A stretch of 64,000 nucleotides of DNA, taken from IMG/VR virus record IMGVR_UViG_3300046167_000884, positions 56,009-120,008 of that record. One strand, given 5' to 3'. The position numbers were made by a program, and so were the translations under genes. The stretch comes from a virus. Below, one piece after another: positions 1 to 64,000 of the stretch. Numbering within the stretch: position 1 is the first letter of the stretch; each line of letters begins with the position of its first letter. Below the pieces are notes generated by a model. That model saw only the letters and a list, made by a program, of their open reading frames with translations, had not been told where the DNA came from and did no database searches.

Positions 1-2
1 AA

Positions 3-1934
3 CGATATAGCTACAGCGAACAAGATGCTGTATTTGCTATTATGGCTGCTTTAAAACAAAGAAAATTTGATGGTTTAAATGAAGATCTAGATGTAGGACA
101 TCAAGACAACGAACCTCACATGCTTAAAAAAGAATTAGCTAGAGCAGGTCAAATGATACAAATGCTTTATAGAGCAGTAGATAATTACGATGGTCAGGGT
201 GAAGTAGATTTTCCACAATGGTGGCAAGCCAAAATTATCAAAGCAAACTCTATGTTAGATAGTGCTTTTGATTATTTGGATGGTGAAGAAATGGTAGCTA
301 AAATAGATGCTATGATTGATGGAGCAGATAAAGTTGAAGTAGATATTGATGTAGTTAATGAAGATGAAGTACAAAAAAGACTTGATGCCGAAAAAGCAAT
401 TAAATCAACACTTAAAGATGAAGGTGGAGCTGCTGGTTTAGAACCATTAGCAAAAGCTGTAAAAAAATTAGGTATTAGTAAAGATGAACTACTTAAAATG
501 ATTAAAAAAGTAGTTGGTGTTGCTAAACATAAACATGGAGATTATATTTCAACCCCAATAAATGAAATTGACTACGATGAAGCTTTAACCTTAAGGGGTA
601 TGTTAGCTGATTTAAAGAAAGAAAGAGAGCAATTATTTAGAGACATGGAGCAAGAAGCTGAACCAGAAGGTGGGCCAATTGCTGATAGATACGGTGATGA
701 ATTAAATAAAATTGAAGACCGTATGTACCAAATTGCTAAACAACTTCGTGATTATGATATGAACGAAGGAGTAAATGAAATAGGTATGTTTCATGACCCT
801 CGAATGTCAAGTGGAAACTTTGATCATTTAACTCCTGATCCAAAAGAAGACCAATTAAAAACCGCTTACGCTGCTTTAGAAAAAGCAGAAAAAGACGGTG
901 ATATTAGAAAACAAGAATTAGCTTTAGCTGCTATTGATCTTATCAATGGTAATATTAACGAAGAATCATCAGATGTATTCTTAGATGACATTGCACAAAT
1001 GATGTTTAGTATGGATTATGATCAATTATCCCCACTAGAACAAGAAACGGTTAGAGATGAGGCAGAAAGACAAGATCCAGGAGATATGTCTCACCAATTT
1101 CAATATTATGATGATGAAGATGAATCACTAAACGAAGCAATGGATGGTGGTCAATTATTTGACTACTTTAAGTCTAAAGGATACGATATAACAGAACGTA
1201 GACCAGATGGATATCCACCTAAAGAAGGAGTAGAAGGATACCAAGTAAATAGAGGTAGAGGTAGATACCCTCAATCAGTAATATTTCAGTATAATAAAGA
1301 TACTGACGAATTTACCATCAGTAGGATGAGTGGTTATAGAATCGATGAAAAAGATGCTATAAAAGCTGGGATGAGAGAAGCAGGCCGTTCAGGAGCAGCT
1401 GGTATGGATTCTTACATGACAGATGGAAATTACACACCAGTAGATATTTCAGCCGAAGGTTTAAAAGATATAGTTGACCACGTAATGACTGGTTTAGATA
1501 GAGAAAGTAAAGCACAATCAGATTTTTATCGTGCTAGAGGGCGTACATCAGGTACTATAGATGAAAAAATAGCTACTGCAGTTAGAGAAAAATTAACTAA
1601 ATCATCATCAGTAGAAGACCATGTTGAAGATTTTAAAGATTCAGATGCACCTCAATTTAAAGGTAAATCATTAGAAAAAATTAAACAAATGGCTTTAGCA
1701 TCATTTTTACAAAAACAAGGTAAGAAAAAAGTATCTGAAGTTAAAGATAGTAGAAAGAAAAAAGAATTCAAAGTAGGTGATAAAGTAACATACTTAGGAC
1801 ACCCAGGTGAAATTACTAAAGTTAATAAAGAAATGACTGGTGTTATTACCTATAATGTATCATATGATAAAGGTAATGGTAAAACAAAAGCATCAAACAT
1901 CTATAATAAAGGTGGTGAAATAAAAACTGTATAA
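3..1934 (+). CDS. Large acidic phage protein, 5' end outside the window
   Basis: The reading frame is open to the left edge of the window, so the true start lies upstream; the first in-window ATG is at 42. The product is acidic and helical. An early segment ([13 protein letters not shown], then DFPQWWQ) looks like one that recurs in structural or accessory proteins of marine T4-like phages. The last 60 residues ([19 protein letters not shown]) look like a small SH3/KOW-type barrel. Several L/I/V-N-E triplets (GLNED, INEID, VNEIG, SLNEA) resemble T4 prohead-protease sites and separate the protein into modules, so it may be a processed head-interior polyprotein; that is inference. The next gene starts 3 bases after its stop. 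Confidence 0.7.
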
Positions 1935-1936
1935 TA

Positions 1937-2407
1937 ATGACTAAAGCAGAATTAAGACAAAAAATTAAGACATTAGCAGTTACTGTTATGGCTGAAAAAG
2001 CTAAAACTGATGATGCTGCCTTAGCTTATGATGAATTAGTTAAATTTCCAGCTTTAAAAGATATTATAGTGGATCTATTAACTGATCAATTTGATTCATT
2101 TTTAGAATCAGTAGATTGGGTAGCTCCACGTCCTACAACTTTTCGTATAAATTTGTTGAATGGTGAAAATTTCTTACTTATGTTTACGGACAGAAGTTGG
2201 ATAGGACAAGTACAAGGAAAAAAATATTATTTACTAAATCTCGATGAGGAAGAAAGATGTGCTCTAGCGATTAACAGACTTCTAAGAGTAGGACCCGCTA
2301 GTGGTGCTGAAATGGAGGGAGAAGCAAGTGAAACTGATACAACAACAGACACAGCTGATACCGAAGTTGAAGATGAAGTAGATGTTGATGTAGACGTAGA
2401 AGCATAA
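1937..2407 (+). CDS. Conserved phage protein with acidic C-terminal tail
   Basis: The product has 156 residues. Residues 1-120 form a compact mixed alpha/beta domain with a distinctive core (DWVAPRPTTFRINLLNGE, then SWIGQVQGKKYYLLNL). The last 30 residues are nearly all acidic or Thr (ETDTTTDTADTEVEDEVDVD), an unstructured tail. I know similar sequences only as uncharacterised proteins of marine T4-like phages. It is packed between the upstream acidic protein and the 436-residue protein downstream with almost no spacing, so it probably shares their transcript and may be virion-associated. No enzymatic motif is visible. Confidence 0.7.
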   Translation: MTKAELRQKIKTLAVTVMAEKAKTDDAALAYDELVKFPALKDIIVDLLTDQFDSFLESVDWVAPRPTTFRINLLNGENFLLMFTDRSWIGQVQGKKYYLLNLDEEERCALAINRLLRVGPASGAEMEGEASETDTTTDTADTEVEDEVDVDVDVEA

Positions 2408-2416
2408 AATAAAATA

Positions 2417-3727
2417 ATGAGTATATTCGATAAATTTTTTACAAAATTCGCTTACAAATTCGACAAAGGATATCCTGACATGAATAATGATCAGGATGTT
2501 TTGTTGTTGGAGTCACTTATTAGTGAAGTATTAGGTGAAAGATATAGTTTAGAAGAAGCTAATATGGTTGGATCCGCTACAAATTATCCTTCTGTTACTG
2601 GGACTTGGGAAAAATATATTGAAAACCCACTATCTAAACATGAAGACGGAAAAACAACTTATACTGCAATAAAAACATCTCCAGTATGGATTAAAACTCC
2701 ATCAAATAATATTGAAAAAACAGATGTAATAGTAAATGTAAATGATACGTTTACTATTAGTTCTAGGTCTACTGATGATTTAATAAAAAAAGGAAGTTCT
2801 TATTATGCTCCTATTAATTATAAAGGAAAGGAATACTATTTCCCCTTTAATGCTATACTAAAACCTACAGGCAAAAATGTCCAAAAATTTGAACCTAATT
2901 TAGATTCTAAAAATGACCCATCAGTTTATCATGCCTTCACCCCAGGCCATCCACAAGAAGCAAATATTGCAATGTTATTTATTGAAAAAACATCTCCTGA
3001 TTGGGAATTTGAATATAAAGGAAAATCATTAAAAGTAATATATTTAGGTGATCCTAATGTTAAAAGTACTGGTTATCCTAAAAATGATTTACAAATTAAT
3101 ACTGAACCTGCCCCTGAAGGTTTAGATTCTTCAATGAGGATTAGTTTAAAAGCAGATAATGCTACTTACGTAGAGAATTGGATGACTTCTACTAGAGCAG
3201 AACAGATATTAGGTGATACCAAAGTAAAAGAAATTGTTTTAGGAGCATATAATGCTTTATTAAAATCAACACCACCTAGATCTGGTAAAGGTTTATTTAA
3301 AGGAACCCTTAAATCATATCAAATTTGTATGTTTATTAAAGACAAACAACCACCGTATGGATCAGAAGCACCTTCAATACTATCAGAACCCCTATCTAAA
3401 GATGAGGCATATGAAGCTTATACAGGGGATAAAAAGTTTGGGGATACTGATGGGTCAGCTAATTATTTTTATAAAGGAGGAAAACCAAAAACAACAACAG
3501 AATTTCTGGGAGATTTAAAACCATTCAAAGATAATATGGATAATTTATCAGATTTATGGGTTTCTTTAAGGGGATCTAATGAATCAGGTAAAGGAAGAAG
3601 TAGAGTATTTTATTGGGAAGGAAAAGATGATGATCCAAATGGAAAATGGATTATAAATCCATTATGGGCAGAAATAGCTGGGATAACCAAATCAGAAGAT
3701 AAAGAAGGTAATATAAAATATAGTTAA
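2417..3727 (+). CDS. Hypothetical protein, 436 aa, possibly virion-associated
   Basis: I do not recognise this family. The N-terminus (about 50 residues) is helical and contains LLLESLISEVLGE, which has LxE triplets like prohead-protease sites; a mixed alpha/beta region with many Lys, Tyr and Trp residues follows. There is no signal peptide, membrane segment or clear catalytic motif. It ends directly at a late-promoter-like box (3727-3741), so it is probably the last gene of its transcript before the 394-residue gene. The N-terminal LxE sites suggest packaging and processing in the head, as proposed for the cassette downstream, but this is weak inference. Confidence 0.65.
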   Translation: MSIFDKFFTKFAYKFDKGYPDMNNDQDVLLLESLISEVLGERYSLEEANMVGSATNYPSVTGTWEKYIENPLSKHEDGKTTYTAIKTSPVWIKTPSNNIEKTDVIVNVNDTFTISSRSTDDLIKKGSSYYAPINYKGKEYYFPFNAILKPTGKNVQKFEPNLDSKNDPSVYHAFTPGHPQEANIAMLFIEKTSPDWEFEYKGKSLKVIYLGDPNVKSTGYPKNDLQINTEPAPEGLDSSMRISLKADNATYVENWMTSTRAEQILGDTKVKEIVLGAYNALLKSTPPRSGKGLFKGTLKSYQICMFIKDKQPPYGSEAPSILSEPLSKDEAYEAYTGDKKFGDTDGSANYFYKGGKPKTTTEFLGDLKPFKDNMDNLSDLWVSLRGSNESGKGRSRVFYWEGKDDDPNGKWIINPLWAEIAGITKSEDKEGNIKYS

Positions 3728-3741
3728 TATTTATAATAAAA
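3727..3741 (+). promoter_or_regulatory. Late-promoter-like box
   Basis: ATATTTATAATAAAA, 4 bases upstream of the ATG at 3746. It belongs to a recurrent motif in this window found upstream of structural and lysis genes. The TATAA core recalls the T4 late -10 box (TATAAATA); the promoter role is inferred. Confidence 0.55.
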
Positions 3742-3745
3742 CAAT

Positions 3746-4930
3746 ATGTGTAACTGCGGATGTAATACTTGCGAAACTAAAACAAAAGGACCTTTACTTA
3801 CTGAAAGTAAAGTTAAATCTTTATTATCCGAAGGTCTACAATATCACATAGATAAAAAAATACCATTATTTGAAACAGTATATCGTATTGGTTCAGATAA
3901 ACATCTAGCCTTAATTAAAGAAGCTAGAAAAATGTATTCACGTAACATAATTGATTTATGTGAAGATGATGAAGCACTAATTAAAACACATTTAGGTGAA
4001 TTTGCTTTATATGAAGGTGAATCTGTACCATTAGATTTACCTATGTTAAATGAATCAGATTCTAACTATCCAGATTTTGATTTAAATAAAAACATAAGAT
4101 ACAAAGATACATCTATTTCAAGCGGAATGTGGAGATATACAGGTCAAGAACAAGGTGGAAAAGGCGTTTATAGAAATTTAAATAATGATCAAATATTAGC
4201 TTTTGATAGAAGTGATTTTGATATATTTAAAAACAATCTTGGTAGTCATTTTGATATTTCAGAATCATTAAATGAATTTTCATTACCTAAATTTGATGTA
4301 GTAAAACCTATTATTGATAAATTTTTAGGTGGGATAGAAAAAGCTGGTAAAAAACTATTACAAATAGTTAAACGAGAAGGTAAACAGACTTTAGTATTAA
4401 TTAAAGAAATAGCCGAATACGTAGTAAGTGGAGAAAAACCAACATCATCTGAACAGAAAAAAATTACAGAACAATTAAAGGATTTAGGTTTTTTAGCTTT
4501 TTTAGGAATAGCAGGTAATATTCCTTTTTCATTATTTTCTATAATTTATTTTATAATAGATGAATCAGGCATAGCTAAAGAATTTTTAAAATTAAATGAG
4601 TCATTAAATGAAGATGAACAATTAGACGAAAAGAAAAAGGCTAAGAAAAAAGAAAAAAAAGACCCACCATTAAATAAACCAAAACGTGGTGGTTCTAAAG
4701 CATATTATGTTTATGTACGTGATCCTAAAACTAAAAAAATTAAAAAAGTATCATTTGGATCCGGTGGTTTAAGAGCTAAAATTAAAAACAAAGAAGCTCG
4801 TACTGCATTTGCCGCTAGACATAATTGTAAAAATAAAAAAGATAGAACTAAAGCAGGATATTGGTCATGTAATTTACCAAGATACGCTCCAGCATTAGGA
4901 TTAGGTGCTAAAATGAATACTTTTTGGTAG
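3746..4930 (+). CDS. Modular protein: Cys-rich N-terminus, hydrophobic middle, basic phage C-terminal domain
   Basis: The product has 394 residues in several modules. The first nine residues are MCNCGCNTC, four cysteines in CxC style. Next come two LxE sites (PLLTES, SLLSEG) of prohead-protease type. Residues about 245-275 are hydrophobic (FLAFLGIAGNIPFSLFSII) and may form a membrane segment. Residues about 290-310 are almost all Lys/Glu. The last 85 residues are a compact basic domain (YYVYVRDPKTKKIKKVSFG, FAARHNC, AGYWSCNLPRYA) that I recognise as a recurrent C-terminal module fused to diverse proteins in marine phages. Its charge suggests nucleic-acid binding or DNA packaging. The function is not known. 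Confidence 0.7.
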   Translation: MCNCGCNTCETKTKGPLLTESKVKSLLSEGLQYHIDKKIPLFETVYRIGSDKHLALIKEARKMYSRNIIDLCEDDEALIKTHLGEFALYEGESVPLDLPMLNESDSNYPDFDLNKNIRYKDTSISSGMWRYTGQEQGGKGVYRNLNNDQILAFDRSDFDIFKNNLGSHFDISESLNEFSLPKFDVVKPIIDKFLGGIEKAGKKLLQIVKREGKQTLVLIKEIAEYVVSGEKPTSSEQKKITEQLKDLGFLAFLGIAGNIPFSLFSIIYFIIDESGIAKEFLKLNESLNEDEQLDEKKKAKKKEKKDPPLNKPKRGGSKAYYVYVRDPKTKKIKKVSFGSGGLRAKIKNKEARTAFAARHNCKNKKDRTKAGYWSCNLPRYAPALGLGAKMNTFW

Positions 4931-4931
4931 T

Positions 4932-5204
4932 ATGAAAATAGATATATTTAATGAAATACACTGGTTAAATTTTAGGAAATTACCTGAAATTCAACCTTTA
5001 TCATTAAATGAACAAGTAAAAAAATACAACCTTTACATAAATGAACTTACGTATGAACGTAATGTATATTTACATTGGTTAGAGGGACATAAAAAAGGTC
5101 CTAAAAGAACAACTCTTCAAGAAACAGGTTTTTTATTGCAAGAGGATTTATTTGATTTAGAACAAGAAAACGGAAGTAAAATTTTAATAACAGGATATGC
5201 CTAA
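4932..5204 (+). CDS. Small conserved phage protein
   Basis: The product has 90 helical residues. It includes LSLNEQVKKYNLYINEL and a C-terminal ETGFLLQEDLFDLEQENG segment that I associate with small uncharacterised T4-like marine phage proteins. It starts two bases after the previous stop and overlaps the next gene by 8 bases, so translation is probably coupled. There is no signal peptide or membrane segment. No function is assigned. Confidence 0.65.
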   Translation: MKIDIFNEIHWLNFRKLPEIQPLSLNEQVKKYNLYINELTYERNVYLHWLEGHKKGPKRTTLQETGFLLQEDLFDLEQENGSKILITGYA

Positions 5205-5712
5205 TTTACCTATTTCAGGATTACCAGCTTCATCTACATTACAAGGAGATGAATTATTTGCCGATGTACAAGGTGGTGTAACTAAATATACTACTTTAGA
5301 TGATGTAACAAGCTATGTAAGTGGCTCAATTGAAGTCTATAATCAAACTAACCCTAATAACTCATATATAGTTCCCGTAACTTTAACAGTTGAAAAAGGA
5401 GATACAATTAATTTATCAGATACTGTATATCAAAATGCTTCTATGATTGAATTATCATGGAGTGGAGAGACTAACCCAGATGTAACTCTAAATCTTCCAG
5501 ATGCAACAAATGCTAATAATACTTATAGAACAATAAGATTTATTTCTGATTCAACCTTTATCAATTCTAGTCATCATGTTGATTTAACTCCAACAGGAGG
5601 TCAAACATTAGATGGAAGTACAAACCCTTATGTAATAAATAAAGCATATGAAGGTATTATGGTATGGTCAGATGGAGCAGAATGGTTTATAATACAGAAA
5701 AAAGCTGGATAA
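5197..5712 (+). CDS. Fibre-like or decoration virion protein
   Basis: The product has 171 residues. It opens with MPNLPISGLPASSTLQGDEL, an N-terminus common in phage fibre and appendage proteins, followed by beta-rich sequence with many Thr, Asn and Ser residues (VTLTVEKGDTINLSDTV; LTPTGGQTLDGSTNPYVI) and an aromatic C-terminus (MVWSDGAEWFII). This fits a beta-structured particle surface protein: a head fibre, whisker or decoration protein. Its stop and the next ATG overlap as TAATG, so the pair is translationally coupled. The exact virion location cannot be read from the sequence. Confidence 0.6.
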   Translation: MPNLPISGLPASSTLQGDELFADVQGGVTKYTTLDDVTSYVSGSIEVYNQTNPNNSYIVPVTLTVEKGDTINLSDTVYQNASMIELSWSGETNPDVTLNLPDATNANNTYRTIRFISDSTFINSSHHVDLTPTGGQTLDGSTNPYVINKAYEGIMVWSDGAEWFIIQKKAG

Positions 5713-5960
5713 TGAACCCATACAAAAATAAAGGTAACATAAGAACGTTTTCGAAAGATGTAAATAAACTAGAACTAGTTTGGCATCAAGACGCTGAAGA
5801 TAGAGATATCGAAGTATTAGAAGGCAAAGGATGGGAATTACAAATGGATAATGAATTACCCTTTGAATTAGTAAAGGGAGATCGTATATTTATAACAGAA
5901 GGTAGAATACACCGAATATTAAAAGGCATAACAGATTTAAAAATAAAAATAAATGGATAA
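5712..5960 (+). CDS. Small cupin-like protein
   Basis: The product has 82 residues starting at the ATG that overlaps the preceding stop (TAATG); the longer in-frame extension would overlap the upstream gene and is unlikely. The core reads like a single-domain cupin: LVWHQDAEDRDIEVLEGKGW, then DNELPFELVKGDRIFI and GRIHRILKG, with His, Asp and Glu where a cupin would bind metal. I recall similar small cupins in marine T4-like phages. Substrate and role are unknown. It overlaps the first tagged cassette gene by 8 bases. Confidence 0.6.
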   Translation: MNPYKNKGNIRTFSKDVNKLELVWHQDAEDRDIEVLEGKGWELQMDNELPFELVKGDRIFITEGRIHRILKGITDLKIKING

Positions 5961-6246
5961 CTTTAATTTAAGAAAATATTTAGCTGAAGGAAAATTACAT
6001 GAAGAACAAGTAATGGGATATGCTGTACTTATAAATGGTAAATTCTATAATAATAAAGTATACAAATCAGAATCAGTAGCTAATGGACAGTTAACTACAT
6101 TACTAGGTGATGTAAAAAGTGAATTAGGTCTTGAAGGTGGAAGAAAAGATCAATATTATTTTGGTACTAAAAAAGGAGATAAAGATTTAGAACAACGTTT
6201 AAAAGATTTAGAACAAGCTAAAGTAGTAGCTGTAACCTATAAATAA
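5953..6246 (+). CDS. Tagged cassette protein 1 (putative injected internal head protein)
   Basis: The product has 97 residues. It begins with the shared tag, here MDNFNLRKYLAEGKLHEEQ. By analogy with T4 internal proteins (MKTYQEFIAE tag, cleaved by gp21 after an L/I-x-E site), the prohead protease would cut after LAE at residue 12. The remainder is a small alpha/beta domain (GYAVLINGKFYNNKVYKSES) ending in a charged helix (DKDLEQRLKDLEQAK). I do not recognise that domain. This is the most divergent full-length tag, with N for D at position 5 and R for K at position 7. It overlaps the cupin gene and is followed after 6 bases by the next cassette gene. Confidence 0.75.
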   Translation: MDNFNLRKYLAEGKLHEEQVMGYAVLINGKFYNNKVYKSESVANGQLTTLLGDVKSELGLEGGRKDQYYFGTKKGDKDLEQRLKDLEQAKVVAVTYK

Positions 6247-6252
6247 AAATAA

Positions 6253-6894
6253 ATGGATAACTTCGATTTAAAAAAATATTTAGCTGAAGGTCGCTTATTT
6301 AAAGAAGAAATAGACTACCCATCTATTAAAGATGAAATGAAAAAAATATATGATATAGATGTAGATCTAGATACCATTAAAGATTTTGTTACATCATATA
6401 ATGATAGTGAGGGTATGGATGTATTTGATACAACGGAACGAGAAGATTTTTATTTATATTTAAAAGATTTAGCTGAAGGCCTCTTATTTGAAGAAGAACA
6501 ATGGTTTGATCCCTCTAGCCCTTCACACGGTAAAGGATATAAAGTATTAGGCGATAAACCACAAGAAGGTGCTTTTTATGTAAGTGGATATGATTTTGAT
6601 AATGATAAAAGCTTTGAATATTATGTACTTGATCCTAATTATAATAAATACCTTACTGCTACCCAAGAATTATTAGGTCTTGCTGATGAACAGGGACACG
6701 AGTATGAAAGTATAGAACAGTATTATGATACAGTTAAAGCTTTTCAAAATGATTTAAGATCTTATGCTAAAGGAGGTAAGTTCGAAGGTGATGAGGTACC
6801 TAATTGGCTTATGCAAGATCTTGCTATGAGTTTTGGAACTGATTATGACCAATTTTATAGTGATGATGAAGACGAAGACGAAGACGATTATTAA
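6253..6894 (+). CDS. Tagged cassette protein 2, with a second internal tag-like site
   Basis: The product has 213 residues. The N-terminal tag is MDNFDLKKYLAEGRLFKEE. A small helical module (residues about 20-65) leads to a second tag-like stretch, YLKDLAEGLLFEEE, at residues 69-82, which again carries LAE before G. Cleavage at both would release a module of about 63 residues and a C-terminal domain of about 138 residues. The latter contains SHGKGYKVLGDKPQEGAFYV and ends in an acidic DDEDEDEDDY run. I do not recognise either domain. The layout suggests fusion of two once-separate tagged cassettes. Confidence 0.75.
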   Translation: MDNFDLKKYLAEGRLFKEEIDYPSIKDEMKKIYDIDVDLDTIKDFVTSYNDSEGMDVFDTTEREDFYLYLKDLAEGLLFEEEQWFDPSSPSHGKGYKVLGDKPQEGAFYVSGYDFDNDKSFEYYVLDPNYNKYLTATQELLGLADEQGHEYESIEQYYDTVKAFQNDLRSYAKGGKFEGDEVPNWLMQDLAMSFGTDYDQFYSDDEDEDEDDY

Positions 6895-6912
6895 AAATAA
6901 AATTAAAATAAA

Positions 6913-7464
6913 ATGGATAATTTCGATTTAAAAAAATATTTAGCTGAAGGAAGACTATTTGAAGAAGATTTTAAAAATCCAATTCTAGATAAATATTTAG
7001 AACTAAAAAAATCAGTAGATAACAATACAGCTTTTGAGTATGAACTATCAGATTTTATTAATGGTTTAGATAATACTGAACGTGAGGGATTAGAAAGCGA
7101 TTTAGGATTAGAAAGAGATGAGTTATATGAAGGTCGCTTATTAAAAGAAGAGATAATGGTTGACACCACTATTATGTTTGGTGGTAATGACTATATTAAA
7201 GATGTACTTACATCACCTGATGATTTTGGCTTTGATGAAGAAGATGCTGAATGGATTAAAAGTAATATTTTAACTGCTCCTAAAATGGTATCTATTGAAG
7301 ATTACATGGCTTTAGAGGATAAGTGGGTAGAACAAGCAGATTTAGATGTTGGAACAGGAGCAGATCGTGAGTCTGTTCTAGATGCTATTGATGTTCATAT
7401 TAAACAAGGATTAATAACTCCTGAAGAAGGAGAAGAAGCTAAAAAAATAGCACTAAAATTTTAA
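6913..7464 (+). CDS. Tagged cassette protein 3, with a second internal tag-like site
   Basis: The product has 183 residues with the N-terminal tag MDNFDLKKYLAEGRLFEED. Residues 20-70 form a helical module that resembles the first module of the preceding protein; both end in an NTERE or TTERE segment. It runs into a tag remnant, LYEGRLLKEE, at residues 71-80. Its DNA (from about 7123) is nearly identical to the matching part of the tag at 7783. The C-terminal 100 residues are acidic and unrecognised (TIMFGGNDYIKDVLTSPDDF). This is the second example of two tagged modules in one frame. Confidence 0.75.
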   Translation: MDNFDLKKYLAEGRLFEEDFKNPILDKYLELKKSVDNNTAFEYELSDFINGLDNTEREGLESDLGLERDELYEGRLLKEEIMVDTTIMFGGNDYIKDVLTSPDDFGFDEEDAEWIKSNILTAPKMVSIEDYMALEDKWVEQADLDVGTGADRESVLDAIDVHIKQGLITPEEGEEAKKIALKF

Positions 7465-7469
7465 AATAA

Positions 7470-7781
7470 ATGGATAACTTTGATCTAAAAAAATATTTAG
7501 CTGAAGGTAAATTATATGAACAAAAATCTCCTAAATTTAAAATAGGTGATTTTGTTCAACCTAAAAGCCGAGATAAATATGTAGGCCAAATTGAAGATGT
7601 TTATATTAATAAACCTGAAAATTTAGAAATAAAAGATGGTGAATATGTTTATTCAGTTGATAAATTAAATCACAGAGGAAAAGATGCAATGTCATTTGAT
7701 TTTAAAGAATCAGATTTAGAATCAATATCTGACCCAACTGAATATATAAAAAGTTTAACACCATATAAAAGAAGAAACTAA
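7470..7781 (+). CDS. Tagged cassette protein 4, SH3-like
   Basis: The product has 103 residues. The tag is MDNFDLKKYLAEGKLYEQK. After it comes FKIGDFVQPKSRDKYVGQI, a pattern typical of a small SH3/KOW-like beta barrel, followed by YVYSVDKLNHRGKDAMSFDF and a basic end (YKRRN). A similar barrel-like sequence occurs at the C-terminus of the large protein at the start of the window. After proteolysis of the tag the mature protein would be about 91 residues, in the size range of T4 internal proteins. The function is unknown; binding to a host protein or nucleic acid is possible but not shown. Confidence 0.7.
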   Translation: MDNFDLKKYLAEGKLYEQKSPKFKIGDFVQPKSRDKYVGQIEDVYINKPENLEIKDGEYVYSVDKLNHRGKDAMSFDFKESDLESISDPTEYIKSLTPYKRRN

Positions 7782-7782
7782 A

Positions 7783-8364
7783 ATGGATAATTTCGATTTA
7801 AAAAAATATTTAGCGGAAGGCCGCTTATTAAAAGAAGAATTAACTTTTTCTTTTGACGAATATAGCTATGAAATTGATGATGATGCCTATCAAGCAGAAG
7901 TAGAGGCAGGTATTAAAACTCAATTACCAAACATCTCAGATAAAGTTTTACAAGCAATCATAGATAGTTCTGTAGAATACTATTATGATCAAAGAGAAGA
8001 AGATGTACCTTCTAGTGATATCGTAGATATGGCAGTTGATTATTATAATGATGAAATGACTGGAGGCAGTAAACCATCTGCTCCAAGTCAAAAATATGAT
8101 TTATCTAGTGTTGATTTAAGTGGATTAGATAAAGGCCAAAAAGAAGCTTTTGATAAATTTGTAGATATTTACCTTAAACCTTATGGTGATACTGATGCAC
8201 AAGAAGATTTAGAACGCTACGTTAGACAATTTGGAAAAGTAGAAAATGCATACGATCTTGATTCTCTAATCCCAAACTCATTTCAGTACGACAGGGAGGA
8301 AAGGGAAGCTATGCAACTTCAATTGAGAAGAGCTTATTTAGATGATGATCAACCTATAAACTAA
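7783..8364 (+). CDS. Tagged cassette protein 5, acidic
   Basis: The product has 193 residues with the tag MDNFDLKKYLAEGRLLKEE. The rest is strongly acidic and mostly helical. One half is rich in Asp and Tyr (EYYYDQREEDVPSSDIVDMA). A Gly/Ser/Pro linker (TGGSKPSAPSQ) follows, then a second helical half (LDKGQKEAFDKFVDIYLKPY). High negative charge is a feature of DNA-mimic anti-restriction proteins, and T4 internal protein I blocks a restriction enzyme, but no specific family is recognisable. It starts one base after the previous stop and is followed by the Cys-rich mini-gene. Confidence 0.72.
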   Translation: MDNFDLKKYLAEGRLLKEELTFSFDEYSYEIDDDAYQAEVEAGIKTQLPNISDKVLQAIIDSSVEYYYDQREEDVPSSDIVDMAVDYYNDEMTGGSKPSAPSQKYDLSSVDLSGLDKGQKEAFDKFVDIYLKPYGDTDAQEDLERYVRQFGKVENAYDLDSLIPNSFQYDREEREAMQLQLRRAYLDDDQPIN

Positions 8365-8370
8365 TATATT

Positions 8371-8436
8371 ATGAAATGTAATTGTAAAGTATGTAATTGC
8401 GGAACATCATGTGGATGTGATTGCTGTAATTGTTAA
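8371..8436 (+). CDS. Cys-rich 21-residue peptide (metallothionein-like)
   Basis: A short frame from ATG 8371 to TAA 8434-8436 encodes 21 residues, nine of them cysteine, at positions 3, 5, 8, 10, 14, 16, 18, 19 and 21. They fall in CxC units (CNC, CNC, CGC, CDC, CNC), the metal-binding pattern of metallothioneins. The other residues are mostly Lys, Asn, Gly and Asp. The gene sits 6 bases after one tagged gene and 13 bases before the next, inside the cassette, and begins after an A/T-rich leader. The residue pattern is too biased to be chance read-through. It resembles the MCNCGCNTC start of the 394-residue protein at 3746. Metal or redox binding is inferred. Confidence 0.55.
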   Translation: MKCNCKVCNCGTSCGCDCCNC

Positions 8437-8449
8437 AATATAAAATAAA

Positions 8450-8971
8450 ATGGACAATTTTGATTTAAAAAAATATTTAGCTGAAGGTAGGCTATTAAAA
8501 GAAAATATAGATATGGCTACAATACTTAGCCATGATGATTATAAAGAACTTTATATAGGAAATAGAGCTGAACATGATGCTTCTCCTGAAGAAGAACAAT
8601 TCAGTGATGAATATATAATTGACCTTAAACCAGGAATGTACCACATGATATTTTGGAATGATGAAGGTCCTGATTATAATGTTTATAATAGCAAAGAAGA
8701 ATATATAAAAGATTCTATTGTAAGTTTTTGGGACATCGAACACTTTGAAAGAAAATTTGGACTTACAGATGAATTAGATGCAGCTGGAGATAATTGGGAA
8801 AGTGTTTTTAATAAACATATAGAAGATAATTTAGATATGTATTATGAAGAACTAAATAGACTTATTAACAATTCAGAAGCTGATGGTGATTCAGCTAATG
8901 GGGTTGTTCTTTTACAAAATGGTAAAGTAGTAGCTGGTGAAGCAACTAATATAAGCAGAAGATTTGATTAA
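8450..8971 (+). CDS. Tagged cassette protein 6
   Basis: The product has 173 residues with the tag MDNFDLKKYLAEGRLLKEN. The mature part is acidic: SHDDYKELYIGNRAEHDASP, then a Tyr/Trp-containing region (MYHMIFWNDEGPDYNVYNSK) and helical DELDAAGDNWESVFNKHIED, ending with VVLLQNGKVVAGEATNISRR. I do not recognise the domain. It is the last complete member of the series. A truncated tag copy begins 7 bases after its stop. Confidence 0.72.
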   Translation: MDNFDLKKYLAEGRLLKENIDMATILSHDDYKELYIGNRAEHDASPEEEQFSDEYIIDLKPGMYHMIFWNDEGPDYNVYNSKEEYIKDSIVSFWDIEHFERKFGLTDELDAAGDNWESVFNKHIEDNLDMYYEELNRLINNSEADGDSANGVVLLQNGKVVAGEATNISRRFD

Positions 8972-8977
8972 ACTAAA

Positions 8978-9013
8978 ATGGATAATTTTGATTTTAAAAA
9001 ACATATAGGATAG
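8978..9013 (+). pseudogene. Truncated tag copy (relic of a seventh cassette)
   Basis: ATG 8978 opens a frame reading MDNFDFKKHIG and then TAG at 9011-9013. The first eight residues match the shared tag except F for L at position 6, and the frame ends where the LAE site should be. The leader AAACTAAA before it matches the other copies. It looks like the remains of a cassette deleted at its tag, at the right-hand border of the repeat array. A hairpin and terminator follow directly. Confidence 0.6.
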
Positions 9014-9052
9014 ATTCATAGCCTATCCGATTAGAAATAATTAAAGAGATCT

Positions 9053-9074
9053 GTGGCCTCCATTTGGAGGTCAC
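9053..9074 (+). terminator. Hairpin terminator closing the tagged cassette
   Basis: GTGGCCTCC (9053-9061) and GGAGGTCAC (9066-9074) form a 9-bp stem with one G-T wobble and an ATTT loop, followed by ATTTAAGTTT. A second inverted repeat, GGATAG (9008-9013) with CTATCC (9023-9028), lies just upstream. Together they separate the cassette operon from the next promoter. The U-tract is weak. Confidence 0.6.
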
Positions 9075-9081
9075 ATTTAAG

Positions 9082-9092
9082 TTTCGTATATT
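9082..9092 (+). promoter_or_regulatory. TTCGTATATT promoter-like box
   Basis: TTTCGTATATT, 25 bases upstream of ATG 9117 and right after the terminator. The same box precedes four other non-structural genes in this window (10576, 48668, 50434, 62920). Its TATATT part resembles the Bacteroidota -7 element (TAnnTTTG). The early or middle promoter role is inferred. Confidence 0.55.
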
Positions 9093-9116
9093 AACGTGTT
9101 AAAAATAGAAGTATAG

Positions 9117-9272
9117 ATGGATATAGATAAAGAATTTTATTTAGTAAGAAAAAATGAAGGTAATTCATTTCAAAGATTAATGATGTTTTTTTTAGAACAA
9201 AACAAAAAACATGGTGCAGATTTCGGAGTAGCAGGAATGTATAATACTTTAAATAGATTTTATGGTGAGTAA
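9117..9272 (+). CDS. Small 51-aa protein preceding the oxidoreductase
   Basis: ATG 9117 to TAA 9270-9272 encodes 51 residues beginning MDIDKEFYLVRKNEGNSFQR and ending TLNRFYGE. It is mixed helical with no signal peptide or recognised domain. It lies directly after a promoter-like box and overlaps the oxidoreductase start by about 11 bases, the usual arrangement of coupled phage genes. No function can be assigned. Confidence 0.55.
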   Translation: MDIDKEFYLVRKNEGNSFQRLMMFFLEQNKKHGADFGVAGMYNTLNRFYGE

Positions 9273-10569
9273 AAACGTAGTAATGATTGGAGCAGGTGTA
9301 GCAAATGTAAATGCTGCTACCAAGCTAGTTGACAATGGGTTTAAAGGTAAAATCACTATTATTGATATGGGTAAAGACCCATATTTAAGACCTTATGAAG
9401 AGGTAATGACAGGTTTCCTAGGAGCAGGAGGTTGGTCTGATGGTAAATTAACTTATCATACTTCAATTGGAGGGCAATTATCTAAATATTGTGGTGAAGA
9501 AAAAGCAATGGAATTATTTGATCAGGTGATAGATAATTTTAAACGATTCCATCCTAAACCAGAAGAGGTACAATGCTCAAATCCAGTTGCAGAACCAGAT
9601 TTTATTAAACCATATTTCGGTTTACGTTTATTCCCTGTATGGCACGTTGGTACAGATTATTTACATGAGATTGGTAAAAATTGGTATGATTTCTTAGTTG
9701 ATAATGGTGTAGAATTTATTTGGGAAACTAAAGTATATGCTATTGATTTTGTAAATGAAAGGGTATTAGGTAAATCATTAATTAAAGATTTAGAATATGA
9801 ACGTAGGTATGATAAACTCATATTTGGTGTAGGTAAATCAGGTATTGATTTTGGTAAACAATTAGCAGAGGAATATGATCTGCCAACTGAATCTAAACCA
9901 GTACAAATAGGTGTTAGATTTGAAGCACCACAAAAACACTTTCAAAAATTAATTGATGTAAGCTATGATTTCAAATTATATAGAAAATATGAAGACAAAG
10001 GCGTATCACTACGTTCATTCTGTACAAATAATAATGCAGCTTATGTTGCCGTTGAGGAAACATATGGAGATCACAGTTACAATGGACACGCTAAAAAAGA
10101 TGAAGCATTCCGAAATGATATGACCAATTTTGGTATATTAATGGAAGTACAAGGTATTGATAAACCATTTGATTGGTCAAGAGAAGTAGTTAAAAACTTA
10201 CAAATAGATGGTACAGGATTATATTATAGCCCAACACGTAAACCCTCTACAACATCTGAAGGTGTAAATGTATCAGCTATTCAAGTAGATACATTACATA
10301 AAATAGCAAAATCAATGCAACCATACTTTATGTATGTATATGATTTTATTGAGGACATGAAAAAAGTGTTTCCAACATTAAAAGACGATTGGGGTATTTA
10401 TGTACCTGAAGTAAAATATCTATCACCTGAGCCACTTGTCGATTATACCAATTTAGCACTCACCAAGTATCCTAACGTACACTTCGTAGGCGATGCTTTA
10501 TCAGCTAGAGGTATAACGGTAAGTGGTGCACAAGGGACATATGTTGCTGAATCACTTTTGGAGAACTAA
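9262..10569 (+). CDS. FAD-dependent oxidoreductase (COG2509-like)
   Basis: The product has 435 residues. The N-terminus VVMIGAGVANVNAATKLVDN is a Rossmann FAD-binding loop, although the usual third Gly is Asn. Near residue 50, FLGAGGWSDGKLTY matches the GGxSDGKL motif of the COG2509 family of uncharacterised FAD dehydrogenases. The C-terminus (NVHFVGDALSARGITVSGAQ, then GTYVAE) is the second FAD-contact segment. The reaction and substrate are unknown. It is a metabolic-type gene with no obvious partner in the window, on a short operon with a TTCGTATATT box. The start could be ATG 9262 or the following GTG at 9265. Confidence 0.8.
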   Translation: MVSKNVVMIGAGVANVNAATKLVDNGFKGKITIIDMGKDPYLRPYEEVMTGFLGAGGWSDGKLTYHTSIGGQLSKYCGEEKAMELFDQVIDNFKRFHPKPEEVQCSNPVAEPDFIKPYFGLRLFPVWHVGTDYLHEIGKNWYDFLVDNGVEFIWETKVYAIDFVNERVLGKSLIKDLEYERRYDKLIFGVGKSGIDFGKQLAEEYDLPTESKPVQIGVRFEAPQKHFQKLIDVSYDFKLYRKYEDKGVSLRSFCTNNNAAYVAVEETYGDHSYNGHAKKDEAFRNDMTNFGILMEVQGIDKPFDWSREVVKNLQIDGTGLYYSPTRKPSTTSEGVNVSAIQVDTLHKIAKSMQPYFMYVYDFIEDMKKVFPTLKDDWGIYVPEVKYLSPEPLVDYTNLALTKYPNVHFVGDALSARGITVSGAQGTYVAESLLEN

Positions 10570-10575
10570 AATAAA

Positions 10576-10586
10576 TTTCGTATATT
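10576..10586 (+). promoter_or_regulatory. TTCGTATATT promoter-like box
   Basis: TTTCGTATATT, 18 bases upstream of ATG 10604, in the short gap after the oxidoreductase stop. It is identical in all 11 positions to the box at 9082. Probably an early or middle promoter. Confidence 0.55.
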
Positions 10587-10603
10587 GATATCAAATAAAA
10601 ATT

Positions 10604-10870
10604 ATGGCAAAATCAGAAAAAACACCGTTCCCACAAAGTAAAAAATTAAAAAAAGCAGATGGTACTATCGCTTATGTATGGGATAATAAACTCCACAATT
10701 GGGAGGGGCATGCTTTAATCCCTGAAGGTAAAGAAAAATTAGGTGAATATCATTTATATGGTATTAAACATACTAAAGAAGAATGGAGCGAAGCTAGAAA
10801 ACAAAGAGAAGGGTTACCTTATTATAAAAATCAATCAATGAAAGCACACCTTTCAGATTATAGAAATTAA
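10604..10870 (+). CDS. Small conserved phage protein
   Basis: The product has 88 basic residues containing DGTIAYVWDNKLHNWEGHAL and IPEGKEKLGEYHLYGI, followed by HTKEEWSEARKQREGLPYY. This pattern is familiar from small proteins of marine T4-like phages, but none has an assigned function that I know. There is no signal peptide or membrane segment. It begins after a TTCGTATATT box and is followed after 3 bases by the P-loop kinase, so the two are probably co-transcribed. Confidence 0.65.
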   Translation: MAKSEKTPFPQSKKLKKADGTIAYVWDNKLHNWEGHALIPEGKEKLGEYHLYGIKHTKEEWSEARKQREGLPYYKNQSMKAHLSDYRN

Positions 10871-10873
10871 GAT

Positions 10874-11404
10874 ATGAAAATAGGTTTATGTGGTACAATG
10901 AGTGTAGGTAAAACTACATTAGTAAATGCTTTAAAAGAAACAAAACAATTTAAAGATTATATGTTTAGAACAGAGCGTTCTAAATTTTTAATGGAGCAAG
11001 GTATTCCACTTAATACTGATTCTACATTAAAGGGCCAAACTGTATTTTTAGCTGAACGTTGTGCCGAATTAATCCAAACAGACATTATTACAGATAGAAC
11101 AGTTCTTGATGTTATGGCATTTACTTTAAATGCAAAATCAATAAACCATCAAGATAAAGAAGCATTTGAGACATATGCTAGTGAATTTGTTAGAGAATAT
11201 GATTATATTTTTTACATATCCCCTTATGGGATAGATATTGAAGATAATGGAGTACGTGAAACAGATGAACATTATAGAGATTTAATTGATTTTACTATTA
11301 CAACATTAATTAAAAGACATGGTCATAAAGCAGGTAAATTAGAAAAAATATCTGGATCTACAGAGGAACGTATTCAACAAATATTGAATATTACAGGCCT
11401 TTAA
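10874..11404 (+). CDS. P-loop nucleotide/nucleoside kinase-like ATPase
   Basis: The product has 176 residues. Residues 5-15, LCGTMSVGKTT, are a Walker A P-loop (GxxxxGKT). IITDRTVLDVMAF at about residues 74-86 is in the position of the DR segment of kinases of the NadR/AAA_28 type. The C-terminal helix (GKLEKISGSTEERIQQIL) is typical of this fold. It probably phosphorylates a nucleoside, nucleotide or ribosylnicotinamide; the substrate cannot be read off. It is the second gene of the operon starting at the 10576 box. Confidence 0.65.
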   Translation: MKIGLCGTMSVGKTTLVNALKETKQFKDYMFRTERSKFLMEQGIPLNTDSTLKGQTVFLAERCAELIQTDIITDRTVLDVMAFTLNAKSINHQDKEAFETYASEFVREYDYIFYISPYGIDIEDNGVRETDEHYRDLIDFTITTLIKRHGHKAGKLEKISGSTEERIQQILNITGL

Positions 11405-11405
11405 C

Positions 11406-11420
11406 ATATTTATAATAAAA
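11406..11420 (+). promoter_or_regulatory. Late-promoter-like box
   Basis: ATATTTATAATAAAA, 10 bases upstream of ATG 11431. It is identical to the 3727 copy and opens the operon that leads into the terminase. Confidence 0.55.
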
Positions 11421-11430
11421 CCTTATTATA

Positions 11431-12114
11431 ATGAAAAAATCTGAATTAAAAAATTATATTAGAGAAAATATTATCTCTACATTATCTGAAGATACTGAGG
11501 CAGAAATTGAAAAAACTAAAGAATTAACTTCAGCAATTAAAGATCTTGAAGCTGCTAAAAAAGAAGCTGGTATAGAAGAAGATGCAACCCCTAAAGGTGA
11601 AGATTTTTTTTATGATTATTTAGATATTGGTATGTCTTATTTAGAAGGATTTGGTAAAAAACATTCTTTAGATGACAGTCAGTTAGAAAAACTAGGTAAA
11701 AAAATAGTAGATCAATTATATAAAGGTGATGTTGGTAAAGCATATGATGCTATTGTTAAAAGGGGCTCAATGAAAGAAGCATCATACTCTAATCAATATG
11801 TAAATAAAAATAGGATTGCAAGTAATAAGTATAAACAAGCTAATACTTACAAAAAATCATATGATAGTCTTGCCCAAGTGGCATCAGAAAAACAATTTGA
11901 TGATGATAACATAGATAAAAAAGCTGTTAAAGGGGCTAAAAAAAATAAAGGTTTAGCTAAAGCAGCTGAAGAATTAGCTTTATTAACTCGTGATATGAAA
12001 TCATTGGCTAAAAAGTATTCCAAAGCTGAAGGTGAAGAAAAAGAAAAACTAGTAGCTGATCTTAAGAAAAAAACAAAACTTAAGAAAGAATTAGAAGCTA
12101 TTATAGACAAATAA
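11431..12114 (+). CDS. Lys/Glu-rich helical protein with N-terminal LxE site
   Basis: The product has 227 residues. The N-terminus KKSELKNYIRENIISTLSED looks like a short amphipathic helix ending in an LSE site, similar in style to the cassette tags. The body is helical and highly charged (LVADLKKKTKLKKELEAIID at the end), with a central basic Asn/Tyr/Lys-rich part. I know similar proteins only as uncharacterised products of marine phages. The position before the terminase and the late box suggest a virion or assembly role. Confidence 0.65.
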   Translation: MKKSELKNYIRENIISTLSEDTEAEIEKTKELTSAIKDLEAAKKEAGIEEDATPKGEDFFYDYLDIGMSYLEGFGKKHSLDDSQLEKLGKKIVDQLYKGDVGKAYDAIVKRGSMKEASYSNQYVNKNRIASNKYKQANTYKKSYDSLAQVASEKQFDDDNIDKKAVKGAKKNKGLAKAAEELALLTRDMKSLAKKYSKAEGEEKEKLVADLKKKTKLKKELEAIIDK

Positions 12115-12116
12115 AA

Positions 12117-12500
12117 ATGGAGTCTAAAGAAAGGGTTATTTACATATTAAAAATTATAGTACTATTCTGTATAATATTTTGGTTATTATTTTCAGATGAG
12201 GAAGAGTATGTTGAAGATTATAATGCTAAAATAGTAGCATTAGGACAAAAAGTTGATTCGTTGCATCATATAAATAACGAATTGACTTTTAAAATCGATA
12301 CCTTAAATGGACAAATAACACAATTAGACCAACAAATAAATCTTAAAGATAACAGAATAAATAGCTTAAAATATGAAATTAGTACTAAAGTGGATGCTGT
12401 TGATAACTTTAATGATGATGAGCTTGAAAGGTTTTTCACAGAACGTTACAGACAGTACATCGATTCAGTTAAAAAAACCGATAGCAAAGTTAGTAATTAA
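12117..12500 (+). CDS. Membrane-anchored coiled-coil protein (spanin-like)
   Basis: The product has 127 residues. One N-terminal membrane segment (YILKIIVLFCIIFWLLF, residues about 8-25) is followed by an acidic patch and a long coiled coil (LGQKVDSLHHINNELTFKID, then TLNGQITQLDQQINLKD). This single-anchor coiled-coil layout is that of inner-membrane spanins (Rz type) of phages of Gram-negative hosts, though the sequence is not recognisably Rz. The gene after it has the mirror layout, a coiled coil with a C-terminal membrane segment. A role in lysis or envelope disruption is inferred. Confidence 0.55.
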   Translation: MESKERVIYILKIIVLFCIIFWLLFSDEEEYVEDYNAKIVALGQKVDSLHHINNELTFKIDTLNGQITQLDQQINLKDNRINSLKYEISTKVDAVDNFNDDELERFFTERYRQYIDSVKKTDSKVSN

Positions 12501-12517
12501 AGATTTAATTACGGGTG

Positions 12518-12787
12518 ATGGGAGCTAAAAAAGAGTTAGCTTTAACATTAGATAAAATTAATTTTTTAGAACAAAAAATAGTTCTAAAAGATAGTATTAT
12601 TTTTAGTTTAAATACCCAAGTAGGGAATTTTGAATCTATTATGCTTACTAAAAGTGACCAATTAGCTTTATCCCAAAAATTATCTAAAAGACTTCAAACC
12701 GATTTAAAAAAGCAAAAATTAAAAACTAAATTAATGGGTGGTGCTGGTTTAGTGGCTATTGCTGGGGTAATTCTTATATTAAAATAA
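12518..12787 (+). CDS. Coiled-coil protein with C-terminal membrane segment
   Basis: The product has 89 residues from ATG 12518; a GTG one codon earlier is an alternative. The coiled coil (ALTLDKINFLEQKIVLKDSI) covers the first two thirds, then a basic stretch (LKKQKLKTKLMGG) and a C-terminal hydrophobic anchor (AGLVAIAGVILIL). With the preceding gene it forms a pair of small membrane coiled-coil proteins just before the terminase. The pair may act as spanins, but no lipobox is present, so a standard outer-membrane spanin is not supported. Confidence 0.55.
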   Translation: MGAKKELALTLDKINFLEQKIVLKDSIIFSLNTQVGNFESIMLTKSDQLALSQKLSKRLQTDLKKQKLKTKLMGGAGLVAIAGVILILK

Positions 12788-12790
12788 TAT

Positions 12791-14362
12791 ATGTCTGATT
12801 TAAAAAAAGTAATACGCCAAGAATATCTAAAATGTGCTCAAGACCCAGTACATTTTATGCGTAAATACTGTTATATACAGCACCCACAACGTGGTCGCAT
12901 ACAATTTAATCTATACCCATTTCAAGAAAAAGTATTAACGTTAATGCGCGATAATCCATATTCGATTATCTTAAAATCTAGACAGTTAGGGATATCAACA
13001 TTATCAGCAGGTTATTCTTTATGGTTAATGGTATTCCACAAAGACAAAAACATACTTTGTATAGCGACAAAGCAGGAAACTGCTAAAAACATGGTTACAA
13101 AGGTAAAATTTATGTATGAAAATTTACCTTCATGGCTTAAAGTAGATGCAGCTGAAAATAACAAATTAACACTAAGATTAGTAAATGGGTCCCAAATAAA
13201 AGCCACATCAGCATCAAGTGATGCAGGTAGATCAGAAGCAGTATCCTTACTACTAATTGATGAGGCAGCATTTATTGATAACATTGGAGAGATTTGGGCC
13301 TCAGCACAACAAACATTAGCAACTGGTGGTGGGTGTATAGCATTATCTACACCTTATGGTACTGGTAACTGGTTTCATCAAACATGGGTTAGAGCTGAAT
13401 CAAGTGAAAATCAATTCTTACCTATTAAATTACCTTGGTACGTTCACCCTGAACGAGATCAAAAATGGAGAGACCAACAAGATGAATTATTAGGTGATCC
13501 TAGAATGGCGGCCCAAGAATGTGACTGCGATTTTAGTACTTCAGGTGATATTGTATTTTATCCTGAATATATAGACTTTTATGAAAAAACATATGTAAAA
13601 GATCCTATGGAAAGAAGGGGTGCGGATCAAAATTTATGGGTTTGGGAATCACCTGATTATACAAGAGATTATGTTATAGTAGCTGATGTAGCTCGTGGAG
13701 ATGGAAAAGATTACTCAGCATGCCATGTAATTGATGTTGCAAGTAATACACAAGTTGCTGAATATAAAGGTCAATTAGGTACAAAAGAATATGGTCATTT
13801 ATTAGTTGGACTAGCAACTGAATATAATGAAGCAATGTTAGTAATAGAAAACGCTAATATAGGATGGGCAACAATACAAGTAGCTTTAGATAGACAATAT
13901 CCTAACCTTTACTATTCACAACGGAGTGACTCCCCAAATGCTAGTTCGTATTTTGATAAATATCAAGACCACTCCAAAATGGTAGCTGGTTTTACAATGT
14001 CTTCTAGAACAAGACCTATGGTAATAGGCAAATTCCAGGAGTATATTAGTGATAAAGGAGTAACAATTCAATCAAAAAGGTTGATAGAAGAAATGAAAAC
14101 CTTTATATGGAAAAATAATAGAGCAGAAGCCCAAAGTGGGTACAATGATGATTTAGTAATGTCCTTTGGAATTGCTATGTATATTAGAGACACTGCTTTA
14201 AGATTAAGACAACAAGGGTTAGAAGCAACTAAAAACTCTTTAAATAATATGACTGTAAATAGAACAGCATATCAAGGTAGTTATGGTTTTTCAAAAGGAG
14301 CAGATAATCCTTACCATATTGATACTAAAGATGGTAAAGAGGATATTAGGTGGCTTCTATAG
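12791..14362 (+). CDS. gp17: Terminase large subunit (T4 gp17-like)
   Basis: The product has 523 residues. It packages DNA into the prohead with ATPase and headful nuclease domains. Residues about 57-70 (IILKSRQLGISTLS) are the variant Walker A. SLLLIDEAAFID at about 154-165 is Walker B with the catalytic Glu. LSTPYGTGNWFH contains the ATPase coupling motif. VIVADVARGDGKDYSACHVI at about 296-315 begins the RNase H-fold nuclease, with the first catalytic Asp. Late-gene order then follows T4 with the portal next. No small terminase subunit is recognisable upstream. Confidence 0.93.
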   Translation: MSDLKKVIRQEYLKCAQDPVHFMRKYCYIQHPQRGRIQFNLYPFQEKVLTLMRDNPYSIILKSRQLGISTLSAGYSLWLMVFHKDKNILCIATKQETAKNMVTKVKFMYENLPSWLKVDAAENNKLTLRLVNGSQIKATSASSDAGRSEAVSLLLIDEAAFIDNIGEIWASAQQTLATGGGCIALSTPYGTGNWFHQTWVRAESSENQFLPIKLPWYVHPERDQKWRDQQDELLGDPRMAAQECDCDFSTSGDIVFYPEYIDFYEKTYVKDPMERRGADQNLWVWESPDYTRDYVIVADVARGDGKDYSACHVIDVASNTQVAEYKGQLGTKEYGHLLVGLATEYNEAMLVIENANIGWATIQVALDRQYPNLYYSQRSDSPNASSYFDKYQDHSKMVAGFTMSSRTRPMVIGKFQEYISDKGVTIQSKRLIEEMKTFIWKNNRAEAQSGYNDDLVMSFGIAMYIRDTALRLRQQGLEATKNSLNNMTVNRTAYQGSYGFSKGADNPYHIDTKDGKEDIRWLL

Positions 14363-14364
14363 TA

Positions 14365-14379
14365 ATATTTATAATAATA
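14365..14379 (+). promoter_or_regulatory. Late-promoter-like box
   Basis: ATATTTATAATAATA, 10 bases upstream of the portal ATG 14390, matching the late motif except near its 3' end. Confidence 0.5.
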
Positions 14380-14389
14380 ATAACAAATT

Positions 14390-16309
14390 ATGGCTGATAA
14401 AAGCGTATTTTCAAGATTAAAAAGATTATTTTCAACTGATGTAATTATCAGGAATGTAGGGGGTAACCAAATAAAAACCGTTGATTCAGGTCACATCCAA
14501 TCTAGTGGGGAATATGAAACTAATTCGTTAGTTGATAGATATAATAGAATTTATTCTACTGCCCCTTCTTCATTATATGGTGCCCAATTTAACTTAAATT
14601 ACCAATATTTACGTACCATGATCTATTCAGAATATGATGTGATGGATCAAGATGCAATTATTGCTTCTGCCTTAGATATTTTAGCAGATGAATCTACTCT
14701 AAAAAACGATATGGGGGAGGTTCTTTCAATTAGGAGTGCTAATGAAGATATTCAAAATATATTATACAACCTATTTTATGATGTATTAAATATTGAATTT
14801 AATATGTGGATGTGGATTCGTCAAATGTGTAAATATGGTGACTTTTTCTTAAAACTAGAAATAGCTGAAAAATTTGGGGTATATAATGTTATACCTTATA
14901 CAGCTTATCATATGGAAAGACAAGAGGGGTATAATGAAGAAAACCCACAAGAAATTAGATACATTTACAACCCAGAAGGATTTGTAGGAGGAGGAACCAG
15001 CAGCTCAGGTTATTATACAGTAAATCAAAATCCAGATAATACAACAGGAATTGTATTTGACAACTATGAAATGGCTCATTTTAGATTAGTAGGTGATGTT
15101 AATTATCTTCCTTATGGTAGAGCTTACATAGAACCCGCTAGAAAGTTATTTAAGCAATATACCTTAATGGAGGATGCAATGTTAATTCATAGAATTGCTC
15201 GTGCCCCAGAAAAACGTATTTTTTATGTAAATGTAGGAGCCATTCCCCCTAATGAAATAGAAACATTTATGCAAAAAACTATTTCAAGTATGAAACGTAC
15301 CCCGTTTATGGATGAAAAAACAGGAGAATATAATTTAAAATATAACATGCAAAATATGTTAGAAGATTTTTATATCCCTGTTCGTGGTAATGATAATACT
15401 ACTAAAATAGATACTACCCCAGGATTACAATATGATGGTATTCAAGATGTAGAATATTTAAGAGGTAAACTATTTGCAGCTCTTAAAATTCCAAAAGCAT
15501 TTTTAGGGTATGAAGAAGGTTTAGAAGGTAAAGCTACATTAGCGCAACAAGATATTAGATTTGCTCGTACCATTGATAGAATCCAAAGAATTATATTATC
15601 GGAGCTAAATAAAATTGCTTTAGTTCACTTATATACTCAAGGGTATACAGATGAAACATTAACAAACTTTACATTAAACATGACTACTCCTTCGATCATA
15701 TATGATCAGGAAAGAATTGAGTTAATGAAATCAAAAGCCGAATTATCTGCTACTTTACTAGAACAAGGTTTAGTACCATCTGATTGGATTTATGATAATA
15801 TTTACCACTTTAGTGAAGACCAATATGATGAGTATAGAGATCTAGTTAGAGAAGATGCTAAACGTAAATTTAGAATAGCACAAATTGAAGCAGAAGGAAA
15901 TGATCCCGTTGAAACAGGTAAATCATATGGTACCCCTCATGATTTAGCTTCATTATATGGTAAAGGAAGAATGTATAATGATCCAGGGAATGTCCCAGAC
16001 CCAGAAAAGTATGCGGCTGATGATCCTAAACTAGGTAGACCAAAGGATACCAATGTTAAACGTAATACACAAGACGATAATTTTGGTAAAGATAGATTAG
16101 GAACTAAACGCATGAAAGATAAAGATAAAAATGATTCTAATGCTATCCGTCCTAAATTTAAAGGTGGTAGTCCACTAGCTCTTGAAAGTGCTAAAACTGT
16201 TTTCTTAAAAAACAAAGATATTTTTAAAAAAATGACCCAAAAGAAATTAATTTTTGAGGAAGATAAGGATACATCTTCATTATTAGATGAAAACCAATTA
16301 AAGAAGTAA
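14390..16309 (+). CDS. gp20: Portal vertex protein (T4 gp20-like)
   Basis: The product has 639 residues, longer than T4 gp20 (524). It forms the dodecameric portal ring through which DNA enters and leaves the head. Conserved portal segments include YDVMDQDAIIASALDILADE, MWMWIRQMCKYGDFFLKLE, RIARAPEKRIFYVNVG and KAFLGYEEGLEGKATLAQQD. The extra length is a C-terminal basic, Asp/Lys-rich tail (from about residue 520) ending with KKLIFEEDKDTSSLLDE. Its place between terminase and the prohead core genes is the T4 order (17 to 20). Confidence 0.92.
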   Translation: MADKSVFSRLKRLFSTDVIIRNVGGNQIKTVDSGHIQSSGEYETNSLVDRYNRIYSTAPSSLYGAQFNLNYQYLRTMIYSEYDVMDQDAIIASALDILADESTLKNDMGEVLSIRSANEDIQNILYNLFYDVLNIEFNMWMWIRQMCKYGDFFLKLEIAEKFGVYNVIPYTAYHMERQEGYNEENPQEIRYIYNPEGFVGGGTSSSGYYTVNQNPDNTTGIVFDNYEMAHFRLVGDVNYLPYGRAYIEPARKLFKQYTLMEDAMLIHRIARAPEKRIFYVNVGAIPPNEIETFMQKTISSMKRTPFMDEKTGEYNLKYNMQNMLEDFYIPVRGNDNTTKIDTTPGLQYDGIQDVEYLRGKLFAALKIPKAFLGYEEGLEGKATLAQQDIRFARTIDRIQRIILSELNKIALVHLYTQGYTDETLTNFTLNMTTPSIIYDQERIELMKSKAELSATLLEQGLVPSDWIYDNIYHFSEDQYDEYRDLVREDAKRKFRIAQIEAEGNDPVETGKSYGTPHDLASLYGKGRMYNDPGNVPDPEKYAADDPKLGRPKDTNVKRNTQDDNFGKDRLGTKRMKDKDKNDSNAIRPKFKGGSPLALESAKTVFLKNKDIFKKMTQKKLIFEEDKDTSSLLDENQLKK

Positions 16310-16319
16310 AAAATTTTAC

Positions 16320-16334
16320 ATATTTATAAATAAA
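16320..16334 (+). promoter_or_regulatory. Late-promoter-like box
   Basis: ATATTTATAAATAAA, 11 bases upstream of ATG 16346. This copy contains TATAAATA, the exact T4 late -10 sequence, in the correct orientation. Confidence 0.6.
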
Positions 16335-16345
16335 TATATTTTTTG

Positions 16346-17209
16346 ATGAAGATAAAACATTCAAAGTACAAAAACACAGGCATATTATTTGAACTGTTAG
16401 TACGACAAATTACCGCTGATACACTTAAAGGTGGTAGTTCACCCGCTATAGATATATTAAAAGAATATTTTGTTAATACTTCTTTAGGCAAAGAATACAA
16501 ATTGTATGAATCTGTACTTAAATCTAAGGTAATAACTGAAGGTAGAGCTACATTAGTTATTGATACTATATTAGAGGCATCTACTAAATTTAATAGAAAA
16601 TCTTTAAAAAAGCAAAAATATAATTTAATTAATGAAATTAAAAAACATTATAATTTAGAATCTTTTTTTGGTTCTAAAATTACAAATTATAAAGAATTAG
16701 CTGCTTTATATACTTTAATAGAAAATGTTAATTCTAACTCAATTTCTAACCCAACCCAATTAGTAGATAATAAAGTAACTTTATTAGAACATTTAACAAA
16801 AAAAGAGGTATCAACAAACTCCAAAGAATCAGTACTTAAAGAATTTTCTACATATGATAAAGATGTAAGAACTTTAACTTACAAAGTATTATTAGAAAAA
16901 TTTAATGATAAGTATGATACTTTAACTAATGATCAAAAACAAGTCCTTAAAGAATATATCAATTCTGTAGATTCAACTCCAGATTTAAGAAATTTTTATA
17001 ATGTTAAAATTATTGAGTTAAAATCAATTTTAAATAAAGAATCTAAAAATATAAAAGATAAAGCAACTCAAATCAAAATTACTGAAGTAGCTAAATTTTT
17101 AACTGAATTAAAAAAGACTGATAAAGTTGGAGACAACAATTTAGTTGATTTGTTACGTTATTATCAATTAATAAGCGAAATTCAAATAGCAAATGGCGTT
17201 CAAGTATAA
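16346..17209 (+). CDS. Prohead-region protein between portal and protease
   Basis: The product has 287 residues from ATG 16346; a TTG one codon upstream is less likely. It is helical and Lys-rich, beginning KIKHSKYKNTGILFELLVRQ. Homologous-looking proteins occur in this position in marine T4-like phages, where T4 carries small core genes 67 and 68. One LxE-type site (KVITEGR) is present near residue 72. It is probably a prohead core or assembly factor by position; the function is not established. It overlaps the next gene by 17 bases. Confidence 0.65.
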   Translation: MKIKHSKYKNTGILFELLVRQITADTLKGGSSPAIDILKEYFVNTSLGKEYKLYESVLKSKVITEGRATLVIDTILEASTKFNRKSLKKQKYNLINEIKKHYNLESFFGSKITNYKELAALYTLIENVNSNSISNPTQLVDNKVTLLEHLTKKEVSTNSKESVLKEFSTYDKDVRTLTYKVLLEKFNDKYDTLTNDQKQVLKEYINSVDSTPDLRNFYNVKIIELKSILNKESKNIKDKATQIKITEVAKFLTELKKTDKVGDNNLVDLLRYYQLISEIQIANGVQV

Positions 17210-17828
17210 ACTTAAAGAGGCACCTTCCCCTAACCTAGCCCAACAAACAGGAGCTAAAATAGGTGATGTATCCTATTCTAAAGATGGAGATACTAAATTT
17301 GTAGTTAATTCTATAGATAAAGAAACAGGACAAATAGGATGGGAAGTAATTGAACTCCCAGCATTTGATAAATTAAATGATGATGTTGATGAATTAGTTT
17401 CTACAGCTAAAGGAGTTTATACTAAAACTAAGAATGATGAAAAGTTTAGAGAAATATATGAAGAAGCTAGACTTTTAAGAAACAAAATCAGAAAACATCT
17501 TCGTAACGAGTACCCAGACGAGTATAAAAGAATGACTATGGAAGGGGAAATTGAAGAAATGTCTACTACAGGAGGTGGAGCTGGGTCATCTAGTTTTACT
17601 AGTGGTACAGGAATGCAGTATGCTACACCCTATGCTTTTAAAAAAAAGAAAAAAAAAATTAAAAAAGAAGGAGTTGGGGCAACATTAGGTCCTGGTCCTA
17701 AGGCAACAGAGGATGGAGTTAAAGATAATGCATATGTAAAACAATTTAAATATAAGTTAGTTCCTAAAACAAAAGATGGTACTTATGTACAGAAAGGTTC
17801 AGGACTCGAAGTAAATAAATTATTTTAA
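17193..17828 (+). CDS. Prohead-region protein with capsid-like TGGGAG segment
   Basis: The product has 211 residues. The first 115 are a mixed domain followed by a charged helix. Residues 118-146 read EGEIEEMSTTGGGAGSSSF and then TSGTGMQYATP. This is strikingly similar to the region just after the presumed cleavage site of the major capsid protein (VVEESNTGGGAGAGQFQAGT). A poly-Lys run (KKKKKKIKKEG) follows, and the end resembles its own start (KQFKYKLVPK versus AFKYKLKEA). Position and motif suggest a processed prohead component. Confidence 0.65.
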   Translation: MAFKYKLKEAPSPNLAQQTGAKIGDVSYSKDGDTKFVVNSIDKETGQIGWEVIELPAFDKLNDDVDELVSTAKGVYTKTKNDEKFREIYEEARLLRNKIRKHLRNEYPDEYKRMTMEGEIEEMSTTGGGAGSSSFTSGTGMQYATPYAFKKKKKKIKKEGVGATLGPGPKATEDGVKDNAYVKQFKYKLVPKTKDGTYVQKGSGLEVNKLF

Positions 17829-17829
17829 T

Positions 17830-18063
17830 ATGTATAATCGTAATATAAAAGAAAACGAAAACAAAGCATCTAAATTCCATGAGGAACGTATAGAAGCTTT
17901 TGATAAATTAGAAGCTAGATTTGAAGATATTAAAAAAGCAATCAAACTAGGTAAAATAGAAACAATAAAATATTATAGAGATAATCCTAATAGTTTTAGT
18001 GTTGTAATAGGCACAGATATGATTAACGATTATTTTAACGACATTGAAACATTATTACAATAA
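17830..18063 (+). CDS. Small prohead core candidate (gp67/68 position)
   Basis: The product has 77 helical, charged residues (KASKFHEERIEAFDKLEARF; DIKKAIKLGKIETIKYYRDN). T4 gp67 is a prohead core protein of about 80 residues encoded between portal and protease, so size and position match, but I see no clear sequence resemblance. It starts 2 bases after the preceding stop and is followed after 8 bases by the 417-residue protein. Confidence 0.6.
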   Translation: MYNRNIKENENKASKFHEERIEAFDKLEARFEDIKKAIKLGKIETIKYYRDNPNSFSVVIGTDMINDYFNDIETLLQ

Positions 18064-18071
18064 ACAAAAAT

Positions 18072-19325
18072 ATGAAATCACCAGAACAATTACATAAAGA
18101 ATTAACAGAAAAGTTAATTACAGAAAATTATGTAGACTTACATCCCATTTCTACATTTGAAGCAACTCCAAAACAAGATTTTGAAACTAAGTTTGCTCAA
18201 TTCTTAGCAGAGAAAAAAGGGGAGGAATTAAAACCTATTGTTAATACAGACGAATCAATTAATACTCTAAAAGATTCAGAAGGAATATCAGCAGATTCTA
18301 AGGCTAAATTTGAAGGTAAAGGATTTCAAGCTTCCTATAAAGTAGATAAAACTTTAGAAAATATTGATTCTCATAATTATGATTACAATACTACCTTAGA
18401 AAATATTAATAATGTTAATGGTGAAGAATTATTAAAAGGTGTTCAATTAGAAACTAGTTATAATAGTGAATTAACTTTAGACGAAGCTAAAGAACTTGTA
18501 ATTAAAAACCTAGCTAAAGATCCTTTACATTATGTAAAGGAAGGTCAATTTGGTATTAAAGGCTTAGGATATACAGAAGCTAAAACACAAAAAGCAGATG
18601 GTAAACATGCTGCTAGTGGTTATAGTGAAAAACTAAAAGATAGCGATAACACATTTGACTTAGTAAAAGAAAGTATAGGTGGTGTAGTTACAACAGGACA
18701 CAACCCTTGGACAATAATTGCAGATGAAATTCTTCATGAAGAAGAAGAAGAAAAAAAATTACCAATGGATGAAGGAGATGCTGAAGACGCTAGGCAAGAA
18801 GCTATAGATGCTTCAAATGAAAGTGCGGGTGTTGAAGAAGATAAAAGACCAGATTATCCAGACGTAGATGGAGATGGTGATACTAAAGAACCAATGGAAA
18901 AAGCACTTAAAGACAAGAAAAGCAAAAAGATGAAAAAAGAATCAATTGATAGTAAATTAGCTGAAATAGGAAAAGCAGGTGATGTTACAAAATTAGAAGC
19001 TCAACTAGAATTTTTAACTAACCATATTGATGAAAAAATTCAAAGAGTAAGTTCAATTAATGAAGATGATAATCTTAAAGAATTAATTGATAAAAAGAAA
19101 ATGAAAGACATGCAAAAAGAAATTAAGCTTTTAGAAAAAAGAAAAGCTGGAATGGAAAAAATGTATGAAAAAATGTGTGGTAAAAAATACCAAAAAGAAG
19201 AAATTGTAGATGAAGCAGATGAAGTAAGTTGGAATGAAAAAAACAACCCAACACGTGGAGCTGCTGGTGAAAGAGACCCAAAACAAGTAGGACAATCAGT
19301 TTCTGATTATGCTATAAATAAATAA
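18072..19325 (+). CDS. Acidic prohead core protein candidate
   Basis: The product has 417 residues and is strongly charged. The N-terminus carries LxE sites (KLITENY; QFLAEKK) like those cut by the prohead protease. The centre has a run of Glu (HEEEEEKK) and a DVDGDGDTKEP segment resembling a calcium-binding loop. Residues 300-380 form coiled coils (LEAQLEFLTNHIDEKIQRVS; MKDMQKEIKLLEKRKAGMEK). Charge, coiled coils, LxE sites and position before the protease fit an internal scaffold/core protein degraded during maturation. This is inference from context. Confidence 0.6.
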   Translation: MKSPEQLHKELTEKLITENYVDLHPISTFEATPKQDFETKFAQFLAEKKGEELKPIVNTDESINTLKDSEGISADSKAKFEGKGFQASYKVDKTLENIDSHNYDYNTTLENINNVNGEELLKGVQLETSYNSELTLDEAKELVIKNLAKDPLHYVKEGQFGIKGLGYTEAKTQKADGKHAASGYSEKLKDSDNTFDLVKESIGGVVTTGHNPWTIIADEILHEEEEEKKLPMDEGDAEDARQEAIDASNESAGVEEDKRPDYPDVDGDGDTKEPMEKALKDKKSKKMKKESIDSKLAEIGKAGDVTKLEAQLEFLTNHIDEKIQRVSSINEDDNLKELIDKKKMKDMQKEIKLLEKRKAGMEKMYEKMCGKKYQKEEIVDEADEVSWNEKNNPTRGAAGERDPKQVGQSVSDYAINK

Positions 19326-19329
19326 AATT

Positions 19330-19938
19330 ATGGGTAAAACACTCTTAATAGAAACTAATACCTTTAAATTATCATCACCTTTATTAACTGAAAATGTTAA
19401 TAAGGATAATGGTAATGTTTTAGTTGAGGGTATTTTAGCTACAGCTGAAGTAAAAAATGGTAATGGTCGTTACTATTCAAAAGAATTATGGCAACGCGAA
19501 ATGGATAAATATAATGAGCTTATTGAACAAAGACGCTCAATGGGAGAATTAGACCACCCAGAATCCACTGTTGTAAATTTAAAAAATGTTTCTCATATTA
19601 TAAATGAATACTGGTGGGATGGAGACCAAGTAATGGGTAAAATTGAAATATTACCTACCCCATCGGGTAACATACTTAAAGAACTTATTAAAAATGGGTG
19701 TACTGTAGGAGTATCATCTAGAGGTATGGGTTCATTAGAACAAAGGGGTGAAATAATGGAAGTACAAGATGACTTTGAATTATTATGTTGGGATTTTGTT
19801 TCAACTCCTTCAAACCCTGGTTCTTATATGCATGAAATTCTTAAAGAAGGTAAAGAAAATTACACTTACGATTATACAAATGTTAATAAATTAATACATG
19901 AAATTCTTTGTTCAAAAGGATCATGTCCTATAACTTAA
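19330..19938 (+). CDS. gp21: Prohead protease (T4 gp21-like)
   Basis: The product has 202 residues. It is a serine protease that cleaves prohead proteins after L/I-x-E during capsid maturation. The catalytic His lies in MGELDHPEST (about residue 79), the catalytic Ser in VGVSSRGMGS (about 137), and the conserved LLCWDFVSTPSNPGS follows. The N-terminus has two LxE sites of its own (TLLIETN, PLLTENV), consistent with self-processing. It sits directly before scaffold and capsid genes as in T4, and is followed by a terminator. It is the enzyme expected to process the tagged cassette proteins at 5953-8971. Confidence 0.92.
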   Translation: MGKTLLIETNTFKLSSPLLTENVNKDNGNVLVEGILATAEVKNGNGRYYSKELWQREMDKYNELIEQRRSMGELDHPESTVVNLKNVSHIINEYWWDGDQVMGKIEILPTPSGNILKELIKNGCTVGVSSRGMGSLEQRGEIMEVQDDFELLCWDFVSTPSNPGSYMHEILKEGKENYTYDYTNVNKLIHEILCSKGSCPIT

Positions 19939-19966
19939 CCTCTCTATAGATAACCTTTATAGACCT

Positions 19967-19990
19967 AAGCCCTCTTTTTGAGGGCTTTTA
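19967..19990 (+). terminator. Rho-independent terminator after the protease
   Basis: AAGCCCTC (19967-19974), loop TTTTT, GAGGGCTT (19980-19987), followed by TTATATTTT. A perfect 8-bp stem. It isolates the protease operon from the scaffold and capsid genes. Confidence 0.8.
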
Positions 19991-20026
19991 TATTTTAATA
20001 TCTCTCCATATACGTATAATCGCAAT

Positions 20027-20092
20027 GTGTCATGAGTACCTAGATATGACACCAATATATATTATTCCCTATTACGATTCTTAATAATCGTA
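20027..20092 (+). promoter_or_regulatory. Structured leader of the scaffold gene, with promoter-like box
   Basis: The 178-base gap before the scaffold gene holds TACGTATAAT (20011-20020) and two perfect 7-bp inverted repeats: GTGTCAT (20027-20033) with ATGACAC (20046-20052), and TACGATT (20073-20079) with AATCGTA (20086-20092). The ATG follows at 20117 after an A-rich stretch. Neither hairpin has a U-tract, so they look like 5' UTR structure rather than terminators, perhaps stabilising an abundant mRNA or binding a regulator. Confidence 0.45.
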
Positions 20093-20116
20093 TTTCACAA
20101 AAAAAATTTTGAGATT

Positions 20117-21274
20117 ATGGCAAACAATGATTTGTTAAAAGAAGCAATTGCCGATGCTAAAGCTGTTAAAGAAACTGCTATTGCAAACGCAAAACTTGCT
20201 CTTGAAGAAGCATTCACACCACATTTGAAATCTATGCTTTCAGCAAAATTAGAAGAAATGGACAAAGAAGACGTTGACGAAGGATACGACGAAGACGTTA
20301 AAGAAGAAATGGATTCTAAAGATGACATGAAAGAAGGAGAAGATGAAGTGTATGAAGAAAAAGAAGAGCTTGATGAAATTGACCTTGACGAACTACTTGC
20401 TGAACTTGAATTGGATGAAGACAAACGTACAGATGCTGAACAAGAAGGCTATAAGGACGGATTCGAAGACGCTAAAGACGACATCGAAAAAGAACTTAAA
20501 TCTATGAAAGTATCAGAAGCAAAAGACGAAGATGAAAAAGTTGACGAAGCTAAAAAAGGCGACGACAAGGATGACATTAAGGAAGATGCTAGAACTGATG
20601 CTGAAGAAGAAGGCTACCTTGACGGTATGAAAGACGAAAAAGAAGACGAAGAAGACAAAATCGACGATGAAGAAATTGATCTAGAAGATATGTCAGAAGA
20701 CGACTTAAAAGGATTCATTGAGGATGTTATTAAAGATTTAGTAACAGACGGAACAATTGAAGCTGGCGAAGATTTTGAAGAGGAAGATGTTGAAGACGAA
20801 GTTGAAGTTGAAGACGATGTAGAAGTTGATGTAGAAATCGACGAAGCAGTTGACGGCGAAAAAGGTGTTGGAAACGAAGATGGAGACAAAGATGACTCCA
20901 AAGTTGAGAAAGAAACTGAAAAAATGAGATTTAAAGAAGCCTTAGATGAAATCGAAGCTCTTAAAGTTGAATTACAAGAAGTTAATTTACTTAATGCTAA
21001 GTTACTTTACACAAACAAAGTATTCAAATCTAAAAACTTAACTGAAGACAAAAAAGTTAGAGTGCTTAAAGCATTTGATAAAGCGTCAACAGTAAAAGAA
21101 GCTAAAGTTATTTTTGATACATTAAACGAAGGTTTAGTGTCTAAAACAGCTGCTCCTGCAAGACCAAAAGGTAGTGCATCTAAAGCAACTGGTGCAATAA
21201 CTGAAGCTAAAAAACCTATTATTGAAAGCAATGATGTATACAACCGTATGCGTAAACTTGCTGGATTAATTTAA
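20117..21274 (+). CDS. gp22: Prohead scaffold/core protein (T4 gp22-like)
   Basis: The product has 385 residues (T4 gp22 has 269). It is the main internal scaffold, cleaved to peptides on maturation. The N-terminal 40 residues are helical, the centre (40-275) is extremely acidic, and the C-terminal part (EALDEIEALKVELQEVNLLN, then AKLLYTNKVFKSKNL) is the gp22-like helical core. A short duplication is visible: RTDAEQEGYKDG (104-115) and RTDAEEEGYLDG (159-170). Codons in the acidic part use GAC and GAA heavily, unlike AT-rich neighbours, which suggests selection for high expression. It is followed by the capsid gene after 35 bases. Confidence 0.88.
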   Translation: MANNDLLKEAIADAKAVKETAIANAKLALEEAFTPHLKSMLSAKLEEMDKEDVDEGYDEDVKEEMDSKDDMKEGEDEVYEEKEELDEIDLDELLAELELDEDKRTDAEQEGYKDGFEDAKDDIEKELKSMKVSEAKDEDEKVDEAKKGDDKDDIKEDARTDAEEEGYLDGMKDEKEDEEDKIDDEEIDLEDMSEDDLKGFIEDVIKDLVTDGTIEAGEDFEEEDVEDEVEVEDDVEVDVEIDEAVDGEKGVGNEDGDKDDSKVEKETEKMRFKEALDEIEALKVELQEVNLLNAKLLYTNKVFKSKNLTEDKKVRVLKAFDKASTVKEAKVIFDTLNEGLVSKTAAPARPKGSASKATGAITEAKKPIIESNDVYNRMRKLAGLI

Positions 21275-21309
21275 AAAAACAAATTTTAACCCTATTAAAA
21301 CCTAAAAAA

Positions 21310-22941
21310 ATGAGCTTAAATACTCTTTTAGAAAGTGCGAACCCATATCACTCAATGCAGAGTGACGCAGCCAAATTGGCATCAAAATGGGAAAAAACAG
21401 GTTTACTAGAAGGCCTTCAAGGAGCAAATAAATCCAACATGGGTATTATTCTTGAAAACCAAGCTAAACAACTTGTAGTAGAAGAATCTAACACTGGCGG
21501 TGGTGCTGGAGCTGGTCAATTTCAGGCTGGTACTGGTGCACAATGGGCTGGAGTAGCTTTACCATTGGTAAGAAAAGTATTTGGTCAGATTGCAGCGAAA
21601 GAATTCGTTAGCGTTCAGCCAATGAACTTACCTTCTGGTCTTGTATTCTACCTAGATTTCCAATATGGAACAGGAAAAACCCCATTTACAGCAACTGAAT
21701 CTCTATATGGAGATGCAGGAACTGACCCTTCAACTTCTCCTTTCGGGAACACTAATTCAGGTGGCCTTTATGGACAAGGAAGATATGGATATTCTATTAA
21801 CACAACAGCATCTGCTGTAGCTACAGTAACAACTGCTTCAGCTGATAGATCTGATGTTAATTTTAATTCATTATTCACAGCTTCTTTAGCTGCTGGAGAT
21901 ATTAAAGTATGTCCAATTCCACTTGCTTCTCTTGATGCAAATTACGACCCAGAAGCAATTAGAAGTTTCTACTTAGAAGGTGCAAATGCTCCTACAGTAG
22001 CACAACAATACCCACAATTTACTAAAATTGTAGGTACAGATCTTCAGTTAATAGTAGATGCAGATTCATTTGATCCTGCTGCTGCAACTTCAATTTCTTA
22101 TTCACTAAAAACATTAGATTATGAAAGAGGTGATTTTGAAGATGGAAATAATAACCTAAATGGTAATAACTCTCCAATTTCAATTCCTGAAATTAACGTA
22201 CAGATGCAATCATCTGCTATTGTAGCTAAAACTCGTAAGTTAAAAGCTGTATGGACTCCTGAGTTCGCACAAGACTTGAATGCTTACCACGCTTTAGATG
22301 CTGAAGCAGAATTGACTTCTATCTTAAGTGAGTACATTTCATTAGAAATTGACATGGAAATCTTAGACATGCTACAAGAATCTGCTGCTGCAGGTACTGA
22401 AGTATGGTCAGCTGTAAACAACCAAGCTATTGTAGATAATGGTACTAATGGTACATTCTCAGATCTAGGATTTTACAACAGCCAAGGACAATGGTTCCAA
22501 ACACTTGGAACTAAAATCCAAAAATTAAGTAACGCTATCCACCAGAAAACTCTACGTGGTGGTGCTAACTTTATGGTAATTTCTCCAACAATTGGTACTA
22601 TCTTGGAATCAATTCCTGGATACGCTGCTGATGCTGATGGAGACGTGTCTAAATCTACTTATGCCTTTGGTGTACAAAAAGTAGGTGCATTTAACGGAAG
22701 AATGAAAGTATACAAAAATCCTTACCAAACTGAAAACCAAATCCTATTAGGGTTTAGAGGTGCTCAGTTCTTGGAAACAGGTGCTGTATTTGCTCCATAC
22801 ATTCCATTAATCATGACTCCACTTATCTACGATCCATCTACCTTCACACCACGTAAAGGATTGATGACTCGTTACGCTAAGAAAATGGTACGTCCTGAAT
22901 TCTACGGATTGATTAAAGTATCTGGTTTAGAGACTCTATAG
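21310..22941 (+). CDS. gp23: Major capsid protein (T4 gp23-like)
   Basis: The product has 543 residues (T4 gp23 has 521). It forms the capsid hexamers (HK97 fold). The N-terminal delta domain (residues 1-58) has gp23-like features, including a WEKTGLLEGL segment and ILENQAK. Cleavage probably occurs near VVEESNTGG at about residues 56-62, giving a mature start in TGGGAGAGQF. The conserved gp23 core follows: GVALPLVRKVFGQ, FVSVQPMNLPSGLVFYLDFQ, and at the C-terminus TPRKGLMTRYAKKMVRPEFY. Codon choice is richer in C-ending codons than the neighbours. A strong terminator follows at once. Confidence 0.94.
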   Translation: MSLNTLLESANPYHSMQSDAAKLASKWEKTGLLEGLQGANKSNMGIILENQAKQLVVEESNTGGGAGAGQFQAGTGAQWAGVALPLVRKVFGQIAAKEFVSVQPMNLPSGLVFYLDFQYGTGKTPFTATESLYGDAGTDPSTSPFGNTNSGGLYGQGRYGYSINTTASAVATVTTASADRSDVNFNSLFTASLAAGDIKVCPIPLASLDANYDPEAIRSFYLEGANAPTVAQQYPQFTKIVGTDLQLIVDADSFDPAAATSISYSLKTLDYERGDFEDGNNNLNGNNSPISIPEINVQMQSSAIVAKTRKLKAVWTPEFAQDLNAYHALDAEAELTSILSEYISLEIDMEILDMLQESAAAGTEVWSAVNNQAIVDNGTNGTFSDLGFYNSQGQWFQTLGTKIQKLSNAIHQKTLRGGANFMVISPTIGTILESIPGYAADADGDVSKSTYAFGVQKVGAFNGRMKVYKNPYQTENQILLGFRGAQFLETGAVFAPYIPLIMTPLIYDPSTFTPRKGLMTRYAKKMVRPEFYGLIKVSGLETL

Positions 22942-22969
22942 TAAGAGCTTAATCAATATCCAATAAATT

Positions 22970-22996
22970 AACCCGGTCTTTGACCGGGTTTTTTTT
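22970..22996 (+). terminator. Strong rho-independent terminator after the capsid gene
   Basis: AACCCGGTC (22970-22978), loop TTT, GACCGGGTT (22982-22990), then TTTTTT. A perfect 9-bp, GC-rich stem with a long U-tract, the clearest terminator in the window. Confidence 0.92.
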
Positions 22997-23003
22997 ATTT
23001 TTC

Positions 23004-23018
23004 ATATGTATAATAAAA
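23004..23018 (+). promoter_or_regulatory. Promoter-like box in the phoH leader
   Basis: ATATGTATAATAAAA, immediately after the capsid terminator. It is identical to the box at 35730 before the tail sheath gene and is a one-base variant of the late motif. Two further promoter-like strings lie in the same 195-base leader: CGTATATTAACG (23073-23084) and TATGTATAAT near 23109. Confidence 0.45.
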
Positions 23019-23136
23019 TGCGTTATATCAAAACTATATTTATCTCATTATATAGCTATATTAAAATTCCCACGTATATTAACGTATTTACTCCGGTTTT
23101 ATTCAATTTATGTATAATCCCTAATTTCAAGAATTT

Positions 23137-23874
23137 ATGGCAAGTAAACCCCATACGGATGATGTATATCGTCCTAAGAGAATTCCTAAAAACCCAATTA
23201 AGTTCAAACTCCAACTTAATGAAGAACAAAAAGACGCTAAAAAACACATCCTGGAAAATACAATCACTCTCTTGGGAGGGGGTGCAGGTAGTGGAAAAAC
23301 ATTACTTGCATGTAATGTTGCCCTAGATGGTCTGTTACGAAGACAATATGATAAAATTATAATTACCCGGCCTACAGTATCAAAGGAAGAAATAGGGTTT
23401 TTACCTGGTGATTTAAGAGAAAAGATGGATCCCTGGGTTCAACCTATTTATCAAAATTTCTTTGCATTATATGATAAATCTAAAATTGAAAAATTAATTA
23501 GTGATGGTAAAATAGAAATTGTACCTGTGTCATTTATGAGAGGTAGAACATTTATGGATTCAATGATTATAGTTGATGAAGCTCAAAATGTCACTCATGA
23601 ACAAATGGAAATGATTACTTCACGTATAGGTTTAAGAAGTAAAATGATGATATGTGGTGATGCCCACCAAACAGATTTAAAAAAGAAATCAGATTCTGGT
23701 TTTAAATTTTTATATACAGCGGCAAGAAAAATTAAAAATTTAGAAGCTATTACATTAATCACTAATCATAGAAATGAAATTGTTGAAGATTTATTAAATT
23801 ATTATAATGAAGCTGTTGATAAGGGAGCAAGTATTACTGTTTCTGGTTCATATATTTATAATAATAAAAGCTAA
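23137..23874 (+). CDS. phoH: PhoH-like ATPase
   Basis: The product has 245 residues. It is a superfamily P-loop ATPase common in marine phages, with an uncertain role in RNA metabolism or phosphate stress. Residues about 46-56 are Walker A (LGGGAGSGKTL) and SMIIVDEAQNVTHEQ at about 145-159 is Walker B. ITRPTVSKEEIGFLPGDLRE and MICGDAHQTD are typical PhoH segments. The end reads IYNNKS, where the DNA happens to contain a late-promoter-like string. It is separated from the capsid gene by a terminator and a 195-base leader. Confidence 0.9.
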   Translation: MASKPHTDDVYRPKRIPKNPIKFKLQLNEEQKDAKKHILENTITLLGGGAGSGKTLLACNVALDGLLRRQYDKIIITRPTVSKEEIGFLPGDLREKMDPWVQPIYQNFFALYDKSKIEKLISDGKIEIVPVSFMRGRTFMDSMIIVDEAQNVTHEQMEMITSRIGLRSKMMICGDAHQTDLKKKSDSGFKFLYTAARKIKNLEAITLITNHRNEIVEDLLNYYNEAVDKGASITVSGSYIYNNKS

Positions 23875-23878
23875 TATC

Positions 23879-23893
23879 ATATTTATAACAAAA
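23879..23893 (+). promoter_or_regulatory. Late-promoter-like box
   Basis: ATATTTATAACAAAA, 7 bases upstream of ATG 23901. A near-identical string also lies in the last codons of phoH, about 25 bases upstream. Confidence 0.5.
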
Positions 23894-23900
23894 TTACAAA

Positions 23901-24443
23901 ATGGCAAAATGTGTAACTAGTGGATCTTTAAAAGTCCTTATACAAGAAAGTATAACTTTACCTAATAAAAACGAAGAAGTTTGTATTAATGAAGTTACAA
24001 TACCTGGCATAAACCAAACTGTAAGAAGAGTAGATACAATTTCAACTACATTTAGTAGCAGTGGAATTGAAATCTTAAGGTTTGTAGATTCCGAAGAACA
24101 ACAAACAGCAGGATCTTTTGTAAGAGATACAGTTAAATATATGAGGTTTACTAATTTATGTACAAAACATTATTGTTCCCTTTATTTGATACAAGATAGT
24201 CCGGATGCTCAAAACCCAAATACAACTGATTTTGGTTCGGGTGATGATGGTTTATTTAAACTAGACCCAGGTAAATCAATGGTGTTTTCTAATGGGCAAT
24301 TTGATAGTAACAATTACTATGATTATGTTGTAGAAGGATATGTTGATGAGCAATACATTGGTGGTTTTGCTTCTTTATCTTTAATAAAAGCAAAGGCAGA
24401 TACTGAAGATGTTCAAATAGAATATTTTGTAGCTTCTTCTTAA
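23901..24443 (+). CDS. Putative virion structural protein
   Basis: The product has 180 residues and is beta-rich (SLKVLIQESITLPNKNEEVC; RVDTISTTFSSSGIEILRF), with six cysteines including CTKHYCSLY. There is no signal peptide. The late-type box, beta composition and place between head and neck genes suggest a head decoration or appendage protein. No family is recognised. Confidence 0.55.
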   Translation: MAKCVTSGSLKVLIQESITLPNKNEEVCINEVTIPGINQTVRRVDTISTTFSSSGIEILRFVDSEEQQTAGSFVRDTVKYMRFTNLCTKHYCSLYLIQDSPDAQNPNTTDFGSGDDGLFKLDPGKSMVFSNGQFDSNNYYDYVVEGYVDEQYIGGFASLSLIKAKADTEDVQIEYFVASS

Positions 24444-24457
24444 TATTTATAATAAAA
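24443..24457 (+). promoter_or_regulatory. Late-promoter-like box
   Basis: ATATTTATAATAAAA, 17 bases upstream of ATG 24475, overlapping the stop of the preceding gene. Confidence 0.55.
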
Positions 24458-24474
24458 TTAAATTAAAATAAAAA

Positions 24475-25053
24475 ATGGCATTAACTTATAGATCAGTAAA
24501 AGGTTCAGCATTAACAATAACTGAATTAGATGATAATTTTAGACACTTTACTTCATCCCATTCCATAACGGCCTCTGCGGAACCTGTTATAATTTCAGGT
24601 TCTAGTGTTAATAACATAGTCTTAGAAACAACTGGTTCAGTAGGGATAACTGGAAGTTTAATAGTAGATGGTAATTTATTAATTACTGGAAGCATTATAC
24701 CATCAGGTTCAGGAGTATTTAATTTAGGTAATCCTGATAATTACTTTGGAGAAATATTTGTTGGGCAAAATTCAATTGTATTTGTAAGTGGTTCAACTAC
24801 CAGTTCATTTGGTATCGACCCTTCAGGATCTTTATCAGGTTCATTCGATGGTGTTCTTACTGGTTCAATATCTGGTTCATTTACAGGATCTGCTGATGTA
24901 ACAGGCTCATTATCTGGTTCATTTTCTGGATCAATTGATGGAACAGATTTTTATTTATATAATCTCCCAACTTCAGAACCAGCAGAACCTGGAAGGTTAT
25001 GGTTAAGTGGTAGTGCCGCAGGCAATTCTAAATATTTAGTGGTAAGAAATTAA
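24475..25053 (+). CDS. Fibre-like protein with Gly/Ser repeats
   Basis: The product has 192 residues. The start MALTYRSVKGSALTITELDD is a typical phage fibre/appendage N-terminus. The body is a beta-repeat array: ITGSLIVDGNLLITGSIIPS, then repeated SGS[FI]xG units (GSLSGSFDGVLTGSISGSFT). It resembles a thin trimeric beta fibre. Ser/Thr density makes it a possible glycosylation target of the nearby glycan cluster, which is speculative. A terminator follows. Confidence 0.65.
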   Translation: MALTYRSVKGSALTITELDDNFRHFTSSHSITASAEPVIISGSSVNNIVLETTGSVGITGSLIVDGNLLITGSIIPSGSGVFNLGNPDNYFGEIFVGQNSIVFVSGSTTSSFGIDPSGSLSGSFDGVLTGSISGSFTGSADVTGSLSGSFSGSIDGTDFYLYNLPTSEPAEPGRLWLSGSAAGNSKYLVVRN

Positions 25054-25077
25054 ATTAATACTTTACATAAAAAATTT

Positions 25078-25104
25078 AAGGGCTCATATTGAGTCCTTTT
25101 TTTT
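25078..25104 (+). terminator. Rho-independent terminator after the fibre gene
   Basis: AAGGGCTC (25078-25085), loop ATATT, GAGTCCTT (25091-25098), then TTTTTT. An 8-bp stem with one G-T pair and a good U-tract. Confidence 0.85.
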
Positions 25105-25105
25105 C

Positions 25106-25120
25106 ATATTTATAACAAAA
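25106..25120 (+). promoter_or_regulatory. Late-promoter-like box
   Basis: ATATTTATAACAAAA, directly after the terminator U-tract and 8 bases upstream of ATG 25129. The terminator/box pair is strong evidence that the box starts a new transcript. Confidence 0.65.
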
Positions 25121-25128
25121 CATAAATT

Positions 25129-26283
25129 ATGAATGTACCTATTTGGCCTGGTTCAAGTTCATTCGCACCCGGAGAAACACCTTTTGGCTTTTATGATAAC
25201 GATCCTGAATTTAGAAGGGACGCAGATAAAGTAGCTGTTTTTTGTGCTAATAGAATGGGTTACCCCTTAGTTGATATTGAATTACAATCTGGATCTTTCT
25301 ATACAGCATTTGAAGAAGCGGTAACTATTTATGGTAATGAAATTTGGGCATATATAGTTAGAGATAATTTCTTAGATTTAGAAGGAATTTCTATATTTGA
25401 TGAGTTAAATGAAACTATCATAACTCCTAGTATGAAAACCATAGTTAAATTAACCCAACAGTATGCAGATGAAGCAGGTGTAGGAGGTACAATCCCATGG
25501 TATTCAGGTTCATTTGATCTTGTAGCAAACCAACAAAATTACAGCTTTGAAAATTTTATGACAGCTAGTGGATTTACCGGTTCTGCTTATTCAGAAGGTA
25601 TTGAAGTAAAAAGAGTATTTTTTCAAGAACCTGTTCCTGCTTCCGCTCAATATTTAGATCCTTATACCGGATTTGGATTTGGTGGTTCTATTGCAGCTGG
25701 GTTAGTTGGTGTTGGAGGATTTGGTGGTGATATGGGTTATTTAATGATGCCTCTTAGCTATGATATGCAAGTAATTCAATCCATCGAAATGAATGAAATG
25801 GTTAGATGGGCAGATTATAGTTTTGAAATTCATGCTAATGAACTTAAAGTATTCCCTAGACCTAAAAAAACAGAAGGCAAAATCTGGTTTCAGTATATTT
25901 TTGAAAAAGATAGAGGGGGAGTAAAATGTGCTGCTGATCAAGTTAATAATGTTGGTAATGCTAATTTTAAAAACCCTAATTATTCATTAATTAATTCAAT
26001 TGGTAGACAATGGATATTTGAAATGACTTTAGCTATCGCTAAAGAAATGTTGGGGTATGTTAGAGGTAAATATTCAAGTATACCAATTCCAAATGCTGAA
26101 GTTAATTTAAATCAACAAGATTTATTAGCAGCGGCAACAGCAGAAAAAACAGCATTAATAGAAAGATTAAGAGCTTATCTTGATGAAACTTCTAGAAAAG
26201 CCCTATTAGAAAGAAAAGCACAAGAAGCAGAATCTAAAATGGTAGAATTACAACAAGTCCCTTGGACAATTTTTATAGGATAA
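25129..26283 (+). CDS. gp13: Neck protein (T4 gp13-like)
   Basis: The product has 384 residues. It is probably the head-completion/neck ring component that joins the portal to the tail, as T4 gp13. The evidence is a long tract with DADKVAVFCANRMGYPLVDI, then MNEMVRWADYSFEIHANELK (VFPRPKK follows), and the helical end PNAEVNLNQQDLLAAATAEK, all of which I associate with gp13 of marine T4-like phages. A Gly-rich loop (FGGSIAAGLVGVGGFGGDMG) occupies residues about 184-204. The following gene is gp14-like and starts two bases after the stop. Confidence 0.75.
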   Translation: MNVPIWPGSSSFAPGETPFGFYDNDPEFRRDADKVAVFCANRMGYPLVDIELQSGSFYTAFEEAVTIYGNEIWAYIVRDNFLDLEGISIFDELNETIITPSMKTIVKLTQQYADEAGVGGTIPWYSGSFDLVANQQNYSFENFMTASGFTGSAYSEGIEVKRVFFQEPVPASAQYLDPYTGFGFGGSIAAGLVGVGGFGGDMGYLMMPLSYDMQVIQSIEMNEMVRWADYSFEIHANELKVFPRPKKTEGKIWFQYIFEKDRGGVKCAADQVNNVGNANFKNPNYSLINSIGRQWIFEMTLAIAKEMLGYVRGKYSSIPIPNAEVNLNQQDLLAAATAEKTALIERLRAYLDETSRKALLERKAQEAESKMVELQQVPWTIFIG

Positions 26284-26284
26284 T

Positions 26285-26800
26285 ATGGCAATGTTTACAG
26301 GACAGAGAGATGTCTCTCTGGTAAGAAAATTAAATAGAGAATTGATGGGTAATATTATTACCCAACAATGTGCTTTATACCAATTTAAATTAGAAGAAAC
26401 TAAAGTTAATATATATGGTGAAGCTGCTGGTGCTAAATTTTATAATGGTCCTTTCTTATTTAATGTATTAATAAATAGATCAAATGAGGTGTTTGGTGAA
26501 GACGAAGAAGGAATTCAGTTTAATCAACCAATTGATTTTTATTTCTTTAGAGACGATTTAGTAGATGCCGATGTGGTACCTGAAGTTGGTGATATAATTT
26601 TATATCAAGAAGGATATTATGGAGTACAAAGTACAGTAGCAAACCAATATTTTGGAGGCAAAAACCCAGATTACCCAAATAATATAAATCCATTAAATCC
26701 TGGGTTAGAATATTTTGGAAATAATTTATCAATATTAGTATCAACATATTATATACCAGCGGATAAAGTAGCAATTTCTCCATATCAAGAAAGAATGTAA
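26285..26800 (+). CDS. gp14: Neck protein (T4 gp14-like)
   Basis: The product has 171 residues. It is the second neck component, which in T4 joins gp13 in closing the filled head. Features typical of this family are the helical start FTGQRDVSLVRKLNRELMGN, a YGEA segment after an acidic helix, and IDFYFFRDDLVDADVVPEVG followed by DIILYQEGYYGV. Its stop and the next ATG overlap (TAATG). Order 13, 14, 15 is as in T4. Confidence 0.72.
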   Translation: MAMFTGQRDVSLVRKLNRELMGNIITQQCALYQFKLEETKVNIYGEAAGAKFYNGPFLFNVLINRSNEVFGEDEEGIQFNQPIDFYFFRDDLVDADVVPEVGDIILYQEGYYGVQSTVANQYFGGKNPDYPNNINPLNPGLEYFGNNLSILVSTYYIPADKVAISPYQERM

Positions 26801-27724
26801 TGAGTAAAATTAGAAAACCAATTCCCAAAACCCAAAGACAATTAAGTGTTGAACAACAAAAGGCGTTTGATACTGAAAGAGGTAATCCTAATGCTCGTAT
26901 TAACCCTAATGAATCGGAAACCGGAATTGATTTTAATAGATCAACTAAATTAAGTTTTAAAGATGATAGCACTAAACCCTTTTCTATTGGTCTTCAAGAT
27001 TTAGATGAGGCTGTATTTTATTATTTTAAAGAAGTTATTAAACCCTTTGTATATCAAAATGGGGGGAAGAAGAAATGTACCTATAATTTATGGGTCCCCT
27101 GAAAGATGGAAATCATTCCAAAGAGATGGCTATTACAGGGATAAAAAAGGTGCTATAATGTTACCCATTATAGTTGTAAAAAGGAACACAATATCAAAAG
27201 ATAGATCTGTTTATAATAAATTAGATGCTAATGGAGTAAACTTATATAGCTCATTCCAGAAAAAATATAGCCCTAATAACTTTTATAATAATTTTTCAGT
27301 TTTAAATAATAAAAAACCAGTAAAAGAACATTATGCTGTAGCTGTTCCTGATTTTGTTACCCTAGAATATAGTTGTATCATTCAAACATATTACATGGAA
27401 CAGTTAAATAAAATTATTGAAGCTTGTGAATATGCCTCTGATGCTTATTGGGGTAACCCTGAAAGATTTAAATTTAGGGCTTTCATAGATCAGTTTACAA
27501 CAGCAACCGAATTAACATCTGGTAAAGATAGATTAGTAAAAGGTACCTTTAATATACAATTAAGAGGTTATATTATACCTGATACTATTCAGAAAGAAAT
27601 GAATTCAATTAACAAATGGAATAGCAAATCTAAGGTTACAATTAATTTTGAAACCACTAGTAATGTTGATACATTTAAACCGGGAATTAAAACTTTTCCT
27701 GGTGGGCAAACTAGAGAAGAATAG
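26800..27724 (+). CDS. gp15: Tail terminator/sheath stabiliser candidate (gp15-like), frame broken once
   Basis: The gene is split by one extra base in the G6 run at 27061-27066; removing it gives 307 residues. The join reads YQNGG, then RRNVPIIYGSPERWKSFQRD. The VPIIYGSPERW segment and a later CIIQTYYMEQLNKIIEACEY recall the tail-completion protein that follows gp14 in marine T4-like phages. In T4, gp15 caps the tail tube and sheath. As written, the 5' part ends at 27102 and the 3' part is open from 27005. Confidence 0.65.
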
Positions 27725-27776
27725 TTTGGATTAGTTAAATTGGTTACATACATTATGGTTACAAAAATAACGTTAT

Positions 27777-28236
27777 ATGATATATTGGTTTACAGGTCAG
27801 CCTTGCTCTGGGAAGACTGTTTTAGCAAACATGCTTAAAGAAAAGTATCTCCCTCATGCGTATCGCATTGATGGAGATGAAATGAGAGAATTATTTACAA
27901 ATAAAGATTATTCTATAAAAGGTAGAATAACTAATGTAGATGCTGCTCAAAAAATTGCCCATTATTTACACAATCAAGGTAAAGATGTAATTGTATCTTT
28001 AGTATCTCCTTATTTAGACCAAAGAGAAGAATTTAAGGATATAATGGAGTGGCAATTACATGAAATCTTTGTACATTATGACCTAGATAAAGGACTTAGG
28101 GGTAGAGAAAATTACCATGTTGCACAATTCCAAAAACCAGATTTAGATTACAGTTGATATAGATACAACAACACATACCCCAGAAGAATCTCTAGAAATA
28201 ATAGCTAAACAAATAGGTTTACATGCAAAAATTTAA
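27777..28236 (+). CDS. Adenylylsulfate-kinase-like P-loop kinase, frame broken once
   Basis: This is 152 residues after removing one extra T at 28148-28149. It starts IYWFTGQPCSGKTVLANML with a Walker A loop of APS-kinase (CysC) type. YRIDGDEMRELFTN matches the DGDxxR motif of that family. VIVSLVSPYLDQREEF and the C-terminal VDIDTTTHTPEESLEIIAKQ (the latter only after repair) are also family-like. It probably phosphorylates a sugar or adenylylsulfate-like substrate for the glycan cluster. It overlaps the HAD gene by 14 bases. Confidence 0.72.
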
Positions 28237-28561
28237 TACATACTTTTGTGATATAGATGGAACTATTTTAAAATATCGCAAATTTGAAACATACGAATCT
28301 TCTAAAGCTGAGGGGATAAAATCCACTATAGAATATCTAGACAAAGCTTCAGTTGAGGGACATATGATAGTTTTAACTACAGCACGTCCTGAGTACCTTA
28401 GGATGCATACTGAAATAGAATTATATGAAAATGAAGTACCATATCACAGATTAATTATGGGTATCGAAAGAGGACCTCGTTATTTAATCAATGATATGGA
28501 TCCAAATAAACCTGGAGAACGGGCTATTGCAATAAATTTAGAAAGAGATAAAGGTATATGA
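28223..28561 (+). CDS. HAD-family phosphatase
   Basis: The product has 112 residues. FCDIDGTILKY (residues about 8-18) is the HAD motif I DxDGT with nucleophile Asp; MIVLTTARPEYLR is motif II; YLINDMDPN near the end holds the motif IV acidic residues. It is a small cap-less HAD hydrolase of the type found in capsule and LPS clusters, probably dephosphorylating a sugar phosphate. It is tightly packed with the kinase before and the nucleotidyltransferase after (4-base overlap), forming a sugar-activation trio. Confidence 0.75.
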   Translation: MQKFNTYFCDIDGTILKYRKFETYESSKAEGIKSTIEYLDKASVEGHMIVLTTARPEYLRMHTEIELYENEVPYHRLIMGIERGPRYLINDMDPNKPGERAIAINLERDKGI

Positions 28562-28957
28562 AAAAGTATTTAGCACAAGCAGCATTTCAGTCATCATTTA
28601 ATAAGAATAAGTACTCAATGTATATTGGTAGATGGCAACCATGGCACGCAGGACATCGATGGTTAATAGACCAGCGCTTAAATGAAGGTAAAAACGTATG
28701 GATAGCAATTAGAGATATCCCACCAGATGAAAAAAACCCCTGGACAGGCCCAAGAGGTATTAGTTAACTTGGGGCATGAATTAAAAGATCTTCTTAATGA
28801 AGGTAGAGTAAAAATTACAATAGTACCAGATATTGAATCAATTAATATAGGTAGAGGGGTAGGATATGATGTTATAGAACACTGCCCACCTGAGGAAGTA
28901 AAAAATATCTCTGCTACTAAAATTAGAGAACAAATGAAAAAAGATGGTAAGTTATAA
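28558..28957 (+). CDS. Nucleotidyltransferase (HxGH family), frame broken once
   Basis: This is 132 residues after removing one extra G at 28747-28748. YIGRWQPWHAGHRWLIDQRL holds the HxGH nucleotide-binding motif. NISATKIREQM at the end is the ISxTxIR motif. The family includes adenylyl- and cytidylyltransferases (NadM, TagD, HldE type). In this cluster it probably activates a sugar or alcohol phosphate. Repair of the frame joins KNPW to TAQEVLVNLGHELKDLL. Confidence 0.78.
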
Positions 28958-29168
28958 AAGACACATTGCTAAAACAATTTCCTGGAGGATTATAGGTACT
29001 CTAGACACCATAATCCTTTCAGGTGTTAATAACAGGTTCAGTGGGAAATCGGGGACTAGCCATTGGAGGAATCGAAGTTATTACAAAAATGGTCATTATA
29101 TTTCGTTACATGAAAGAGCTTGGTATAAATTAAGTAAATTTGGGGTAAATGGAAAATCAAAAACCTAA
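28944..29168 (+). CDS. DUF2061-like small membrane protein, frame disrupted
   Basis: The start SYKRHIAKTISWRIIGTLDT matches DUF2061 proteins, and HERAWYKLSKFGV matches their end. The middle is out of frame as written. Reading the +1 frame between gives ITGSV and LAIGGIEVITKMV, the expected membrane part. Three single extra bases (one A at 29028-29029, then an A near 29097-29100 and a G near 29105) restore 73 residues. DUF2061 proteins are two-segment membrane proteins of unknown function. In this phage it lies in the sugar-activation cluster and overlaps the large glycosyltransferase by 20 bases. Confidence 0.65.
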   Translation: MVSYKRHIAKTISWRIIGTLDTIILSGVNNRFSGKSGTSHWRNRSYYKNGHYISLHERAWYKLSKFGVNGKSKT

Positions 29169-32100
29169 AATTTTTGCACATGGTAGTTATATAGGAACAA
29201 CAGGATATAATAACCATACAAGAGCAATTTACAGGGAACTTTCTAATCTTTATGATTTAAAGGTTAGGAATTATACTGTAGGTAAATCATGGGAAGGACA
29301 TAATGAAGAACCCCATAATGGAGAAGATTATATTGATGGTTTAGATAAAAAATTATTAGTTGAACAATCCCTTTGGGAAGAAGATAAATTAATTCATAAA
29401 TCTTTTTATAATAATTACCCTAATAGTTTTGATCATAATGTAAATATAGTTTTAAATGAAACAAATCATCATTTCTTTTATCAAAATTACGATGGTCCTA
29501 AGATAGCATATAATGTTTGGGAGTCTACAAGACAACCAGAAGAGTTTTTTAACCAATTAAAAACATTTGATCAGGTTTGGGTTGCCTCAAAATGGCAAAG
29601 GGATTGCACAATTGAGCAAGGTATTGACCCTACTAAGGTAAAAGTAGTACCCGAAGCTGTAGATGGACTTACATTTAGACCAAATTCACAAGTTACTTTA
29701 CCTGAATATAGTGATAAAAGATTTAAATTTGTTTTATTTGGTAGATGGGACTATAGAAAGGCAACAAAAGAAGTAATAGAATCTTTCCTACAGGAGTTTA
29801 ATGAAGATGAACCCATTGATTTAATAGTATCAATTGATAACCCATATGCTAAAGATAAATTTAAATCAACCGAAGATAGATTAAAACATTACAAATTAAA
29901 TGACCCCAGGGTCAAAATAAAACATTTTCCTACCAGAGAAGAATATATAAATTATTTACAAAAAGGTCATGTATTTTTATCTTGTGCTAGGGCTGAAGGG
30001 ATGGAATTTACCCTTAATTGAAGCTATGGCATGTGGTACCCCATCAATATATTCTAACTGTAGCGCCCAATTAGAATTTGCAGAGGGACTAGGGTTACCT
30101 GTAAATATAAAATCTACATCAGAAGCAAAACTAGGGGAATATAGTAGTTTCTCTCAATCTTTATTAGCAGGGGAATTTTATGAACCTGATTTTGACCATT
30201 TAAAAAAGGTAATGAGAGATGCTTATGAAAATTATAAACACCATAAACAAAAAGCATTAGAAGAATCTAAAATAATTAGAGAAAAGTTTACTTGGGAAAA
30301 TGCTGCTAAAATAGCAGGCAAAGAAATAGAAAATTTATTAGATAATTTACCTAAAAATAAGGTAGAAGTAAGTTTTGATTTAGGACCTAAAGTAGAAGTA
30401 TTAGGACACCATAAGAATAAATATTTTGTTGAGTTTATAGATGGTAATACTAATGAAGTTATACATAGTGATACCATAAGTAATAATATGTGGACTAAAT
30501 GTAGTAAAAGTTATCACATTCCTTGGGTTATAAAAGTAAACGGAAAAATAATTCATGTTTTTTCCCTTAAAGATAAAACTGTTAAAATATCTTTAGAGTC
30601 AAGGTCTATAGGAGATACTTTAGCATGGTCTCCCCAAGTAATAGAATTTGCAAAACACTATAAATGTAAAGTTATACTTAGTACTTTCCATAATGATTGG
30701 TTTGAATCTCTAGAAGAATACAAGGATATTACTTTTATAAAACCAGGAGAAGACTGTTCATATTATGCTAGTTTTCAAATAGGATGGTTTAGAGATGAAA
30801 ATAATGGGTGGAAAAATTTTAATGACCACCCAACTCAAGTAAATACAATTCCCCTTATTCAAGCGGCTACTGATATTTTAAGAATACCCTATAAAGAATT
30901 ACATTATGGTATTAATTTTACACCGAAAAAAAGACCTATAAAAGGTAAATATATTTGTATAGGGCCTAGATCAACCTCTGGGTTAAAAGAATGGCCTTAT
31001 GAACATTGGAAAAATTTAGCAAAAAAACTCCATAGTAAAGGGTATAAAATAGTTAATTTATCTAGAGAAGGATTTAAAGGAGTAAATATAATAGATAAAA
31101 AGAATTTAAAATGGGAAGATACATTAAATCATCTTTACCATGCAGATTTATTTATTGGTCTAGGGTCAGGTCTATCTTGGTTGAATTGGGTTTTAGATAA
31201 ACATACTGTAATGATAAATAATTTTATCCCTTATGGTTATGAATTTACTAATCATTTAACTAAAATTGAAAATAATTCTGTTTGTAATAATTGCTGGGTA
31301 AGTAAAACCCACATATTTGATAGTGGAGATTGGGATTGGTGTCCAGAACATCAAAATACTAAACTACAACATATTTGCCAAAAATCAATATCAACGGAGC
31401 AAGTATATAATAAAGTTTTAAACCTTCTAGAACCAAAAAAAAAAGATAATTTTATATGGATAACAGGAGGTGATGAATCTTATCTTCCTATGATAGAGGT
31501 ATTAGCTAAAAGTTTATTAAAATATTCTAAATATAAGTTAATTGTATATGGGTTCAATTGTGATTCAAATATAGAATTACCTAATGTAATTAATAAAAGG
31601 ATAGATTACAGACCAAAACCTCCAACTTCTAGTAAGTATGAGTCTGATCTATTTAATAAAGATTACTCTATTTATTTTGCTAAATATTTAGCTAGTTTAG
31701 ATTCATTAAATGAAAACTATGATAATTTTGCTTGGATTGATGGTGATGCTTTTGCAACTGAAAACATTGATACTTCATTACACCATTTAAATAATTTAGA
31801 AGATTATCCTTTATTTATGAGATACTTCCATGAAGATATTAACCAATGGAGGTATCATAATAATATAAAATTAGAAGGAAACTATGGGGGTGAATTAGCT
31901 TTTATTAAAAATTTAACTAGAAACCCTAATCAAAGAATTATAGCTACTGGTTTTTACTTTTATAATAAAAATAGTAAAATATTTTTTGAAAAATGTTTAA
32001 AATGGAACCGGGAATTAAATAATTATAGTGTAAAAGTATATGCTGATGATAATGCCTTTTCTGAAGAAAGAGTAGCAAATAATGTTTTATGGGAAGAAAA

Positions 32101-32872
32101 TAAACAGAATTATCTCCCAGTTACTTGGAATAACTATTATAGTAGTATTGAAGAAAGAAAGACAAATAATTATTTTTTAAACCAAGGATTTGATGTTATG
32201 TATGATGAATATACTTTAAAACCTTATTTTATTCATGGACCCGATCCTTCTGTTAAAAGTAAAGATGCTAATACCTTATTAAAAGCATTTAAAGACTACC
32301 AAATAAACAAATTAATGATAGTAGCACATCCTGATGATGAATTAATATTTGGGGGAGCAGAATTAATACAACATGGTCCAGAATACAAAGTAATTTGTCT
32401 TACCAATAAATCTAATAAAACACGAAGTAAAGAATTTGAACAAGTAATGGGAAAATTAAATGTTGGTTCTTGGGAAATGTTAGATTATGAAGATAAGTTA
32501 GATTCTACTGAAGAATTTAATTTAAATGATATTTTAAGTTATAAAAATTGGAAAAAAATTGTTACCCATAACCCAATAGGAGAATATGGTCACCCACAAC
32601 ATAAATTAATTTTTGAATCTGTAAAGAGATTTACTACTAATTTTTATGTTTTTGGGAAATCCAATGTAAAATTATCTCAAGATATTTTAAATAATAAATT
32701 AGAAACCCTAAAATTATATAAATCAGAACAATCTATTATAAACCAAATTCAAACTAAAAAGGGTGATTGGTTTAAAAGTAATTCTGATACAAATTATATA
32801 GAATATGAGTCTATTACTAAGTATAATAAAAATAAAGATATAACCCCTTATATAGCATGTTATGACAAATAA
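29149..32872 (+). CDS. Giant four-domain glycan enzyme (GT4-like, heptosyltransferase-like, GT8-like, PIG-L deacetylase), frame broken once
   Basis: This is 1240 residues after removing one extra G at 29998-30000 (join CARAEGWNLPLIEAMACGTP). Domain 1 (about 1-400) is a GT-B glycosyltransferase: FDQVWVASKWQRD, VPEAVDG and the EAMACGTPSI loop. Domain 2 (about 470-765) resembles heptosyltransferases of the autotransporter O-heptosyltransferase type: RSIGDTLAWSPQ, FIGLGSGLSWLNW, and a Cys cluster CNNCW, DWCPEH, HICQKS that would bind iron. Domain 3 (about 765-1050) has a DxD-type WIDGDAFATENID as in GT8/GT-A enzymes. Domain 4 (from about 1055) is a LmbE/PIG-L deacetylase: MIVAHPDDELIFGG. It is probably cytoplasmic and assembles and deacetylates a glycan on a phage or host target. 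Confidence 0.8.
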
Positions 32873-33794
32873 AAACCTAGTAATTATCTTAAGTCATTGT
32901 GATACTGAAGAAAAGTTAAAAGTATTAGAGAACAATATTCAACAATTAAAAACTAATAATTTTGATATATTACTTACATCACACATCCCATTACCTGGAA
33001 ACATTCAATCTCAAGTAGAATATTTTATATATGACAAAAGTAACCCTATTTTACATTGGCCTAAAAGAGGTATGACCTACTGGAAAATCCTCCCAACCGA
33101 TACCGAAAATTTAAAACTAGTAAATATTCTCTCAGATTATGGGTGGACAGCTTTTAATCAACTTTTAACTTCAAGTCATTTAGGGTTATCTTTAGAATAT
33201 GATCATTATAGTTTTATTAATTATGATATAATATTTACCCCACAAATAATTGAAACAATGAAATTACCCCATAATTTCCTTTGTAGTAAAGTTTATGAAA
33301 GTAAAAATCAAGAAGGGTTTAGGTTTCCTAGTTTCATGTTTAGTATAATAAATAAAGATAATTTAAAAAAGTTACTTCCCTTAATTTCCAAACAACAATA
33401 CATACGTGGTGATTTTAAGGATGCTGAAAATTATTTAGGTTATTTACTTTCTGTGTTTGATTATGAAATCCATCCTGAAATTATTAAGGATCAAATTGAA
33501 TATGGAGATAAAGATCCTTTTAATTATAACAAAGATAATGATTTATTTAAGATTTTTTACCAAAGTGTGGTAGACCCTAAAATTTACGAAACACCTCCTT
33601 CTATTTTATTTTATGATATTCAAGAAGAATTTGAATTAAATATAAACGAAGAAAAAATTATAATCCACCCTACATCTCATAGAATAGAATACTCAGATAT
33701 AAAAAAACTTGGATATTATTTAAAGGATTCATATATTGATCTAATGTACATTTTTCAAGAAAACCACCAAACATCTATAGATATCAATGATTAA
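32862..33794 (+). CDS. Glycosyltransferase-like protein of the glycan cluster
   Basis: The product has 310 residues. The start LVIILSHCDTEEKLKVLENN and the later ILLTSHIPLP, YFIYDKSNPI and HWPKRGMTYW read like a nucleotide-sugar-dependent (GT-A type) transferase seen in phage and host glycan loci. No clean DxD motif is evident; FINYDIIF is a candidate. It overlaps the giant enzyme by 11 bases and the epimerase by 8, so the cluster is a single translationally coupled operon. Confidence 0.55.
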   Translation: MTNKNLVIILSHCDTEEKLKVLENNIQQLKTNNFDILLTSHIPLPGNIQSQVEYFIYDKSNPILHWPKRGMTYWKILPTDTENLKLVNILSDYGWTAFNQLLTSSHLGLSLEYDHYSFINYDIIFTPQIIETMKLPHNFLCSKVYESKNQEGFRFPSFMFSIINKDNLKKLLPLISKQQYIRGDFKDAENYLGYLLSVFDYEIHPEIIKDQIEYGDKDPFNYNKDNDLFKIFYQSVVDPKIYETPPSILFYDIQEEFELNINEEKIIIHPTSHRIEYSDIKKLGYYLKDSYIDLMYIFQENHQTSIDIND

Positions 33795-34728
33795 AAATAA
33801 AAAAATATTCATAACTGGGGGAGCAGGATTTTTAGGTAAAAATTTAGTTAGACGTTATTACAATGATAATGAAATTACAGTTTATAGTAGAGATGAAGCC
33901 AAACATTACTATTTAAAAAAAGAATTTCCTAATATAAATTGTATTATTGGGGATGTACGTAATTTTGATTTATTAAAAAGAGCATCCGTAGGGCACAATA
34001 TCGGTATATTTGCTGCTTCATTAAAGCAAATAGGAGCAGTAGATCAAAATGTAGAAGAAAGTGTTAAAGTATTAGTAGATGGAGCTCTTAATTCAAGAAG
34101 AGTAGCTGAAGAAAACAATTTTGAAGCAGCATGTTTTATATCCTCAGATAAATCCAGAGCAGCTACTACATTATATGGTGCAATGAAATTTGTAGCAGGA
34201 GAATCATTTATAGTAAATGCTGAAAAATCAAATGTTAAATTATCCACAGCAGTATACGGAAATGTATTAAATTCAACTGGTAGTATAATTCCACTAATAT
34301 GGGATTCCATTAATAAAAACTACCCACTTACTTTATACTCAGAAGAAATGACTCGTTTTATGATTGATATAGAGGAAGCAATGGACTTGATTGAATTAGG
34401 ACTCCAAACTAGTGGATATAATATTATTCCTAATTTAAGATCATTTAGAGTAAAAGATTTATTTAAAATATATCAAGAGAAATTTAATCTTAAATACACA
34501 ATTGGTAAACCTAGAATTTCAGAAAAACTTCATGAAATGATGATTTCAAAAGAAGAAACCCCTAGAACTCATTATGAATTTGATGAAAATACATTTTATA
34601 TGCATTACAAAGATACTGTATCTATAGCTGATCGTTGTATGGATGAAGAATTTACAAGTGATAAAGTATGTGTATCTAAAGAAGAATTAGTTAAAATTTT
34701 AAATCATTATAATTTTTTTAAACCATGA
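33787..34728 (+). CDS. NAD-dependent sugar-nucleotide dehydratase/epimerase
   Basis: The product has 313 residues. FITGGAGFLGKNLVRR is the GxxGxxG Rossmann motif of extended SDR enzymes. The SSDKSRAATTLYGAMK stretch combines the CapD/FlaA1-type SSDK with a YxxxK catalytic pair. VAGESFIVNAEKSNVKLSTA and YGNVLNSTGSIIPL are typical of polysaccharide-type 4,6-dehydratases. It is likely to act on UDP-GlcNAc or a related nucleotide sugar to provide a deoxysugar precursor. It is followed, with a 4-base overlap, by an RmlD-like reductase. Confidence 0.82.
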   Translation: MIKNKKIFITGGAGFLGKNLVRRYYNDNEITVYSRDEAKHYYLKKEFPNINCIIGDVRNFDLLKRASVGHNIGIFAASLKQIGAVDQNVEESVKVLVDGALNSRRVAEENNFEAACFISSDKSRAATTLYGAMKFVAGESFIVNAEKSNVKLSTAVYGNVLNSTGSIIPLIWDSINKNYPLTLYSEEMTRFMIDIEEAMDLIELGLQTSGYNIIPNLRSFRVKDLFKIYQEKFNLKYTIGKPRISEKLHEMMISKEETPRTHYEFDENTFYMHYKDTVSIADRCMDEEFTSDKVCVSKEELVKILNHYNFFKP

Positions 34729-35436
34729 AAGTATTAATATTAGGACATAAAGGAATGTTAGGACATATGGTCCATAAATTTTTTGAAAGTAAAGGAATTG
34801 AATGTGTTACCACAAGTTGTAGATGGCCTTCATCTTGTTTTAAAAATTTTGTACAAAAATTTGAAGGTGATTTTATTATAAATTGTATAGGGGCTATTCA
34901 CCAACGAACAGATCAGTTTAATATTAATTGGGAATTACCGCAATGGTTAGATGAAAACCTTTCTACTAAAATAATCCACCCAGGTACTGACTGTGAAATG
35001 GATGATGATGATTATGGTAACTCTAAAAGAATAGCAGCAGAATGGATTAAAGAAAAAGCTAAAAACACAAAAATTATTAAAACATCAATATTTGGTCCTG
35101 AATTAAATACTAAAGCTAGTTTAATGGAGTGGTTTTTATCACAAGAAGGTGAAATAAATGGGTATTCTGAATATTATTGGAATGGTAATTCTACTTTAAC
35201 TTGGGCTCAATACTGCTTATATTTAATATTCCATTGGGATGAACTACCCACAGAAAATATATTAGAAGGAGAATGTATATCTAAATACAATTTACTTTTA
35301 CTATTAAAAGAAGTATATAGTAAAAATATTACTGTTAATCCTGTTGATACTCCCCATATTTAATAAATGTTTAGTAGGAACAGTAAAAACTTTACCATTA
35401 AAAGAACAAATAATTGCATTAAAAGAATTTTATTAA
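34725..35436 (+). CDS. RmlD-like sugar-nucleotide reductase, frame broken near the end
   Basis: This is 236 residues after removing one extra C in the run 35352-35355; as written it stops at 35363. LILGHKGMLGHMVHKFFESK is the Rossmann start typical of RmlD. FIINCIGAIHQRTDQFNINW and DDDDYGNSKRIAAEW (YxxxK) are also family features. The repaired C-terminus reads NKCLVGTVKTLPLKEQI. It probably reduces the keto sugar made by the preceding dehydratase. A late-promoter-like box overlaps its stop. Confidence 0.78.
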
Positions 35437-35451
35437 TATTTATAAACAAAA
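35436..35451 (+). promoter_or_regulatory. Late-promoter-like box
   Basis: ATATTTATAAACAAAA, 6 bases upstream of ATG 35458, marking the return from glycan genes to tail genes. Confidence 0.5.
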
Positions 35452-35457
35452 TAAAAA

Positions 35458-35710
35458 ATGAGTACAACAAAGTTATCACAAGAAGAGTTACAACAATTAA
35501 GAAATTTTCAAAGATCAGAAAATGAAATTACTTTTTCCTTAGGTCAAATTGAATTAAGAAAAGTATTTTTAGAAAAAGGATAAACAAAACCTCCAAAACC
35601 AATACCAATCACTCCTCCAGGACCAAGAAAAAGCAGGTAAAGAATTACAAGAAAAATATGGAGAAGGTAATATTGATTTAGAAAAAGGAGAATTCATTAA
35701 ATCAGAATAG
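35458..35710 (+). CDS. Small coiled-coil protein, frame broken once
   Basis: As written, ATG 35458 runs into a stop at 35581-35583. Removing one A from the A5 run at 35573-35577 gives 83 residues: STTKLSQEELQQLRNFQRSE, ITFSLGQIELRKVFLEKDKQ, then NLQNQYQSLLQDQEKAGKEL and a GEGNIDLEKGEF end. The whole chain is a Gln/Glu/Leu-rich coiled coil. It lies between late-type boxes directly before the sheath gene, so a tail assembly role is plausible. The function is unknown. Confidence 0.6.
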
Positions 35711-35729
35711 TTCTTTGAGAAAATCTTTA

Positions 35730-35744
35730 ATATGTATAATAAAA
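35730..35744 (+). promoter_or_regulatory. Late-promoter-like box before the sheath gene
   Basis: ATATGTATAATAAAA, 24 bases upstream of the sheath ATG 35769. All 15 bases match the box at 23004. Confidence 0.55.
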
Positions 35745-35768
35745 CAATATTAAAAATAACATATAAAG

Positions 35769-38118
35769 ATGGCAGAAACATTATTATCTCCAGGTGTATT
35801 AGCTAGAGAAAACGACCAATCATTTATTACTCAACAACCCTGCAGAAATTGGTGCTGCTATTATAGGACCAGCTGCTTTAGGACCTGTTGAAGTACCTAC
35901 ATTGGTTACTTCTTTTAGTGAATATACAGCAATTTTTGGTACTACCGTACAAAGTGCATCAATTGCTTATTCGTATTTGACTTCATTAGCAGCAAATAAT
36001 TATTTCCAAAGTGGTGGAACAAGCTTATTAGTTACTAGAGTAACTCCAGAAACCTTTACTTCTGCTACAAGCTCATTTATTAGTACAGTTGATGGTTCGG
36101 AATTAAAAACGGGTGATACTAATGCCGCAGCCTTATTTGCTGAGGGCGTTGATGCTGGTTCAGATTTTACAGGTTCGGGTACAGTAACTTATACCGGAGC
36201 TACATTTACAACAAATGGTAGTGGAACAGGAGCAACATTTAATTTAGTTACAACTGCTGGAGCTCCAGTAGCAGTAACAGCTTCAGTCGCGGGTACAGGA
36301 TACGATCTAGGAGATACACTAACATTTTCTACAAATGATAATGGTGGTTCTCCTTTAGTAACAACTGAACTATCCGGATCAACTTCATTTGCAGCCGACG
36401 ATGATTATGATGCAGGTACAATTACTATTGCTCCCTCAACAACTACTTCAACAGATGTAACAGGTCAAACTTGGTCTTTAACTTTTGCTGGAGATACAGG
36501 AACTACTGATGCCCATTTAACAACAATTACCGCTACTACTGCTGGAGAAGGAGTTAAAGCTGGAGATATATTTAGTTGGACAGCAGCAGATATTAATACT
36601 GAATTAGGTGGTACCTCAGCTGGGGTAACTAATATAGTACTTACAGTACAAGAAGCTGATTTAGTAGCTGGAACATTTACAGTAACTTTAGCTGCCGGAA
36701 ATTTAACAGATGATGTTACACCTTTTGAATTAGAAACAATCTCAGAAGGGGCAATAATGAATACAGGAACAACTGAACTATCAGGAGGTGCCTTAGAAAC
36801 AGGATCAGCAGAAAATGTTCGTTGGTCAATCCCTTCAGTAAACACAGCCTCAGGAACTTTTAGTTTACTTATTCGTAGAGGTAACGATAATACAAACCAA
36901 CAAGTAGTATTAGAACAATACAATAATTTATCATTAGACCCATATCAACCAAATTATATATCAGCACAAATTGGTGATATTAATAGAAATTTAGTTAATG
37001 AGGGATCAGATTACTTTATCCAAGAATCAGGATCTTATGCTAATTTATCAAGATATGTAAGAGTAAAATCAGTAAATTTAAAAACACCAAATTATTTCGA
37101 TAATAATGGTCAAGCAAAATCTCAATTTACAGGTTCTTTACCAGCAGTATCTTCTGGTTCATTTAATGGAGCTAGTGGGGAAAATATAACAACTGCTACT
37201 TCAGGACGTGTTGCTAACTTTTATGGAAACATAGGAGATGGTGCTGCATTTGATACACAAGGATTAACTGGTAGTAATTATGATAACGCAATTGCTTTAC
37301 TAGGAAATGTAGATGAATACAAGTATAATGTTATTAGTGCTCCTGGGTTACTTAACGCAACTCACGCAACTCAAACAACAAATTTGCTATCAAACACAAT
37401 CCAAAGAGGAGATGCAATCGCAGTACTAGATTTAGTAAAATATGGTAGTTCAATAGCATCAGTTTCACAAGCTGCTGCTGCGTTTGATAATAGTTATGCT
37501 GCAACTTATTGGCCATGGGTTCAAATGATTGACCCACAAACAGGCGAATTAGTTTACTCCCCAGCCTCAACTGTAATCCCTGGAGTGTATGTATTTACAG
37601 ATGCTTCAAGCGAACCATGGTTTGCACCTGCTGGATTAACTAGAGGAGCTTTGGGTCAAGTAGTTAGAGCTGAAAGAAAATTATCTGCAACAAATAGAGA
37701 TACTTTATATGAAGCAAATGTTAACCCACTTGCAACATTCCCACAATCAGGAGTAGTTGTATTTGGTCAGAAAACATTACAAAAACGTGCTAGTGCTTTA
37801 GATAGAGTAAATGTACGTAGATTGTTAATATCTCTTAAAGGATTTATTTCTGGGGTAGCTGATAATTTAGTATTTGAACAAAATACTATTGCTACAAGAA
37901 ACAATTTCTTAAGTGTAGTTAATCCTTATTTAGAAGGAGTACAACAAAGACAAGGATTGTATGCTTTTAAAGTAGTAATGGATGATACAAATAATACAGC
38001 ATCAACTATAGATAGGAATGAGTTAGTAGGACAAATATTTTTACAACCAACTAAAACAGCTGAATTTGTAATATTAGATTTCAATGTATTACCAACTGGA
38101 GCAACATTCCCAGCATAA
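35769..38118 (+). CDS. gp18: Tail sheath protein (T4 gp18-like), frame broken once
   Basis: This is 782 residues after removing one extra C at 35838-35840, longer than T4 gp18 (659). The restored N-terminus is AETLLSPGVLARENDQSFIT, then AEIGAAIIGPAALGPVEVPT, typical of contractile sheaths. The C-terminal domain (NVRRLLISLKGFISGVADNL, then a PYLEGVQQRQGLYAFKVV segment and GQIFLQPTKTAEFVILDFNV) is the conserved gp18 core. Residues about 95-310 are a Thr/Gly-rich beta insertion (TGATFNLVTTAGAPVAVTAS) without counterpart in the core, probably a surface domain. Without repair the first in-frame ATG would be 35902. Confidence 0.9.
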
Positions 38119-38133
38119 AAAATAAAAAGATAA

Positions 38134-38148
38134 ATATTTATAATAAAA
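38134..38148 (+). promoter_or_regulatory. Late-promoter-like box
   Basis: ATATTTATAATAAAA, 12 bases upstream of the tail tube ATG 38161. Confidence 0.55.
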
Positions 38149-38160
38149 TAAAATAATAAA

Positions 38161-38649
38161 ATGGCAGTATTAGATCCAAACGAAATATTTTTCACAGCTT
38201 TTGAGCCAAAACAAGCAAATAGATTTGTCATGTATATTGATGGTATTCCAGCTTATTTAGTAAAAGAAGTAGGGGCTGTAACCTTATCACAAGGTACAGT
38301 TGAATTAAATCATATGAATGTATCAAGATATGTAAAAGGAAAATCCACTTGGGATCCAATCTCTTTAACATTATTTGACCCAATCACCCCTTCTGGAGCA
38401 CAAGCAACTATGGAATGGGTACGTTTACACCACGAATCAGTTACTGGTCGTGATGGGTATAGTGATTTTTATAAAAAAGATCTTACTTTTAACGTACTAG
38501 GACCTGTAGGAGATATTGTATCTGAATGGATTATAAAAGGTGCATTTATTACAAATACATCATTTGGAGATTATAATTGGGATACTGTAGATACTGCTCA
38601 GAACATAAGCATTACAGTACAACCAGATTATTGTATCTTAAACTTCTAA
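38161..38649 (+). CDS. gp19: Tail tube protein (T4 gp19-like)
   Basis: The product has 162 residues (T4 gp19 has 163). It forms the inner tail tube. ANRFVMYIDGIPAYLVKEVG and VELNHMNVSRYVKGKSTWDP are standard gp19 segments, and the end DTAQNISITVQPDYCILNF closes the tube beta-barrel. It lies directly after the sheath as in T4 (18, 19), under its own late-type box, and is followed by a terminator, consistent with very high expression. Confidence 0.92.
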   Translation: MAVLDPNEIFFTAFEPKQANRFVMYIDGIPAYLVKEVGAVTLSQGTVELNHMNVSRYVKGKSTWDPISLTLFDPITPSGAQATMEWVRLHHESVTGRDGYSDFYKKDLTFNVLGPVGDIVSEWIIKGAFITNTSFGDYNWDTVDTAQNISITVQPDYCILNF

Positions 38650-38678
38650 AAATTTTACCCACCCCTGATTTAGAAAAT

Positions 38679-38703
38679 AGCTTGGCTCCGGTCAAGCTTT
38701 TTC
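38679..38703 (+). terminator. Rho-independent terminator after the tube gene
   Basis: AGCTTGGC (38679-38686), tetraloop TCCG, GTCAAGCT (38691-38698), then TTTTTC. An 8-bp stem with one G-T pair, closed by a stable C(UCCG)G-type loop. Confidence 0.85.
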
Positions 38704-38751
38704 TTATATTAATATGTATAAATGTAAAAACGTTTTAATTAAATAAAGATT

Positions 38752-39489
38752 ATGTCCAAATTTAAAATACCCACTGAAACAGTAACATTACCCTCAAAAG
38801 GACTTCTATATCCAAAAGACCATCCATTAGCTGATGGTACAATAGAAATGAAATATATGACTGCCAAAGAAGAAGATATTCTCACTAATGCTACTTATAT
38901 TAGTGATGGGTCAGTAATTGATAGAGTATTAAAAGCATTAGTAGTTACCGATTTTAACTGGGGTGACCTATTAATTGGTGATAAAAATGCTGTTATGGTA
39001 GCAGCTAGAGTTTTAGGGTATGGGAAAGATTATACTTTTAATTATAATGGAAAAAAACAAACAGTAGATTTATCTAAAATAGAAGATAAAGAAATTGATG
39101 AAGATTTATACAAAAGTGGGAATAGTTTTTCTTTCACTCTTCCCCATTCTGGTAATGTAGTTACCTATAAACTACTTACAGCATCTGACGAAATCAAAAT
39201 TCAAAATGAGCTAAAAGGGTTAAAAAAGATTAGTAAAGACAATGTACCTGAAGCTACTACTAGGTTAAAATATATGATTCAATCTATCGAAGGAGATAAT
39301 GATAGAAAAACAGTAAGAGACTTTGTTGAGAATTATTTATTAGCTCGAGATGCTCGAGCACTCCGAGAAAACATATTACAAACCCAACCAGACGTAGATC
39401 TGACTTTTTTTCCCGAAAACGGAACTAACAGGGTTAATATCCCCATTGGAATTAACTTTTTTTGGCCTGACATTGACGTCAGCTCCTAA
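38752..39489 (+). CDS. gp26: Baseplate/tail assembly protein (T4 gp26-like)
   Basis: The product has 245 residues. PTETVTLPSKGLLYPKDHPL, IEMKYMTAKEEDILTNATY and DLLIGDKNAVMVAARVLGYG are characteristic of the T4 gp26 baseplate family of marine phages, and NIPIGINFFWPDI is its usual end. Placed between tail tube and tape measure, it may act as the tail assembly chaperone. The next frame (39446-39739) overlaps it and has no ATG; see that entry. A weaker box, ATATGTATAAATG, lies at 38713-38725. Confidence 0.8.
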   Translation: MSKFKIPTETVTLPSKGLLYPKDHPLADGTIEMKYMTAKEEDILTNATYISDGSVIDRVLKALVVTDFNWGDLLIGDKNAVMVAARVLGYGKDYTFNYNGKKQTVDLSKIEDKEIDEDLYKSGNSFSFTLPHSGNVVTYKLLTASDEIKIQNELKGLKKISKDNVPEATTRLKYMIQSIEGDNDRKTVRDFVENYLLARDARALRENILQTQPDVDLTFFPENGTNRVNIPIGINFFWPDIDVSS

Positions 39490-39739
39490 AGTTAGACAAA
39501 ATTTATTTAGACAAATCCATGAAATAGTTTTTCATGGTAAAGGTGGATATGATTGGCATACTATATATAATATGCCAATTTGGCTTCGTAAATATACTTT
39601 TAAATTAATTTCTGATTTTTATAAAGAAGAAACCGAATCCTTTAAAAAAGCACAAGAGGGTAAAGACAAAAAATCACTTATTAATTCTGATGGTAAAGTA
39701 AGTTCCCCTAATTTTAAGAATACAACTAGTTATAAATAA
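39446..39739 (+). CDS. C-terminal frame downstream of gp26 (gp51-like or frameshift product)
   Basis: The clear coding part is VRQNLFRQIHEIVFHGKGGY, DWHTIYNMPIWLRKYTF and a charged tail. No ATG exists in this frame before MPIWL; the only early start is TTG 39446 inside gp26. Two explanations fit. Either one extra base (for example near 39463-39487) splits a single 328-residue protein reading FFWPDIDVSSKVRQNLF, or a programmed +1/-2 frameshift makes a gp26 extension, as in lambda G/GT tail chaperones. A T7 run (39457-39463) and a small CTGAC/GTCAG hairpin (39468-39483) lie at the overlap. Confidence 0.6.
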   Translation: MELTFFGLTLTSAPKVRQNLFRQIHEIVFHGKGGYDWHTIYNMPIWLRKYTFKLISDFYKEETESFKKAQEGKDKKSLINSDGKVSSPNFKNTTSYK

Positions 39740-39755
39740 AAAGTAAAAATATTTA

Positions 39756-39770
39756 ATATTTATAACAAAA
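39756..39770 (+). promoter_or_regulatory. Late-promoter-like box
   Basis: ATATTTATAACAAAA, 7 bases upstream of the tape-measure ATG 39778. Confidence 0.55.
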
Positions 39771-39777
39771 TACTTCA

Positions 39778-41803
39778 ATGGCAACCAATTCAGAATTAGA
39801 AAAAGGTAAAAATCTTATAAAAGACCAATCTACAGAAGTTGGTTTTTTAGATAGTGCCTTTAAATCATTAGCAGCTACTATATCTACTACTCTAGAAGAT
39901 GCTATTGATAATATGAATGGTTTAGATACTGTTGCTAAAAAAGTAGCACAATCCTATAATAGAGATATTACAAATTCTATTAAAAAATCAACTTCAGGAT
40001 TAGAAGAAACAATTGCACTTCAAATTAAAATAAAAAAGGGGCAAAATGTTGAAGCAGACATTAAGAAAAAAATGTTAGCTCTTGAAGTAAGAAGAAATGT
40101 AACTCTTAAAAAAATAATTCAAGCTGGTAAAGAAGCAGGAGTAGATACCATGGAATTAAAAGTTGCTTTAGCAGAGCAATATGATATAGAAAAGGCAAAT
40201 CTTCAAGCTCTTGAAGAACAAAATGATGCAAGGCAAAACAGTAAAAGTTTATTAGAACTTAGTGCTGAGGCTGGAAAAGGACTTGCAGATAAAATAGATA
40301 AATCTGGTACCCTTTCTAAAATATTAGAAGGTAATATTGGAGAAGTTGTTAATTTATCTAGGTTAGGTGAATTATCCTTACTTGCTATGGGTACTGCTAT
40401 CCTTAAGGGTAGTGAAAATATGGCTAAATTAGCCCAAACAACGGGGATATCTAAAGAGGCTGCTTTTGAACTACAAAAATCACTTAACCAATCAGCAATT
40501 GATTCCGGAAATGTTGCATTTACAGGAGAAAAAGCTACAAAGGCTTTTGCTGCATTATCCAAAGAAACAGGTTTAGTTGCTGACTTTGGGGGTCAAACAT
40601 TAGAGACATTCTCAATGTTAACTAATAAACTCGGTTTAGCAGAAGATGCTGCGGGTTCATTAGCAACTATGGCCAGACTGCAGGGTAAAGAAACTGAAAA
40701 AATATTAAGTGATACTGTAGACACAGCAAGTGCAATTGCAAAACAAGCAGGAGTTGGTATTAATGTAAAAGGAGTTTTAGAAGATGTTGCTAGTGCAAGT
40801 GCTTCTATAAAGGTATCTTTAGGATCTAATCCTGAACTTCTTGCTGAAGCTGCTACTAATGCTGCTTTATTAGGTACTAATTTAGCAGGTGTTGATGCTA
40901 TAGCAAATAGTTTACTAGATTTTGAAACTTCTATAAAAAATGAACTAGCAGCAGAAATGTTGCTAGGTGCAGATATTAATTTAGAAAAAGCTAGACAATT
41001 AGCTTTAACTAATGATTTAGCAGGTTTATCCGAAGAAATAGCTAACCAAGAAGAAATCACGGCTTCATTTGCCAATGGGAATAGAATACAACAAGAGGCA
41101 GCAGCCGCTGCTTTAGGATTAAGTAGAGATGCTTTATCTGAAATGGTAATGAAACAACAACTAAATGCTCTATCAGCTGAAGAATTTAAAAATACTTATG
41201 GTGAAGCTACATATGAACAAATGCAATCTGTTTCAGCCCAAGAAAAATTAGCTTTATCTGCGGGTAAAATGAAAGATGCAATTTCCCAAATTGGTTTAGC
41301 ATTTGCTCCTTTTCTTGATGGTTTAGCAAAAGGTGTTTCCTTATTAGCTGAGTCTAAAACATTCTTAACTGTTATGGGGGGCTTATTAGCAGGTTTAGCT
41401 GCTAGGCAAGCAGCTTTAGCAGCAATAAGTTTTGCAACCGCAGTTTCAAAAATATTTGCTGGATTCTCACCTCTTGGCCCATTAGGAATCCCAGGGTGCA
41501 ATAGCTGCAGTTGCAGGTATGGGGGGTTTAATAGCAGGAGCCTCATCTGTAATAGGAACAGCTGATGATATGATTGCTCCTCCAGGATATGGAGATAGGA
41601 TTTTATCAACACCTAAGGGATCAATTGCTTTAAATAACCAAGATTCTATAGTAGCAGGAACCAATTTAAGTGGTGGGGGAGGAAATAGTATGAACGAAAC
41701 AAATGCATTATTAAATCAAATTCTTAATAAACAAGGTACAGTAAAAATGAACGCAACTAGTGTTGGTACAGCATTTAGTGTAAATTCACGACAAATACAA
41801 TAA
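39778..41803 (+). CDS. Tape measure/baseplate hub tail protein, frame broken once
   Basis: This is 674 residues after removing one extra G at 41494-41496 (join LGPLGIPGAIAAVAGMGGLI). It is a long Ala/Leu-rich helical protein with repeated heptads (EGNIGEVVNLSRLGELSLLA; LVADFGGQTLETFSMLTNKL) and a hydrophobic segment near residues 520-590 (FLTVMGGLLAGLAARQAALA). This composition, and the position right after the tail assembly gene pair, fit the tail tape measure (T4 gp29 role). The C-terminal part has a Gly/Asn-rich end. It sets tail length and probably helps DNA entry into the host membrane. Confidence 0.75.
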
Positions 41804-41807
41804 TTCA

Positions 41808-41822
41808 ATATTTATAATAAAA
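41808..41822 (+). promoter_or_regulatory. Late-promoter-like box
   Basis: ATATTTATAATAAAA, 8 bases upstream of ATG 41831. It opens the baseplate gene group. Confidence 0.55.
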
Positions 41823-41830
41823 CAATAATT

Positions 41831-42037
41831 ATGGGACTTTTAGACAAATTACAAACACAAGGAGGTTCAAACCTATCTAATTTAAATGGTGCAACTCCAT
41901 CAACACCCAATTTTCAACAATCAAAACTACATGATACATATTCAGTAGATGGTATTCCAACTTTAACTGGCAAACCCGCTCCATCTAATTTAGATTCAGC
42001 TGACCCAGTAAAATATTTAGATAATTTACCTCGATAA
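41831..42037 (+). CDS. Small tail/baseplate-region protein
   Basis: The product has 68 residues, mostly disordered-looking: GLLDKLQTQGGSNLSNLNGA, then PSTPNFQQSKLHDTYSVDG and ADPVKYLDNLPR. It is preceded by a late-type box and followed after 7 bases by the next baseplate gene. I do not recognise it. Size and context suggest a minor tail component or assembly factor. Confidence 0.6.
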   Translation: MGLLDKLQTQGGSNLSNLNGATPSTPNFQQSKLHDTYSVDGIPTLTGKPAPSNLDSADPVKYLDNLPR

Positions 42038-42044
42038 ATAAAAT

Positions 42045-43968
42045 ATGGCTCTTAGAGAATTAACAACTAACCTTAAATCCTTAAGGTATGGAAAAGATCG
42101 TATAGGTGGAGGAAGTAGCAAAGAACCTTTTGTTACCGATTCTATAAACAGTACTCCTGGAGATACTGGTGGTCCTGATTTTCTTTTAAGAGCAAATACT
42201 TTAAGTAGAACAGGAGATGACTTATCTAGGATAGGTCAATTTATGATATCCCCTAAAGGATTACAATTTGCAGCAAAACAAAATGTATTATCTAGATCAG
42301 GAGTAAGAGTACAATCAAGTTCGGATATTAGTTTTAACCCTATAAATGATGGGGTATATTTACCTACTTCTACTTTAGCCCAAGTAGCGGTTAATGCTGG
42401 GGGAGGCCATTTATTAAAACAGGGATTAAATCCCTTTAGAAACACAAAACCTGATGATGCTAATACAGGAATTGGGTTTATTGATAGCATACTAAATACT
42501 GAGTTACCTCTATCTCAACCAATGTATGCTCAAAGAGTTAAAACTAACCAACCCCCTTCAAAAAATAGATTAACTCAATTAGTAAATAGCAAAATAGGGG
42601 ATATCTCAATCCAATTCTAATAATAACCCTATTAATTCATTTTTAGATCAAATTACAAGTAGTGGAGTTGGAGGATTTTTTGGAGGGTTACTTAATAATC
42701 TAACAAAACCTTCATCAGCTAATGGTTTAAATATTTCTCAAAACGCAAATGAAATATTAAGATATAATGGAGGACCAGGTTCAGCCTTAGGCATTGGTCA
42801 AACTGCAATTAGTAGAGTAGTTGATTCTCAAGCATATACCGAAAATGAAAATTTTAGCAAATATAATTATTTACTAAATTATTCAAATATAATAGGTAAA
42901 ACAGGGGATGGGAATATATAGTACTTCTACCCCTAAGGGAACAACAATGGTTGATTTTAGATCAGATTTGATTGATGCCCAAAAAGATGGAATAAACAAA
43001 GATGTTTTATCTACTTCTTTAAATTATGCAGACTCAAAAGAAAGATTAGGAGGAAGAGTTAATATGGGTGATCCTGGTAGAAAAGGAAGAAATCTTATTA
43101 ATTATACTATTGGAGTACAAGAAGGTGGCAAGCCAACTGGTCCTTTAGATAAGATTAATGCCTTACCTTTATACTCAAGCCACAAATGATAACTGGGATA
43201 CTGCCTGTTATTAATGATTTGGTTAAATTTAGAATTGGTATATTAGATAACAATAAAGAAGGTAATTATAAGACTTATGTACATTTTAGATCATTCATAG
43301 ATTCATTCTCAGACAATTATAGTGCTGATTGGAAAAACCATCAATATATGGGTAGAGGAGAAAGTTTTTATAGCTACGGTGGTTTTAAAAGGCAAATAAG
43401 TATGGCTTGGACTGTCGCAGCTTTATCTATTGATGAACTAATCCCAATGTATCAAAAATTAAATTTTTTAGCTTCAAGTTTAGCACCTGATTATAGCCCT
43501 CAGGGATATATGCAAGGAAATATTGCTTACTTAACTATGGGGGGGTATTGTTATGAACAACCTGGTATAATTACTGGTATTAATATTTCTCCTATGAAAG
43601 AATCCCCATATGAAGTAAATCTCAATAGCACCGGGGGTACTAAACAAGGTAAAGGAGATGGTGGTAAAAAAACAAAAGAATTAGCAATGTATGTAAATGT
43701 TACAGGGTTTAATTTTATTCCTCTTCATAATTTTGTTCCAAGAATACAACAAAATACATATTTTGGGGCTGATACTGAAGGAGGAGGAGGTGGTAAGTAT
43801 ATTTCTAAATTTGGTAAAGAAAGATTTATATCATTAAAAAATGCAGTAAATAATAATTATGCGTCAAATAATTTTACAAGACCACAACCAAAAGAAAATA
43901 ATAATAATGATAACCAACAAGTAAATAAAACAGAACAATCACAAGGGTTAAATAATTCAACAGAATAA
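42045..43968 (+). CDS. Baseplate/tail-tube-associated structural protein, frame broken four times
   Basis: As written the gene is fragmented (42045-42620, an open stretch to 42907, 42908-43189, 43186-43968). Removing four single extra bases (G4 at 42597-42600, G4 at 42904-42907, AA at 43177-43178, CC at 43204-43205) gives one 639-residue protein. The N-terminus is ALRELTTNLKSLRYGKDRI. The C-terminal domain (NDNWDTAVINDLVKFRIGIL, YVHFRSFIDSFSDNYSADW, LIPMYQKLNFLASSLAPDYS, GYCYEQPGI) is one I recognise from T4-like marine phage baseplate or tail-tube-associated proteins (T4 gp48/gp54 role possible). It ends in an Asn/Gln-rich tail. Confidence 0.65.
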
Positions 43969-43971
43969 ACT

Positions 43972-44275
43972 ATGAGTAGGTATAACACAACAAATAAATA
44001 TACAACGAATAGGAGACGTCCTCATTATGGGACAACTAAATACCCTGTTATTCCTTTAAGTTCTAGTGATATTTACGTTATAACCCAAGAAGGTGATAGA
44101 TTTGATCAATTAGCACTTCAATATTATGGTGATTCTAGTTTATGGTGGGTTATAGCATGTTCTAATCCTGGTTTAAAACAAAATTCATATTACCCCCCCT
44201 ATAGGAATTCAAATTAGAATCCCTACAAATTTATCAGAAGTGATATCAGAACAACAGTTATTAAATGAAAGATAG
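43972..44275 (+). CDS. Baseplate wedge protein with LysM-like fold (gp53-like), frame broken once
   Basis: This is 100 residues after removing one C from the C7 run at 44193-44199. YVITQEGDRFDQLALQYYGD and SSLWWVIACSNPGL are the LysM-like signature of small tail proteins such as T4 gp53 and P2 gpX. After repair the end reads PPIGIQIRIPTNLSEVISEQ. It is probably a baseplate wedge connector. The next gene starts 3 bases after the repaired stop at 44275, which supports the repair. Confidence 0.72.
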
Positions 44276-44277
44276 TT

Positions 44278-47200
44278 ATGACAGGAAATTTACTTGGAGA
44301 AAAATTTGATAAATACGTTTTTGAACAAATAAATCAAAGACAAATACTTTCTGGCAAAGGATATCAAGGAGGAGCATCTAAAAATCTAAAACCAGATGAT
44401 CAAATATTACTTAACAATAATACCTCTTTTTTAAAATTAGCTTCTGGGATTAATATTTTCCAACCTCAACCTGAAATAACAAAAAAAGAATTAGAAGGTA
44501 GTGGAGAATTAGTTGAAGAGCAAAAAGCAATCCAAGGCCCAGTAGAAGAATCTACTTCAAACCCAAATGATCTTTTATTTACCCAAAACTCTACTTTAGG
44601 AACATCTACAGATAATGATGCCGTAGCGGCTAATGATGCTGTAGTAGATAACATTAATGAGCAAATAAAAGAAAATAATACCTTACAAGAGATTGCAGCT
44701 AATAATAAACTAGCTAGAATAGGATTATCTGTTAATGAAATAAAACAATTTTCGCAAGGTAATACTTTAGCTAAAAGTGCTGTATTATTTTCTGGTTTAT
44801 CTTCTTTATCTGGGAATACCCTACAACAAAGAGAAGGAATATCAAAATCTTTAAGTAGATGGAATTCAAAATCAGTATATGGGTTAGGAGGAAGTAAATT
44901 TGGAAAGCAACCTATGCCCGGGATTATATCTGCTGAAATAAAATGTATAAATAGGGGTTCTATACGAAGTGCAACAATTCAAATTAAAGCACACAACCAA
45001 TTCCAGTTTGATTTACTAGAATTACTCTATATGAGGTTAGGATATACCATGTTACTAGAATGGGGTCACATGAATTATATTGATAATAATGGTAAAAGAC
45101 AAAAAGTAGGTACTACATTAACTGAAACTTTATTTTTTAAAAATGAAGAAAGAGATCAAAATGAAGTATTAGAAAAAATTCAAGAACAAAGAATTAACTA
45201 TCAAGGAAACGTTGATGCTTTTTTTGGAAGAGTTACTAATTTTAGTTGGCAATTTTCTAAAGATGGAACCTATGATATTACTTTAGAATTGTATACTTTA
45301 GGAGACGTTATTGAATCACTAGCTATTAATGTACCCGTATCAGTACCCCCAGCATTACAAGCAAATGAAGATAAAACAAAAAGAATTGCAAATTACACTA
45401 TTTTAGAAAAATGGATGGATAGTTATATTGCAAGTTATGGTAAAAATGCTATAAGTGGTAATGGTAAATACATCAATTTAACTTCTCTTAATTATAATAA
45501 TGGTAATTACCTTTATAAACTAAAAAATGGGTGGGATAAAGATAATAGATATTATTGTACCTTTAAAGAGTTATTACTTAAAATTGTAGAATATTGTATC
45601 CCATTAGTTGTAGGTAAAACAACCTACCCTATGGTAAACTTTGATTTAGATGAAGAATATAATATAGTAAGTGCTCAACCTAACCAACTTTCCTTTGATC
45701 TAGAAACTTGTTTTATTAAACCTAGACCTTATATGCCAGGTATAAGTCCTTTCAATGCTGTCACTAACTCTAATATTAAAGATTATTTTGTTTTAGATAC
45801 AGAAAATAAAAAAGACTTATATTATGGTCAATTAATGAACTGCTATCTTAATTTTAAATTTATAAAACAACAATTAAAAAAGAATATTGGTAAAGATGGA
45901 AAACTAACTTTATATAAATTTTTAGTTGGAGTGTGTGATGGAATTAATAGTGCTTTAGGTGATGTTAATAAAATCCAACCCATTATAAAAAATGGAAATG
46001 AAATTGTATTTGTAGATCAAGTTCAACCTAAAGGAAATGAAAGCATCTTAAAAAAATTAATCCCTACTATACCTAAAACAACCGAATATCCTTTTGAGTT
46101 ATATGGGTTTAATCAAAATAAATCAAATTTTATAAATTCATTTTCTTTTGAAAGTAAAATAGATTCTAAAACATCTACCGCCATTACAATAGGGGCAACA
46201 GCCGGTAATTCCCAAACATCTTTAAATGATGGTACAGCGTTTTCATCTTGGAATACTGGGTTACAAGATAGGTTTTCTAAAGAAATTATCCCCCCTTCAA
46301 ATATTATAGACACAAAAGCTTTAGAAAAAGCTGAAGAAGAAAAAACTGAGGAAGAACTTAAAGAAATATTTAATAGGGATGGTTTTAAAGATTATAATGA
46401 TTGGTTTGGTGAACCAACCAGATCTGGAACAGTAGAAGAAAATGGTTTTTCTTTTCCAAGAAGCACTTTTGCAGAATTTAAAACTAAATATAAACAATGG
46501 TTAATCCAAAACCCAATAACACAAACTAAAGAAGGATTCGCATCTCAGCCAAAAACTAGCCAATATTCTACTTATTTAGCAGCAGCCTTAGGGGGAAAAG
46601 CCCCAGGTATAGCACAAGATTTCGGTCAAGGAGATTCCCAATATTTAAATATAGAAAATACAGATTTTTTTAATCAACTAAAACAATCTTTTAAAGATTA
46701 TATTCAAAAAAGAGATGAAAAAATATTTAGAATAACTAATACCGCTTCGGGTCAGAGTGGTTTTATTCCTTTAGATTTAAGTATAGATATGTTTGGGTTA
46801 TCAGGAATAAAAATATATCAAAAATTACCTGTAACTACTCGTTTTTTACCTTCCCAATATACTGATGGTGGGACTAAAGATACTATAGATTTTTTAATTC
46901 AAGGTGTAGACCATTCTATCAGTAATAATAGATGGAATACTAAAATATCAACTTTATCTTACCCTAAAACAGCTACTACAGAGGTAAATATTATAGATAA
47001 TAGTTTATTTTCATTTCTTGGTGTTGATTCACCCCCTAATTTTGATTCATTTATTAAAACAACTCCTTGGAGTGCTTGTTTTATTTCATATTTAGCTAAA
47101 TCAACGGGGGTTAATTTTCCTGCTAGATCTGCTCATAGACAATATGCTAATGTTATTAGAGCTGGTGGAGCTGGATGGAAAGCCTTTATCCCAACAAGAT

Positions 47201-47787
47201 ATATATCAAATTCATCCCCTGCTTCTTTTACTCAACAATTAAACTCAAACTTAAACCCTACCAATCTAACCGTATATGGTGAAAATGGTTTTAAAGGAAT
47301 TCAAGTGGGAGATATAATTGTTAAAAATAGATCTGGAAATACTTTAAATTTTTTCACAAACCCTTATGAAGGAAATACCCATGGTGACATAGTAGTTGAA
47401 GTTGGGGAAACCCAAATAACAGTTATAGGCGGAAATGTAGGTATTAATGGAAATGTAGATAAAAGATACTACCAAATTGAAAAAGAAGATGTAAACGTTG
47501 ATTATGGTGCTACTGGTGATGTAGATTACACTACAGAAGGCGCAATTAGCACATCCACAGGTGAAGGGGCAAAAGTATTTGTAGGTTTACGTTGTGATAA
47601 TCAAAGTGAAGCCTTAAAAATGGTAGCTAAAGCTAAAGAAGAATATGAATTATGGAAAAGCAAAGGATGGGGAGATGATTCAAACCCTGCAGCATTTGAT
47701 ACTGTAGCTAAATACTATGATTCTATTCCTTTATTTTATCCATCCCCTAATGAAACACAAACAGCAGTAACTGGATCAACAACTTAA
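44278..47787 (+). CDS. Giant baseplate protein with DUF2272-like hydrolase domain
   Basis: The product has 1169 residues. Residues about 200-350 (GIISAEIKCINRGSIRSATI, LELLYMRLGYTMLLEWGHMN) form a tail-hub-like domain found in baseplate proteins of marine phages. Residues 920-1065 resemble DUF2272, a papain-like NlpC/P60-type fold: TTPWSACFISYLAKSTGVNF supplies Cys, SAHRQYANVIRAGG a His, and NTHGDIVVEVGETQITVIGG the second His and following strand. This could be the cell-wall-degrading tail tip (T4 gp5 lysozyme role). A helical acidic linker (KALEKAEEEKTEEELKEIF) lies near residue 690. Cell-wall hydrolysis is inferred. Confidence 0.68.
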   Translation: MTGNLLGEKFDKYVFEQINQRQILSGKGYQGGASKNLKPDDQILLNNNTSFLKLASGINIFQPQPEITKKELEGSGELVEEQKAIQGPVEESTSNPNDLLFTQNSTLGTSTDNDAVAANDAVVDNINEQIKENNTLQEIAANNKLARIGLSVNEIKQFSQGNTLAKSAVLFSGLSSLSGNTLQQREGISKSLSRWNSKSVYGLGGSKFGKQPMPGIISAEIKCINRGSIRSATIQIKAHNQFQFDLLELLYMRLGYTMLLEWGHMNYIDNNGKRQKVGTTLTETLFFKNEERDQNEVLEKIQEQRINYQGNVDAFFGRVTNFSWQFSKDGTYDITLELYTLGDVIESLAINVPVSVPPALQANEDKTKRIANYTILEKWMDSYIASYGKNAISGNGKYINLTSLNYNNGNYLYKLKNGWDKDNRYYCTFKELLLKIVEYCIPLVVGKTTYPMVNFDLDEEYNIVSAQPNQLSFDLETCFIKPRPYMPGISPFNAVTNSNIKDYFVLDTENKKDLYYGQLMNCYLNFKFIKQQLKKNIGKDGKLTLYKFLVGVCDGINSALGDVNKIQPIIKNGNEIVFVDQVQPKGNESILKKLIPTIPKTTEYPFELYGFNQNKSNFINSFSFESKIDSKTSTAITIGATAGNSQTSLNDGTAFSSWNTGLQDRFSKEIIPPSNIIDTKALEKAEEEKTEEELKEIFNRDGFKDYNDWFGEPTRSGTVEENGFSFPRSTFAEFKTKYKQWLIQNPITQTKEGFASQPKTSQYSTYLAAALGGKAPGIAQDFGQGDSQYLNIENTDFFNQLKQSFKDYIQKRDEKIFRITNTASGQSGFIPLDLSIDMFGLSGIKIYQKLPVTTRFLPSQYTDGGTKDTIDFLIQGVDHSISNNRWNTKISTLSYPKTATTEVNIIDNSLFSFLGVDSPPNFDSFIKTTPWSACFISYLAKSTGVNFPARSAHRQYANVIRAGGAGWKAFIPTRYISNSSPASFTQQLNSNLNPTNLTVYGENGFKGIQVGDIIVKNRSGNTLNFFTNPYEGNTHGDIVVEVGETQITVIGGNVGINGNVDKRYYQIEKEDVNVDYGATGDVDYTTEGAISTSTGEGAKVFVGLRCDNQSEALKMVAKAKEEYELWKSKGWGDDSNPAAFDTVAKYYDSIPLFYPSPNETQTAVTGSTT

Positions 47788-47790
47788 TAT

Positions 47791-48663
47791 ATGTACTACC
47801 CAAAATCACAAATAACAACAGCTTTATATACTAGTGGTGGAGAACTTTTATTACGAAATTCTTCATATAGTGGGTATTACTATCAAACCTCTGATGGGAG
47901 ATATTTTTCAAATAAATCTCCTGATGATACCCCAACATATGAATTATTCCCTATAAATGATAATACAAATGCAAGCAGCTCATTATCACCTATAGTCCCA
48001 ACTAATAACCCTAACAAAAAGAAAAGTTATTATTTAATTAGAGGTATCTACTCAGTAATACCTGACTCATCCCAATTAGCACCATCACCTCCTACCCTTA
48101 TTTCACCTCAACCAACAGAAGAGGATTATGAATTGGGAAAATTTATTAGATATTTTGCTTATAAACCATCAACTCAAAAAACTATAGAAATAAATAAAAA
48201 AGAATACAATCAACTAACTACCCAATCCCCAAGTATACAATATGAATTATACACTCCAGTAGTACTTACTTGGGTACTAAAAGGTAAAAGACAAAATGTA
48301 TTCCAAGCTAATGGTAATTTGGTTAAATTAAAAGAAAATTCCCAAAATTTACCTAATTTTTCTAAATATTTTAAAGGAAAATATGCCCAATATTATCGTT
48401 ATGGTAAAGATGAAAATTTGTATAGTAATGGAAAAGAAATAAGGTATACTAAAAATAAAAAACCTTATATAGGTTATTACCATATTCACCCTGAAAAAGG
48501 ACCAATGGTTGGAAGACAACATAAAATGGAAGCTCATGATTATTTGGAGTTTATACCAACAGGTTCTATATTAAACCCAATTCAACCAACACCACAATCT
48601 GGTTCGTATGTAGAACCTACAAGGGAAGTAAATATTTCTATAGGAGGAAGTGGAGGTTACTAG
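47791..48663 (+). CDS. Hypothetical tail/virion protein
   Basis: The product has 290 residues rich in Tyr, Ser, Pro and Asn. The C-terminal part KKPYIGYYHIHPEKGPMVGR, then QHKMEAHDYLEFI, is distinctive and occurs in several phages of this kind as far as I recall, but without a known role. The N-terminal half has low-complexity Pro/Thr/Ser linkers (SSSLSPIVPTNNPNKKK). It follows the giant baseplate gene after 3 bases and ends at the end of the structural block, so it is probably virion-associated. Confidence 0.6.
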   Translation: MYYPKSQITTALYTSGGELLLRNSSYSGYYYQTSDGRYFSNKSPDDTPTYELFPINDNTNASSSLSPIVPTNNPNKKKSYYLIRGIYSVIPDSSQLAPSPPTLISPQPTEEDYELGKFIRYFAYKPSTQKTIEINKKEYNQLTTQSPSIQYELYTPVVLTWVLKGKRQNVFQANGNLVKLKENSQNLPNFSKYFKGKYAQYYRYGKDENLYSNGKEIRYTKNKKPYIGYYHIHPEKGPMVGRQHKMEAHDYLEFIPTGSILNPIQPTPQSGSYVEPTREVNISIGGSGGY

Positions 48664-48667
48664 ATAA

Positions 48668-48678
48668 TTTCGTATATT
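48668..48678 (+). promoter_or_regulatory. TTCGTATATT promoter-like box before the polymerase
   Basis: TTTCGTATATT, 19 bases upstream of ATG 48698, 4 bases after the stop of the last structural gene. It marks the switch from late to replication genes. The TATATTTA part fits the Bacteroidota -7 consensus TAnnTTTG in five of six fixed positions. Confidence 0.6.
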
Positions 48679-48697
48679 TAGGGTAAAATAAGGTTAT

Positions 48698-49969
48698 ATG
48701 TACTGGCTTGTAGAAGACGAAGAGCAGTTAAATGTTTTAATAAATAGTGGTTATAAAGAGGCTTTCATTGAGGTAATACCTTATAATGACACAATACACC
48801 CCGTACAAAACCACGTTAGTTTAGTGTATATTAGACCGATTGAAGCGAGTAAAGGCTTTATGATATGCATTACGCATAGTGAATGTTTAAATGCGTTAAA
48901 CACGCGTATAAACGATTTACTAAACAAATTTGAAGTATTATATTGTCGTGATAAAAAGGAAATATTACACTATTTTCCAATCAAAACTCTTTATGACATA
49001 ACACCACCCCCTCATACGTATATACGACCTACAACACAAACACATGATTTATATTATCGTGAACACAAAGATAATCCGGAGTTAAACTTAATTATACCAA
49101 TTGTTAAACATTATGAATTGTGTGAAACGATTTTTAGAGATCTAAAAGCGAATATTAACATAGAAAAAACCAAATATGATGAATTCTTTAACAGTAAAGT
49201 ATCCGTGGTATTCAACGCCATCGAGAGAAGTGGCATACGTATACACAATGAAACCTTCAGTGAGTACTTCCACGCAGTTGACGGTGAATACGTCAACACT
49301 CAGTTCAACTTAAAAACAACAACTACAAGACCATCAAATAAATTTAAAAATGTAAATTATGCAGCACTTAATAAAGAAAACGGATGTAGAAAAAGTTTTA
49401 TACCACGTAATAATAGGTTCGTGGAAATTGATATCTCTGCTTACCATCCTAGCTTGTCTGCTCGTCTTATTGATTATGATTTTGCCGGCGTTGATATTCA
49501 CAAGCATTTTGCTTCCTTATATAGAGTGGATTATAAAAAATCGAAAGAACTTACCTTCAAGCAGCTCTATGGAGGCGTTTTTGACAATTACAAAGGCCTG
49601 GAATTCTTTCAAAAAATCGAGAAATACGTAGGAGAACTTTGGAGTAAGTTCCAAAGCGATGGGTTTGTAGAATGTAAGGTTTCTGGATATAGATATAAAA
49701 AAGAAAACTTGGATAATATGAATCCACAAAAGTTATTTAATTACATTTTACAAAATTTAGAAACGTCTACAAATGTGTTGATATTGTGGGATATACTTTG
49801 TATATTGAGAAAATATAAGACGCAGCTCGTACTATACACATATGATTCGTTTTTATTAGATGTGGATGATAAAGAAGTGAAGGTTTTAGAAGAAGTTAGA
49901 GAAGTATTTAAAAAATATAAATTAAACATTAAAGAAATAGAAGGTTATGACTACAATTTTACAGAATAA
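48698..49969 (+). CDS. Short family A DNA polymerase
   Basis: The product has 423 residues. The C-terminal half carries family A polymerase motifs: CRKSFIPRNNRFVEIDISAY then HPSLSARLIDYD (motif A, catalytic Asp), KKSKELTFKQLYGG (motif B) and LVLYTYDSFLLDV (motif C, where the usual HD is YD). The N-terminal half (about 200 residues) is not a recognisable 3'-5' exonuclease. T4 and its close relatives use a family B polymerase (gp43), so this is unusual beside a T4-type replisome. It could be the main replicase of a divergent T4-like phage or a repair enzyme. Codons look less AT-biased than neighbours (CACGCG, ACGTAT), hinting at separate origin. Confidence 0.75.
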   Translation: MYWLVEDEEQLNVLINSGYKEAFIEVIPYNDTIHPVQNHVSLVYIRPIEASKGFMICITHSECLNALNTRINDLLNKFEVLYCRDKKEILHYFPIKTLYDITPPPHTYIRPTTQTHDLYYREHKDNPELNLIIPIVKHYELCETIFRDLKANINIEKTKYDEFFNSKVSVVFNAIERSGIRIHNETFSEYFHAVDGEYVNTQFNLKTTTTRPSNKFKNVNYAALNKENGCRKSFIPRNNRFVEIDISAYHPSLSARLIDYDFAGVDIHKHFASLYRVDYKKSKELTFKQLYGGVFDNYKGLEFFQKIEKYVGELWSKFQSDGFVECKVSGYRYKKENLDNMNPQKLFNYILQNLETSTNVLILWDILCILRKYKTQLVLYTYDSFLLDVDDKEVKVLEEVREVFKKYKLNIKEIEGYDYNFTE

Positions 49970-50414
49970 TCCTAATATGTATAATACAGAATATGATGTT
50001 GTATCAGACATCAAAATATTAGGAGATTTGAATAATAAATTATTTTGCACATTCACTGATTTAGATGGATTAGATGCACTTATTGAGGATATAAAAAGTA
50101 AGTATGATATTATATATAACAAACTTTTTGTACTAGAAATAGTAGGTAAAGATGAATATGTAGTTACATATAATGTTGACCAAACTAACTTAAATTCAAT
50201 CCCCGAGAATACTATTTTAGTACACCGTAAAAAGGAATCTAATACCTTATATACTATTAATGCTTTAAATGAACTTATTAAAAAGCTTAATGGTGGTGTT
50301 GTTGATACAAGCTATAAAGTAGATTGGCAGCATTATAGAAATTGTGTTTTACTTACTCAACATAATGAGTTAAACCAATTAAATACTAAAATTTATAAAA
50401 TTATTGAACTATAG
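49947..50414 (+). CDS. Hypothetical protein between polymerase and SSB
   Basis: The product has 155 residues, mixed alpha/beta: YDVVSDIKILGDLNNKLFCT, then KLFVLEIVGKDEYVVTYNVD and a helical end. It overlaps the polymerase by 23 bases from the first ATG; a second ATG at 49977 would avoid the overlap. The length and place suggest a replication accessory factor. No domain is recognised. A GTTTGG/CCAAAC hairpin (50414-50429) follows its stop. Confidence 0.6.
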   Translation: MTTILQNNPNMYNTEYDVVSDIKILGDLNNKLFCTFTDLDGLDALIEDIKSKYDIIYNKLFVLEIVGKDEYVVTYNVDQTNLNSIPENTILVHRKKESNTLYTINALNELIKKLNGGVVDTSYKVDWQHYRNCVLLTQHNELNQLNTKIYKIIEL

Positions 50415-50433
50415 TTTGGTTCCCCAAACCCTG

Positions 50434-50444
50434 GTTCGTATATT
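50434..50444 (+). promoter_or_regulatory. TTCGTATATT promoter-like box before the SSB gene
   Basis: GTTCGTATATT, 43 bases upstream of ATG 50488. It matches the other boxes in TTCGTATATT, with G in place of the first T. Confidence 0.55.
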
Positions 50445-50487
50445 ACATTCACATTAACAAAAGTTATAATTAAAATTAGTTACATTT

Positions 50488-51324
50488 ATGGATTTATCAA
50501 TGCTTAAACAGAAATTGGATACCCTCCAATCAAAACCACAGGGTGGTCAAAAGACCGATTACACAACCATTTTTTGGAGACCTACAGTAGGTAAACAACA
50601 AATTAGAATTGTCCCATCTGCGTTCAATTCAGCTAACCCATTTACAGAACTTAAGTTCTATTATGGTATTACAAATAAGGTTATGATTTCACCCCTTAAT
50701 TTTGGTGATAAAGACCCTATTGCCTTATTCGCTAGTAAACTACGTGAAGGTGAGTATAATAAAGAGAATTATGTACTTGCTAAAAAGTTAGATGCTAAAA
50801 ACCGTACCTTTGTTCCCGTTGTAGTACGTGGAGAAGAAGATAAAGGTGTTAGATTATGGCAATTTGGAAAACAAGTATATGAAGAATTATTAGCACTTGC
50901 TGTTGATGATGAAATTGGAGATTATACAGATATTGTAAACGGTAGAGATATTACTGTAGAGACAGTAGGACCAGAATCAACTGGTACCCCTTATAATAAA
51001 TCATCAGTACGTGTTAGATTAAAAACTTCACCACTTAGTGAAGATGCTTCATTAGTAGAAAAATGGACAAATGAACAACCAAACCCAACAGATGGTTTGT
51101 TTAAACGTTATTCATTTGATGAAATGAAATCTGCTCTAGAAAAATGGTTATCACCAGAAGAAGATTCTGAAGAAGTTGTAGCAGCTCCGGTTGCATCAAC
51201 TCCAAAACAACCAACAAATTTTAGTTTAGATACTACAAAAGCTAAACAAAGTAAAGTAGATCAATTTGATTCCTTATTTGATAGTAAAGATAGTACTAAT
51301 AATGGTGATGATCTACCCTTCTAA
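50488..51324 (+). CDS. gp32: Single-stranded DNA-binding protein (T4 gp32-like)
   Basis: The product has 278 residues. The N-terminus (SMLKQKLDTLQ) is a short basic helix as in gp32. The core contains WRPTVGKQQIRIVPSAFNSA and the aromatic strands of the OB fold (TELKFYYGI, VRLWQFGKQVYEELL). The acidic C-terminus ends in DSTNNGDDLPF, the usual partner-recruiting tail. The T4 zinc site (His and three Cys) is absent; there is no Cys in the protein. It coats ssDNA during replication and recombination, and sits 2 bases before uvsX. Confidence 0.87.
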   Translation: MDLSMLKQKLDTLQSKPQGGQKTDYTTIFWRPTVGKQQIRIVPSAFNSANPFTELKFYYGITNKVMISPLNFGDKDPIALFASKLREGEYNKENYVLAKKLDAKNRTFVPVVVRGEEDKGVRLWQFGKQVYEELLALAVDDEIGDYTDIVNGRDITVETVGPESTGTPYNKSSVRVRLKTSPLSEDASLVEKWTNEQPNPTDGLFKRYSFDEMKSALEKWLSPEEDSEEVVAAPVASTPKQPTNFSLDTTKAKQSKVDQFDSLFDSKDSTNNGDDLPF

Positions 51325-51326
51325 AT

Positions 51327-52400
51327 ATGGCGAAAAAAGCATCAAAGTCTCTCTCGGCGGCAGTGTCTGCCGAGATTAAGAGCAAATTTGATCTTAATAA
51401 ATTTAAATCATCTAAAGGTTTAAATAAAAACGTCAAATTTAAGGACCAACAATGGATACCATTATCACCCGCTTTCCAAAAAGTAGCAGGAGTACCTGGT
51501 ATACCAATGGGACATATTTCTATACTTAGAGGACACTCTGATACCGGAAAAACTACTGCATTACTTGAAGCAGCAGTATCTGCTCAAAATATGGGGATAC
51601 TTCCTGTATTTATTATTACTGAGATGAAATGGAATTGGGAACATGCCGCTCAAATGGGATTACAAGTTAATCTAATTAAAGATGATGAAGGTAATGTTGT
51701 TGACTATGAAGGTAATTTTATCTATGTTGATAGAGAAACTCTACATACAATTGAAGATGTAGCAGCATTTATAATGGATCTACAGAATGAACAGAAAAAA
51801 GGTAATTTACCTTATGATTTAGCATTTTTCTGGGATTCAATTGGATCAATTCCATGTCAAATGTCAGTTGAAAAACTGAAAAACAACAATGAATGGAATG
51901 CAGGAGCAATGTCAACACAATTTGGTAATACAGTTAACCAAAGTATTGTAATGTCTCGTAAAGAATCATCACCATATACTAATACATTAATTGCAGTTAA
52001 TAAAGTTTGGACAGCAAAAGCAGAATCACCTATGGGTCAACCAAAGATGATGAACAAAGGTGGAATGGCAATGTGGTATGATGCTACATTCGTAGTTACT
52101 TTTGGAAATATCTCAAATGCTGGAACATCTAAAATTAAAGCAATTAAAGGTGGTATGCAAGTAGAATGGGGTAAAAGAACCAACTTACAGATTGATAAAA
52201 ACCATGTTAATGGTATGCAATCAAGAGGTAAAATTGTTATGACAAACCATGGTTTTATCCAAGATACTGACAAAGATAAAAATGAGTATAAAAAAGCTCA
52301 TGCTGATGAATGGTCTAAAATCCTAGGAGGAGGACAATTTAAAATTGTAGAAGACCAAGAAGACACAACACCCGTTCTTTACGATGTAGAGGACCTATAG
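51327..52400 (+). CDS. uvsX: UvsX/RecA-like recombinase
   Basis: The product has 357 residues. ISILRGHSDTGKTTALLEAA holds Walker A (GHSDTGKT), followed by VFIITEMKWNWEHAAQMGL. DLAFFWDSIGSIP is the Walker B region. A DNA-binding loop lies near ESPMGQPKMMNKGGMAMWYD. It catalyses strand exchange in recombination-dependent replication. It lies between gp32 and RNase H in a compact replication operon. Confidence 0.92.
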   Translation: MAKKASKSLSAAVSAEIKSKFDLNKFKSSKGLNKNVKFKDQQWIPLSPAFQKVAGVPGIPMGHISILRGHSDTGKTTALLEAAVSAQNMGILPVFIITEMKWNWEHAAQMGLQVNLIKDDEGNVVDYEGNFIYVDRETLHTIEDVAAFIMDLQNEQKKGNLPYDLAFFWDSIGSIPCQMSVEKLKNNNEWNAGAMSTQFGNTVNQSIVMSRKESSPYTNTLIAVNKVWTAKAESPMGQPKMMNKGGMAMWYDATFVVTFGNISNAGTSKIKAIKGGMQVEWGKRTNLQIDKNHVNGMQSRGKIVMTNHGFIQDTDKDKNEYKKAHADEWSKILGGGQFKIVEDQEDTTPVLYDVEDL

Positions 52401-52410
52401 AAAGTAAAAC

Positions 52411-53451
52411 ATGAAGCATAAAGAATTATTTAGTCTTTTGGATAATATCCAAGAAGATCAGGAGATCCCTACCCAAAAAAAACACGATAGAGTATTAATC
52501 TTAGATGGTTTAAATTTATTTTTTAGGAATTTTGCTATGATGAATATGGTTAATCCTGATGGTATTCATATTGGGGGTTTAGGTGGTTTCTTTCGTTCTT
52601 TAGGTGCCATGATTAGACAAACAAATCCAACATCTGTTTATGTAGTATTCGACGGAGCAGGTTCAACAATAAATCGTAAGAACCTGCTCTCCGAATATAA
52701 AGGAACAAGAAATCTACAGCGAATTACTAATTGGGAAGCATTTGATAATCTTGAAGAAGAACATGACTCAAAAATCGACCAAATTGTACGTATAATACAA
52801 TATCTAAAGCTATTACCTGTTAAAACCACCATACTCGATAAAGTAGAAGCTGATGACATTATAGCCGTGTTAGCTGAAAAATTAGTAAAAAAACATGATT
52901 CAACTTGTTTTATTGTATCTAGTGATAAGGATTTTTTACAGTTAGTAACAGATAAGATTATTGTCTACAGACCAATGGAGAAAGAATATTATACTCCTAA
53001 AACTGTAGAAGAAAAATTTGGGTTAAAACCATCTAATTTTATTTTACATAAAGTACTATTAGGAGATAATTCAGATAATATTCGAGGAATTAAGGGTTTA
53101 GGTGCTAAAGGGATATTTAAAAAATTCCCTGAATTAAAAACCCATGATTTAACCTTAGATGATATTTTCGATATATCAGCTAGGAAGTTTAAAGACCATG
53201 TTGTATATTCACGCATAGTTCAGGAACAATCTCGAATTGAAACTAATTATAAAGTTATGGATTTAAGTGTTCCAATGATTGATGATAGGGGAAAAGAGCA
53301 TATAGATAATTTAATAGTAGAAGATTTCCCAGATTTTAATCCTGAAATGTTTGTTCAATTTTATAATGAAGACAAAATGGGTGGGATGATTAGGAATTTA
53401 GAAACATGGTTAAAAGATATATTTTCACAATTTAAAGGTTATAAAGATTGA
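52411..53451 (+). CDS. rnh: RNase H / 5'-3' exonuclease (T4 Rnh-like)
   Basis: The product has 346 residues in a FEN/PIN-type fold. RVLILDGLNLFFRNFAMMN carries the first catalytic Asp. VYVVFDGAGSTINRKNLL, then EYKGTR, is typical of the family. VEADDIIAVLAEKLV and CFIVSSDKDFLQLVTDKI hold the metal-binding Asp clusters, and LLGDNSDNIRGIKGLGAKG is the helix-hairpin-helix. It removes RNA primers and flap DNA on the lagging strand. It is followed by the helicase with a TTGA overlap. Confidence 0.9.
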   Translation: MKHKELFSLLDNIQEDQEIPTQKKHDRVLILDGLNLFFRNFAMMNMVNPDGIHIGGLGGFFRSLGAMIRQTNPTSVYVVFDGAGSTINRKNLLSEYKGTRNLQRITNWEAFDNLEEEHDSKIDQIVRIIQYLKLLPVKTTILDKVEADDIIAVLAEKLVKKHDSTCFIVSSDKDFLQLVTDKIIVYRPMEKEYYTPKTVEEKFGLKPSNFILHKVLLGDNSDNIRGIKGLGAKGIFKKFPELKTHDLTLDDIFDISARKFKDHVVYSRIVQEQSRIETNYKVMDLSVPMIDDRGKEHIDNLIVEDFPDFNPEMFVQFYNEDKMGGMIRNLETWLKDIFSQFKGYKD

Positions 53452-54809
53452 CACTAAACAGCATAAACCAGTACGGACACGATTTTCAAATAAAGGTTTT
53501 ATCATCTTTATTAACTCATAAAGAATTTTTAGTTAATATACATGATATAATTTCTGATGAGTATTTTGAAAACCCAGCACAGAAATGGGCTATAAAAGAA
53601 ATACTTAAGTATTATGACAAATATCATACTACCCCTTCTTTAGACATACTTAAGGTTGAATTACAAAAAGTAGATAATGAGGTACTACAAATTTCTATTA
53701 AAGAACAACTTAAAGAAGCATATGTAACTTCAGATGAAGATTTAGAATATGTTCAAGAAGAATTTACTAATTTTTGTAAAAACCAACAATTAAAAAAGGC
53801 ATTAATGTCTTCTGTTGATTTACTTAAAGGGGGTGATTTTGATGGTATTCGTTTTTTAATTGATAATGCATTAAAATCAGGACAGGATAAAAATTTAGGG
53901 CATGAATATATTAAAGATATTGAATCGAGGTATAGAGAAAATTCAAGAGAAACTGTTCCAACCCCTTGGGATAAAATTAATAACTTATTACAGGGTGGAC
54001 TTGGAAATGGAGATTTTGGTCTCATATTTGGTAATCCAGGAGGTGGTAAATCTTGGTCATTAGTAGCATTAGGAGGACATGCTGTTAGATTAGGATATAA
54101 TGTACTACATTATACTTTAGAATTAGGAGAAGATTATGTTGGAAAAAGATATGACGCTTTCTTTACTAAAATACCAGTTAATAAAGTAGATGCACATAGA
54201 GATAAAATTGAAGAAATCATACCACAATTACCAGGTACTCTAATTATTAAAGAATACCCAACGGGTAAGGCAACAATCTCAACTATTGAATCTCATATTG
54301 CGAAAGCAACAAGTATGGGATCCAAACCTGATTTAGTAATTATTGATTATGTTGATCTTCTTTCATCAAGAAAGAAAAATAGAGAACGTAAGGATGAAAT
54401 TGATGATATTTATACAAGTACTAAAGGATTAGCTAGGCAACTTGATATCCCTATTTGGTCAGTTTCTCAAGTAAATAGGGCAGGAGCACAGGATAAAATT
54501 ATCGAAGGAGACAAAGCCGCAGGTTCATACGATAAAATGATGATATCTGATTTCGCAATGTCTTTATCACGTAAAAAAGAAGATAAAGTTAATAATACTG
54601 GTAGATTTCATATTATGAAAAACAGGTACGGAATGGATGGTCTTACATTTTCAGTTAACGCTGATACCTCAACAGGTCATTTTGAAGTATTTGATTACAA
54701 TGATAGTGAGGATGAAGAAGAAAACTTAGCTCCACCCTCCCAATCTAATAAGTTTGATACTAATGTTGATAAATTTGATAAACAGTTACTACGTAAAAAG
54801 TTTTTTTGA
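53448..54809 (+). CDS. gp41: Replicative DNA helicase (T4 gp41/DnaB-like), TTG start
   Basis: The product has 453 residues. An N-terminal helical domain (GHDFQIKVLSSLLTHKEFL) precedes the RecA-like core: LIFGNPGGGKSWSLVALGGH (Walker A), LVIIDYVDLLSSRKKNRERK (Walker B) and SVSQVNRAGAQD (sensor). RFHIMKNRYGMDGLTFSV is the conserved C-terminal helicase segment. The best start is TTG 53448, overlapping the preceding stop as TTGA; no in-frame ATG lies near the N-terminus. It unwinds the replication fork. Confidence 0.92.
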   Translation: MTLNSINQYGHDFQIKVLSSLLTHKEFLVNIHDIISDEYFENPAQKWAIKEILKYYDKYHTTPSLDILKVELQKVDNEVLQISIKEQLKEAYVTSDEDLEYVQEEFTNFCKNQQLKKALMSSVDLLKGGDFDGIRFLIDNALKSGQDKNLGHEYIKDIESRYRENSRETVPTPWDKINNLLQGGLGNGDFGLIFGNPGGGKSWSLVALGGHAVRLGYNVLHYTLELGEDYVGKRYDAFFTKIPVNKVDAHRDKIEEIIPQLPGTLIIKEYPTGKATISTIESHIAKATSMGSKPDLVIIDYVDLLSSRKKNRERKDEIDDIYTSTKGLARQLDIPIWSVSQVNRAGAQDKIIEGDKAAGSYDKMMISDFAMSLSRKKEDKVNNTGRFHIMKNRYGMDGLTFSVNADTSTGHFEVFDYNDSEDEEENLAPPSQSNKFDTNVDKFDKQLLRKKFF

Positions 54810-54843
54810 ATTAGAAAAATAACCCTAACACATTAAAAATAAT

Positions 54844-55830
54844 ATGGCAAAGAAATCTCTATTGCAGGAACGTATCGTTTATAAACCATTCGAATATCAA
54901 CAAGCCTCGGATTATTGGTTAAAACAACAACAAGCACATTGGCTTCATACAGAAGTACCTATGATGTCTGATGTTAATGATTGGAAACAAAATCTTCAAC
55001 CACATGAAAAAAACATCATTGGTTCTATTTTAAAGGGGTTTGCACAAACAGAAACTGTAGTAAATGATTATTGGTCAACTTTAGTTACTAAATGGTTTAG
55101 AAAACCAGAAGTAATTAAAATGGCTGTCACGTTTGGTGCCTTTGAAACAATCCACGCTGAAGCATATTCTTTATTAAATGAAGAACTTGGATTAGATAAT
55201 TTCAGTGAATTCTTAGAGGATGAAGCAACAATGGCTAAAATTGAAGCATTAACTGAAGTAAGAGATTCTCATGATGGTACCCCTAATTGGCACGAAAGAG
55301 CTAAATCATTAGCTGTATTTTCTGCTTTTACAGAAGGTGTAAATTTATTTTCTTCATTTGCTGTTTTATTATCATTTAAACTAGACAATAAACTTAAAGG
55401 AGTAGGACAAATAGTAGAGTGGAGCATCCGAGATGAATCATTACATTCAGAAGCAGGATGTTGGTTATTTAGAACCCTAATGCAAGAACACCCAGAATTT
55501 AATACACCTGAATTAAAAGCAGATATTGAAGAGGCCGCAAAATTATCATTAAAACTTGAATTAGATTTTATTGATAAAGTATATGAAATGGGAGACTTAA
55601 AAGGATGCCCAAAATATGATTTAGTATCATTTATCAAACACAGAGTAAATACTAAAATGAGCGATTTAGGTTATGGGGCGATAGTAAATGGTATAGATCA
55701 AGATGCAGTAAAAAGAATGAAATGGTTTGATAGCTTGTCAGCTGGAAAACAACACACAGATTTCTTTGCAAATAGAGTAACAAATTACAGTAAAGGAGTT
55801 CAGAATTGGGACGCAAACAGTTTATTTTAA
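54844..55830 (+). CDS. nrdB: Class I ribonucleotide reductase, beta subunit
   Basis: The product has 328 residues. It supplies the radical for deoxyribonucleotide synthesis. Metal ligands visible are the Glu in FAQTETVVNDYW, where many class Ia enzymes have Asp, then Glu and His in FETIHAEAYSLL with the candidate radical Tyr four residues after His, Glu in FTEGVNLFSSFA and Glu/His in RDESLHSEAG. The gene is 3 bases before nrdA. Use of Glu as first ligand recalls other phage and marine subgroups; assignment of the metal is not possible. Confidence 0.92.
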   Translation: MAKKSLLQERIVYKPFEYQQASDYWLKQQQAHWLHTEVPMMSDVNDWKQNLQPHEKNIIGSILKGFAQTETVVNDYWSTLVTKWFRKPEVIKMAVTFGAFETIHAEAYSLLNEELGLDNFSEFLEDEATMAKIEALTEVRDSHDGTPNWHERAKSLAVFSAFTEGVNLFSSFAVLLSFKLDNKLKGVGQIVEWSIRDESLHSEAGCWLFRTLMQEHPEFNTPELKADIEEAAKLSLKLELDFIDKVYEMGDLKGCPKYDLVSFIKHRVNTKMSDLGYGAIVNGIDQDAVKRMKWFDSLSAGKQHTDFFANRVTNYSKGVQNWDANSLF

Positions 55831-55833
55831 AAT

Positions 55834-57551
55834 ATGGAAAACAACGCATTACAAGCAGATTATACAAATTGGGAAGCAGGAAAAAATTATCCAGAATGGA
55901 TGGATGAAATTTCTTTAGCAACTATTTCTAAAGGTTATTTGTTACCTGGAGAAGATGTAAAAAAAGCATACAGAAGAGTTTCTTACGCTGCGGCCAATAG
56001 ACTTAAAAAACCAGAATTGGCAACCAAATTTTTTAAAATCATGTGGAATGGTTGGTTAGGACTAGCATCACCTGTATTATCAAATATGGGGACTGATCGT
56101 GGTTTACCAATTTCATGTTTTGGTGTTGATACACCTGATTCAATACGTGGAATCGGTTTAACAAACGCAGAACTAATGAAGTTAACCGCCTCTGGTGGTG
56201 GTGTAGGTATATCGCTATCTCGTATTAGAGAACGTGGAACAGGAATTACAGGAAATGGAAAATCTGAAGGTGTAGTTCCATGGGCTAAAATATTTGATTC
56301 TTCAATTATTGCTACTAATCAAGGAAATGTTAGAAGAGGAGCAGCATCTGTAAATTTAGATATTGAACATGGAGATATAGAAGAATTCTTACAAATTCGT
56401 AGACCAAAGGGTGACCCAAATAGACAATGTCTAAACTTACATCAATGTGTTGTAGTAGGAGATTCATTTATGAGAAAATTAGAAGCAAGAGACCCGGAAG
56501 CAATGAATAGATGGGCTACTGTTTTAAAATCAAGAATGGAAACAGGTGAACCTTATATAATGTACAAGGACAATGTTAACAAGGATAACCCGATAGCTTA
56601 TAGACTAAACAATTTAGAGGTTACTATGACCAATATATGTTCGGAGATTACATTATTTACAGATGAAGAACATAGTTTTATTTGCTGTTTATCTTCTATG
56701 AATTTATCTAAATATGATGAATGGAAAGATACTGATGCCGTTGAATTAGCTACTTGGTTTTTAGATGGTGTAATGCAAGAATTTATCGATAAATCAGCTG
56801 GTAAAGATTCATTACAAAGAACTTATAACCATGCTCGTAAGGGACGTGCTTTAGGTTTAGGTGTAATGGGTTGGCATTCATTCTTACAACAAAAAGGATT
56901 ACCATTTAATTCCATAGCTTCTACAGCACACACCCATAATATATTTAATGATATTAGAGGTAAAGCAGAAAAAGCATCTATGGCTTTAGCCCAAGAATAC
57001 GGGGAACCTTTATGGTGTAGAGGAACAGGTATGAGAAATACCCATTTACTAGCAATTGCTCCTACAGTATCCAATTCAGTTATTTGTGGTGGTATTAGTG
57101 CGGGTATTGAACCTTTACCTGCTAATATTTATACATTTAATGGTGCAAAAGGTACTTTTATTAGAAAAAATAAAGTATTACAATCTATTCTAGCTGAAAA
57201 AGGGTGAAGATAAAGATAAATGGTGGGATCAAATGTTAGCCGAAGATGGCTCAGCACAAGGTTTACCTGATAATATCCTAACCCCAGATGAAAAAGAATT
57301 ATTTTTAACATTCCCTGAGATAAATCAATTAGAATTAGGTTAGACAAGCAGCTATTAGACAAAGATATATTGACCAAACACAATCCTTAAATTTATCATT
57401 TGATGTAAATGATTCACCAAAATGGATTAATCAAGTACATTTAGAAGGGTGGAAGTTAGGCATTAAAACATTTTATTATCTAAGAACTGATAGTGTAATT
57501 AAAGGGGATTTAGGTTCTCGTATGGCTGATTGCGTTTCATGTGATGGTTAA
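55834..57551 (+). CDS. nrdA: Class I ribonucleotide reductase, alpha subunit, frame broken twice
   Basis: This is 571 residues after removing one extra G at 57202-57204 and another at 57338-57339. As written it stops at 57207. Active-site residues are intact: LPISCFGVDT, TNICSEITLF (radical Cys with Asn and Glu), ICCLSSMNLS, and in the repaired end FYYLRTDS (radical Tyr pair) and MADCVSCDG (C-terminal Cys pair). The protein begins directly with the catalytic region; there is no N-terminal ATP cone, so it probably escapes dATP feedback inhibition. It is about 190 residues shorter than E. coli NrdA. Confidence 0.9.
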
Positions 57552-57572
57552 AAGAAAAATGAAAAAGAAATT

Positions 57573-57602
57573 AAAAAGGGGTGTATTAACATCCCTTTTT
57601 TT
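57573..57602 (+). terminator. Rho-independent terminator after nrdA
   Basis: AAAAAGGGGTGT (57573-57584), loop ATTA, ACATCCCTTTTT (57589-57600), then TT. A 12-bp stem with one G-T pair, probably bidirectional. It closes the replication and nucleotide operon. Confidence 0.85.
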
Positions 57603-57669
57603 AATATTTATGGGCAAATTAAGTTGTTAAAGAATATAGTTATCTACGTAAATAAATAAATTAAACTAT

Positions 57670-58911
57670 ATGAAAAAATTACTTTTACTAGTATTTACCC
57701 TTTTATTAACAACCCCTTCTTTTACCCAAGAACCTGCTGCTTTAGGAAAGAAAAAATTCTTTAAAGATTTATATGAGGATTTCTTAAAGTATGGGACAAT
57801 ATACGGTGCAGGTAGTATATCTAATTCAATACAAGCCGCAGAACCCGTATTTTTTGTAAGAACAGGTGAAGGAGGAACTTTATATGATATACCTAGAGTA
57901 GAAGATAATACCCCTGATTATCCACATGATTATAGATATGGATTTGGTATTAGAAAATTAGCGAGATTTGATTATGAAAGAAAACCTAGAAACTATTACG
58001 ATGGTACAGAAAGTCAGCTAGTATTTTCTGCTCCAACTTCAGCTGTAATAGGATTAGAATACCAATTACATTTAGAAAGAGAAAGATGGATGGGAAGAGA
58101 TTTTCAAAACCATAATATTTTTATAAAACATACTGGTAAATATCATATTTTAAAAATCCAAAGTAGGGAAGTAGGTAAAATTAACCTTGACTATAAATCA
58201 GCAGAAGCAAGATTTAGATTACCTATTGGTAAGAAATTCTCAATATCAGCAGGAGCAATTGCTAGGGGCCATGATAGACCTTATGGTTACAATCCAATAG
58301 AATTATGGTTAAATGAAATGGATATGGACGACCAGGGGAATATGTTTCCTGCAAATCCATGGTTTACATTAGGATATGAATATGGATACCAAGATGTATT
58401 CTATACAGAAACAAGCACAAACCCAGCAACTGGAGAAGAAGAAATAAGAAATGATTGGTATTGGGTAAACTCTAATGGAGATAGAGTAGCAGATTCTGAT
58501 TTAGAATTTAGAGATACTTACTTTACTCGGTTAATGAATAGATACAACCAAGAAAGATGGGCTGAATTAGATCCTTGGATTGAAGTAGCCCCTATAGTTG
58601 GTTTTGATTTTTATCATTATAAAAGAAACTTTTGGTTACATGCTTATGGTAATGTAATCTTACCATATCACCATTATGTTAAAGGAGATGAAGATTATTC
58701 TTATTTACATCGAAATGGATGGGGAATGGGAGGACATAATGCACAACATATGTTAGGTGATGGAGACCAATGGACAGATTACTCAGCTGGTATTAGTTTA
58801 GGAATTAAATTAACAAGACATATTGGTATATTTGCAGAAGGTGAATATGCTAAAATGTGGGATAGCAATTTGTACCAAACAACATTCGGAATTAATTATA
58901 CATTTAGATAG
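57670..58911 (+). CDS. Secreted outer-membrane beta-barrel-like protein
   Basis: The product has 413 residues. The signal peptide is MKKLLLLVFTLLLTTPSFTQ, with a flavobacterial-style SFTQ end. The mature part alternates aromatic and polar residues as in beta-barrels (FRLPIGKKFSISAGAIARG; FDFYHYKRNFWLHAYGNVIL; SAGISLGIKLTRHIGIFAEG). It ends FGINYTFR, close to the aromatic C-terminal signature of outer-membrane proteins. The mature form is rich in Tyr and Trp. It may alter the host surface to block superinfection, or be a virion-released protein, but this is not shown. The lipoprotein gene starts 3 bases after its stop. Confidence 0.7.
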   Translation: MKKLLLLVFTLLLTTPSFTQEPAALGKKKFFKDLYEDFLKYGTIYGAGSISNSIQAAEPVFFVRTGEGGTLYDIPRVEDNTPDYPHDYRYGFGIRKLARFDYERKPRNYYDGTESQLVFSAPTSAVIGLEYQLHLERERWMGRDFQNHNIFIKHTGKYHILKIQSREVGKINLDYKSAEARFRLPIGKKFSISAGAIARGHDRPYGYNPIELWLNEMDMDDQGNMFPANPWFTLGYEYGYQDVFYTETSTNPATGEEEIRNDWYWVNSNGDRVADSDLEFRDTYFTRLMNRYNQERWAELDPWIEVAPIVGFDFYHYKRNFWLHAYGNVILPYHHYVKGDEDYSYLHRNGWGMGGHNAQHMLGDGDQWTDYSAGISLGIKLTRHIGIFAEGEYAKMWDSNLYQTTFGINYTFR

Positions 58912-58913
58912 AC

Positions 58914-59465
58914 ATGAAAAAATTATTATTAATAACATTATTTTTAGGATTATTCTTAGGGTGTGATAAAGATGAAGATCACCATGTAATATTAGAACCA
59001 ACATTTGAATTAGAACTTAATGGTAATAGTGTAAACCCATTTGAATTTTATAGAGTAGTAAATACTTATGGAGGTATAAAAGAAGAAAATGGAGTTATAA
59101 CTAAACTTTTTGTTCTTTATCTTCAAAGAGATGAAGGTAATCCAAGATTAGATGTTGAACATTTTGCTGTAATATTAAAAGATGTTGATGGTTTGGATAA
59201 TGGTCAATTATTAGATGTAGGCCTATATGAAAATCCTATTGTATCCCCAAAATCAACAGAACTAGAAATACCAGGAGATCAAGATTATATAGTATATGCA
59301 ACAACAACAGTTGCAGATGTACATGGTGGTCTTATATGTTTAGATGCAGAAGGAGAATTTTGGAATCCATACCAACAATCCTTTTATACAGTTAAAGCAA
59401 AATTAGAAAATTACCCAATAGGACAAGATGTTGAAGCAACACCTTATGCCTATTTATTAAATTAA
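58914..59465 (+). CDS. Lipoprotein with Bacteroidota surface-export signal
   Basis: The product has 183 residues. MKKLLLITLFLGLFLGCDKD is a lipoprotein signal peptide with lipobox LFLGC. The mature start CDKDEDHH has the acidic/Lys pattern of the Bacteroidota lipoprotein export signal, which directs lipoproteins to the cell surface. The body is beta-rich (TFELELNGNSVNPFEFYRVV), including a conserved-looking RLDVEHFAVILKDVDGLD segment. It could coat or block receptors or help in lysis. Co-transcribed with the beta-barrel gene. Confidence 0.72.
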   Translation: MKKLLLITLFLGLFLGCDKDEDHHVILEPTFELELNGNSVNPFEFYRVVNTYGGIKEENGVITKLFVLYLQRDEGNPRLDVEHFAVILKDVDGLDNGQLLDVGLYENPIVSPKSTELEIPGDQDYIVYATTTVADVHGGLICLDAEGEFWNPYQQSFYTVKAKLENYPIGQDVEATPYAYLLN

Positions 59466-59472
59466 AAAAAAT

Positions 59473-59757
59473 ATGGCACAACAAATAGGAGAAGATACTA
59501 AAGTAACATTAGACCTAAAAACTATAGGGATGATAGTAGGATTTACACTTACTTTAGCAGGTATGTATTTTTCTTTAAAATCAGATATAGCATACGCTGC
59601 TACACAACCAGAACCAGTTATTGAAAGAGTTGAATATGACTTAAAGGATGAGCTGATTCGTCAAACTATAATGGATACTCAAGAAGATGTAGAAATGATT
59701 CTAGAAAAAATGGAAAAGTTAGAAGAACGTCTTTATGAATTATCTAAAAACCAATAA
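59473..59757 (+). CDS. Small membrane protein with coiled coil
   Basis: The product has 94 residues. A short polar start (QQIGEDTKVTLDLKT) leads to a single membrane segment (IGMIVGFTLTLAGMYFSL, about residues 18-36) and a coiled coil (MILEKMEKLEERLYELSK). The layout is that of many phage lysis-cluster membrane proteins, such as single-span holins or antiholins, but no family signature is present. It is followed by the thioredoxin-like gene, whose ATG overlaps the last codons region (59759). Confidence 0.6.
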   Translation: MAQQIGEDTKVTLDLKTIGMIVGFTLTLAGMYFSLKSDIAYAATQPEPVIERVEYDLKDELIRQTIMDTQEDVEMILEKMEKLEERLYELSKNQ

Positions 59758-59758
59758 A

Positions 59759-60178
59759 ATGAAAAAACTAATATTTATTCTATTTCTTTTATTTACCACC
59801 CAAATATATTCCCAATCAGAAGTTCCAGATAAATATTGGTTAGATGATTCTAATTATGAAAAAGTAATTAACGAAAAAGGAGCTTTTGATGATAGTGAAG
59901 AAGAAATTATAGTAGTAGAGTATTGGGCCAAATTTAATAGAGTAAATTGTTTTGCTAGTTGGGAAAAATTAAAAAATGTTACTTACTATCGTGTAGATAT
60001 TGCTAAATCTCCATTAACAAAGAAAAAATATAGAGTTAGAATGGCGCCTACTTTATTTGTTATTAAAGAGGGAATAATAGAATATAAGTATAAAGCAGGT
60101 CTAGATTTATTAGTACCTGTTACTTTAAAAGAATTACAAGCAGACATTGATGAACTTAAAAAGTCAAGTCAGTTTTAA
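59759..60178 (+). CDS. Secreted thioredoxin-like protein lacking CxxC
   Basis: The product has 139 residues from ATG 59759, chosen because it begins a signal peptide (MKKLIFILFLLFTTQIYSQ). The mature domain has a thioredoxin-type pattern: IIVVEYWAKFNRVNCFASWE where TlpA-like proteins have WCxxC, then YYRVDIAKSPLTKKKYRVRM and APTLFVIKEG (the cis-Pro loop). Only one Cys remains at the active site, so disulfide exchange is unlikely. It may be a periplasmic binding or inhibitor protein. A late-promoter-like box overlaps its stop. Confidence 0.65.
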   Translation: MKKLIFILFLLFTTQIYSQSEVPDKYWLDDSNYEKVINEKGAFDDSEEEIIVVEYWAKFNRVNCFASWEKLKNVTYYRVDIAKSPLTKKKYRVRMAPTLFVIKEGIIEYKYKAGLDLLVPVTLKELQADIDELKKSSQF

Positions 60179-60192
60179 TATTTATAATAAAA
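60178..60192 (+). promoter_or_regulatory. Late-promoter-like box before the lysis pair
   Basis: ATATTTATAATAAAA, starting at the last base of the preceding stop codon and 25 bases upstream of ATG 60218. Confidence 0.55.
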
Positions 60193-60217
60193 TTAAGTTT
60201 CACCAAAAAGTTACCTC

Positions 60218-60472
60218 ATGTTAAACAAATTAAAACAAAAATGGATGGCATTTAGAGATATTTTTAATGATAAGAATGATATAAATGAAAAAACCGTAGT
60301 TGGTTTTGCTTCATTTGCTATCATGACTATATTTGCAATAGCAGATTTAGTAACTGGATATTTTGGAAAAGATTTAGTAATTAATGAATTTATATATGAT
60401 TCATTTCTATTTATTACCTTAGGTAGTTTTGGTATTGCTGAGTTAGGTACTATTTTTAAGAAACGAAAATAA
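60218..60472 (+). CDS. Holin candidate
   Basis: The product has 84 residues. A basic N-terminus (LNKLKQKWMAFRDIF) is followed by two membrane segments (VVGFASFAIMTIFAIADLVT and FLFITLGSFGIAELGTIF) and a basic end (KKRK). Size, two-span layout, a late-type box and the endolysin-like gene 6 bases downstream fit a class II holin. No experimentally defined family is recognised. It would permeabilise the inner membrane at lysis. Confidence 0.6.
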   Translation: MLNKLKQKWMAFRDIFNDKNDINEKTVVGFASFAIMTIFAIADLVTGYFGKDLVINEFIYDSFLFITLGSFGIAELGTIFKKRK

Positions 60473-60478
60473 AATATT

Positions 60479-61087
60479 ATGAATTGTTATACAAGAGAAC
60501 AAATCGAGTCTACAATGAAAAGTAAAGGATATAAATACTTTACTGGAGGAGAATATGATGTAAATATTATTGGAGTTAGAAACTCAGAAACTAAAAATAG
60601 AGTAACTAATGCTTTCGATGATTGCATGACATTATCTTATAAAATAGAAGGTGAATGGCAATTCCATTGCTTCAAATGTACTACTGATCCTGGAACACAC
60701 TGGGTAGAGAACGTATTGAATGATAAAGGAGTTGCAATATTAAAGCCAGGTCAATATAGAGGTTCACATAAATTAAGATTGCACCAAGGTAAGTACTTAG
60801 CTTTAGGTCAACAAAAACCAGTCAAAGTATATAGAGATAATAATAGAGATAACAAATATGATCTATTAGAAGAAAATGTACACGAAGGCATATTTGGAAT
60901 CAACATCCATAGAGCAACTAGCAGATCAGGTGGTACTTCTACTCGAATAGATAAATGGTCAGCTGGATGTCAAGTAATAGCTGATAATGATGATTGGCAT
61001 GAATTTCTAGATATATGTCAAACTGCAAGAGAAATTTGGGGTAACTCTTTTACATATACTTTACTTGAATCTAAAGATATAGTATAA
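60479..61087 (+). CDS. Endolysin candidate with L,D-transpeptidase-like active site
   Basis: The product has 202 residues. The C-terminal half contains GIFGINIHRATSRSGGTSTR and DKWSAGCQVIADNDDW: a His followed by a SxGC motif, as in YkuD-type L,D-transpeptidases (HxxxSxGCxR), though the final Arg is Gln-Val here. A similar WSAGCQ segment occurs in phage proteins of this type. It probably cleaves or edits peptidoglycan cross-links. It lies directly behind the holin candidate and lacks a signal peptide, as expected for holin-released enzymes. Confidence 0.6.
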   Translation: MNCYTREQIESTMKSKGYKYFTGGEYDVNIIGVRNSETKNRVTNAFDDCMTLSYKIEGEWQFHCFKCTTDPGTHWVENVLNDKGVAILKPGQYRGSHKLRLHQGKYLALGQQKPVKVYRDNNRDNKYDLLEENVHEGIFGINIHRATSRSGGTSTRIDKWSAGCQVIADNDDWHEFLDICQTAREIWGNSFTYTLLESKDIV

Positions 61088-61115
61088 TTACTTGGATTGC
61101 AGCTAATTTCTTACT

Positions 61116-61127
61116 ATATTTATAACC
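61116..61127 (+). promoter_or_regulatory. Late-promoter-like box
   Basis: ATATTTATAACC directly upstream of ATG 61128; the A-run of the motif is replaced. Its closeness to the start codon makes it a weaker case. Confidence 0.35.
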
Positions 61128-62342
61128 ATGCTTAAAAAAATTAAACAAGGAATGTTCCCATTCCTAATCGGATTTTCTGCCCTGTCAGTTTCAGCTTCGG
61201 CCGCTTTCTATTCAGTTAGTGGCTTAAGCAAACTTTTTGCTGGGGCTAGTTTGGAGGTTATTATAATGGCGGGTTCATTAGAATTTGCTAAATTAGTTAC
61301 AGCTTCACTTTTATACCAATATTGGGATAAGATTAATAAATCCTTACGTACTTATTTATCTATAGCAACTATTATATTAGTATTAATTACTAGTATGGGT
61401 ATTTATGGTTTTTTAAGTGCTGCATACCAGGAAACATACTCTAAATTATCTACTATAGAAAATCAAAAAGGCTTTATTCAAAAGAAAATTGACTTTTATC
61501 AAAATGATGTAAACAGATATGATGAAGAAATTAAAAGAATATCTAGTAATATTAGTACTTTATCTAATGCCAAAGCCTCATCGATCCAAGTACGAGACAC
61601 CTCGGTGGTTGGGGGTGTTCGAACAACAATCTCCACAACTGAACTTAGAATGGCGCAGAATCGTATTAACATTGAGGAGGAGAATCGTAAATTGGCGCAA
61701 TCAAAAAGAACAATAGCATCAGATAGTTTACAAAAATTCCAATTACAAGTATTAGATTTAGATAATAACAACGAAGTTGCTGGAGAATTAGGACCCCTGC
61801 AATATTTATCTGGACTTACGGGTGTATCTATGGATAAAATTATAAACTGGTTATTACTTATTATAATATTTGTGTTCGACCCTCTAGCAATATCTCTTGT
61901 AATAGCAGCTAACTTTGCTTTTGAAAAAGCATACCCAAAAAAGAAATATAAAGAAAATTTATATGGAGAATACTATGAAGACAAATTTTCAGAATGGGAT
62001 AATTTAGAAGATATTGAAGTTAAAGATGCAGAAGAAATAAAAACACAAGATGAATTTATGAAAAATTTAGATAATCTTGAAAAAGCTAGAGATTGGGAAG
62101 CAGCAGAACGAAGAATGGAAATTATAGGTCAAAATGGAAATGATGGAAATCATTATTCAGAATTAGATTTAAATAAAGATGGGATTATAAACAAAATTGA
62201 TAAAGAAATAGCTAAAAGAAGACTTCAAGAAATTAAAACTATTGAAAAAAATAGTTCATTAACCCAAGAATGGAAGAATAAATTAGCTAAAGAAAAAAAA
62301 TCTATTAAAGATAAGTTAGATGATTTAACCAAAAGATACTAA
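61128..62342 (+). CDS. Membrane coiled-coil protein with EF-hand-like loop
   Basis: The product has 404 residues. Three membrane segments (about 10-30, 38-62 and 75-98; for example LSIATIILVLITSMGIYGFL) precede a coiled coil (about 105-215). A fourth segment (WLLLIIIFVFDPLAISLVIA, about 239-260) and a charged cytoplasmic tail follow. The tail has DLNKDGIINKID (from about 346), a perfect-looking EF-hand/dockerin calcium loop. Similar proteins occur in other phages of Bacteroidota as far as I recall, without a known role. It may sense or reshape the envelope. Confidence 0.68.
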   Translation: MLKKIKQGMFPFLIGFSALSVSASAAFYSVSGLSKLFAGASLEVIIMAGSLEFAKLVTASLLYQYWDKINKSLRTYLSIATIILVLITSMGIYGFLSAAYQETYSKLSTIENQKGFIQKKIDFYQNDVNRYDEEIKRISSNISTLSNAKASSIQVRDTSVVGGVRTTISTTELRMAQNRINIEEENRKLAQSKRTIASDSLQKFQLQVLDLDNNNEVAGELGPLQYLSGLTGVSMDKIINWLLLIIIFVFDPLAISLVIAANFAFEKAYPKKKYKENLYGEYYEDKFSEWDNLEDIEVKDAEEIKTQDEFMKNLDNLEKARDWEAAERRMEIIGQNGNDGNHYSELDLNKDGIINKIDKEIAKRRLQEIKTIEKNSSLTQEWKNKLAKEKKSIKDKLDDLTKRY

Positions 62343-62530
62343 TGAAAAGTTTTTTAAAATTCCTTATTATTTGGGTTAGCCAAAATTTAGCAATTCCTTT
62401 TTGGGTTGTAGGTCATATTCATTTGTCAATTCATAATTTCCATGATTTGATAGAAATTGGGGCATCAATAGGAATGAATTTAATAGTAGCAATTGGGTTT
62501 TTTATAGATTATAAAGAAAATGGAAAGTAA
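62342..62530 (+). CDS. Small two-span membrane protein
   Basis: The product has 62 residues. Two hydrophobic stretches (FLKFLIIWVSQNLAIPFWVV and IGASIGMNLIVAIGFFID) are separated by a His-rich loop (GHIHLSIHNFHD). It starts at the last base of the preceding stop (TAATG) and overlaps the metallopeptidase-like gene by 11 bases. The function is unknown. Confidence 0.55.
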   Translation: MKSFLKFLIIWVSQNLAIPFWVVGHIHLSIHNFHDLIEIGASIGMNLIVAIGFFIDYKENGK

Positions 62531-62897
62531 AGAAATATTACAAATAGCAAATAAAGCATACCCTAAAATTAGGGCTCATTACGGTTTAGGTAAAAAAGAA
62601 TACCCACCAATTGAAGTGTATAGAAATATATTTGCTAGACTAAGTGGAGAACCAGATATGGAAGGTGATGACCCTGCAGAAGCTGAATTTGATCGTAAAA
62701 CAAATAAATTATTTATATACTCCGATTTTAATGATAGTGTTGAGGATGTAATTAGAGGAGTTATCCATGAGTACATACATTATTTACAATCTGGGTCTTG
62801 GATGAAAAGATATTATAATATGGGTTATACTTATGGTAACCACCCTTATGAAATTGATGCTAAAAAAGCAGAAGAAGATTGGAAAATGTTCGCGTAA
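62520..62897 (+). CDS. Mini metallopeptidase (HExxH)
   Basis: The product has 125 residues. VIRGVIHEYIHYLQSGSW contains HEYIH (residues 83-87), the zinc-binding HExxH motif, with NHPYEIDAKKAEEDW about 23 residues later offering the third ligand Glu111. The N-terminal part is an alpha/beta lead (YPPIEVYRNIFARLSG). It resembles very small gluzincins. There is no signal peptide. The target is unknown; a maturation, immunity or host-takeover role is possible. Confidence 0.7.
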   Translation: MESKEILQIANKAYPKIRAHYGLGKKEYPPIEVYRNIFARLSGEPDMEGDDPAEAEFDRKTNKLFIYSDFNDSVEDVIRGVIHEYIHYLQSGSWMKRYYNMGYTYGNHPYEIDAKKAEEDWKMFA

Positions 62898-62919
62898 AAA
62901 TTTGGCTATCGGGGATAAA

Positions 62920-62930
62920 GTTCGTATATT
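62920..62930 (+). promoter_or_regulatory. TTCGTATATT promoter-like box
   Basis: GTTCGTATATT, 38 bases upstream of ATG 62969; same sequence as the box before the SSB gene. Confidence 0.55.
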
Positions 62931-62968
62931 TACCCTGTTGATAATTAAGTCAACGAATTAAGGTTATA

Positions 62969-63208
62969 ATGAGTCCAGAAAGTCTTTACATTGCAGAACA
63001 GGAATATTTTAGGTTTGAAGAGATTATGAATACAAAAACATACCTCACAAAAGAGGAGTATGATTTTTGTTTTTCATATGACAAAGACATTAGAGAAGAT
63101 ATGTCTTATATAGGTGATTATAGTAAATTAGGTGATTACTTAAACCTAAGAGTTTATACTGAATACTTACATCAAGAACATGTTCAGAAAATGGAAAGTG
63201 GAATTTAA
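62969..63208 (+). CDS. Small hypothetical protein
   Basis: The product has 79 residues and is acidic, Tyr-rich and helical (SLYIAEQEYFRFEEIMNTKT; DIREDMSYIGDYSKLGDYL). There is no recognised domain. The TTCGTATATT box upstream suggests early or middle expression, perhaps a host-takeover protein. Confidence 0.6.
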   Translation: MSPESLYIAEQEYFRFEEIMNTKTYLTKEEYDFCFSYDKDIREDMSYIGDYSKLGDYLNLRVYTEYLHQEHVQKMESGI

Positions 63209-63219
63209 AAATAAAAGTT

Positions 63220-63336
63220 ATGAAAAAATTCATTAAAAAGTACAAATCAGAAATAGATACAGTATCAAGTTTTTTGTTTATCGCAGCAATATTTTATACA
63301 TTATATTTTGCTTTATGGGTAGTTTGCCCTTGTTAA
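63220..63336 (+). CDS. Small single-span membrane peptide (38 aa)
   Basis: ATG 63220 to TAA 63334-63336. A basic start (MKKFIKKYKSEID) is followed by one hydrophobic segment (FLFIAAIFYTLYFALWVVC) ending in CPC. It is preceded by an AT-rich leader and lies 11 bases after the previous stop. The clean positive-inside layout supports a real gene; the function is unknown. Confidence 0.5.
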   Translation: MKKFIKKYKSEIDTVSSFLFIAAIFYTLYFALWVVCPC

Positions 63337-63355
63337 TATTTTTAAAATAAAGTTT

Positions 63356-63865
63356 ATGTTTGATATACCCATGTCAAGAAAAGAAGTAGATAAGCAATTA
63401 TCTCAATATCAAAAAATAAATTACAACCAATTTAGGTGGTGGAGGAGTTACCAACCAAAAAATAAACCACTTGATAACCGTAAACCTCTTCGTGAGCGTA
63501 TATTCAATGGTGATTTTGACTATTCATGTTATAAAGCCCAACAATATTCAGTTGAATATCAATTAAATGATATATTAAAAGAATGTGATATGGATTATGC
63601 TAAATACCTTGAAAAAACCCAAGTTATTAGAGCACGAAGAAAACGTCTAATTGAGGATTTCGAAAAAGATGAAGCTGAAAGATTACGTTCCTTAACAGTT
63701 GAATTTACAAAATATTTCAAATGTGATAGAGAACAAGTTGAAGAAGAAATGCTAAATTGTAGTGGCTCCCTGATAGATCTTTATTATATTATAGAAGAAA
63801 AGTATAAAATAGTTCATATGCCTGTTCCATTAAGGCGTAGGGGACGACCAAAAAAAGTTATATAA
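63356..63865 (+). CDS. Basic protein with C-terminal AT-hook-like motif
   Basis: The product has 169 residues, basic and helical. The N-terminus SRKEVDKQLSQYQKINYNQF and PLRERIFNGDFDYSCYKAQQ are distinctive but unassigned. The C-terminus PVPLRRRGRPKKVI contains RGRPKK, an AT-hook-like minor-groove binding motif, suitable for AT-rich phage DNA. DNA binding or transcriptional control is inferred. The next gene starts at the base after its stop. Confidence 0.62.
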   Translation: MFDIPMSRKEVDKQLSQYQKINYNQFRWWRSYQPKNKPLDNRKPLRERIFNGDFDYSCYKAQQYSVEYQLNDILKECDMDYAKYLEKTQVIRARRKRLIEDFEKDEAERLRSLTVEFTKYFKCDREQVEEEMLNCSGSLIDLYYIIEEKYKIVHMPVPLRRRGRPKKVI

Positions 63866-64000
63866 ATGAAAGTATCACACGAAGTACCTCGCTGTTTACT
63901 AACAGCATCCCCTGAATTTAATGATTATGATTATGCCCTACCTCACTTGTTTGATCAAGATGAAGAATATTTACAATATTTTATGGATGCAAAAGCAGAT
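63866..64000 (+). CDS. Phage protein, 3' end outside the window
   Basis: Only the first 45 residues are present (KVSHEVPRCLLTASPEFNDY, then DYALPHLFDQ). The NDYDYALPHLF pattern is one I associate with a conserved T4-like marine phage family of uncertain function. It starts directly after the preceding stop. No more can be said without the rest of the gene. Confidence 0.55.
   Translation, partial: MKVSHEVPRCLLTASPEFNDYDYALPHLFDQDEEYLQYFMDAKAD

Follow-up and report, generated by a model that had tools for sequence, protein, structure and literature searches.

The open reading frame at positions 8371 to 8436 (plus strand) of the window, the whole 64-kb stretch of viral DNA analyzed here, is a genuine, strongly conserved gene under purifying selection. 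It runs from ATG to TAA and encodes a 21-residue peptide with nine cysteines, MKCNCKVCNCGTSCGCDCCNC, exactly the frame that the first-pass annotation had singled out; its suggestion of a metallothionein-like minigene is borne out as regards a real and selected gene by fixed cysteine spacing, synonymous-only change at cysteine codons, and many relatives. On the evidence of sequence comparison, we think it likely that the gene is functional and specifies a minimal metallothionein-like peptide of one domain, which phages and their hosts would share as a metal or thiol buffer and which is probably expressed late.

The gene stands between two members of a cassette whose products share an N-terminal tag, MDNF[DN]L[KR]KYLAEG, found on six genes in the 64-kb window. 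The upstream gene (7783 to 8364, plus strand; MDNFDLKKYLAEGRL..., a putative capsid-targeting N terminus) stops 6 nt before the peptide's ATG and the downstream one (8450 to 8971, plus strand; MDNFDLKKYLAEGRL...) starts 13 nt after its stop, so the spacing is as normal as had been claimed. Four more tagged genes of the same cassette, with starts at 5953, 6253, 6913, and 7470, fill positions 5953 to 7781 of the same strand, and a T4-type prohead core protease (Peptidase_S77; 19330 to 19938, plus strand) would be responsible for processing the tags. A remnant tagged ORF, MDNFDFKKHIG followed by a stop, lies at 8978 to 9013 and has the look of a tagged gene that has decayed or been truncated; its stop overlaps the stem of a hairpin described below. 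The 120,008-base viral record that contains the window encodes a T4-type portal, terminase, gp23, and S77 prohead protease, its nearest named phages by portal are the Flavobacterium immuto phages (56% identity), and the peptide gene is present once across its whole length.

Relatives of the gene are numerous in IMG/VR, where we count at least 147 viral copies at no fewer than about 112 distinct loci, with at least 98 distinct peptides. The set was built from neighbor-gene loci, pattern scans, and a flavoprotein scan, and ten further copies were already present in loci fetched by similarity to the neighboring tagged gene. Scanning IMG/VR and GTDB by pattern also picks up many poly-Cys frames from simple repeats; the raw matches were therefore screened by their translations, and the resulting counts are lower bounds. 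The spacing CxCxxCxCxxxCxCxCCxC holds in all of the at least 147 viral copies and the stop follows directly after the last cysteine in nearly all, giving the family consensus M-x(0-2)-C-[ND]-C-x2-C-x-C-G-x-S-C-x-C-x-C-C-[ND]-C-stop. Because the pattern scans demand nine cysteines, invariance is there by construction, and we draw the claim of nine-Cys invariance from the neighbor-fetched loci and the profile-fetched host copies only. In the 1.44 Mb of loci fetched by neighboring genes only, 20 of 20 family copies keep the exact spacing, while just two other short ORFs have seven or more cysteines, both of them chance-like.

Selection is evident within these copies. In the neighbor-fetched, unbiased phage sequences the cysteine codons show silent change only (pS 0.58, pN 0), which answers the synonymous versus nonsynonymous comparison proposed earlier, and the stops or frameshifts in related genomes that had been named as grounds for abandoning the frame were sought and not found: a DNA-profile search of all collected loci returned no stopped, frameshifted, or decayed copies. 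Whole-core pN/pS is 0.35 in phages and 0.31 in hosts. Among 5,593 pairs with unrelated flanks, identity is 72% in the core versus 30 to 34% in the flanks, and third codon positions are the most variable in the core. Two non-Cys positions are nearly fixed, Gly9 (140/148) and Ser11 (132/148), in an alignment of 148 rows that includes one host copy. The start context is A rich: position −3 is A in 88%, and Shine-Dalgarno sequences are nearly absent. Such starts are consistent with Bacteroidetes-type initiation.

All seven near-complete carrier records (136 to 211 kb) encode Portal_T4, and each near-complete record has one copy of the peptide gene except L146, where a tandem double-module version, MRNRQNCNCENCKCQKACNCMKCNCSKSCDCACCDC, occurs (reverse strand, core at about 13230). 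A tblastn search with the 21-mer found no match in named phages, although the BLAST low-complexity filter may hide matches. Nor did the profile detect a copy in either of two complete records searched with it, those of Flavobacterium phage immuto and Microcystis phage Mel-JY01.

The same peptide is encoded on the chromosomes of marine flavobacteria. One copy lies in a Cryomorphaceae metagenome-assembled genome (L312, the seed genome), and a profile search of 25 genomes from the genus to which it belongs detected the gene in 17, a lower bound because the genomes are partly incomplete. A second genus was positive in 2 of 22 genomes; profile matches occurred in 3 of 201 genomes of the family and in 1 of 396 phylum-wide, that one being the seed genome. 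Synteny is conserved in most of the 17 genomes: genes for a Na/Ca-exchanger-like product and a 120-aa protein flank the peptide gene on one side, and genes for a lipoprotein and a pirin-like protein flank it on the other. All nine cysteines, and a stop directly after the last, are kept in 19/19 host copies, across which the cysteine codons have a pS of 0.72 and a pN of 0. One host copy (L517) has ATA in place of the ATG start codon, the remaining peptide being intact. Since the peptide is a chromosomal gene of these small-genome bacteria, we infer that the phages probably acquired it from such hosts, or the reverse.

What the peptide does is suggested by its composition. Low-mass metallothioneins have about 20 to 45% cysteine in CxC, CxxC, and CC arrangements, and the peptide has 9 of 21 residues as cysteine with CxC and CC motifs; metallothionein cysteines are also conserved under selection, as those of the neighbor-fetched phage copies and the 19 host copies are, with synonymous change only. 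A 21-residue chain with nine thiols ordered as in metallothioneins, and with no histidine, suggests one metal-thiolate cluster, and metal binding by the peptide is likely. The nine cysteines, in their fixed spacing, would most likely enclose that single cluster, for which M(II)3Cys9 and Cu(I)-thiolate are among the candidate types. Probably translated late in infection with the neighboring head genes, the peptide would buffer or sequester a thiophilic metal (Zn, Cu, or Cd) during virion assembly, with some thiol or ROS scavenging alongside, and its use in the phage would be its use in the host, that of a metal or thiol buffer.

Profile searches against Pfam, PHROG, NCBIfam, and PDB returned no significant match to a known metallothionein family. 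The only matches that PDB and Pfam gave, wheat Ec (E = 3.2) and Metallothio_2 (E = 0.57 to 3.9), are metallothioneins, though neither reaches significance; the PF01439 scores fall well below the curated cutoff, and NCBIfam gave nothing. Two further points count against a metallothionein: presence is patchy, with about 11% of flavoprotein loci having the peptide, and the nine cysteines could instead serve redox chemistry.

In that alternative, which we regard as unlikely, the peptide would be a thiol buffer or disulfide-rich effector, perhaps working with a neighboring flavoprotein, rather than a holder of metal. The flavoprotein is an FAD/NAD(P)-binding oxidoreductase (9262 to 10569, plus strand; phrog_12409, "dehydrogenase") that matched at least 595 viral stretches and has distant relatives in Campylobacter phages, also annotated as dehydrogenase. 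It is a frequent downstream neighbor, lying within 2.5 kb in 71 of the 131 copies with enough downstream sequence, and in many relatives no gene intervenes between the peptide and the flavoprotein leader. The pair is nevertheless not obligate, since 57 of 64 flavoprotein loci lack the peptide in the scanned stretch and many carriers have no flavoprotein nearby. The CxC/CxxxC/CC clustering is moreover that of metallothioneins and not the CxxC pattern of redox proteins, and no signal peptide is visible, so that disulfides would not readily form in the cytoplasm.

The first-pass annotation had also described a peptide in an injected-protein cassette. The cassette part of that description stands, as copies lie in or adjoin cassettes of capsid-targeting-like genes in unrelated T4-like phages. 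Sites of the form [hydrophobic]-x-E are typical of capsid-targeting propeptides, and they occur at the N termini of 54 of 91 immediate upstream genes versus 68 of 327 internal windows of the same proteins. The minigene thus tends to lie directly 3' of genes with capsid-targeting-like N termini, while its immediate upstream and downstream neighbor proteins form 61 clusters from many unrelated families. These neighbors, together with the encoded prohead protease, are what speaks for a peptide that is packaged in the virion and ejected along with the tagged internal proteins, so that the newly infected cell would receive metal or thiols. We give this idea little credence: in T4 IPIII a capsid-targeting sequence is required, the first 10 residues of the protein sufficing for head targeting (PMC9026906), and no family member has one, all starting M-x(0-2)-C or nearly so in place of a propeptide with an LxE site. 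The peptide itself therefore does not appear to be an injected protein, and the chromosomal host copies need no virion role.

A cysteine-rich N terminus occurs elsewhere in the window, on a 394-aa protein (3746 to 4930, plus strand) that does begin MCNCGCNTC, as reported earlier. Its claimed likeness to the peptide holds in that the cysteines are really conserved, with three or more in 40 of 61 distinct N termini of its homologues, but the motif is a different and shorter one, CxCGCxxC. In the window it is followed by the prohead-protease-like sites LTES and LSEG, and homologues retain it even when it is displaced inward, again followed by LTE and LSE sites (3746 to 3840 in the window). We do not claim homology, as the cysteine spacing differs from that of the peptide; this N terminus may be a second, separate Cys module, a propeptide removed by the prohead protease inside the prohead.

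The peptide could also be read as a cysteine-responsive leader, in which ribosome stalling at the cysteine codons would control a downstream gene via a hairpin and terminator. In many copies about 115 nt separate the peptide gene from the flavoprotein downstream, and such structures lie in that interval; mycobacteria offer a precedent in polycysteine leader sORFs, at least as PMC9094748 cites them (Canestrari 2020). In the window a conserved RNA-like element (9008 to 9078, plus strand) precedes the flavoprotein, comprising a hairpin with the invariant loop ATTCATAGC (9014 to 9022) on a 5-bp covarying stem, every pair of which shows compensatory changes (100% of cells paired), and a terminator-like hairpin (about 9052 to 9078) with invariant CTGTGGC and TTTGG. 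The CATAG of the loop is able to pair with the CTGTG of the terminator arm. No relevant Rfam family was found near the peptide gene or this element. The hairpin and terminator are present in 61 of 64 flavoprotein loci, among them L004, L044, L136, and L423, whereas the peptide was found within 1.5 kb upstream in 7 of the 64; because the structures are kept with or without the peptide, attenuation is disfavored, and the element is part of the flavoprotein leader and not of the peptide. Leader and terminator thus do not co-occur before one regulated gene: most other copies have unrelated downstream genes, and the host copies precede other genes. An attenuator would also need neither the exact cysteine spacing nor the conserved Gly and Ser, and the peptide gene closes a cassette rather than opening a transcript. 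We rate attenuation as highly improbable.

Short ORFs are frequent by chance in AT-rich DNA, but the probability of a frame without a product is negligible in view of the selection, spread, and host synteny described above, a maximum of six cysteines in any 21-residue stretch of ATG ORFs over 60 dinucleotide shuffles of the 64-kb window, and a probability of about 2e-10 under a composition model for nine or more cysteines in 20 codons.

If the peptide binds metal, these results would place a metallothionein gene in bacteriophages, of which we found no description in the open-access papers searched. It would be among the smallest metallothioneins known and shared with marine bacteria that retain very few genes, and marine T4-like phages would then be managing metal or thiol balance. 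The family also shows that annotation can overlook a large and conserved group of viral genes when each is 21 codons long, since neither Pfam, PHROG, nor NCBIfam has a model for it. As a more speculative proposal, which we hold tentatively and would not yet bet on, it would be an undescribed family of 21-residue, single-cluster metallothioneins common to T4-like marine phages and flavobacterial hosts; in phages it would be fixed in the packaged-protein cassette and control the metal or thiol supply in head assembly or takeover, with the CxCGCxxC propeptide as a second Cys module processed inside the prohead.

Several known systems share some of these features. As with T4 internal proteins, the products of the neighboring genes begin with short tags that resemble propeptides and contain LxE sites, and a prohead protease of the S77 type is encoded as well, but the Cys peptide itself is untagged. 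Like the mycobacterial polycysteine sORFs, as far as the citing article describes them, the ORF is short, rich in cysteine, and, at some loci only, placed upstream of an operon gene; unlike them, it has conserved exact spacing and Gly/Ser residues, varied contexts, and an RNA element that is independent of the ORF. The bacterial metallothioneins SmtA/BmtA and Pseudomonas PflQ2 have a GATA-type zinc-finger fold with Zn3-4Cys9His clusters (PMC7387436, PMC10612145), and the peptide resembles them in bacterial origin, nine cysteine ligands, and small size. It is not of the SmtA type: its consensus lacks a His ligand (a single position carries His, in just 4 of 148 copies, and the window peptide has none), 21 residues are too short for the zinc-finger fold, no Pfam or NCBIfam model matches, and no SmtB-type repressor operon was seen in the stretches read. 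Zn3Cys9 clusters are themselves present in known metallothioneins (PMC10612145). Wheat Ec-1 and other plant metallothioneins (PDB 2KAK; PF01439, Metallothio_2) are larger, multidomain proteins with no significant homology to the peptide, yet they share with it a C-G-x-x-C-x-C-x(1-2)-C style of cysteine clustering, which the phage peptide carries in a single 21-residue module.

Follow-up and report, generated by a model that had tools for sequence, protein, structure and literature searches.

What do a predicted outer-membrane barrel, a surface lipoprotein, an exported thioredoxin-like protein and a small membrane protein do side by side in a phage genome? The stretch analysed here (the window) comprises 64,000 nucleotides, positions 56009-120008 of a 120,008-base IMG/VR virus record. 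It comes from a contractile-tailed phage, encoding a tail sheath (phrog_23, E 1.4e-54), a portal (phrog_213), a major head protein (phrog_138) and a large terminase (phrog_2). The original prediction placed the four envelope proteins at 57670-60178 and suggested that the three exported ones may be a superinfection-exclusion or surface-remodelling system directed at Bacteroidota hosts, or may help in outer-membrane rupture. All four proteins are indeed encoded there, by real, tightly packed ORFs on the plus strand; hundreds of relatives and dN/dS values well below 1 argue that these ORFs are more than chance.

57573..57600, plus strand: terminator-like hairpin with a T-run between nrdA and the OMP gene (12-pair stem, 4 GC pairs)
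57670..58911, plus strand: c1, outer-membrane protein (OMP) of 413 aa with a signal peptide whose cleavage site carries Gln; 67 relatives, barrel model
58914..59465, plus strand: c47, accessory lipoprotein of 183 aa; its lipobox is LGC and its surface-export motif CDKDED
59473..59757, plus strand: c2, small transmembrane (TM) protein of 94 aa, predicted in the inner membrane, with a single TM segment at the N-terminus and a charged helical C-terminal tail
59759..60178, plus strand: c3, thioredoxin-fold protein that is exported and lacks CxxC (its ORF begins at 59735)
60218..60472, plus strand: c15, 84 aa, reads as two TM segments; holin candidate judged from its sequence
60479..61087, plus strand: c22, endolysin-like protein of 202 aa (phrog_33083, E 1.7e-17; phrog_3000, E 1.5e-35)

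As the hairpin at 57573-57600 comes after nrdA, the OMP cassette probably starts a new transcript; the region has six terminator-like sites against a shuffle mean of 4.5, so that the hairpin is a weak signal. Late-promoter boxes (TATAAATA) gave no signal (27 observed, 22.8 expected).

The conserved unit consists of three genes

A scan of viral contigs with c1 yielded 73 pattern matches, 67 of which encode a relative, and the partner genes at these 67 loci (the first set) were identified by ORF clustering and tblastn. c2 is present at 65 and c3 at 62 of the 67; at the five loci without one or both partners (L004, L012, L024, L057, L058) the contig ends there. The conserved unit is c1 + c2 + c3, complete in all 67 loci as far as the contig reaches. 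The genes are arranged as OMP-TM-Trx (1-2-3) in 38 loci and as TM-Trx-OMP (2-3-1) in 27, and two contigs end inside the OMP gene.

The same picture was obtained with other baits, in locus sets which share contigs with the first set and with each other and are not independent. With c2 as bait, at least 600 pattern matches and at least 527 relatives were found; the best 80 loci were taken and 79 checked (L029 was set aside). Both c1 and c3 are present in 74 of these, three lack c3 at a sequence end, and L185 lacks c1 at a sequence start. The one real exception is L244, which possesses c2-c3 without a convincing c1: a c1 search of its 106.6-kb record returned only a 70-position match (E 2.4e-4). 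With a c1 profile, 514 stretches matched and 472 relatives were found, and the best 80 of the 472 were kept; of the 78 newly numbered loci among them, 75 possess both partners and three reach a sequence end.

Genome collections yielded only five loci, one in a Bacteroidetes MAG and the others binned with archaea or Alphaproteobacteria; so few and scattered occurrences make the trio family look viral. The terminase, portal, head and sheath proteins of the window gave no relative (E 1e-3) in the loci compared, except for a terminase match in PTm1, and as these loci include the whole records G018, G020 and G023, the trio is common to different structural lineages. Among cultured Bacteroidota phages, the c1 (A1) and c2 (A3) profiles matched none of nine records, in a search that had no positive control and so proves nothing by itself, and tblastn of the single members against 50,697 phage records gave no c1 and only two chance matches for c2. 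Our literature search found no account of the trio, nor of an OMP with a role in lysis, and PMC7198788 offered no help either.

All three core genes are under purifying selection, with median dN/dS values of 0.119 for c1 (112 pairs), 0.065 for c2 (97 pairs) and 0.089 for c3 (47 pairs). The corresponding values are 0.155 for c47 (5 pairs), 0.065 for nrdA (145 pairs), 0.094 for c22 (16 pairs) and 0.023 for c7, the M15 endolysin described below (59 pairs); pairs share sequences and are not independent. A distance-correlation approach to co-evolution within the trio was rejected: at 30 loci, Spearman coefficients were 0.39-0.48 among c1, c2 and c3 as compared to 0.40-0.65 with nrdA, that is, there is no sign of co-evolution beyond shared ancestry.

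The lipoprotein is not part of this unit. At 42 of 152 non-redundant loci, c2 has an ATG-start lipobox ORF no further than 3.5 kb away, and these ORFs are of several kinds (c47-like, Pro/Asn/Tyr-rich, Trp/Tyr-rich, or short with lipobox and TM segment). Lipoproteins are thus recurrent but replaceable guests of a constant trio, and the proposed set of three exported proteins holds for the genes of the window but not as a conserved unit, as its lipoprotein is absent from most loci and the small TM protein is itself a core member.

Properties of the encoded proteins

c1 is predicted to be an outer-membrane beta-barrel protein, combining a signal peptide with a transmembrane barrel. Gln occupies the predicted cleavage place in 33 of 36 aligned sequences, and the AlphaFold model is a barrel of ~12 strands (mean pLDDT 70, moderate confidence). 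Its VIA-align 2 neighbours are outer-membrane barrels, the nearest being Tsx (Z 13.6, rmsd 4.1, 190 aligned), with KdgM (Z 12.4), NalP (11.8), OMPLA (11.0), NanC and LpxR as further ones. The c1 alignment contains many invariant charged and polar residues; with so many of the polar kind, a barrel of 400 aa may work as a channel or an enzyme. No Pfam family matches the c1 of the window above cut-off. An assignment to the cyanophage Phage_OMP family (PF24653) was rejected (14.3 bits, cut-off 27; E 0.049), and the c1 alignment profile (A1) matched none of three cyanophages at E <= 10 and nothing in the PDB at E <= 5. The best viral-structure match is A0A516LKJ4 (E 1.7e-25, 24% identity), which might be a protein of Tenacibaculum phage PTm1; a c1 profile search of PTm1 gave no match. 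Like c1, Phage_OMP and lambda Lom are phage-encoded outer-membrane proteins, but Phage_OMP ORFs are 129-172 aa long as compared to 413 aa for c1. Lom is set beside c1 here by description.

c2 has a single TM segment followed by a helical tail of 60-76 residues. Charge flanking the TM segment is higher on the N-side than on the C-side in 19 of 31 sequences, equal in 11 and lower in one, and this bias favours an N-in C-out topology. PHROG profile matches are marginal (phrog_1296 holin, best 7.2e-5; phrog_739 Rz-like spanin, best 0.023) and extend to tape-measure proteins, a usual result with helical tails; classing c2 on homology as a simple holin or spanin was therefore rejected.

Most c3 homologues align from the second Met, which makes 59759 a likelier start than 59735. 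The protein exceeds the cut-off for thioredoxin (PF00085; 25.6 vs 23.5 bits), and the c3 alignment profile (A2) finds thioredoxin domains in the PDB (best 1.3e-11), so that it has a thioredoxin fold. It shares with PF00085 the conserved proline near the former active site as well; it differs in being exported and in having lost the redox site, with CxxC in none of 33 aligned sequences and Asn at the place of the first Cys in 21 and of the second in 27. Gln is at the predicted cleavage place in 33/33. Matches of the c3 profile in the cultured phages PTm1 (1.4e-4) and immuto (0.0065) were discounted, as any thioredoxin may give such scores.

For c47, the N-terminal region reads ...LGCDKDED, in accordance with the optimum for the surface-export signal (LES), C-X-K-(D/E)2-X, given in the part of PMC5080379 cited here. 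In an alignment of 13 sequences (the window counted), K is at +3 in all, while +4 and +5 are both D/E in 12. By its sequence, c47 qualifies as an LES surface lipoprotein, a lipobox being followed by C-X-K-(D/E)2; it differs from the Bacteroidota lipoproteins of the same part of PMC5080379 in being phage-encoded and in belonging to a family without a Pfam match above cut-off. The c47 model is beta-rich (pLDDT 83.8) and has no confident match in the PDB. Two candidate folds were discarded: the best Foldseek match was a fluorescent protein (E 0.026, TM-score 0.13), and the best VIA-align match, LpqH, had a Z of 7.8, in a range that the tool calls common, so no family was assigned.

Gln at the signal-peptide cleavage place is the Q-rule of Bacteroidetes (relevant sections of PMC5837995), and Q-rule phage proteins were noted earlier in P. 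gingivalis phages (excerpts of PMC10367356). The Gln at the predicted cleavage sites of c1 and c3 thus supports a Bacteroidota host, as originally proposed.

Lysis genes near the trio

The trio adjoins holin and endolysin genes in most lineages, a neighbourhood of the spanin type. In the 2-3-1 loci, the M15 endolysin c7 (PF08291, 42.7 bits; phrog_894) lies near the trio in 26 of 27 cases, the exception being L055, whose contig ends inside the OMP gene, and the phrog_3427 holin c4 is also near in most. Five 1-2-3 loci (L013, L016, L019, L023, L029) possess c7 as well, and within the window's clade 13 loci of the first set carry the endolysin-like c22, which is unrelated to c7 and has no Pfam match. 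The holin candidate c15, for which neither PHROG nor Pfam gave a match, is near the trio in most loci of that clade. The L017-type lineage (15 first-set loci) deviates: the 4 kb around its trio showed no recognisable endolysin family, nrdA/nrdB stand behind the trio in reversed orientation, and holin c4, where present, is ~5 kb off, with nrdA/nrdB in between. This layout is evidence against a strict lysis cassette in that lineage.

Comparison with spanins

Spanins are the conventional means of disrupting the outer membrane at lysis. The Rz spanin model PF03245, which mainly reaches lambda-like Rz, gave no match at E <= 1 in any of 30 records. A lipobox scan, which found all of its controls (lambda Rz1, T7 18.7 and T1 gp11), detected no ATG-start lipobox ORF in G018 (62.0 kb), G020 (59.7 kb) and G004 (61.9 kb), records that may be fragments; TTG-start matches in these three are short (43-61 aa) and were treated as spurious. 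With no ATG-start lipobox ORF, no conventional o-spanin or u-spanin was found in these contigs. G023 (66.6 kb) has a single such ORF, of 46 aa and antisense, and G032 has one; G000 encodes c47 and, at 53.6 kb, a second lipoprotein, which is rich in Trp/Tyr; G007 has three, one of which is a 72-aa protein with lipobox and TM segment. Some lipobox ORFs near c2 are proline-rich, as o-spanins are, and the 61-72 aa lipobox and TM ORFs of L157, L167 and G007 could, from their sequences, be short u-spanins.

With two-component spanins (lambda Rz/Rz1) the trio shares an inner-membrane TM protein with a helical tail, an outer-membrane partner, and holin and endolysin neighbours. The differences are that its outer-membrane part is a predicted beta-barrel and not a lipoprotein (the core trio contains no lipobox protein at all), that there is a third, periplasmic protein, and that homology (PF03245) is absent. 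With unimolecular spanins (T1 gp11) it presumably shares the task; however, no protein of the window's cassette combines an N-terminal lipobox with a C-terminal TM segment, and short ORFs of that kind occur only in L157, L167 and G007. In the passages of PMC6139136 on spanin distribution, some phages, including two from Croceibacter and one from Bacteroides, are listed as having no spanin at all, and the possibility that an OMP could serve as o-spanin in such phages is named there without an example. In the part of PMC12596118 that bears on the question, Bacteroidetes phages are said to rely on u-spanins only, among the spanin types detected there.

Possible functions of the trio

We put even chances on c1-c2-c3 being a late trans-envelope complex which disrupts the host outer membrane at lysis, performing the job of a spanin by a non-homologous route. 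This reading is favoured because the trio stands beside endolysin and holin genes in most lineages; further points for it are the strict co-occurrence of the three genes, the sequence constraint on them, the lack of lipobox ORFs in several contigs and the OMP o-spanin considered in PMC6139136. The step from this gene neighbourhood to a mechanism is one that we infer. c1 would be exported by Sec and inserted into the outer membrane, c3 would be exported to the periplasm, and c2 would be anchored in the inner membrane, its helical tail reaching into the periplasm. Once the inner barrier and peptidoglycan have been removed by holin and endolysin, the c2 tail would engage c1, directly or with c3 as adaptor, and the membranes would be destabilised or joined; c47 would be an optional surface-exposed accessory. 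Late expression, contacts among c1, c2 and c3, and membrane disruption are thus presumed. Several findings speak against such a complex: the length of the c2 tail (60-76 residues) is low for crossing the periplasm, the L017-type loci have no recognised endolysin nearby, L244 has no convincing c1, lipobox ORFs, some of them spanin-like, accompany 42 of the 152 loci, distances within the trio correlate no better than those to nrdA, and the barrel may be a channel or an enzyme. In its most specific form, a lipoprotein-free three-protein lysis machine of the outer membrane, in which the barrel replaces the o-spanin, the redox-dead thioredoxin fold is the periplasmic coupler, and the whole provides the missing last lysis step of a large group of uncultured Bacteroidota phages, the proposal is tentative and somewhat doubtful.

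Of the two roles originally proposed, outer-membrane rupture gains from the lysis neighbours, and superinfection exclusion or surface remodelling, in which the barrel and surface lipoprotein would occupy or mask a receptor and so block a second phage while c2 and c3 aid export or anchoring, now appears unlikely. Phage lipoproteins and barrels with exclusion or surface roles are known, e.g. T5 Llp; lambda Lom and T1 Cor are annotated in their phage genomes, and the surface-export motif of c47 is conserved. However, the lipoprotein occurs in a minority of loci, whereas the core trio is conserved across structural lineages, near lysis genes and under purifying selection (dN/dS 0.065-0.12), a constraint unlike that expected of an exclusion protein in an arms race. 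Furthermore, exclusion alone leaves unexplained why an inner-membrane protein must accompany the OMP. The surface lipoprotein itself could serve exclusion; most loci lack c47.

The same proximity to holin and endolysin genes, with parts in the outer membrane, periplasm and inner membrane, would suit a relay for lysis timing or inhibition, in which c1 senses a surface event and c3 and c2 pass it to the inner-membrane holin. T4 RI acts in this way on T4 T, redox-dead thioredoxin folds suit protein contacts, and c2 marginally matches the phrog_1296 holin; but no homology to known anti-holins was seen and the trio is also kept at loci without a recognised holin family in the vicinity, which makes a relay improbable. 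The structural neighbours of c1 point in another direction, as small channels and enzymes score best among them (Tsx, KdgM, NanC, OMPLA, LpxR) and many charged residues of c1 are invariant: c1 could be a phage porin or outer-membrane enzyme serving the infected cell through nutrient entry or lipid change, and c3 would then be the chaperone for it in the periplasm. As shared barrel folds show no function, and a porin or enzyme would be expected neither to be strictly linked to a TM protein nor to lie near lysis genes, there is only a slim chance of this. Finally, loci of the L017 and L013 types have the OMP gene after ORFs of ~1,900-3,100 aa, and L044 encodes a phrog_5939 tail protein directly upstream, as if the trio were carried in the particle as virion or ejection components. 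However, lysis genes commonly come after tail genes, and the signal peptides, with their Gln of the Bacteroidota kind, speak for Sec-dependent export by the infected cell, so we consider a virion role very improbable.

How spanin-less phages break the outer membrane is treated as an open question in the pertinent part of PMC6139136, and the trio is a concrete, widespread and testable candidate. If its role in outer-membrane disruption is true, the trio would fill the spanin gap of Bacteroidota phages. It ties hundreds of unannotated ORFs of uncultured phages (472 OMP relatives in one scan) to one likely process.

The trio, its neighborhood and further genes of the same viral records

Several lipoproteins and other small proteins are encoded around, and some further genes away from, the conserved trio of an outer-membrane beta-barrel protein (OMP), a small transmembrane protein (c2) and an exported thioredoxin-fold protein lacking CxxC (c3).

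Lipoproteins, small proteins and a glycosyltransferase-like protein
L072 13586 (G000 53586), shortly upstream of the window: lipoprotein rich in Trp/Tyr/Asn, 252 aa
G007 20262, + strand: short lipobox ORF, u-spanin-like shape
L157 and L167, 198 bases upstream of c2: short lipobox ORFs, u-spanin-like shape
L044 5049-5411, L035 6337-6570 and relatives: c43/c24, small proteins that are either exported or in the membrane
Window 29969-32872: 967-aa protein, N-terminal 120 residues matching phage glycosyltransferases

In the viral loci L110 and L124, a lipoprotein resembling the 252-aa protein is encoded immediately 5' of c2. Lipoproteins rich in Pro/Asn/Tyr are present near the trio in L230, L241, L228, L208 and L204; they share a V-L-A-x-T-x-x-G-D-T-like start and are reminiscent in composition of proline-rich o-spanins. 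The short ORFs of G007, L157 and L167 (61-72 aa; lipobox and hydrophobic C-terminal segment) are similar in shape to u-spanins, though very short. Furthermore, c43 (8 loci; weak VanZ match, E 0.016) and c24 (13 loci) frequently adjoin the OMP gene.

The trio itself varies. L013 contains a tandem c2 duplication (two copies, 11233-11822), and L056 possesses the c2-c3 pair twice, once preceding the OMP gene and once following the holin gene (9317-9963 and 12388-13013). For the c2-c3 pair of L244 (6001-6714), a convincing OMP was not found in its record.

Directly upstream of the window OMP gene, the nrdA reading frame stops at codon 457 (57190-57560), and comparison with L002 places the rest in two other frames, i.e., two frame shifts. 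These likely represent either a sequencing/assembly error or a broken gene.
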